A stretch of DNA of 32,550 nt, taken from positions 1 through 32,550 of the forward strand of contig JAGLUN010000005.1 of assembly GCA_023134705.1 (NCBI GenBank). Direction: 5' to 3'. Each line of letters begins with the position of its first letter. The stretch's first letter is position 1. Under the pieces are notes generated by a model, which saw only the letters and a list, made by a program, of their open reading frames with translations, was not told where the DNA came from and did not search any database. This stretch comes from Candidatus Omnitrophota bacterium. GTDB lineage: Bacteria; Omnitrophota; Gorgyraeia; Duberdicusellales; 4484-171. The translations under genes were made by a program, and so were the position numbers. Positions 1 to 32,550 of this stretch are shown one piece after another.

Positions 1-21
1 TAACTGCATTATTTGGGTTAA

Positions 22-1602
22 TCATAATTTTATAAGCCTCAAAGAAATAATATTCGGATTAGAAGTAATTTCTTTTATTGCCTGAGCTTCCGGCAGGCTG
101 TCGATATTTAACACAGTAACAACTTTATCCTCCGGAGCGCGCCGGCCTAAACTCATCCCGGCAATGTTTACCTTATGAAATCCCAGGATCGTTCCCAGAT
201 TCCCCACTACTCCCGGTTTATCCCAATTGGAAATTACCATCATATACGAAGAAGGGTTTAATTCAATCTGAAAATTATCCATTCTTACGAAACGGGGTTT
301 ATTATTAGAAAAAAGCGTTCCCTCTAAACTCTTCTCTCCCTTATCGGTAATAACTTTTATCCTTATTAAATTAACATACTCTTCCTCTTGAAGAATTTTA
401 ATCTGCTCCAGTTTTATACCCCGCTCTTTGGCGATTTCCAGGGCATTCACCAGATTAATTTCTTCTTCTAAAACCTGGGAAAGGAAACCTTTAACGAAAC
501 TCATCCCTAAAGGATTCACTTTATATGAAGCTATTTCTCCTATATAACTTAATACCAACGACTTCGGCCTTCCTTCCAATAACTGAGATATAAATTTACC
601 CATTACTTCGGTTAACTCCATATACGGATGTAAGACACGATGAGTTTCCGGATCCAATTGGATATAATTTACGGCGTTTCTTATAACTTTGCCGGAAAAA
701 GCGTCTTTAATACAATTAGCTATTTCTATAGCTACATTAACCTGGGCTTCATAAGTGGTAGCCCCTAAATGAGGAGTAACAACTATATTCTCTAATCCCA
801 GAAGATCGGAATCCAAAGGAGGCTCTTTTTCAAAAACATCTAAAGCCGCGCCTGCTATTCTTTTATCATTAAGGGCATGGTAGAGTGCTTCTTCATCAAT
901 AATCCCTCCCCGGGCACAATTAATTAAATACGCTGTGGGTTTCATTATTTTGAATTCTGCCTGCGAGATGAGTTTCCTTGTCTCATCAGTCAAAGAAGTA
1001 TGAATAGTAATAAAATCGGAAGTCTTTAACAATTCCTCCAATTCCACCAGTTTAACTCCTAAATTATCCGCAAGTTCCGGGGATATAAAAGGATCGTAAG
1101 CCAGGATTTCCATGCCGAAAACAATAGCTCTTTTTACCACCTCTTTCCCGATTCTGCCCAGGCCGATTATGCCCAGGGTTTTAGAATACAGCTCTATTCC
1201 TTTAAATTTAGAACGGTTCCATTCCCGGTTCTTCAAAGAATTACAAGCAGAAGTAATCTTACGTGCCAACGCCGATATCAAGGCAAAAGTATGTTCGCAG
1301 GTAGAAATAGTATTACCTCCGGGAGCATTCATTACAATTATTCCCTTTTTGGTTGCCGTCTCTACATCTACATTGTCTATGCCGACGCCTGCTCTTCCAA
1401 TGAACTTCAGACTAGTTCCCTGTTCAATGACTTCCCTGGTAAGTTTAGTCTGACTCCTAATAATTATCGCTTCATAATCTTTAATTCTTTTTTTCAGTTG
1501 TTCTTTGTCTAAATTATATTCGCAGTCAATAGCAAATCCGAAATCTTCCAAAATTTTTACGCCTTCCTCAGCCAATTTGTCCGAAATAAGAATTTTATGC
1601 AT
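22..1602 (-). CDS. serA: D-3-phosphoglycerate dehydrogenase
   Basis: Translation has the 2-hydroxyacid dehydrogenase NAD-binding motif GLGRIGKEV, the RAGVGIDNVD and PHLGATTYEAQ motifs and a C-terminal ACT-like region. ORF track starts at 1635, but MHKILISDK at 1602 is preceded by GGAAGGAGT, so this start is preferred. Confidence 0.95.
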   Translation of the reverse strand: MHKILISDKLAEEGVKILEDFGFAIDCEYNLDKEQLKKRIKDYEAIIIRSQTKLTREVIEQGTSLKFIGRAGVGIDNVDVETATKKGIIVMNAPGGNTISTCEHTFALISALARKITSACNSLKNREWNRSKFKGIELYSKTLGIIGLGRIGKEVVKRAIVFGMEILAYDPFISPELADNLGVKLVELEELLKTSDFITIHTSLTDETRKLISQAEFKIMKPTAYLINCARGGIIDEEALYHALNDKRIAGAALDVFEKEPPLDSDLLGLENIVVTPHLGATTYEAQVNVAIEIANCIKDAFSGKVIRNAVNYIQLDPETHRVLHPYMELTEVMGKFISQLLEGRPKSLVLSYIGEIASYKVNPLGMSFVKGFLSQVLEEEINLVNALEIAKERGIKLEQIKILQEEEYVNLIRIKVITDKGEKSLEGTLFSNNKPRFVRMDNFQIELNPSSYMMVISNWDKPGVVGNLGTILGFHKVNIAGMSLGRRAPEDKVVTVLNIDSLPEAQAIKEITSNPNIISLRLIKL

Positions 1603-1635
1603 ACTCCTTCCCCTTGAAATTAATGGTATTGTCAA

Positions 1636-1790
1636 AAATATTTAAGTTTAAATAACCAAACATCAAGATACAATAACCAAATAATAACCAAATTCCAATA
1701 TCCAATAATCAAACCTCTGTTTCTATTTCAGTTTGGTGATTGGTTATTGATTATTGTTTGTATCTTGTATTGGTTATTCGATTTAATTCT
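1636..1790. repeat. Imperfect inverted repeat of the AATAACCAA/GATACAA word family
   Basis: aataaccaaacatcaagatacaataaccaa (left) versus ttggtgattggttattgattattgtttgtatcttgtattggttatt (right); a related copy lies at 27649-27822. Confidence 0.8.
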
Positions 1791-1984
1791 TTATATAACA
1801 ATCCCTTTTATACTTTTCCTGTCTTCCTGGCCTCCTTATTTATTTTCTTCTTTTTCATATTTCTTTTATTTATCTGATTACCATGATTTTTCTCATCCGG
1901 TTTATCCTGTTAATCCTGTCCAAATTCTTTTTTTTCTTTGTATTCTTTGTGCCCTTGTGGCGAACAATCTTGATATCTTTTGCT

Positions 1985-3127
1985 TTATTTTACTCCTTCA
2001 GATAAAATTTCTTCAATTTTTTGCACAGATACGCCTGCCTTCACCTTATATCCCAAATCTTTCAATGCTTTCTCTAAAAAGTAAAATCCGACAACCAAAT
2101 CTTGTTCTTCTATCGCTCCCATATGAGCAATTCTAAAAATTTTATCTTTAAAATCAGCTTGTCCGGCGGCAATGCTTACTCCATATTTATTTCTTAAATG
2201 TTTCACCAATTCCGAAGATTTAATCTTTTCCGGAGAAACAACCGCTGTTACCGAAACTGAAGGCCACTGAGAAAATGGATTTAACCCCAGAGCTTTAGCG
2301 GCAGCCCGAACCGCTTTCGCAAACTTACAAAACTTTTCCCATCTTTCTTTAAGTCCTTCCCTTTTTATCAAATTTAAGGCAACCTCCAAACCGGTAATTA
2401 AAGATATGGCCGGGGTAAAAGGAGTATCATTCTTCTCATAACTTTTTAGGGCTTTCCCCAAATCAAAATAATATCTGGGAAGAGAGGAATGATTCATGAA
2501 ATCTCTGGCTTTATCGCTTATGCTTAAAAACCCGAGTCCGGGGGGTAACATAAATCCCTTTTGAGAACCGCTTACTACTATATCCACTCCCCATTCATCA
2601 GTAAGCAATTTGTCCTGGCCAAGACCGCTTATGGCATCAACTACTAAAAGGATATCTCTATCTTTGGTTACCTTCGCTATGCTTTCTATATCATATACAG
2701 TGGCGGTAGAAGTTTCACAAAGAGTAGTAAATACTGCTTTCACCTCTTCATGGTTATCTAATAAATCTTTTATATAACCCGCCTCCGGCGCACTCCCCCA
2801 TTCAATTTTATAGCTAATCACTTCCAGATTATATTTTAACGCAATCTCTTTCCACCTTTCGCCGAATTTCCCCCCTTCAACAATTATGACCGTATCCTTA
2901 GCTGATAAAAAGTTGCTGACACTTGCCTCCATCGCTCCGGTTCCTGAAGAAGATAGAATTAATACCGGGTTCCGGGTGCAAAAAACATATTTTAAACCTA
3001 AATTTACTTTACCTAAAATTTCTCGAAATTCTTTAGTTCGATGATGGATTATCTCCTGAGCCTGGGTTTCTCTTATTAAAAAAGGGACCAAAGAAGGTCC
3101 CGGAGTTAAAAGAAGATTTCGTTCCAT
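1985..3127 (-). CDS. Class V aminotransferase (serine/alanine-glyoxylate aminotransferase family), probable serine-pathway transaminase
   Basis: MERNLLLTPGPSLVP start, VVDAISGLGQD and SGSQKGFMLPPGL PLP-lysine region typical of the AGXT/PucG-like family; located next to serA. Confidence 0.88.
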   Translation of the reverse strand: MERNLLLTPGPSLVPFLIRETQAQEIIHHRTKEFREILGKVNLGLKYVFCTRNPVLILSSSGTGAMEASVSNFLSAKDTVIIVEGGKFGERWKEIALKYNLEVISYKIEWGSAPEAGYIKDLLDNHEEVKAVFTTLCETSTATVYDIESIAKVTKDRDILLVVDAISGLGQDKLLTDEWGVDIVVSGSQKGFMLPPGLGFLSISDKARDFMNHSSLPRYYFDLGKALKSYEKNDTPFTPAISLITGLEVALNLIKREGLKERWEKFCKFAKAVRAAAKALGLNPFSQWPSVSVTAVVSPEKIKSSELVKHLRNKYGVSIAAGQADFKDKIFRIAHMGAIEEQDLVVGFYFLEKALKDLGYKVKAGVSVQKIEEILSEGVK

Positions 3128-3233
3128 TTTAATCTAACCTCCCTCACTTAACCCAAATGATGCAATTGCATCGTTTTCAATAGCATTTTTCCGGTTAATA
3201 CTGCCCTAAATTACGGTTTTACCTGATTATCGT

Positions 3234-3833
3234 TTATTCACTATCTTTTGGAAGGCCAAAAACTTCATCTACGATTCCGTAATCTTTTGCCTCATCAGCA
3301 CCCATAAAATAATCGCGATCCGTATCCTTTTCTATCTTCTCAAGAGGATTACCAGTATGTAGCCTTAAAATCTCATTAACTTTTTGCCGTAAGCGCAAAA
3401 TCTCTTCGGTCTGACGGGATATATCTTCGGCTGTCCCCTGCACTCCTCCCCAAGGCTGATGAATCATTATCCGGCAATTAGGAAGAGCAAATCTCTTTTT
3501 CTTTGTTCCGCTGGCTAAAAGCACTGCTCCCATACTCGCGGCCTGACCTACACAATAAGTAGCCACCTCACATTTAACGAACTGTATAGTATCATAAATA
3601 GCCAATCCCGCGGTAATTGATCCTCCCGGAGTATTAATATAAATATTTATGTCTTTGTTAATATCCTCCATCTGCAAAAACAGCATCTGGGCAATAACCG
3701 TATTAGCAACACTGTCGTCAATGGGAGTACCGATAAAAATTATTCTGTCTTTGAGCAAGCGTGAATATATATCATAGGCTCTCTCAACATGCCCTGTTCG
3801 TTCAATAACCATAGGAATCAACTGATTATTCAT
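3234..3833 (-). CDS. clpP: ATP-dependent Clp protease proteolytic subunit
   Basis: [32 protein letters not shown] and [10 protein letters not shown] motifs with Ser/His/Asp catalytic context; 199 aa. Confidence 0.97.
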
Positions 3834-3873
3834 TATATCCTCCTTTCAACTATAACTGCATTGTTAAAAACTC

Positions 3874-4340
3874 AAACCACAGAGACCACAGAGGTTGTTT
3901 AAAATTAAAGGGTTATAAAGAAAAGTTTTCCCTCTGCCTCTATCTTCTCTAAATTATTAACCGTATCCTATCTTTTTTAACCACCGATAACACCGATTCC
4001 CGCCGAATTAAATATTTAACCGCCGATTGAGCGGATTAACGCAGATTATTTTTAAACTACATCTTTTTCTTTTCTGTCTTCATTTTTTTCTATTTATTTA
4101 TTCTTTAAAAATTTTAATCCGTATAATCAGCAAAATCCGCGGTTAAATATTCTTTCCTTTATCTTTTATCCTCTATATTTTATATTTTTCCGCCAGAGGC
4201 GGATCTGCCTATGGCAGACTATCCTCTATTCTCGATTTTTCCGCCGGAGGCGGAATCCTTTATCTTTTTCCTGTATTCCTGGCCTCCTTATTTATTTTTT
4301 TCTTTTTCTTTATTCCCTCCGTGACCTCTGTGGTTTCTTT
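3874..4340. repeat. Nested inverted-repeat cluster between tig and clpP
   Basis: Outer arms aaccacagagaccacagagg / cctctgtggttt; inner arms ttaaccgccgattgagcggattaacgcagatta / taatccgtataatcagcaaaatccgcggttaa; includes ccgccagaggcggatctgcctatggcagact at 4190-4220. Confidence 0.8.
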
Positions 4341-4387
4341 CATATTACTTCTGACACTCCCACTATAACATTACACTTTAATAAAAA

Positions 4388-5278
4388 TTATACAAATTCG
4401 GCAAAGCTCAAAATATACCCAATTACTACTTCGTAAAGATTATTAGGGTCCACTTTTAAATTTTCTTTTTCCGAAATCGCCTCCAGTATATAATAAATCT
4501 TAATTTGATTTTTAACCTGGGGCTTAAGCTTCTCTTCCAAATCTTTTCTGTATTTTGTAATATCTTCTTCGGATACTCCTCTTGAGCGTAAATTATGAAT
4601 CTCCTGGTTAACTAATTTATCAAGATGATTTTCCGCCACCTTTTGCGGAACATTCAACTTTACTTTTTTAAGAAGATGGTCGACAACCTGTATCTTTATA
4701 TCCTGACTTCGATCTTTTAATTTAACGTCCTTAATCTCTATACTTATTGCTTCTTTAAAAGCATCCTTATCCGGGTAACCGGCCCATTTAACAATTTCCC
4801 TGTCCGAAAGCTCTCTGGGATTAACCTTTTTCACGTTTTCCTGCAAATTCTCCCAGATTTTTTCCCACTCACCATCTTTAACCTCGACCTTTTTATCTTT
4901 TACTTTAATACCTTTATATATACTCTCCTCTAAAAAAACCTGCGGCTTTATTTCCAGTTCCGCGGAAAAGATTAACTTTTTATCAGTAAAATCTACGTCA
5001 AATATCCGGCTTAAAGCTACAGGAGATAATCCGGAATTTTTGACGGCATCTTCATAATAATGGGACATTGCCCATTTTAGGAATTCTTCTTTTAATACTT
5101 TCGAATGGTGTCTCTCTAAAATCTCCGGAGGCGCAAGGCCGGGCCTGAACCCGGGAACTTTTAAATCCTTGCCTAAGCTACGATAAAGCTGCATTTTATC
5201 ATTCTTTAAAACTTCTCCGCTGACTTCGATTTTAATAATCCTTTTTAACTCGTCTAGTTTTTTAACTTCTACTTTCAT
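4388..5278 (-). CDS. tig: Trigger factor-like chaperone lacking the FKBP-type PPIase domain
   Basis: N-terminal ribosome-binding signature VPGFRPGLAPPEILERHH and a TF-like helical C-terminus, but only 296 aa with no intervening PPIase domain; upstream of clpP as in common tig-clpP operons. Confidence 0.8.
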   Translation of the reverse strand: MKVEVKKLDELKRIIKIEVSGEVLKNDKMQLYRSLGKDLKVPGFRPGLAPPEILERHHSKVLKEEFLKWAMSHYYEDAVKNSGLSPVALSRIFDVDFTDKKLIFSAELEIKPQVFLEESIYKGIKVKDKKVEVKDGEWEKIWENLQENVKKVNPRELSDREIVKWAGYPDKDAFKEAISIEIKDVKLKDRSQDIKIQVVDHLLKKVKLNVPQKVAENHLDKLVNQEIHNLRSRGVSEEDITKYRKDLEEKLKPQVKNQIKIYYILEAISEKENLKVDPNNLYEVVIGYILSFAEFV

Positions 5279-5371
5279 AAAATAACCAAATCTTCGGTTC
5301 TTTCTTATTTAATGTGGAATCATCCTGTTCCGGCCCAATGCGGTTCGCCTCCGGGGGAAATCATTCTTTAT

Positions 5372-5770
5372 TTTTGACAGGATTAACCGGATAAAATTTT
5401 ATATCTAACCACAGAAAACCTAATTTATTTTTAACCGCTGATTGAGCTGATTAACGCGGATTATTTTATAAATCAACTGCGTGCATTGACAGATTATTTG
5501 GTTCTTAATTTTACCACGAAGTTCACGAAGACTGTCTGCTTTGCAACCAGCCATACGAAGATTTTAATAAAACAAATATTTTTTATTTTTTTCTTCGTGC
5601 CCTTCGTGGTAAAAAAACTCTTTATTTTCTAAATATCTTTTTGCTTATTTTTATCACCATATCCCCTTTCTTACACTATTTGTCTTTTCCATTTTTCCGC
5701 CGAAGGCGGATCTGCCTATGGCAGACTATTTTCGATCTTTTGTAAATCCTGTTTATCCTGTCGAAAAAAA
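5372..5770. repeat. Nested inverted-repeat cluster between lptB and tig
   Basis: Outer arms ttttgacaggattaaccggat / atcctgtttatcctgtcgaaaa; inner arms ttaccacgaagttcacgaag / cttcgtgcccttcgtggtaa; ccgccgaaggcggatctgcctatggcagact at 5697-5727. Confidence 0.8.
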
Positions 5771-5797
5771 ATCTTCTTTAAATGAGTAAACGGATAC

Positions 5798-6520
5798 TTA
5801 CATCTGGAAATCTTTACCTAAATATATCTCCTTCGCCTTAGAATTACTTGTAAGTTCCAGGGAAGTCCCCTCAATCAAAATCCTCCCCTGATAGATCAAA
5901 TAGGCTCTATCAGTAATAGAAAGGGTCTCTCTTACATTATGATCGGTCAGAAGTATCCCTATCCCCCTATTCTTAAGGTCCTTTATAATTTCTTTAGCCT
6001 CGCCCACGACAATGGGATCTATCCCGGAAAACGGCTCATCCAGAAGAAGAAAAGAGGGGTTGGTTACTAAACTACGGGTAATCTCTAAACGGCGCATTTC
6101 TCCTCCGCTTAAAGTATAGGCTTTATTCTTCCTTAAATGTTTTATATTCAATTCTTGAAGAAGGCTGTCTAAACGTACCCGCCGTTCTTTACGGGATAAA
6201 GGCAAAGTTTCCAAAACAGCCATAATGTTTTCTTCCACGGTTAATTTTCTGAATACAGACGGTTCCTGGGAAAGATACCCAATACCGAATTTCGCTCTTT
6301 TATGGATAGGCAAATAAGTTATATCCTGATTGTCAAAAAGTATTTTCCCGGAGTCAGAGGGAATTATTCCCACAATCATATAGAAGGAAGTTGTTTTACC
6401 CGCGCCGTTCGGCCCAAGAAGACCAACCACTTCGCCTCGCCGCACCTGTAAAGATATATTATTTACTACTTTCCTGCCACTGTAAGATTTGGCTAATTCT
6501 TTAATCTCTAATATTTTCAT
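5798..6520 (-). CDS. lptB: LPS export ABC transporter ATP-binding protein
   Basis: Walker A GPNGAGKTT, signature LSGGEMRRLEI, Walker B FLLLDEPFSGIDP, LptB-like TDHNVRETLSITDRAYLIYQGRIL. Confidence 0.95.
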   Translation of the reverse strand: MKILEIKELAKSYSGRKVVNNISLQVRRGEVVGLLGPNGAGKTTSFYMIVGIIPSDSGKILFDNQDITYLPIHKRAKFGIGYLSQEPSVFRKLTVEENIMAVLETLPLSRKERRVRLDSLLQELNIKHLRKNKAYTLSGGEMRRLEITRSLVTNPSFLLLDEPFSGIDPIVVGEAKEIIKDLKNRGIGILLTDHNVRETLSITDRAYLIYQGRILIEGTSLELTSNSKAKEIYLGKDFQM

Positions 6521-7304
6521 TCTTCTTAGGAAAAATAATTAAATGAGGTTTCCCTTCAAGAATCACTTTCTTTTCCATATTTAGGTATGTTGCTTTTTTG
6601 GCGAAAGAAATATTATCGTCCCTGACTATTTTTACCTTACCTTCACAAATTATCTTTACAATATATTTTTTTTCGGCATCCAAATACACTATGGCTTTAT
6701 CAGAAGTAATTTTCCCTTCAGCGGACTCCACTGTTACATCATTATTAAACAGAGCAATACCCTTAGCATAATCTATTTCCAAAGGGCCGCTGCAATTCAC
6801 AATAACCACCTCGCCCGCCTTCCCATCAGGTAGATTCACTTCTACTTTTCTTTTGAAATCTACTTTCTGCAAATCCGTCCTTGCCTCCAAACCTTCCGCC
6901 TCTACTTTAAAAGAATCCTTCTTCAAAATAATCTTATCTTTCGTGGTTATATGATTGTCGTCTCTTCTCCAGGTCAAGGTATCCGTAAAAAGCGACATAC
7001 CGTCATTATTCCTAATCCGCACGTTATCCTTAAGATCTACATTCATTTTATTCTTATCCAATTTACCTTCATCCGCTTTTATATCAACAATATTTTCTTT
7101 ATAATAATATTTCGCCTCCAGATCATCAATCTCCACATAATTATCATATAACGTGGCTTCTTCACCTTTTAGCTCCCAGTTTTTGGTTCCGTTATCCAAA
7201 TAGTTAGAAAGGTAAAAATCTTTTATTTTCTGCTGAGATAAGGCTTTACAGTTAAAGACTGCCGGAAAGAACAGAATTAACAGGATTAAATTCTTTAAAA
7301 TCAT
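6501..7304 (-). CDS. LptC-like protein with a possible LptA/OstA-like C-terminal half
   Basis: N-terminal hydrophobic segment then repeated beta-jellyroll-type segments (GEEATLYDNYVEIDDLEAKYY; GPLEIDYAKGIALFNNDVTVESAEGKITSDKAIVYLD); overlaps lptB by 20 bp. Confidence 0.75.
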   Translation of the reverse strand: MILKNLILLILFFPAVFNCKALSQQKIKDFYLSNYLDNGTKNWELKGEEATLYDNYVEIDDLEAKYYYKENIVDIKADEGKLDKNKMNVDLKDNVRIRNNDGMSLFTDTLTWRRDDNHITTKDKIILKKDSFKVEAEGLEARTDLQKVDFKRKVEVNLPDGKAGEVVIVNCSGPLEIDYAKGIALFNNDVTVESAEGKITSDKAIVYLDAEKKYIVKIICEGKVKIVRDDNISFAKKATYLNMEKKVILEGKPHLIIFPKKNENIRD

Positions 7305-7376
7305 AATAATATACCAAGCTACAAAAAATTGTCAATCCAAAGATAATTAGTTTTTCTGAAAAAGCATGAGTGAGAA

Positions 7377-8453
7377 CTAAATCTTAACCTTCTGATATAT
7401 CCGGTTCACCAAATCGACTTCCTTAAATATCACTCTGGACTCCGGCATCATCGTTTCCGTCTTACCAATAATATAATATCCGTTATTATTTAAAGATTTG
7501 TAAAATTTATCTACTACCCCTTCCTGTAAATATTTCATGAAATATATGAATACATTCCTACATATTATCACATCAAAATTTCTACGGGAGAAAGAAGACG
7601 TTAAATCCAGGTAACTAACGTCCACCATATTTTTTATTTCATCTTTCAGATGATACTCCCCTTTTTCCAAAACAAAGTATTGTCTTAAACTTTCTTTATC
7701 TACATTCTTAACCTGCGCAGGCCTGTAAACACCTTTTCTGGCAGTCTCTAAAGAATTACGGTCAATATCAGTAGCATAAATTTTGAGTGGGATCCCTAAA
7801 TCCCCCATTTCCCGGATAAGTATAGCTAAAGAATAAGCTTCTTCTCCCTTAGCGCAGCCTGCACTCCATATGTTAACAGGTTTATTTTGCCGGTTATGTT
7901 CCGCTATCAATTTCATCATAATTCCTCTTATGGCAGACCATACCGGGGGGTCTCTAAAGAATTCGGAAACATTTATTGTAAGAACATTAAACAACTCCTC
8001 ATACTCCCGGGGGTTATTAACCAACACGCTTAGATATTCATAGTAAGATTTCACCCCGTTGGCGGCAAGCCTTATAGCAACTCTCCTTTTCAGGAGTTTC
8101 CTATGATAAAAACTGAAGTCTATCCCCCGTTCTTTCTTTATTTTACTAAGAAGGTTATTAAAAGACTCTTCCCTGTTTTCCTCTACGGGATGAGGCAGGT
8201 TATCATTAACTATTTGTATTGCTGTGCTGATTTCCTGAAGGATCTTGATAGAATGCTTCATCCTTAGATTTCTCTCAATTTTCGTATACTCAGAATCATC
8301 CTTATTAAGATACACGGCAGGGAATTTCATTAATAGATATTTCATCATATCTTTTCTGCATTTAGTACAGGTGCAGACATCAAATCGCAAACTTAAACTC
8401 CGCTCTAAAGAGTCTTCTAAAATACTTTCGAATATATTTTCTAACTTCGCCAT
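7377..8453 (-). CDS. ComFB-like domain fused to CheR-type protein methyltransferase
   Basis: N-terminal LENIFESILEDSLERS...DVCTCTKCRKDMMKYLLMKFPAVYL...AIQIVNDNLPH resembles ComFB; C-terminal CheR: FFRDPPVW, WSAGCAKGEEAYSLAIL, ATDIDRNSLETARKGVY, VIICRNVFIYF. Confidence 0.85.
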   Translation of the reverse strand: MAKLENIFESILEDSLERSLSLRFDVCTCTKCRKDMMKYLLMKFPAVYLNKDDSEYTKIERNLRMKHSIKILQEISTAIQIVNDNLPHPVEENREESFNNLLSKIKKERGIDFSFYHRKLLKRRVAIRLAANGVKSYYEYLSVLVNNPREYEELFNVLTINVSEFFRDPPVWSAIRGIMMKLIAEHNRQNKPVNIWSAGCAKGEEAYSLAILIREMGDLGIPLKIYATDIDRNSLETARKGVYRPAQVKNVDKESLRQYFVLEKGEYHLKDEIKNMVDVSYLDLTSSFSRRNFDVIICRNVFIYFMKYLQEGVVDKFYKSLNNNGYYIIGKTETMMPESRVIFKEVDLVNRIYQKVKI

Positions 8454-8462
8454 CTTCTATTT

Positions 8463-8552
8463 TTCCGCCGGAGGCCCTCCAGAGGCGGGCAGGCGGATCT
8501 TCCGCCTACAGGCGGATCCGCTTTGGAGGAGCCTATGGCAGACTATCTTCCA
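8463..8552. repeat. GC-rich palindromic repeat cluster between amrS and the comFB-cheR gene
   Basis: ccgccggagg[ccctccagaggcgggcaggcggatcttccgcctacaggcggatccgctttggagga]gcctatggcagacta: the shared palindrome interrupted by another palindrome. Confidence 0.8.
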
Positions 8553-8568
8553 TAACCTGTCCCTGCTT

Positions 8569-9651
8569 CTATTCCCAAACTCCCTGTATTCTTTCTCCGC
8601 AGGATTTACACCTGCCTTTATCAATATTCTTCTCCAAAATTGAATACCCTACTCTGCGAATAATTATTTCACCACATTTCGGACAATATGTCGATTCTTC
8701 TTTTATCCCCGGAAGATTGCCGATATACACATACTTCAAACCAATTTCTTTCGCTATCCGGTAAGCTTTTTTAAGGGTCTCCACCGGTGTGGAAGGCAAA
8801 TTTTTCAATTTAAACTGGGGGTGAAAACGGGAAAAATGGATCGGAACATCCTGCCCCAAATTCTCCATAATCCAAACACACATTTTTCTCAGCATTTCCT
8901 CGGAATCATTCAAGGTAGGGATTATGAGATTGGTTATCTCTAAATGAATACCTTTATTCTTTACAGTTTTAAGTGTGGACAGAACCGGCTCAAGATGTGT
9001 GCCTCCGCAGATATTATTATAAAACTCATCGGAAAAACTTTTCAAATCCACATTTACGAAATCCATATATTTAAGAAGTTTTTCTAATGGCTCAGGGTTA
9101 ATATAACCGCAGGTGTGCATACCAACGAATAAACCGGATTTTTTTGCCAGTTTAGCGGTTTCTAACATATATTCATAAAATATGGTTGGTTCTGTATAGG
9201 TAAAAACCACTGAAGGACAATTATATTTCTTTGCCAAATTTATCACGTCTTTACTGGATAAATCGTAATTTATCGTCTCATCAGGCGTTTTCTGGGAAAT
9301 GTGCCAATTCTGACAAAAAAGACACCGCATATTGCATCCGGCTATCGATAAAGAAAAAGCGGATGTTCCCGGCAAAACATTAAAAAAAGGTTTTTTCTCA
9401 ATAGGATCAACAGCTATTGCTACCGGATTATTATAAGCTAAAGTAAAAAGCTCACCCTTCTTATTTATCCTTACCCCGCAAAACCCCCGTTTACCCTCGG
9501 GGATAAAACATTTTCTCGGACACAAAAGGCAGCGGACAGTTTTATTTTCCTGTTTCTCCCAGAAAAGAGCGTCTTTATAACTATTTGAATGGCAAAAAGC
9601 ATTATTACTGAGACATAAAACTAAAAAAAACAAAAAAATACATTTTTTCAT
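8569..9651 (-). CDS. amrS: AmmeMemoRadiSam/PflA-like radical SAM enzyme with N-terminal signal peptide or membrane anchor
   Basis: CNMRCLFCQNW radical SAM CxxxCxxC motif, N-terminal CLLCPRKCFIPEGKRGFCGVR, C-terminal CPKCGE...CKSCGE; hydrophobic N-terminus MKKCIFLFFLVLCLSNNAFC. Confidence 0.85.
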   Translation of the reverse strand: MKKCIFLFFLVLCLSNNAFCHSNSYKDALFWEKQENKTVRCLLCPRKCFIPEGKRGFCGVRINKKGELFTLAYNNPVAIAVDPIEKKPFFNVLPGTSAFSLSIAGCNMRCLFCQNWHISQKTPDETINYDLSSKDVINLAKKYNCPSVVFTYTEPTIFYEYMLETAKLAKKSGLFVGMHTCGYINPEPLEKLLKYMDFVNVDLKSFSDEFYNNICGGTHLEPVLSTLKTVKNKGIHLEITNLIIPTLNDSEEMLRKMCVWIMENLGQDVPIHFSRFHPQFKLKNLPSTPVETLKKAYRIAKEIGLKYVYIGNLPGIKEESTYCPKCGEIIIRRVGYSILEKNIDKGRCKSCGERIQGVWE

Positions 9652-11900
9652 GGTTTTAATTTTAATGATAATCGCAAAATAAGCGCAGTTAAAATTAAAA
9701 AAATGCCGATGAAATTACAAGAATTGATTATACCATATAGCGGTAAAAAGACCAAAGAGATAATAATACCCCCCAGCGCCCCTCCGGCTAAATCAAAAGC
9801 ATAAAGAATACCTGCTTTTTCAGGAATACTTTTTTTTACCAAATATCTGCGGTTAGCCAAAGCGAAAAAGCCCCCTGTGAAGAATCCGAAAACAGCAGGG
9901 AGGATAAAAAAGGCCGCTTGAAAAACTGAGTGAGAATGCTCTGAAAAGAAATTTAAAAACCAGGGAAGTAAAACAAAAAATATTCCGGAAAAAGTACAAA
10001 TTAAAAACAGCCGGAAAGAATTTTTTTTCTCGCCGACCGAAACAGAAAAAACATTCGCGCCGAGAGCCGCACCGGACATAAAACAAGCGCTGATTAGACC
10101 TACCTTGTGGTAAACAAAACCATAAATCGTCTGGAATCCTACTATAAAAATAATCACATTACAAATTCCCGCGAATCCCATAGTGAATACACTTAAGGGA
10201 AGAACAAAATTTTTCCTGAGAACAAGAGTCAGTAAGAGAATAACCAAAGAAATGATTAAGTAAAAAGGCATCTTGACTTTTGACAGGACTGAAAAAATCC
10301 GGACTAATTCAGAGCCAAAATGGGAAGCGTAATAATTTATCCCGTAAAAATACGCCGTAGGCTCGAAATCGTAATTTAACCTTACTTCCTGATAATTTTC
10401 CAAAATATTTTTTATATAGTTCAAATGCCAGGGAAGCAATCTACTGTAAAAATAATGTTCATTAACATATTGGTTACTGATTCCTTTTGTTTTAAGGCGC
10501 CGGGACAACTCCTCAGGAGCTTCGCTTAAATACAAAGAAGAAGAAGCTATAAATCTCAACCTGTCTCCGGGAATAAGAACCATTCTGGGAAAAACCTCTT
10601 TCAAAGTCCAGTAAATGCTCCCGGTCAAACCTCGTAATTCTTTAGACAGATAACCTTCCTTTGAAGGCAGGGAAAAGGAGAATACTCCTTCTTTTTTTAA
10701 TACATATCTTATCTTCCGGAAAAATTCTCCGGTGTAAAATCTGTTTAAGTAAAGGTTAAGCGGGGTCTGAGTGTTAAGAATAATAACATCAAACTTCCCG
10801 CCCTTATAAAAGTTTAAAAAATTCCGTGCCTCCAGGTTGATAAGTTTCACCTTAGAAGATTCCAGGGCTAACCTGTCTTCGGCGGGCAAATACTTTCTAA
10901 CCATATCGATTAAATCAGGATCTAATTCCAGATAATACACCTCACTCACTTCCTGGTATTTCAAAATCTCATGCAGCAAACCCGGAGCACCTGCGCCAAT
11001 TACTAAAACTCGTTCCGGATTTTCTACCTGAAGAAGGCTGAAATGAACTACTTCCTCGCTATGCGTTCTTAAAGGAAAACTAAAGCTTAAAATGCCGTTT
11101 TCAAACAGACTGTAAAGAGAACCTTTCCTGGTCAAAACAGAATCGGCATAAATCGAGGATACTTTTTCTACCACCTCAAACCCTTTCCATTCTTTCCGGG
11201 TAAGAGAATAATCAATACTTTTAAGCTTTAATCCGACGGGGAGAAAAAGAATGATTAAAAAGGCGATTATAAATTTTAAGCCCGGCTTTTTACAATACAA
11301 CAACGAAAAAAGAAACGCAGCTATAAGAAGGGCTAAACTCACAAAATATATGTTTTCCAGAGCAACAAAAGCGTACACGAAGAAAAAAGAAAAGGCTAAA
11401 GCTCCCAGAGTATCTCCTAAGGCATCAAGAGCGTAAACTTTCCCCGGAGACTCAGCTTTCTTTTTCTGAGAATAAAGCTGCACACCGCAGGAAAAAAGGA
11501 ATCCGTTAGTAAAAGCAAAAGGAGCCAGGATAAAGACTGATGATAAAATAACACTCAGCGGACTTATAATTTCACCGGGATAAACGCCTAAGATTGAACG
11601 TAAATTCTTTATAAGGAATATCTGGAAGAAGGAAAAAAGAGAAAAAATAACCAGGGAGATAGTGAAAAAAGAAAAAATATCTTTAATCCGCCGGGACAAT
11701 TTACTAAAAAAGAAGCTTCCCAATCCTCCGAAGAAAAGCCAGCCGGATAAAAGGATGCCGCTGGTTAATTCATTACCATAGAAGATTACCAAAAGTTCTC
11801 TTATAAAAAGGCTCTGAGAAAATATAGAAAAAAAGCCGACAAAAATAATGGTAAGCGACAAGTAAAGCATCATCTTCAATTTCGATTTCATCTTTACCAT
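9648..11900 (-). CDS. Multi-spanning membrane protein with central spermidine synthase-like (class I SAM-MTase fold) domain
   Basis: Central VLVIGAGAPGLLHEILKYQEVSEVYYLELDPDLIDMVRKYL...FDVIILNTQTPLNLYLNRFYTGEFFRKI flanked by many hydrophobic helices. ORF track starts at 11960, but its first ~20 codons overlap an intergenic inverted repeat; start at about 11900 or 11891 is preferred. Confidence 0.82.
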   Translation of the reverse strand: MVKMKSKLKMMLYLSLTIIFVGFFSIFSQSLFIRELLVIFYGNELTSGILLSGWLFFGGLGSFFFSKLSRRIKDIFSFFTISLVIFSLFSFFQIFLIKNLRSILGVYPGEIISPLSVILSSVFILAPFAFTNGFLFSCGVQLYSQKKKAESPGKVYALDALGDTLGALAFSFFFVYAFVALENIYFVSLALLIAAFLFSLLYCKKPGLKFIIAFLIILFLPVGLKLKSIDYSLTRKEWKGFEVVEKVSSIYADSVLTRKGSLYSLFENGILSFSFPLRTHSEEVVHFSLLQVENPERVLVIGAGAPGLLHEILKYQEVSEVYYLELDPDLIDMVRKYLPAEDRLALESSKVKLINLEARNFLNFYKGGKFDVIILNTQTPLNLYLNRFYTGEFFRKIRYVLKKEGVFSFSLPSKEGYLSKELRGLTGSIYWTLKEVFPRMVLIPGDRLRFIASSSLYLSEAPEELSRRLKTKGISNQYVNEHYFYSRLLPWHLNYIKNILENYQEVRLNYDFEPTAYFYGINYYASHFGSELVRIFSVLSKVKMPFYLIISLVILLLTLVLRKNFVLPLSVFTMGFAGICNVIIFIVGFQTIYGFVYHKVGLISACFMSGAALGANVFSVSVGEKKNSFRLFLICTFSGIFFVLLPWFLNFFSEHSHSVFQAAFFILPAVFGFFTGGFFALANRRYLVKKSIPEKAGILYAFDLAGGALGGIIISLVFLPLYGIINSCNFIGIFLILTALILRLSLKLKP

Positions 11901-11938
11901 ATCATCAAACCGGAAATTTGCAACCGCGGAATTAAAAG

Positions 11939-12032
11939 ATTTAACCACCAATAACACCAATTAACACGAATATAAATATATGAAAAAATGGTGGAATAAA
12001 TATTCGTGAGATTTGTGTTATTAGTGGTTAAA
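11939..12032. repeat. Long imperfect inverted repeat (about 38-nt arms)
   Basis: tttaaccaccaataacaccaattaacacgaatataaatat versus ataaatattcgtgagatttgtgttattagtggttaaa. Confidence 0.85.
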
Positions 12033-12044
12033 AATAAATTAGCC

Positions 12045-12440
12045 GCCGAATACGCCGATAGAAAAAAAACCACAGATAAACACAGATGAACACAGAAGTA
12101 ATGCTCGGACTAAAAGCAATAGAAAATATAGACAATATTCATCATGCGCAATTATTGAATTATTTTAAAAATTTTGGTTTAAGAGTTGGTTAAATTATAA
12201 ATTTTGCCAAACCGAAGCTGTAGTATGAAAGATTAGTAGTTTAAAGCTGCGTGTACTTGTACCTGTGTTAATCTGTGGTTTAAAAAAACAATATAAAACC
12301 ACCGATGAACACAGATGAACCCTGTTAGATAATACAATTGAACCATCTAACGGGGTGAACACAGAAAAAGAGCAAAAAATGTTTTTTATAAAAAATATTT
12401 AATTCGGTGAAAATCGACGGTTTCGGCGGTTAAATAAAAT
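12045..12440. repeat. Compound repeat cluster (ACCACAGATGAACACAGA and CCGCCGAA word families)
   Basis: aaaccacagataaacacagatgaacacaga (12069-12098) inverted as acctgtgttaatctgtggttt (about 12261-12281), again at 12296-12365; agccgccgaatacgccgat inverted as tcggtgaaaatcgacggtttcggcggtta. Confidence 0.75.
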
Positions 12441-12501
12441 CTCTGCAGTCTATAAGTTGGAATTTAGATGCTGCTCAAAGGCCAGTTTCTCAGAAAGGCT
12501 T

Positions 12502-14202
12502 CTAATCAACTTCAGCCTTGGTAACTCGAAGTACCTCTTCTACGGTAGTTAGTCCTGATAAGAGTTTCTCGATAGCCGAATCTCTTAATGTACGCATGCC
12601 TTCTTTTACCGCTACTTCCCGGACTTCTTTAGCCGAAGCTTTCCGCAAAGTAAACCTCTGAATTTCAGTGCTGTTTGGCATAATTTCATAGATAGCCACT
12701 CTTCCTTTATACCCTAACATATTGCAGAATTTGCATCCTTTACCCCGGTATAATTTTTTAATTTCTCCTGTCTTTTTTTCTAATCCTATAGCCTTCAGAA
12801 CTTCTTCGGAAGGAAAATATTCTTCCCGGCAATAACTGCATATTTTTCTCATTAACCTTTGAGCAAGTACTCCCAGAAGAGAAGAAGATACCAGAAACGG
12901 TTCTACACCCATATCAGTAAGCCGGGCGAATGCCGAAGGAGCATCATTTGTATGAAGAGTAGAAAAAACCAGATGCCCGGTTAAAGCGGCCTGCACGGCA
13001 ATTTCCGCGGTCTCTAAATCTCTTATTTCCCCGACTAAAATAACATCCGGATCCTGACGCAGGAATGAACGTAAAGCGGAACTAAAGCGCAGCCCGATTT
13101 TTGGCATTACCTGAACCTGCCGTATTTGCGGAAAACGGTACTCTACCGGATCCTCAACCGTCATAATATTAACATCTTCATTATTAAGCTTCTGCAAAGC
13201 GGCGTATAAAGTAGTAGTTTTGCCGCTTCCTGTGGGGCCGGTAACTAAAATTATTCCATAAGGCTGACTGATTAGAGATTCAACATCTTTCAGCTGATGA
13301 GGTAAAAAACCTAAACTTTCTAATCCCAAAGCCATATTGCTTTTATCAAGGATTCTAAGCACAATATTCTCACCGTGAACAGTAGGGCAAGTAGAAACTC
13401 TGAAGTCTATTTCTTTCTTCCCGATTTTCATCATAATCCTGCCGTCCTGAGGAAGTCTTTTTTCGGCAACATCCAAATTCGCCAATATCTTTACCCGGGA
13501 AATCACAGCCGGCTCTAAAAATTTCGGCAGAGAATCTCTTCGATAAAGAATACCGTCTGTCCGGCATCTAATTCCCAGGAACTTCTCTTCCGGCTCTATA
13601 TGTATATCAGAAGCATTCTCTTCAATGGCTTTTGAAATAATGATATTCACCAATTTAATAATTGGCGCTTCCCCTTCTACTTCAGGCGTATCTTTCAACT
13701 TATCTTTATCTATTCCGTCTATAAGCTCCCGTAATGAAGACGAAGTTCCATAATACTGTTCCTGCGCTTTTTTTATCTCCATTTCATCAGCCAGCACCGG
13801 CTCTATAATACATCCGGTATGTCTCTGGAGTTCATCAATAATAAACACATTCGTAGGCTCAACCATTGCCACGGTAAGAACATTCCCGGTCTTAAAAACA
13901 GGTATTAATTTATACTTCCGGGAAATATCTTCAGGAATAAGCTCAATCACTTTATTCTCGATAATATAACTCGCAAGTTCAAAAGTGCTTACCCCCATCT
14001 GGGTAGCTAAAAAACGGTTTACCACTCCCTGAGATACCCATCCTTTCTTTATGAGAATCTCCCCTATTTTTTCTCCGGTCATTTTCTGTTCTTCAAGAGC
14101 CTCCTCTAACTGAGAAGAATTAATATAGTTTTCCTGAAGAAGACTCTCCCCGATCTTCCATTCTTTTTCCTGAAAATTACCTTTCCCCAGATTAGCGTCC
14201 AT
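12502..14202 (-). CDS. Type IV pilus/type II secretion assembly ATPase (PilB/GspE family)
   Basis: N-terminal GspE_N-like domain, Walker A GPTGSGKTT, VEDPVEYRFPQIRQVQV, RQDPDVILVGEIRD, CSYCREEY...CKFCNMLGYKGR tetracysteine zinc motif. Confidence 0.96.
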   Translation of the reverse strand: MDANLGKGNFQEKEWKIGESLLQENYINSSQLEEALEEQKMTGEKIGEILIKKGWVSQGVVNRFLATQMGVSTFELASYIIENKVIELIPEDISRKYKLIPVFKTGNVLTVAMVEPTNVFIIDELQRHTGCIIEPVLADEMEIKKAQEQYYGTSSSLRELIDGIDKDKLKDTPEVEGEAPIIKLVNIIISKAIEENASDIHIEPEEKFLGIRCRTDGILYRRDSLPKFLEPAVISRVKILANLDVAEKRLPQDGRIMMKIGKKEIDFRVSTCPTVHGENIVLRILDKSNMALGLESLGFLPHQLKDVESLISQPYGIILVTGPTGSGKTTTLYAALQKLNNEDVNIMTVEDPVEYRFPQIRQVQVMPKIGLRFSSALRSFLRQDPDVILVGEIRDLETAEIAVQAALTGHLVFSTLHTNDAPSAFARLTDMGVEPFLVSSSLLGVLAQRLMRKICSYCREEYFPSEEVLKAIGLEKKTGEIKKLYRGKGCKFCNMLGYKGRVAIYEIMPNSTEIQRFTLRKASAKEVREVAVKEGMRTLRDSAIEKLLSGLTTVEEVLRVTKAEVD

Positions 14203-14281
14203 AATTACTTACCTTTTAAGTTAAAATCCCGATTCTTATATTTTTATAAAATTATCCGGTTTAAACTATATTTCGAGGGAC

Positions 14282-14315
14282 AAAAAAACACCCATACCTT
14301 TTCAAGTATGGGTGT
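14282..14315 (-). terminator. Rho-independent terminator downstream of the pilin gene
   Basis: Perfect 10-bp stem ACACCCATAC / GTATGGGTGT (14288-14297 with 14306-14315), 8-nt loop, followed on the minus strand by a T7 tract. Confidence 0.9.
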
Positions 14316-14342
14316 CGTTTTGATAAAACAAAACATAACGGC

Positions 14343-14897
14343 CTAATCTTTAGCTATTAAAATACAAAGAGAATCAACACCGCTTCCATCAGCATTTCCG
14401 TCGCATCCACAAACAGTACCATCAGTAGCAGCTCCGGCACAAGCAAGATAAGCAGCACCCCCGTCAAGAGTATTTTCAATTCTATTCCGCTCATTAGCAG
14501 GGATATTCGTCAGGATAAAATAGGCATATCTTTTGACAGAGTTATTCCCGTCAAAATTAGGAGTAGTAGCCACATGATATCCCACTACATCCGCAGCCGC
14601 CCTTTTCCAGGGATGTGTCGGCCAGGCTTGCAAATAAGGGCCTTCCCAACCAGGCTGAGCATCGGTAAGAGTAAATCCATTAGCAGCTCCACCGGTAGTG
14701 GCAGCAGGCCAACCACGGGTGTCATTAAAATAAGAAAAAGCAGCTGTCTTCATAGTATTATAATCAGAAACCACACGGGATGACCTTGCCTTATCGATCT
14801 GCTTAAAAACCTGAGGAGCGATAACCGCACCTAAAACAGCGATAATAGCGATAACAACCATCAATTCAATTAAAGTAAAACCTTTTCCTTTCCTCAT
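14343..14897 (-). CDS. Major pilin/pseudopilin (GspG-like)
   Basis: Prepilin signal MRKGKGFTLIELMVVIAIIAVLGAVIAPQ; strong SD AAGGAGGTG upstream. Confidence 0.93.
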   Translation of the reverse strand: MRKGKGFTLIELMVVIAIIAVLGAVIAPQVFKQIDKARSSRVVSDYNTMKTAAFSYFNDTRGWPAATTGGAANGFTLTDAQPGWEGPYLQAWPTHPWKRAAADVVGYHVATTPNFDGNNSVKRYAYFILTNIPANERNRIENTLDGGAAYLACAGAATDGTVCGCDGNADGSGVDSLCILIAKD

Positions 14898-14950
14898 TCT
14901 TCACCTCCTTCTCTGTCAGAATTAGTTAATACAAAATTTAACACAATTCG

Positions 14951-14979
14951 AGTCTACCACATTTTTTTAAAAAAACCAA
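14951..14979 (-). promoter_or_regulatory. Candidate sigma70-type promoter for the pilin gene
   Basis: Minus strand TTGGTT (14979-14974) - 17 bp - TAGACT (14956-14951); predicted leader of roughly 45 nt to ATG 14897, containing the SD. Confidence 0.45.
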
Positions 14980-15034
14980 GTATTTTTTTTACTTTTCTAA
15001 CTAAAAACCGGCAATTCAAAAACCAATTTAGCGG

Positions 15035-15063
15035 TTGAAAAAGCTGATAAAATGATATATACT
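15035..15063 (+). promoter_or_regulatory. Sigma70-type promoter for the pseudopilin operon
   Basis: TTGAAA (15035-15040) - 17 bp - TATACT (15058-15063). Confidence 0.6.
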
Positions 15064-15069
15064 TAAACC

Positions 15070-15534
15070 GTGCGTAAAGGTTTTACTTTTATAGAACTTA
15101 TGGTGATACTTGCTATTATAGCAGTAACTTTAGGAGTTATTGTTATGTCTTTCAGCGGCCTTTCCTCTCACAAAGCTGAAGCCGAAGCAAGAAAACTGAA
15201 AGCTGCCTTTTTTCTGGCCAGGGAATCGGCCGTTAACAAAAATAGCAATTTCATCGTCCATCTTCAAAAAGATCCGGGCAAAAGCCGTACGGAATGCACC
15301 GTTTATGAAGAGGGGGGAAGCGCGAGTAATCCTATAAGAAAAGATATGTTTATCTCTACAATCAACCCTGATCCCGCGGCTCCGGGATACGATATAAGAT
15401 TCGATACTTTTTCCAACACTAATAGAACCGCGGGGATAATTACCTTTAGTCAAAATACTATTACCTTAACCCAGGGAGCCAAACAAAGAGTAATAACCCT
15501 GAATCGAAAGACAGGTTATATAGAAGTACAGTAA
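15070..15534 (+). CDS. GspH-like pseudopilin
   Basis: Class III prepilin leader MRKGFTFIELMVILAIIAVTLGVIVM, GTG start; followed by further prepilin-like genes. Confidence 0.85.
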   Translation: MRKGFTFIELMVILAIIAVTLGVIVMSFSGLSSHKAEAEARKLKAAFFLARESAVNKNSNFIVHLQKDPGKSRTECTVYEEGGSASNPIRKDMFISTINPDPAAPGYDIRFDTFSNTNRTAGIITFSQNTITLTQGAKQRVITLNRKTGYIEVQ

Positions 15535-15536
15535 AG

Positions 15537-15956
15537 ATGAAAACTAAAGAAAGAAGCAAAAAAAAAGCTTTAACTTTAATTGAGCTTATTGTTTCTATCC
15601 TTATTCTGGGAGTAGTTATGGCCGGACAGATGAAAATACTCCAGGAAGGCCTGAGTTTCGCCAAAAAAACCAATGAAACTGTCTACGCTTATAATATCGT
15701 CACCTCTATACTTGAAGATTACAGTAACTGGGATACACTTACTACTGAGGGAGACGGCTCAAACCAAGACATTGGTTCAATTACTTTAAAATTAGGCACT
15801 CAGACTATGACTTTCCAGCGGGAAATCGATATAACTTCCAGCCTAATAGCCGGCATAGCCATAAAAGACGTCACAGCAAGAGTCAGATGGATAGGGGGAT
15901 ACAGCAATCAAAATAAAAGCATAGAGATTCACACTACTATTACTTACGGTTCTTAA
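15537..15956 (+). CDS. GspI-like pseudopilin
   Basis: KKALTLIELIVSILILGVVMAGQMKIL prepilin segment; 2 bp after the preceding gene. Confidence 0.85.
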   Translation: MKTKERSKKKALTLIELIVSILILGVVMAGQMKILQEGLSFAKKTNETVYAYNIVTSILEDYSNWDTLTTEGDGSNQDIGSITLKLGTQTMTFQREIDITSSLIAGIAIKDVTARVRWIGGYSNQNKSIEIHTTITYGS

Positions 15957-15968
15957 AAAAGAAAGCCT

Positions 15969-16451
15969 ATGATAAAAAATAAAAACAAATCCCGGTTAAA
16001 AAAAGGCTTAACTCTGATAGAAGTCATAGTTACTATCGGCATATTTTCACTGGTAAGCATTACCGCGACAACTGTATTTACCGTCTGCCTCAGTTCCTGG
16101 CATAAGCAAAAAGAAGGTCTGGATTTGATGAGAAACGCTAACTGGGCTTTGAAATTTCTCACCAATGAAATAAGGCAAGCGGAAGAAAACTCATTTAATT
16201 ATACTGATGTTAATGAAATTAGTTTTACCATAGATACCGATACCATTACTTATCGTAAAGATCCAACTAACCAGGAACTGCTGGTAAGAGAAGTAAACGG
16301 CGGGGGGCAGGAAACAGTTGTTAGTAATTTAAAGACTTCAGTAGATATCTTCCCTGGCTACGCAGACGGACTGCTGGAAATAGAAATTTATCTGGCAAGA
16401 ACCAGCCGGGAGGTTCAACTGAAATCAAAAATAAGGATACGAAACCCATGA
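15969..16451 (+). CDS. GspJ-like pseudopilin
   Basis: LKKGLTLIEVIVTIGIFSLVSITATTVFTVCLSSW prepilin segment. Confidence 0.85.
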   Translation: MIKNKNKSRLKKGLTLIEVIVTIGIFSLVSITATTVFTVCLSSWHKQKEGLDLMRNANWALKFLTNEIRQAEENSFNYTDVNEISFTIDTDTITYRKDPTNQELLVREVNGGGQETVVSNLKTSVDIFPGYADGLLEIEIYLARTSREVQLKSKIRIRNP

Positions 16452-17383
16452 TTAGTAAAATTAATCGAAAAGGCAAAAAAAGGAAAGCCCAAATTTTTCT
16501 CTATGTTCTTGTAATGGTAGCTGTCATGGGAGCATTAGGCGCGAGCCTGAGTAATGTCTGGCAATCGGAGCTTGCTCAAGGCCCTATCGCAAAAGACGGG
16601 CTTCAGGCTTTTTACATTGCCCAGGCCGGATTAGAGCGGGCAAAAGCGGAATTAGCCGCTAACTGGAACTGGGCCGCATTACCCGATTGCTCCACAGGAA
16701 CATTCAGCGTTAATTACCAAAACGGCACATACTCTCTTTGTAAAGACGACACCGCGGTAAGAAAAGTTTATTCTATCGGCGAATTCGGAAACGCGAAACG
16801 GGTATTGGAAACAACCCTGGCCCAGGGAGGCGGAGAAGAGTATACGCCGGGAGTATGTTTAGAGTCCGAAGAAGATTGTATTTATAGCGAATGCAACCCC
16901 GGTCAATGCCTCCATCCTTGCATATTAGAATGCATCTCGGGAATTGTTCTTAAAGAGGACTTTAAAGCCCTCTATCCACAACAAAATATACGTACCGAAC
17001 TCTTTAATGATTTAAGAAATACCGGCTACATAGATACCAAGGGACGGATACAACAAGCTTTTGAAGATTTAAATGGATATTCCGAGTTAGTATTAGATGC
17101 GGCTTTTATGGATGAGCAGGAAGAAATATATAATATTCTGAAAGAGACCGGGAGCCAGGCTGAAACTGAATTTTCCAACTGCATATATGACAATTGCTGG
17201 GACGAAGGGAACCAGGGATGGCATTGGGGATGTATTAATACATGCGTTGAGAATGTCCCTGATGATTGCACCTTAGTGTGCCACGAAGATTGCTGTGAAG
17301 TTATAACTTGCACCGAAGTATGCATAAATTATCAACCTCCGGTAACCCTGCCCGGTACAAGCGGCTGGAAAGAAACGCAATAA
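16448..17383 (+). CDS. GspK/PilX-like minor pilin with Cys-rich C-terminal region
   Basis: N-terminal KAQIFLYVLVMVAVMGALGASLSNVW hydrophobic segment, AFYIAQAGLERAKAEL typical of PilX/GspK; start overlaps the preceding stop (ATGA); about 18 Cys in 311 aa. Confidence 0.75.
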   Translation: MISKINRKGKKRKAQIFLYVLVMVAVMGALGASLSNVWQSELAQGPIAKDGLQAFYIAQAGLERAKAELAANWNWAALPDCSTGTFSVNYQNGTYSLCKDDTAVRKVYSIGEFGNAKRVLETTLAQGGGEEYTPGVCLESEEDCIYSECNPGQCLHPCILECISGIVLKEDFKALYPQQNIRTELFNDLRNTGYIDTKGRIQQAFEDLNGYSELVLDAAFMDEQEEIYNILKETGSQAETEFSNCIYDNCWDEGNQGWHWGCINTCVENVPDDCTLVCHEDCCEVITCTEVCINYQPPVTLPGTSGWKETQ

Positions 17384-17436
17384 GAAGGCAGAGATATGCG
17401 CGCTATGGGCAATGTGCTTTGGGCTGAATTGATGAT

Positions 17437-17650
17437 ACAAAATACACGCAATAATCAAGATACAAGAAACAAGATACAAACAATAATCAATAACCAAATG
17501 GGTAAAATATCCAAACAGAAAAAAATAAGGATAATTGAAAATTGAATATTTGAAAATTTTTCGCCAAAGGCGAATCCGCCTAAACAAAATTTATTAAGGT
17601 GGCGGAGAATATTGTTTGGTTATTGTATCTTGTTCCTTGGTTATTATTCA
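17437..17650. repeat. Inverted repeat of the GATACAA/AATAACCAA family between convergent operons
   Basis: caagatacaagaaacaagatacaaacaataatcaataaccaaa versus attgtttggttattgtatcttgttccttggttatt. Confidence 0.75.
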
Positions 17651-17659
17651 GTGTGAAGT

Positions 17660-17722
17660 AAAGATTCGTAACGATTCGGCGGGCTGATAAACAAATTTTT
17701 TTAACAAACTACTAACTACAAT
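17660..17722. repeat. Dispersed direct repeat, copy 1
   Basis: gcgggctgataaacaaatttttttaacaaactactaactac; near-identical to 22729-22769. Confidence 0.8.
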
Positions 17723-17743
17723 CTACAAACAAACAACGACAAT

Positions 17744-18946
17744 TCACTCTTCCATCTGGCGTTCTAATTTTTTGCGTTGAGAGACTAATCGTTTTTGTTT
17801 TTTGAACAACTTAGTTATTCTTTTATCCAATCCGGCAGAGTCATCTGCACCGGCTTGTTCGATTTTTTTCTTCTCCCTATACCAGCCGCCTAATCTCTGC
17901 TCTTCCTGCCTTGACCGGGCAAAGCTTTTTTCAGAAATTATGGTGGGCGAAACAAAAATTAACAACTCGGTTTTATCTTTAACCTTCCTTGTGCTCTTAA
18001 ATAAAGATCCCAGGATAGGAAGATCCCCTAATAAAGGAATCTTTGTTTCTTCTTTAATCCTTTTATCTTTAATTAAACCTCCGATAATAAGCGTCTGGCC
18101 GTTACCTACGACAATTTTTGTGGAAGCAGTTCTTTTATCAATAATCGGCACGGCATATTCTATCGGCTCAGCAAGCCCGCTCTCATAGACTTCAAGGGTA
18201 AAATCCGAAACATGCTCGCTTATTTCCGGCTCTAAAACCATAGTAATTTTATTATCTTCGTTTATTGTCGGGGTAACATTCAAAATTATACCTATCTCCT
18301 CAAAATTAACATTCCAGGTAACAGAAACAATCCCCTCATTATTCTCCACCGAAGGCTCAGCCCAGGGAACATCCTGAACAATCTTTATATTAGCGGGATA
18401 ATTGTTCACGGTAGCTATACGGGGAGCCGAAAGGATATTTGTATCTAAGGAATTGGCTAAAACCTGGAGTACCACGTTAATGTTATCGTCAAATATAGCT
18501 AAGCTAAAAGGGTCTTCACTGCTAGTTGAGGTAGTAGGCGGCCAATAGGTATCTTTGTAACTGATAGCCTGGCTCAAAACTCCCGGCGCACCGGGATAAG
18601 CAGAACCTCCTTTGAACTGGCCAAGGTCAAACCCGCCGTTTTCGGTAAAAGCCTCCCACCTTATCCCCAGAGCATGCTCTCCCTGTAATTTCACCTCTAC
18701 AACTCTTGCTTCAATAAGGACCTGCTGAGGGTAAACATCTACCATCTCCAAATACTTCTCAATCGTTCTTATATTGGAAGGGTAATCAATAACAAGAATC
18801 GAATTCTGCTCACTGCCAAAAAGCACTTTCCCTTCGCTTGAAATAAGAGAACTTAAATCAGAAATGCCTTCAGAGTAAACCGGGGATATAAATAATATTA
18901 GTACCCCTAAAAAAAATAACAATATTTTTTTTGCGTTTTTATCCAT
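17744..18946 (-). CDS. Secretin C-terminal part (GspD/PilQ beta-barrel domain) with its own signal peptide
   Basis: VYPQQVLIEARVVEV, VPIIDKRTASTKIVVGNGQTLIIGGLIKDK, IPLLGDLPILGSLFKSTRKVKDKTELLIFVSPTII secretin motifs; N-terminal KKILLFFLGVLILFISPVYSE. ORF track start is GTG 18955; ATG 18946 has SD AGGAGGGG. Confidence 0.92.
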   Translation of the reverse strand: MDKNAKKILLFFLGVLILFISPVYSEGISDLSSLISSEGKVLFGSEQNSILVIDYPSNIRTIEKYLEMVDVYPQQVLIEARVVEVKLQGEHALGIRWEAFTENGGFDLGQFKGGSAYPGAPGVLSQAISYKDTYWPPTTSTSSEDPFSLAIFDDNINVVLQVLANSLDTNILSAPRIATVNNYPANIKIVQDVPWAEPSVENNEGIVSVTWNVNFEEIGIILNVTPTINEDNKITMVLEPEISEHVSDFTLEVYESGLAEPIEYAVPIIDKRTASTKIVVGNGQTLIIGGLIKDKRIKEETKIPLLGDLPILGSLFKSTRKVKDKTELLIFVSPTIISEKSFARSRQEEQRLGGWYREKKKIEQAGADDSAGLDKRITKLFKKQKRLVSQRKKLERQMEE

Positions 18947-18960
18947 AAATACCACCCCTC

Positions 18961-19779
18961 CTATTGAGACGTATCTTCTTCTCCTAAAGTCCCTACTACT
19001 TCTTTCGCGTTTATATATTTGAGTTTAAAAATTCTACTGCTCATACCTTTATCCGCCATTTCCAAATATTCGCGGACCTTATCCACGTTTTCCGGATGGT
19101 CAATAACCATAATTGAATTATGCTGTTTACCCAACAAAACTTTACCTACAGGCGACAAAAGGCTGTTAATTTTTACGACTAAAGCCTTCCCTGTTGTGCC
19201 GGCTGAGGTTTCCTCGTCCTCTTTGGAAGAAACAGACTTTCCTGCCTGGCCGATACTCTCATCAATAATTGTTTTAGCTTCAATATGCTTAAGAATAAAT
19301 ACTTTAGTAATCAGATACGGTTTCACTATAATCACATTCCCATCCTTCTCAAAAATCAAACCATGCATATCGGAAATCTTTTTTATAGCCTCATCCAGAG
19401 AAATATTTGTCAGACTGGCAGTAATCTCACCTTTGACGTCTTTATCGATCAAAATATTAAGGTCATAGTCATGGGCGATTATCCGGAAGAAATCAGCTAA
19501 GGCGACTCCTCTTAATTCAATAGAATACAACGGCTTTTCCGTTTCCAATCGTTTAATCTCTAAAAGAGGCAAAGTTTCGGTAATCTCCTTTTTAGCCTCT
19601 TCTTCTTTCTTTTTCTCTTCTCTTAAAATATCTTTAACCCGGCCTCTAATAACCTCCTCCTGATTTTCATCTTCGGTTTCTTCTATCACCGTGCGTTTTG
19701 CCTTTTTTTCCTTAGAAAAAGCCGCGCCGGATAGATTCAACAATAATCCTGTAACTATTAATAACCTTAGAAGATTCAT
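18961..19779 (-). CDS. Secretin N-terminal domains (STN/N0 and N1) as a separate protein
   Basis: Signal peptide MNLLRLLIVTGLLLNLSGAAFS; IELRGVALADFFRIIAHDYDLNILIDKDVKGEITASLTNISLDEAIKKI (STN/N0); GKVLLGKQHNSIMVIDHPENVDKVREYLEMAD (N1-type). Confidence 0.88.
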   Translation of the reverse strand: MNLLRLLIVTGLLLNLSGAAFSKEKKAKRTVIEETEDENQEEVIRGRVKDILREEKKKEEEAKKEITETLPLLEIKRLETEKPLYSIELRGVALADFFRIIAHDYDLNILIDKDVKGEITASLTNISLDEAIKKISDMHGLIFEKDGNVIIVKPYLITKVFILKHIEAKTIIDESIGQAGKSVSSKEDEETSAGTTGKALVVKINSLLSPVGKVLLGKQHNSIMVIDHPENVDKVREYLEMADKGMSSRIFKLKYINAKEVVGTLGEEDTSQ

Positions 19780-21734
19780 GTTTTTTCTCCTAATTGAGAT
19801 AAAATTTCCTTAACAAACAAATTAAAACTTTCTTCATTCAAATTATCGGTCCGGATTACGGCTACCGAATTCCGGACTAAATTCACAACAATTTTTTCTT
19901 TACCTTCCCCGCTAAAAAAACTCAGATTTTCACTCTCTTCGGATACCGATTCAAACCCGTCCTTTTCCAACCAGGTTCTATAGGCCCCAAAAAATTCCCG
20001 GGCATCATCTTTTGTATCCCACGCGGTTAAAAGAAAAAATACATTTTCACTGTCAATATTCTCATAGATAATTAAACTATCGCTGCCCCAGCCGGAAGAA
20101 GCCTTTTGGGAAATATCTCTTTCCAGAAGCACATCAAGAGATAAAAAAAGCAAATATTCCCCGATAGAGGTAGAATAAATATTTTTCCACCCCGTGGGCG
20201 AAGAAAACATCAAAATGTTTTTTTTGCCGTTATTCGCGGTTTCTTTTTTTGAAATTTGTTTTCGTAAAAAATATTTTTTTGGATGCATAATCTCTTCCAT
20301 GGAAATAGGAAAATCCTCATAAAACATATCCAGCTGATCCCACTCATACCTTTTCAAACAAGCCTGGATGAATCTCCCTCCGTATCCGTATATATTATAA
20401 AATATTTTATTGCCGGAATAAGAATCCCCTCCGAATCTTTTTTTGACTAAAGAAAAGACATCTTCCCATTCCCGGAAACTTTCATTGTCTTTACGCAAGA
20501 GATACTCGAAACTGACGGCAAAAGCTTCTCCTTCAATAAGAGATTTTAAAGCGAATTTTAAATCAAGATCGTCCCCGGCATATTTCAAAAATCTTTCCAG
20601 GCCGATCCTTTCATCCTGAAAGGCATGAACTATCTCATGAACGCAGATTACCTCGGCCAGAGGAGGCTCTAACCAATCCCCCAGGAAAATTGCCTTTCTT
20701 TCAGGTTCGTAGATGCCGGATACTAAACGAAGCTGAGAATTAGCGAGCATCGCACTATAATCGGCCTCTCCGGGAATCAGCCGCAGCCATTTTAAAATCT
20801 TCTCATCTCTTTTTATCTCCCCGGGAGAGTACTCAGATTTGATCCCTTCAATAATCATATCCCCGATATCTCTTCTTTTTACGAATTCCACCTTTACACT
20901 TTCTAAATCACAATCTTTCCAGCCTCTTATCCGGGCAACTTCGGTGAATAAATCGTTTATTTTATTTACTAAAGCATCTTTTTCCTTCTTAACTTCTTCC
21001 GAAATAACCGCGGGCGGATCAAATTCTAATTGAGCGTTATAATTATGGTAATCAACCATCTGCAGTAAACTCATATATCCCAGCTTCCCTTCTAAGCGTG
21101 AAGCTAACGGCAGAAAAGTTTTTTTATCGGCCCAAATTTTAACGGTTATATCTGATACTAACTCCCAGCCTCCAAATGTCTCTTCTTTAATTTTATATTT
21201 AATAACAAAACAATCAGTCCCTCTTTTGTCCTCTTCCCCCAGAAACTCCATGGTGGAGAAATCTACACTTTCTTCATTAAGATAGAACAGGCTTTTTAAA
21301 AAAGATTCCTGCAGCATCTTCCTGGTCTTTTTCTCTTCTATATCCTGAGTCTCTTTTTTCCATTCTCCATTCTGAGATTCCCAGGTAAAAGGTATTCCCC
21401 GGATAGTATAAGACTGAACCCAGGACGAAGTAGAAAACTTATCGTTAGGGATAAGTGACGAACTACTAACTCTTCCTTCCACTTTAGAGTCATCCATGTT
21501 CTTAATAAGATTTTTAAACTTAAATTTCGTATGCTTTGCCGGGCTCTGGAACCAGCTCTCTATGGTTACTTCTACTGATTCGCTGTTATAAAACGCTGAA
21601 ACGATTTTCTGCAGAATCCGATAAGGAGAAATCTTTCCTTCATAGTATATACCATTACTTGAGGAACAGGTCCTTCCGATTATTGTCAGGACTAAAAACA
21701 TACTCAGAAATAATATTATTTTATTCTTTTTCAT
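19776..21734 (-). CDS. Exported protein with LolA-like N-terminal region and HExxH metallopeptidase-like motif
   Basis: Hydrophobic N-terminus; ILQKIVSAFYNSESVEVTIESWFQSP...VKIWADKKTFLPLASRLEG resembles LolA/RseB-type folds; VICVHEIVHAFQDE followed by SLIEGEAFAVSFEYL (possible third ligand Glu). Confidence 0.6.
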   Translation of the reverse strand: MKKNKIILFLSMFLVLTIIGRTCSSSNGIYYEGKISPYRILQKIVSAFYNSESVEVTIESWFQSPAKHTKFKFKNLIKNMDDSKVEGRVSSSSLIPNDKFSTSSWVQSYTIRGIPFTWESQNGEWKKETQDIEEKKTRKMLQESFLKSLFYLNEESVDFSTMEFLGEEDKRGTDCFVIKYKIKEETFGGWELVSDITVKIWADKKTFLPLASRLEGKLGYMSLLQMVDYHNYNAQLEFDPPAVISEEVKKEKDALVNKINDLFTEVARIRGWKDCDLESVKVEFVKRRDIGDMIIEGIKSEYSPGEIKRDEKILKWLRLIPGEADYSAMLANSQLRLVSGIYEPERKAIFLGDWLEPPLAEVICVHEIVHAFQDERIGLERFLKYAGDDLDLKFALKSLIEGEAFAVSFEYLLRKDNESFREWEDVFSLVKKRFGGDSYSGNKIFYNIYGYGGRFIQACLKRYEWDQLDMFYEDFPISMEEIMHPKKYFLRKQISKKETANNGKKNILMFSSPTGWKNIYSTSIGEYLLFLSLDVLLERDISQKASSGWGSDSLIIYENIDSENVFFLLTAWDTKDDAREFFGAYRTWLEKDGFESVSEESENLSFFSGEGKEKIVVNLVRNSVAVIRTDNLNEESFNLFVKEILSQLGEKT

Positions 21735-22191
21735 CTACGATTTTTTCTGTTCTAATAATGTATTCTTTGCCCCGGTAATCCCGCAATATTACTTCTTCCG
21801 GGTTTATCTTTACCACTCTCTTGTTATCAATTATATCCTTTTCTTTTATGAGGCGGCCGTTAATTATAGCCCTGGCATTATCTTCTCCATGGAAAACAGC
21901 GGACAATTTTAAATAATAAATCCTCTCTCTTTTATTCTTTTCAAAATATTCCGCTTCTTCCAGGGTAAGAAAAGGATTAGCCTTAAAAGATTCTTTAGAA
22001 AAAAGAGGCTTCTTAACCAGCCGCGTGCTTTTACTTTTTTTAACCGGGGCAGTAGAAGTTTGCTTCGGCGGCCGTATAACTTCTATTTCCGGCCTGCCGC
22101 ACCCTCCTAAAAACTCCATGCCTAAAAGGCTGATTAACATACTTATTTTAATCCCGGGCAAAAAATATTTTTTTTCTGCTAAATACCGCAT
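21721..22191 (-). CDS. PilP/GspB/GspC-like lipoprotein of the pilus/secretion complex
   Basis: LLGMEFLGGC lipobox-like segment; C-terminal LSAVFHGEDNARAIINGRLIKEKDIIDNKRVVKINPEEVILRDYRGKEYIIR resembles the HR domain of GspC/PilP/GspB proteins. Confidence 0.65.
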   Translation of the reverse strand: MRYLAEKKYFLPGIKISMLISLLGMEFLGGCGRPEIEVIRPPKQTSTAPVKKSKSTRLVKKPLFSKESFKANPFLTLEEAEYFEKNKRERIYYLKLSAVFHGEDNARAIINGRLIKEKDIIDNKRVVKINPEEVILRDYRGKEYIIRTEKIVDEKE

Positions 22192-22232
22192 AATTCTGTT
22201 TTTAAGGCCGAATTTAATTGAGGATGAGTCTT

Positions 22233-22415
22233 TTACCCCCGGCCCATTATCTTCTTTAACTTTCTAATCTCCTCCTCAGTATATTCCCTCCAATGATTAA
22301 CCGCATTCCTTTTTGCTTTAGGAAACACCTCTTTTCTTTCATATCGAAAAAGAGTTTGTTTGGAAATCCCCAATTTTTCCGCGGCTTCCTGGGCGTTAAA
22401 ATATTTCCTTGCCAT
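22233..22415 (-). CDS. Small MerR/excisionase-like HTH protein
   Basis: FNAQEAAEKLGISKQTLFRYERKEVFPKAKRNAVNHWREYTEEEIRKLKKIM winged-HTH MerR pattern; 60 aa. Confidence 0.75.
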   Translation of the reverse strand: MARKYFNAQEAAEKLGISKQTLFRYERKEVFPKAKRNAVNHWREYTEEEIRKLKKIMGRG

Positions 22416-22705
22416 ACTTAAATATATTTTATCATTCTTGATATGTTTTGATATACCTTGGTATAATTTGACTATATTTATATTAAATTATTTTTCCGGC
22501 AGGAAGTCAAGCTTTTTTTAAGAAAAAACTTCGGCGATTCCCCTATATTGCGGCAAATAAATCAGTACCGCTATATTGTGGGCTATGTGCTGTGGGCTTT
22601 GCGCTTTGCGCTCTGGGCTTTGGGAGGCACAAGAGTATACCCGGTTATCAGGGAATCAGGGACTAGGGGTATCAGGTGATCAGGAGATCAGGGACAAATG
22701 CCAAA

Positions 22706-22785
22706 GAAAAGATTCAGAAATTTGGTAAGCGGGCTGATAAGATATTTTTCTTAACAAACTACTAACTACTAACAACAAACTACTC
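22706..22785. repeat. Dispersed direct repeat, copy 2
   Basis: gcgggctgataagatatttttcttaacaaactactaactactaacaacaaactac. Confidence 0.8.
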
Positions 22786-22802
22786 TAGGGGTAATAGTTC
22801 CC

Positions 22803-23462
22803 CTACTTAGCCCCCGGTTCATGAACTTCTATGGGGTAAGAATATGTATACGTAGTGAAGATAAGAATTACTTCCTGACGGGGCAGAACGCTCACGTCCG
22901 GACTTCTTTTAATTAACACCTGGTTTATATTTACTATCTGCTCTAATTCTAAGGCTTTCTCTATAAAAGAAACCAATTGGGCGTATTCAGATTCGAACAG
23001 CATCTTAAACTGATAAGGCACTATCGTCCTTGAATCAATATTACCTTTTGAAACAGGAAGATCTATGGGAATAAATCCTTTCCAGGAAACTGAACTATCA
23101 GAAGTTTCTTCGCCGGCTTTACCGCCTTCTTTGCCTTCTTCCTGTTGAAGGTCAAAAGTTACGTACTTAAGATCCAATCTTTTGCCCAGAAGAGTTAATT
23201 CCTTCATCGCGTTTAGAATAGCCCCTCTCCTCCTGGGAACCATTCTAAAAAGGGATTCCTCTTCCTCCGTGCCTTTATCCACTTCCTTTTTTAATTCGTT
23301 TAAAATATTTCCCGCGCTTTTGACGCCGGCTAATTCTTCCTGCCTCTCCCGCACTTTTCGCTTAAGAGAAAACATTTTTTTAACCTGAAATAAAAGCCCT
23401 GTAGAAATAAGAACGATAACAATAATTATCACTATTTCAATATTTAAGCCCGCTTTCTTCAT
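22803..23462 (-). CDS. pilO: PilO-like inner-membrane pilus assembly protein
   Basis: Single N-terminal TM, coiled coil, and PYQFKMLFESEYAQLVSFIEKALELEQIVNINQVLIKRSP typical of PilO; overlaps the pilMN stop. Confidence 0.8.
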   Translation of the reverse strand: MKKAGLNIEIVIIIVIVLISTGLLFQVKKMFSLKRKVRERQEELAGVKSAGNILNELKKEVDKGTEEEESLFRMVPRRRGAILNAMKELTLLGKRLDLKYVTFDLQQEEGKEGGKAGEETSDSSVSWKGFIPIDLPVSKGNIDSRTIVPYQFKMLFESEYAQLVSFIEKALELEQIVNINQVLIKRSPDVSVLPRQEVILIFTTYTYSYPIEVHEPGAK

Positions 23463-25258
23463 AGTTTTAAATCCGCGATTACTTTAAAATTCCTCCAGGT
23501 GAATTCGGTAAGTCTCACGATTTCTTCTTCAACGATAGGAAAAACCGGCGCTACCATAGGAGGATTTAATTTTATATTCCCGAAAGGCTTCAGTTTATCT
23601 AAATCTCTTACGAATTCTCCGATTATTTCATAAGCATCCTCATAATTAGCAAATGTGGTACCTTCTATTTCAATCTCATAGTTGAGTTCGGCAAGCGCTG
23701 ATGATCCGGAAGAAGGCTTCGTTTTAGGAGCTGTCCGCTTATTACTTTTTTCATCTAATACCTCATCTTTAGCGCGGATATCCAGAGAGGTAAACATTAT
23801 TTCCTGAGGTCTTACTTTCACTACTTCTTTTAAAATAAACGCGGGATTCATCCTTTGCTTCCGTAAACTTTCTATTTCTAGCTTTCTTGTTTTTAACTCC
23901 TGAATTCGCGAACGCAGTTGTGCCGCTTTTTGGCTAACTGACTTAAGCCTTTCGATTTCAAAATCAAGCCGCGAGATTGAACGCTCCGTACCCGCCGCAG
24001 CTATCCACAAACTCACTGATGTAAAAATGAATACCGCGATTAAAACTAAACCGATTCCGACAAAAATTAATCTTCTTACCCCCTTAGCTTCCGCCTTTTT
24101 AAGTTCTTCAGGGAGAAAATTAACTATTTTATCCGGCTTATGGGATAGATTCAAAGCCAGACTCAAAGCATTGGCGAAAAGCGTACTATCCTTATTAGTT
24201 TCACCCTCAAGCTCTATTCCTACGCCTTCGAAAGGATTAAGCAGTTCAAATTCAGCGTCAACTTTCTCTTTTAAGGAAAAAATCAAATTTTTGATCTGGG
24301 CGCCTCCGCCTAAAAACATCACCTCAGATACCACTCTCCCTTTAGTTAATTCTTTATAAAAAATGAATGTCCTCTTAAGTTCCTGTATTAATCTGTCTAT
24401 AAAAGGCTCCCATAATAATCTTACTTCTAAGGGATCTATCTCATCAGAACTCCCTTCGGCTGATCCCGCTTCGTACTTACGCTTCATTATTTCCTCAGCA
24501 ATTCTGACTCTGTCTTTAATATCAAATTCTATTTCAGGGATACCTTCTTCCTCCAATACTTCCCCGGCTTTCTGATGGCTAATTTCCATACCGGTGGCTA
24601 GAGCCTCTATAATGTTGGCACAACCAAAAGTAATATTTCTGCTAAATACCAAATTACCTTCTCTAAGGATAGAAATATCTATACAACTATGCCCGATATC
24701 AACCAGGGCGACGTCTTTTTTCTCAGCTATTATCTTCTTAAAAACAGGTGTATGATAAATCGCACATAAAGGCGAAATTAAAGAAGGAATGATCCCCAGC
24801 TCGGAAAAGATATTCAACAAGGGAGTAATACATTCTTTCTCCTCTTTTATTACTAAAACTTCATACCGGGAACCTTTTGTTCCAATTGTCTCGCCGAGAA
24901 GAAAATGCTCAAAGACACTATTAGGACCGGGGGAAGGAATCATTTTCCGTCTTGCTTCCATAATGGCAGTTTTACCCAGTACATTTTTATCCATCTTAGG
25001 CAAAATCACAGTCATTACCATCGGAGAATAAAAAGGGATATTTACCGCGAATTTAGCGTTTTTCAACCTGCTTAAAGGAATTCTTTCAGCAATAATTTTT
25101 ATGAAAGTTTTTTTATCTATTTCCTTTTGCTCGGCCAGGGTATCCAAATAAGGAGTAGGAAAACGAAAAGCCTGGATTAAGCTGAGCTTCCCAACATATT
25201 CTATCTCTACTACTTTAGTATGTAGACTCCCAATGTCTATACCGATTATCTCTTTCAT
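23459..25258 (-). CDS. PilM-PilN fusion protein
   Basis: N-terminal actin-like PilM (IIGIDIGSLHTKVVEI; VALVDIGHSCIDISILREG; MFLGGGAQIKNL), then TM RLIFVGIGLVLIAVFIFTSVSLWI and coiled-coil/ferredoxin-like PilN region. ATG at 25258 has SD GGGAGGA; ORF track starts at 25282. Confidence 0.9.
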   Translation of the reverse strand: MKEIIGIDIGSLHTKVVEIEYVGKLSLIQAFRFPTPYLDTLAEQKEIDKKTFIKIIAERIPLSRLKNAKFAVNIPFYSPMVMTVILPKMDKNVLGKTAIMEARRKMIPSPGPNSVFEHFLLGETIGTKGSRYEVLVIKEEKECITPLLNIFSELGIIPSLISPLCAIYHTPVFKKIIAEKKDVALVDIGHSCIDISILREGNLVFSRNITFGCANIIEALATGMEISHQKAGEVLEEEGIPEIEFDIKDRVRIAEEIMKRKYEAGSAEGSSDEIDPLEVRLLWEPFIDRLIQELKRTFIFYKELTKGRVVSEVMFLGGGAQIKNLIFSLKEKVDAEFELLNPFEGVGIELEGETNKDSTLFANALSLALNLSHKPDKIVNFLPEELKKAEAKGVRRLIFVGIGLVLIAVFIFTSVSLWIAAAGTERSISRLDFEIERLKSVSQKAAQLRSRIQELKTRKLEIESLRKQRMNPAFILKEVVKVRPQEIMFTSLDIRAKDEVLDEKSNKRTAPKTKPSSGSSALAELNYEIEIEGTTFANYEDAYEIIGEFVRDLDKLKPFGNIKLNPPMVAPVFPIVEEEIVRLTEFTWRNFKVIADLKL

Positions 25259-25259
25259 C

Positions 25260-26471
25260 TTATCCTCCCGCCAATTCAGCAAGCTGAATCATCGGTAAAA
25301 ATACTGCCAAAGCTATCCCTCCGACAATAATCCCCATAACCACAATCATTAATGGTTCAAACAAAGCGAATATACCTCTTATTACCCGCGGTAGCTCTTT
25401 ATCATAAAAAGCGCTGACTTTCTCCAGATTCTGGGCGATGTTACCCGACTCCTCTCCAACTTTGATCATTTGAATTACTAAAGCGGGAACCTGCCCCGAT
25501 TCTTCCATACTGTCGGCAATCTTTTCCCCGACATTAACAGCATCACGCACTTTCAAACCTATCTGCCGCAAATAATTGTTATCCATTGCCTCCGCTCCCA
25601 TTTCCAAAGCAGATAAAACATTTACACCTGATTTCAGTGCTAACCCCAGGATATAACAAAACCTGGAAATAATAATGTTTTTTAAAAGACCACCGAAAAG
25701 AGGAAATTTTAATTTTAACTTATCAATCTGATATGCCCCTTTAGGAGTAGAGTAAATATATCTATATATACCGACAAGAGCCCCTACCACTATCAGAATG
25801 ATATACCACGAACCTGTGATAACGTCACTTATTCCCATTACAACCCGGGTAGGAAGCGGTAATTCTACTCCGGCAGTCGCGAATAAAGGTTTGAAAATAG
25901 GCACCACCTTTATCATTAACATAACAATTACCATTATCATTACGCAAAAAAGAATAATCGGGTATGTCGCGGCTTCTTTTATCTTCGCTTTTAAATCCGC
26001 GTCCCACTCTAGATAAGAAGAAAGGCTCTCTAAAACAAGAGTAAGCTTTCCCGTAGCCTCTCCCGCGCCTATAATTGAAGTATATAAGCTTGAAAACACG
26101 CGGGGATGCGCGGACAAGGCCTCTTTAAGATAACTACCGCTTTCGGTCCTGGCACAGATATCATCTATTATCTTTTTAGCATTTTCATTATCAATGGTTT
26201 TACTTAAATTCTTTAATCCCCCGACTAAAGGGATCCCGGCTTCAATCAGAGTACCTAAATGCTGGGTAAAAATCAAAACGTCATGAGGCTTCATTCTTAA
26301 ACCTCTCCGGCCTTTATTACCGGATTGTACCCCTTTAGCGATTTTTGAGCTGCTCAGGAAATGTCCTGAGTTCCTTACTTTTTCAGCCAAATCAAGCTCA
26401 TTCTCGGCAAACATTACCCCTTTAACATTCTTACCGGATTGATCTTTGGCTACATAAACATATCTTTGCAT
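25260..26471 (-). CDS. Type IV pilus/T2SS inner-membrane platform protein (PilC/GspF)
   Basis: FTQHLGTLIEAGIPLVGGL, ALSAHPRVFSSLYTSIIGAGEATGKL, MIKVGEESGNIAQNLEKVSAFYDKE; start MQRYVYVAKDQSGKNVKG preferred over ORF-track 26489. Confidence 0.96.
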   Translation of the reverse strand: MQRYVYVAKDQSGKNVKGVMFAENELDLAEKVRNSGHFLSSSKIAKGVQSGNKGRRGLRMKPHDVLIFTQHLGTLIEAGIPLVGGLKNLSKTIDNENAKKIIDDICARTESGSYLKEALSAHPRVFSSLYTSIIGAGEATGKLTLVLESLSSYLEWDADLKAKIKEAATYPIILFCVMIMVIVMLMIKVVPIFKPLFATAGVELPLPTRVVMGISDVITGSWYIILIVVGALVGIYRYIYSTPKGAYQIDKLKLKFPLFGGLLKNIIISRFCYILGLALKSGVNVLSALEMGAEAMDNNYLRQIGLKVRDAVNVGEKIADSMEESGQVPALVIQMIKVGEESGNIAQNLEKVSAFYDKELPRVIRGIFALFEPLMIVVMGIIVGGIALAVFLPMIQLAELAGG

Positions 26472-26495
26472 ACTTCTTTCTCCGGGCAATAATTT

Positions 26496-27632
26496 TTAAG
26501 CGATACCTTTAAGATAAGATTTATAATTTTTCTTTATTTCCCCCAAATAGTCGAATCCGAATTTTTCCAGAAGGCATTCGGTTAAAGCTATTGCCAGCAT
26601 ATTTTCGGCGATTACGCCGCAGGCAGTAACCGCGCAAACATCCGAACGGATAGCCGGAGCTTTCTCTTTCTGTCCGTTCATAATATTGACCGAGGATAAA
26701 GGCACTCCTAAAGTAGATATCGGTTTCATTGCCAACCTTACAACCAAGGGTTCACCGTTAGATATGCCTCCTTCAATACCCCCGGCATTATTTGTCCGCC
26801 GGCAGAAGATTTTGCTTCTATCTTTAGGAACACAAATCGCATCGTGAGACTGGCTGCCTCTTTTTTTAGCGTATTCAAAACCTAATCCGATTTCCACTCC
26901 TTTCACCGCCGGGATACCCATAATGTAACCTGCTATTTTCGCGTCCAGGCGTTTATCCGGGTGCATAAAACTCCCCAGACCGGGAGGAATATTTTCCGCC
27001 CATACCTCGATTACCCCTCCTAAACTATCGCCATGTCTCTCGGCTGTTTTTATTTGAGTAATCATCCGGGATTCTTTTTCTTTATCAATACAGTTTAAAC
27101 TAGATCCCCTGGTTTTTTTTATAATTTCGCCTATATTCTTCGGCTTCCTTAAAGAGACAACACTGCCGATACTCAAAACAAAACTCGCGATTCTTATCTT
27201 AAACTCAAGAAGGAGTTGTTTACAAATACTGCCCGCGCACACACCAGCCACGGTTCCCCGGGCTGAGGCTCTTTCCAGAATATTTCTTATATCTTTTTCT
27301 CCGTATTTCAAAATACCGGCCAGATCAGCGTGAGCCGGACGGGGAGTAAATACCGGACTTAAACCGTCTTTCTTTTGAGAAAAGATTTTATGGTCTTTGT
27401 TTTCAACCAGAATACAAATCGGACTTCCTAAACTAATTTTGTTTCTCAACCCGGAAACTATCCGGGCCTTGTCTTTCTCTATATCCATACGTTTGCCCCG
27501 GCCATAGCCGGATTGTCTTCTTTCTAACTCCTTATTAATAAACTCCTCCTCTATCTTTACTCCTTTAGGAAAACCTTCTAAAATCGCTATGATGGCTTCC
27601 CCGTGTGATTCTCCCGCAGTTAAAAATCTCAT
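26496..27632 (-). CDS. aroC: Chorismate synthase
   Basis: MRFLTAGESHGEAIIAILEGFPKG, RRQSGYGRGKRMDIEKD, RASARGTVAGV motifs; SD AAGGAGGGAGG just upstream of ATG 27632 (ORF track 27659). Confidence 0.96.
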   Translation of the reverse strand: MRFLTAGESHGEAIIAILEGFPKGVKIEEEFINKELERRQSGYGRGKRMDIEKDKARIVSGLRNKISLGSPICILVENKDHKIFSQKKDGLSPVFTPRPAHADLAGILKYGEKDIRNILERASARGTVAGVCAGSICKQLLLEFKIRIASFVLSIGSVVSLRKPKNIGEIIKKTRGSSLNCIDKEKESRMITQIKTAERHGDSLGGVIEVWAENIPPGLGSFMHPDKRLDAKIAGYIMGIPAVKGVEIGLGFEYAKKRGSQSHDAICVPKDRSKIFCRRTNNAGGIEGGISNGEPLVVRLAMKPISTLGVPLSSVNIMNGQKEKAPAIRSDVCAVTACGVIAENMLAIALTECLLEKFGFDYLGEIKKNYKSYLKGIA

Positions 27633-27648
27633 TCCTCCCTCCTTGCAT

Positions 27649-27822
27649 AATATTGTCAAAATTATTTAAGTTCAAATAACCAATCACCAAGATGCAAGAT
27701 ACAAACAATTACCAAATTTCAATATCCAATAATCAAACACTCGCACCTGTCCCGGCTTGGTCATTTGAATTTGGTCATTGGTTATTGTTTGGTTATTGTT
27801 TCTTGTTTCTTGGTTATTTTAT
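27649..27822. repeat. Imperfect inverted repeat upstream of aroC, related to 1636-1790
   Basis: attgtcaaaattatttaagttcaaataaccaatcaccaagatgcaagatacaaac...tttggtcattggttattgtttggttattgtttcttg; left half closely matches 1629-1715. Confidence 0.85.
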
Positions 27823-27918
27823 CCTCTCCCCCCTGCATGATAGTATTATCAAAAACTCCCACTTTGCTTTTGCCACTGAATATTTTGCCACCAAAACACA
27901 AAAACCAAAAATCGAAGA

Positions 27919-27947
27919 TAGTCTGCCATAGGCAGATCCGCCTCTGG
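27919..27947. repeat. Reverse-complement copy of the GGCGGATCTGCCTATGGCAGAC palindromic repeat
   Basis: agtctgccataggcagatccgcctctggc; inverse of 4190-4220. Confidence 0.85.
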
Positions 27948-27970
27948 CTGGCAATCTTTATACCTTTGCG

Positions 27971-28828
27971 TCAATGTAATAAAGTTAATACTTTATCACC
28001 CCAGATAAAACAAAAAAGAGCTGCCAGAGATAAATAAGGAAGATAGGGTATTACATGCGAACGTTTAAAAATTAAAGCAAACAAAGTATAAAACAGAGCA
28101 ATAAAAGGAGCGACAAAAAAAGTCAAAATTGCCATCTTCCATCCTAAAAATACGCCTACCATCCCGATAAAATCAACATCGCCTAAACCTAAGGATTCAT
28201 TTTCACCTTCAATGGATTCCTTTTTTCGTAAGGATAAATACAGATTGAGAAAAACATCTCCGAAAAATTTAAAAAAATAAGTAAATCCGAATCCAAAAAT
28301 CAATCCTTTAAAGGAATTAACTACCGGAAGACTGAACATGTCAAAAAAAGCGTTATTCTTTATAAACTCCACACTTTCGTAAATACTGAAAACAATCCCT
28401 ACACTTATACCGATGAAACAGAGTAACACCGGTATAGCCCGGTAATCTATATCAATTAAAGATACAATGATAAGTAAAGAGAAAAAGAAAGCAAATTTTA
28501 AGAAATTTAATAAGAGTACGCTATTTATGGCAAAACCGGGCCCGATAAATTCATATTTCATATAAAGCGATAAAAATAATACCGCAGTGGTAAATTCCAC
28601 TAAGGGATAACGGAACGATATTTTTTCTTTACAGTTTCTGCATTTTCCCTTTAGAAAGAAATAACCCAATATAGGTATATTATCATACCACTTTATCGAA
28701 GAGTTACATTTAGGGCAGAATGAAGAAGGTTTTATGACAGAAATCTCTTTGGGCATCCTGTAAATACACACGTTCAGAAAACTACCTATACAACTCCCGA
28801 AAATAAATATCCATATTTTTTCTATCAT
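27971..28828 (-). CDS. pilD: Prepilin peptidase (GspO/PilD)
   Basis: GSCIGSFLNVCIYRMP, FCPKCNSSIKWYDNIPILGYFFLKGKCRNCKEKISFRYPLVE tetracysteine motif, SLIDIDYRAIP and GLGDVDFIGMVG catalytic Asp motifs. Confidence 0.96.
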   Translation of the reverse strand: MIEKIWIFIFGSCIGSFLNVCIYRMPKEISVIKPSSFCPKCNSSIKWYDNIPILGYFFLKGKCRNCKEKISFRYPLVEFTTAVLFLSLYMKYEFIGPGFAINSVLLLNFLKFAFFFSLLIIVSLIDIDYRAIPVLLCFIGISVGIVFSIYESVEFIKNNAFFDMFSLPVVNSFKGLIFGFGFTYFFKFFGDVFLNLYLSLRKKESIEGENESLGLGDVDFIGMVGVFLGWKMAILTFFVAPFIALFYTLFALIFKRSHVIPYLPYLSLAALFCFIWGDKVLTLLH

Positions 28829-29745
28829 AACCGTTTAGCTCCTTTGTTCAAAGCTTTCCGCATCACCTCAATCGGCGCTGCCTGCCCAGTCCAGAATTCA
28901 AAGGCAGATGTTCCCTGATATAAAAGCATTCCTAATCCGCCTATTGCCGGCAGCCCTAAAGATTTCGCGTCCTGAATTAACCGGGTATCTCTATTATACA
29001 CGACATCATAAATAAATAAATCCTTATGGAGTAATTTTCTGTCTATAACCGCGAGGTCTGTCTCTTTCATTCCCACAGGAGAAGCATTCACCAATAGCTG
29101 ACTTTCTTTTATTTTGTCCGGTATTTGTTCTGCCGGGATAAACTCCCATTTCCCTTTTAAGCCGGGGAAACGGGAAAAATGTTCTCTCACAACCGAAACC
29201 GTCTTATTATCTTTTTCGTATATGTAAAGTTTTTTTATCGAGGCACTTATCCAACTCAAACCGGAAATAACCGCTCTCCCCGCGCCCCCGCAGCCAATCA
29301 CAAAAACAATCTTATCTTTTGTTTCAAAACCCAAATCTTCTCTTAAGGATTTCAAGAAACCATCCGCGTCGGTATTAGTATATTCCTTCTCACGTTTTAC
29401 CGTATTTATCGCTCCGGATACTATCATATAATGGAAGTCTTTTCCTCTACTCATCTTTTTCTCAAAAGGAAATGCCTCCTCCATTATTTCTTTCGCCCGG
29501 ACTTTATGAGGAATAGTAATGTTAAATCCTAAGATATCTCCGGCGCGGACCGGATTTTGCTCCGTATCTTTAACTATCTTATCCGGATTAAGTAAAAAAT
29601 CTTTGAGCTCTTGGGGCTTTACTTCAAACAAACGGTAATCCGCGTTAATCTTAAGTTCTTCAAAGGCCGCATTGTGCATGAAAGGAGAAAGACTATGTTT
29701 GACAGGATACCCGATTAAACCGTAGATTTTCGGTTTATTCATCAA
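28825..29745 (-). CDS. aroE: Shikimate dehydrogenase
   Basis: YGLIGYPVKHSLSPFMHNAAF, GFNITIPHKV, GCGGAGRAV, LVNASPVGM motifs. Confidence 0.95.
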   Translation of the reverse strand: MMNKPKIYGLIGYPVKHSLSPFMHNAAFEELKINADYRLFEVKPQELKDFLLNPDKIVKDTEQNPVRAGDILGFNITIPHKVRAKEIMEEAFPFEKKMSRGKDFHYMIVSGAINTVKREKEYTNTDADGFLKSLREDLGFETKDKIVFVIGCGGAGRAVISGLSWISASIKKLYIYEKDNKTVSVVREHFSRFPGLKGKWEFIPAEQIPDKIKESQLLVNASPVGMKETDLAVIDRKLLHKDLFIYDVVYNRDTRLIQDAKSLGLPAIGGLGMLLYQGTSAFEFWTGQAAPIEVMRKALNKGAKRL

Positions 29746-31262
29746 CTCAGTATTTTATCTATCGCATCAAGGTAGGCTCTTGTGGAAGCTTCTAAAATAT
29801 CCGTGCTCGATCCTTTGCCGGAAACACTTTTTTTCGCGGATTTTATCTCAACACGCACTAATCCCTGGGCGTCTTTCCCTTTAGTTATCGCGTCCAGTTT
29901 ATAGCTAAGCAATTTGACCCGCTTACCTATAACTTTATTCATAATTTTATCTACGGCTTTATAGCAAGCGTCCACAGGGCCGTCTCCGTTGGATTTCGCT
30001 TCACACTGTTCGTTTTTGTACTTTACTTTTACGCTTGCCTCAGGAATAATATCTGTGCCTGTCGTAACTTTTATAGATACTAATTCAATACTCCTTTTCT
30101 TTTTTCTTGTTTCCTCTTCAACCAGGGCAATCAAATCATCATCAAAAATCTCTTTTTTCTTATCACCCAGCTCTTTAAATTTTTTAAAAACCATCCGCGT
30201 CTTCTGTTCATCAAGAACAACTCCCAAATCCTTTAATCTTTTCAACAAAGCGTGTCTTCCGGAATGTTTGCCTAAAACCAGAAGGCTTTTGCCTACGCCC
30301 ACATCCTTGGGATTCATTATTTCGTAAGTAGTTCTTTTCTTCAAAATTGCGTCTTGATGAATCCCCGATTCATGACGGAAAGCATTAGCTCCGACTACAG
30401 CTTTATTGGGAGGGACAACAAATCCGGTAAGAGTACTCACCAAACGCGAAGTACAAAAGATATTTTTAGTATTTATCCCGGTGTAAAGGTTTTTAAAAGC
30501 GTCTTTACGGGTTTTTATTGCCATTACTACCTCTTCTAAAGAAGCGTTCCCCGCTCTTTCTCCTATTCCATTTATGGTACAATGAACCTGTCTGGCTCCC
30601 GCCAGTACAGCGGAAAGAGAATTTGCCGCGGCCAATCCTAAATCATCATGACAATGAGTAGCAATAATCGCTTTGTTTATGTTGGGAACGTTATTCAAAA
30701 TACCGCTGATTAAAGAAAAAATTTCCTGGGGATAAGTATAACCCACAGTATCGGGAATATTAACGGTTTTAACGCCTTCTTTTATAACTGTTTCAATAAT
30801 CCGGTAAAGAAAATCAGGTTCGGTACGAGTAGCATCCTCAGGAGAAAATTCTACGTCATCAGATAAATTACAAGCTAAACGCGCGGCTTTCTTTGCCAAA
30901 CGTAAAATTTCTTCTTCGGCCTTTTTGAATTTATACTTAAGATGGATTTTAGAAGTAGCCAGGAATATATGAATAAGAGAGTGCTTGGCCGGCTTAGTAG
31001 CCTTATAAACCGCTTCAATATCTTCTTTAAGACATCTTGCCAAACCGCAAACAACGCTGTTCTTTATGTTTGCGGCTATTAAATTTACCCCCTTAAAATC
31101 ATCAGGGCTTGAGATAGGAAATCCGGCTTCGATAATATCTACACCTAATTTCTCTAATTGATAGGCGACTTCTAACTTTTGTTCGGAAGTCAAAGACGCT
31201 CCCGGAGCCTGTTCTCCATCGCGCAAAGTAGTATCAAGAATTATTACTTTCTCTAAGCTCAT
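29742..31262 (-). CDS. leuA: 2-isopropylmalate synthase
   Basis: [75 protein letters not shown], and C-terminal LeuA dimer/regulatory domain. Confidence 0.95.
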
Positions 31263-32248
31263 TTTATCCAGGGCATCATTTTTCTCAATCTCTCACCAAC
31301 CTTCTCAATTGGATGTTCTTTTTCTTTCTTCCGTAAAGCTTTAAAAACCGGCTGGTTTGCCTGATTCTCTAAAATCCATTCCCTGGCAAACTCACCTGAC
31401 TGAATATCCCGCAGAATAGTTTTCATTTGCTTTTTTGTTTCATCGGTGATTATCTTCTTTCCTCTGGTTAAATCTCCGTATTCGGCAGTATTAGAAATTA
31501 CATGGCGCATACCGGCAATCCCTTTGGAATAGATCAAATCAGTAATCAACTTCAACTCATGACAACACTCAAAATAAGCGATTTCCGGCTGATACCCGGC
31601 TTCGATTAAAGTCTCAAACCCTTTCTGGATAAGTTTGGTAACTCCTCCGCATAAAACTACCTGCTCACCAAAAAGGTCAGTCTCGGTCTCCTCTCTGAAG
31701 GTAGTCTCAATCACTCCCGCGCGGGTGCCGCCAATTGCTTTGGCGTAAGCTAAAGCGACTTTTCTTGCCGCTCCGGTAGCATCCTGGTAAACAGCGACTA
31801 AACAGGGAACACCTTTCTTCTCTAAATACATCTCTCTAACTAAAGTTCCCGGCCCTTTAGGCGCGACCATATAGACATCAACAAAAGGAGGCGGGATAAT
31901 CTGATGAAAATGGATATTAAATCCGTGTGAAAAACCTATGGCTTTACCTTTGGTTAAATTAGGTTCGATTTCTTTTTTATAAACGCCGGGCTGAATAGTA
32001 TCCTGAGTAAGAATATGGATAATATCCGCTTTCCTGGAAGCTTCATAAGCAGTCAAAGGGTTTAATCCATCCTTCTTTGCCTGGTTGTAATTCGCCGAGC
32101 CTTTAAGTTCAGCTACTAAAACTTTTACTTTGGAATCCTTCAGATTTAGGACGTGTGCCCTTCCCTGGGCACCGTAACCGATTATGGCTACAGTCTTTTT
32201 CTTTAAAATATCCGACTTTACGTCCTTATCATAATAAACCTTTGCCAT
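31259..32248 (-). CDS. ilvC: Ketol-acid reductoisomerase
   Basis: [72 protein letters not shown] motifs. Confidence 0.97.
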
Positions 32249-32260
32249 TTTTAACCCTCC

Positions 32261-32462
32261 TTCAATGAGACTTGCGTTTTTTCGAAGAAAAAACGTGTAG
32301 TCGAATTGATTCCGACGAGCGCTGTAAAATTATCGAAGAGAATTTTACAGCATCTTATGCGAGTCGGAATTATCCAGGTTTCTCTTTCAATGAAACTTGC
32401 GTTTTTTCAAGCCGAAGGCGCAGGAAAACGCGTAGTCGAATTCCTGCCTGCCGACAGGCAGG
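32261..32462. repeat. Structured tandem repeat/hairpin region upstream of ilvC
   Basis: Two units ttcaatgaRacttgcgttttttc...aaaacgYgtagtcgaatt (32261-32307, 32386-32442) separated by a cruciform gattccgac...gctgtaaaatt/aattttacagc...gtcggaat, then cctgcctgccgacaggcagg. Confidence 0.8.
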
Positions 32463-32550
32463 GATTCCGATGGGAATCACAAAATCGTTGAAAAAATTTT
32501 GGGACATCTCCTCGAAAAGAAACAACTTAACCGGAAAAATGCATTTGAAA

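What the first reader, a model, noticed from the sequence alone, without database searches (positions are those of the whole stretch)
17744..19779. Secretin split into two separately exported proteins, with the break inside an N-domain
The upstream ORF carries STN/N0 and a full N1-type domain, then begins a second N-domain (SSRIFKLKYINAKEVVGTLGEEDTSQ-stop). The downstream ORF, in a different reading frame, has its own SD (AGGAGGGG) and signal peptide, then supplies the rest of that domain (ISDLSSLISSEGKVLFGSEQNSILVIDYPSNIRTIEKYLEMVD) and the secretin barrel. The SD and signal peptide argue against a simple frameshift. If real, the two halves would have to complement a split domain in the periplasm, which could act as an assembly checkpoint or detachable gate.
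Basis: partly seen in the sequence, partly recalled or inferred. Interest (0 to 1): 0.66.

Follow-up and report, generated by a model that had tools for sequence, protein, structure and literature searches.

The report
Secretin split within one domain
In a branch of uncultured Omnitrophota bacteria, the outer-membrane gate of a pilus/secretion machine is made as two separately exported proteins cut through the middle of one folded domain; the cut is conserved in 21 of the 22 related genes examined, so it is a real biological arrangement and not a sequencing error.

Summary
A (19779-18961, minus strand) has a signal peptide, N0/STN, N1 and the first strand-helix of a second N-domain. B (18946-17744) has its own SD and signal peptide, the rest of that domain, and the secretin barrel. 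A's tail matches Secretin_N positions 1-18 and B's head 19-68. Joined, they score 38.1 bits (cut-off 28.2); neither half passes alone.

It is not an artefact. Of 22 orthologous loci in Omnitrophota (six families, at least two classes), 21 have the same break. Every B has its own signal peptide, all three relative reading frames occur, and the gaps run from -4 to 245 nt. Both half-domains are about as conserved (53% pairwise identity) as the barrel. One genome (G025) has a single ORF at the same locus, with a Ser/Thr-rich loop at the break; trees favour re-fusion there (AU p 0.007 and 0.074).

Best mechanism (inferred): A donates a strand-helix in trans to complete B's N3-equivalent domain, the one needed for prepore formation in PulD. 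A would therefore hold the pore to the inner-membrane machine, and might license its assembly. Complementation and checkpoint are untested.

Precedents: rhizobial RhcC1/RhcC2 (different origins, not fission) and mitochondrial GspDN2/N3 half-domains. I rate it a new variant of a known kind.

The parts
18961..19779 (-). secA: 272-aa N-terminal half of the secretin (signal peptide, N0/STN, N1, first strand-helix of the last N-domain)
19714..19779 (-). secA signal peptide (MNLLRLLIVTGLLLNLSGAAFS)
   Evidence: sequence; inferred, no SignalP available
19312..19563 (-). N0/STN domain
   Evidence: Pfam STN 29.9 bits; AlphaFold pLDDT about 83-93 over this region; 53% mean pairwise identity
19051..19311 (-). 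N1 domain (complete Secretin_N)
   Evidence: Pfam Secretin_N 31.4 bits, profile 2-65
18991..19044 (-). First half (beta1-alpha1) of the split, barrel-proximal N-domain
   Evidence: Secretin_N profile 1-18; 53% mean pairwise identity and no gaps over 20 A proteins
18955..18962 (-). Shine-Dalgarno AGGAGGGG of secB, overlapping the secA stop codon
17744..18946 (-). secB: 400-aa C-terminal half of the secretin
18872..18946 (-). secB signal peptide (MDKNAKKILLFFLGVLILFISPVYS)
   Evidence: hydrophobic core, best 11-residue Kyte-Doolittle mean 3.40; equivalent segment of the fused G025 protein 0.06
18737..18865 (-). Second half (helix-beta-beta-alpha) of the split N-domain
   Evidence: Secretin_N profile 19-68, 26-68; 53% mean pairwise identity
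17936..18736 (-). Secretin barrel region
   Evidence: PF00263 153.8 bits over residues 165-337
19776..21734 (-). 652-aa Hvo_1808-like/DUF6782 putative metallopeptidase; its stop overlaps the secA start by 4 nt; neighbour, role unknown
21721..22191 (-). PilP/GspC-like periplasmic protein, likely partner of N0 (inferred)
   Evidence: Pfam CdsD_C/T2SSB weak hits; conserved upstream of secA
22803..26489 (-). PilO, PilM(-N) and PilC/GspF of the same machine
12502..17383 (.). PilB/GspE ATPase (12502-14202 -), GspG-like pilin (14343-14897 -), minor pilin operon (15070-17383 +)
27971..28828 (-). Prepilin peptidase PilD

Best explanation
This is the secretin of a type IV pilus/type II secretion-like machine in an Omnitrophota lineage, encoded as two adjacent, probably translationally coupled genes after an ancient gene fission in a disordered loop of the barrel-proximal (N3-equivalent) N-domain. 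Shown by sequence: the conserved break; two signal-peptide-like N-termini; complementary and conserved half-domains; conserved location (merR-pilP-secA-secB-gspE-gspG). Inferred: A and B are exported separately by Sec; A's C-terminal strand-helix pairs with B's remaining half-domain in the periplasm, much like donor-strand complementation, rebuilding the domain in each ring subunit; A's N0 then ties the pore to the PilP/PilM/PilO platform. Because the N3 domain is the region reported as critical for prepore formation in PulD, B alone should assemble poorly, so A may license pore assembly. That last step is speculative.
For: The same break is found in 21 of 22 orthologous loci. All 21 B proteins begin with a hydrophobic signal-like segment, best 11-residue hydropathy mean 2.22-3.63, against 0.06 in the equivalent loop of the fused G025 protein. 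A and B are always adjacent, gap -4 to 245 nt, in all three relative frames. Half-domains: 14.2 and 24.5 bits apart, 38.1 bits joined, with no overlap of profile positions. Mean pairwise identity: N2 beta1-alpha1 in A 0.53, N2 second half in B 0.53, barrel 0.52; loop/tail 0.11-0.15, signal peptides about 0.2. A fused orthologue at the same locus (L036/G025; merR-pilP-sec-gspE-gspG) carries the domain as one Secretin_N match, 242-335. L201 (another class) lost N1 entirely yet keeps half-domain plus break. PulD N3 as the critical prepore region: PMC6946019; N3 as thermodynamic seal: PMC5646246.
Against: No physical evidence of an A-B interaction. The AlphaFold models possible here were low confidence (mean pLDDT 54.7 and 32.9, 3-row alignments), and a joined A+B chain was not accepted for folding. 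Signal peptides are judged by hydropathy only. The single origin with re-fusion is favoured but not certain (AU p 0.007, 0.074). Nothing is known about expression or stoichiometry.
Confidence: 0.82

Rival explanations
1. Assembly or sequencing indel, or a pseudogene: one secretin gene broken in this MAG.
For: The window is a single contig of a 94-contig draft genome. B contains poly-A runs near its start. One intact relative exists.
Against: The same break, with a new signal peptide and usually an SD, in 20 other loci from six families and at least two classes, separate assemblies. Both halves as conserved as the barrel.
Confidence: 0.01
2. Programmed frameshift or stop read-through makes one continuous protein from the two ORFs.
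For: The genes are adjacent, and four loci have A and B in the same frame with stops between.
Against: All three relative frames occur, gaps up to 245 nt, several loci with overlapping stop/start, and each B begins with a signal-peptide-like segment that would lie inside a periplasmic domain if fused.
Confidence: 0.02
3. A and B form separate rings that stack; the half-domains do not pair with each other but fold alone or serve another contact.
For: N-domains of XcpQ oligomerise without the C-domain (PMC5646246). No direct evidence of pairing exists.
Against: The half-domains are complementary parts of one Secretin_N profile with additive score. The A half keeps its hydrophobic strand pattern FKLKY with no gaps in 20 A proteins. 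A natural fusion restores one domain. L201 keeps the half even after losing N1.
Confidence: 0.12
4. Several independent fissions at the same permissive loop, with G025 keeping the ancestral single gene, instead of one fission and one re-fusion.
For: The loop is Ser/Thr-rich and poorly conserved, so a natural weak point. AU p 0.074 in the larger-ingroup tree. G025's exact sister is unresolved.
Against: G025 is nested among split genes in both barrel trees, needing two changes in all 200 bootstrap trees; AU p 0.007 in one set.
Confidence: 0.25

Closest known systems
PilQ (type IVa pilus) and GspD (type II secretion) secretins
   Same: N0/STN, Secretin_N domains and secretin barrel; same machine partners (PilM, PilO, PilP-like, PilB/GspE, PilC/GspF, pilins, PilD)
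   Different: Two polypeptides instead of one; below NCBIfam equivalog/subfamily cut-offs for PilQ and GspD even when fused (P0015: 277.2 against 284.35; 266.8 against 351.35)
RhcC1/RhcC2 (rhizobial and P. syringae T3SS-2 split secretin)
   Same: Secretin function divided over an N-terminal and a C-terminal gene (PMC3574062, PMC3973906)
   Different: There the two proteins have different origins: RhcC2 is Tad-derived with a BON domain, a partial gene replacement (PMC3459982), and the genes lie apart. Here both halves match one continuous orthologue and are adjacent, and the break is inside a domain
Mitochondrial T2SS GspDN2/GspDN3 (heteroloboseans, jakobids, malawimonads)
   Different: Eukaryotic nuclear genes; the barrel is yet another protein lacking all N-domains; bacterial two-piece operon with Sec signal peptides here
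Donor-strand complementation (chaperone-usher pili)
   Same: Works like: an incomplete domain is completed in trans by a strand from another polypeptide (established knowledge; inferred here)
   Different: No homology; the donor here is the other half of the same domain; not tested structurally

Membership tests
Secretin superfamily (PF00263) | Secretin barrel domain over the curated cut-off | tested here: met
   P0002 153.8 bits, cut-off 27.5
Secretin superfamily (PF00263) | N-domains preceding the barrel (STN/N0, Secretin_N) | tested here: met
   STN 29.9 and Secretin_N 31.4 bits in A; split domain 38.1 bits only when joined
Secretin superfamily (PF00263) | One polypeptide carries N-domains and barrel (usual, not universal) | tested here: not met
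   Two ORFs in 21 of 22 loci
Secretin superfamily (PF00263) | Multimeric outer-membrane pore | not testable with these tools
   Needs protein work
PilQ (TIGR02515) | Score over NCBIfam cut-off 284.35 | tested here: not met
   P0002 195.9, P0001 54.8, fused relative P0015 277.2
GspD (TIGR02517) | Score over NCBIfam cut-off 351.35 | tested here: not met
   P0002 226.6, P0015 266.8
RhcC1/RhcC2 split secretin | C-terminal part is a Tad-type secretin with an N-terminal BON domain | tested here: not met
   No BON hit in P0002; half a Secretin_N instead
RhcC1/RhcC2 split secretin | The two parts have different evolutionary origins | tested here: not met
   Both halves align to one continuous orthologue at the same syntenic locus
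Mitochondrial GspDN2/GspDN3 | Secretin_N domain cut into N- and C-terminal halves on separate proteins | tested here: met
   Profile positions 1-18 in A and 19-68 in B; shared origin with the mitochondrial proteins not tested
Programmed frameshift/read-through gene | Fixed frame relation at the junction and no independent export signal downstream | tested here: not met
   All three frames, signal peptide in every B

The most novel reading that the evidence does not exclude
An obligate two-component secretin in which A works as a dedicated donor-strand licensing factor: B cannot form a stable prepore until A, already held by the inner-membrane platform through N0, supplies the missing strand-helix of the N3-equivalent ring. 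Pore assembly would thereby be coupled to the presence of the machine below it.
Probability: 0.33. Interest if true: 0.78.

Novelty: new variant of a known kind. Interest (0 to 1): 0.62.

Why it matters
Every characterised bacterial secretin that I know of carries its periplasmic N-domains and barrel in one chain; the one reported bacterial exception (RhcC1/RhcC2) joins unrelated parts. Here a whole lineage keeps a cut through the very domain that controls prepore formation in PulD, and one relative seems to have rejoined it. That gives a natural test of whether secretin ring assembly can be controlled by trans-complementation of an N-domain. It also parallels the half-domain GspDN proteins of the mitochondrial T2SS, for which I know of no bacterial counterpart. 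Practically, annotation pipelines are likely to report these genes as truncated or frameshifted secretins in Omnitrophota.

Tried and rejected
AlphaFold of A and B separately, with the only alignments allowed (3 rows each): mean pLDDT 54.7 and 32.9; only N0 was confident; not used as evidence for the split domain and not sent to fold search. A joined A+B reading of L053 for folding was not accepted by the tool and not pursued; proteins from genome-search loci were not sent, as the stated rule does not list them. MAFFT alignments mixing A, B and the joined chain misplaced the repeated half-domains and were dropped. The genome-contig scan gave mostly unrelated proteobacterial secretins; only L053 and L054 were orthologues. 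A concatenated A+B tree did not resolve G025's sister. GTG 18955 as B start rejected (it overlaps the SD). Literature searches found no description of split secretins in Omnitrophota; the library holds open-licence papers only.

Full report
CHECK OF THE OBSERVATION. The two ORFs are present as described. A (19779-18961, minus strand, 272 aa) has a signal peptide-like start, STN/N0 (29.9 bits, cut-off 28.4), a complete Secretin_N domain (31.4 bits, cut-off 28.2) and then ..SSRIFKLKYINAKEVVGTLGEEDTSQ-stop. B starts at ATG 18946, 14 nt after A's stop and in another frame, behind the SD AGGAGGGG at 18955-18962. It has a signal peptide-like start, a partial Secretin_N match (profile 26-68) and a strong secretin barrel (153.8 bits). 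Tested as separate peptides, A's tail matches Secretin_N 1-18 at 14.2 bits and B's head 19-68 at 24.5 bits. Written one after the other they match 1-68 at 38.1 bits, over the cut-off that neither reaches alone. The same holds for G012 (L040), where the joined sequence passes at 32.8 bits. In G008 (L042) and G362 (L194) the B heads already pass by themselves (35.3 and 32.2 bits) and rise to 41.6 and 40.6 bits when joined.

IT IS NOT AN ERROR. The window lies in a 1.41-Mb draft genome, so an assembly indel had to be considered. Related genomes settle it. A search with A-halves over the family, order, class and phylum gives a clean group: loci over 180 bits, then a drop to 99 bits and below. With two named Candidatus Omnitrophota records from the genome-contig scan (L053 = G208, and L054) there are 22 orthologous loci. 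They fall in families f1 (8), f4 (3), f17 (4), f52 (4), f61 of another class (1) and f2 (1), plus L054 of unknown family. In 21 the gene is split at the same place. Every one of these B genes begins with a hydrophobic signal-like segment (best 11-residue hydropathy 2.22-3.63), whereas the equivalent stretch of the one fused protein scores 0.06. The gap between A's stop and B's start runs from -4 to +245 nt. After allowing for strand in the table, all three relative frames occur (4, 7 and 10 loci). That excludes a sequencing indel, and makes programmed frameshifting or read-through untenable as a general explanation. In L187 the B sequence after the signal peptide is masked, so its half-domain could not be read.

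BOTH HALVES ARE UNDER SELECTION. Across 20 A proteins, the 18 residues of beta1-alpha1 at the cut show 53% mean pairwise identity with no gaps, higher than the same element of the intact N1 domain (40%). The residues after it show 11%. In B, the remaining half shows 53%, the same as the barrel (52%), while signal peptides show about 20%. In L201, from another class, N1 has been lost altogether, yet the half-domain at A's end, its charged tail and the break remain. The smallest version is thus N0 + half domain | half domain + barrel.

ONE FUSED RELATIVE. G025 (family f2) has a single 691-aa protein (P0015) at the same locus, merR-pilP-secretin-gspE-gspG. The barrel-proximal domain gives one Secretin_N match over 242-335, with a long Ser/Thr-rich loop exactly at the break. 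In barrel trees rooted on other Omnitrophota secretins, this fused gene falls inside the split group; all 200 bootstrap trees need two changes. Holding the split genes as one clade is rejected in one data set (p-AU 0.007) and not quite in a second (p-AU 0.074). The exact sister of G025 is unresolved. One old fission and one later re-fusion is the simplest reading; repeated fission at a weak loop is not excluded.

WHAT MACHINE IT BELONGS TO. The window holds a full type IV filament cluster: PilD (27971-28828), PilC/GspF, PilM, PilO, a PilP/GspC-like protein, the split secretin, minor pilins, a GspG-like pilin, and PilB/GspE with an MshE-type cyclic-di-GMP motif. The secretin, even in fused form, stays just under the NCBIfam cut-off for PilQ and further under that for GspD, so I do not file it as either. 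The genome has four other secretin genes, each with its barrel in an open frame of 454-615 aa, and three PilT-family ATPases over the cut-off elsewhere. Type-4a pili are reported as common across Omnitrophota classes and discussed there as possible symbiosis traits (PMC10066038).

HOW IT PROBABLY WORKS. The cut domain is the one next to the barrel. By alignment to solved GspD it corresponds to N3, and the cut falls in a Gly/Ser-rich loop of GspD N3 as well. [quoted passage not shown] The most economical model is that A and B are exported separately and that A's strand-helix completes B's domain in trans in each ring subunit. The disordered tail of A and the missing loop would then be free ends at the surface, and N0 on A would link the pore to the PilP-like protein. 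If so, B should not assemble well before A arrives. Export and complementation follow from the sequence by inference. The licensing step is a hypothesis. Structure prediction could not test it here.

COMPARISON WITH WHAT IS KNOWN. Rhizobial and P. syringae T3SS-2 secretins are described as split (RhcC1/RhcC2; PMC3574062, PMC3973906). Abby and Rocha (PMC3459982) showed that RhcC2 is of Tad origin with a BON domain, so that case is a partial gene replacement, not a fission. In the mitochondrial T2SS, GspDN2 and GspDN3 are reported as C- and N-terminal halves of one Secretin_N domain (PMC8134430); that is the closest structural parallel, in eukaryotes. Gene fission in type IV filament systems is known for TadB/TadC (PMC6668835). 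I found no report of a bacterial secretin cut inside a domain by fission, in a library limited to open-licence papers. I therefore rate this as a new variant of a known kind.

Noticed in passing
window 19776-21734 (-): 652-aa secreted-looking protein related to Hvo_1808 surface proteins/DUF6782 metallopeptidases; its stop overlaps the secA start by 4 nt, and it sits between the pilP-like gene and secA in about half of the loci. Possible secretin accessory factor; role unknown.
   Followed up: partly
window 22233-22415 (-): A 60-aa MerR-type HTH protein is conserved just upstream of the pilP-like gene in nearly all orthologous loci.
   Followed up: partly
L201:395-2337 (-): A G394 secretin (another class) has lost the whole N1 domain but keeps the split in the last N-domain.
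   Followed up: partly
L037:6945-9209 (-), L039:4247-6502 (+), L041:6925-8553 (-): Several secB proteins carry long C-terminal extensions; in L039 the extension gives weak TPR matches, and similar repeats are visible by eye in L037 and L041. These might replace a pilotin.
   Followed up: no
window 16448-17383 (+): Cys-rich GspK-like minor pilin with no Pfam hit, in an operon opposite in direction to the secretin genes; in other loci with detectable matches the minor pilins lie on the same strand as secB.
   Followed up: no
window 12502-14202 (-): PilB/GspE ATPase with an MshE-type cyclic-di-GMP-binding motif (NF053729), suggesting second-messenger control of this machine.
   Followed up: no
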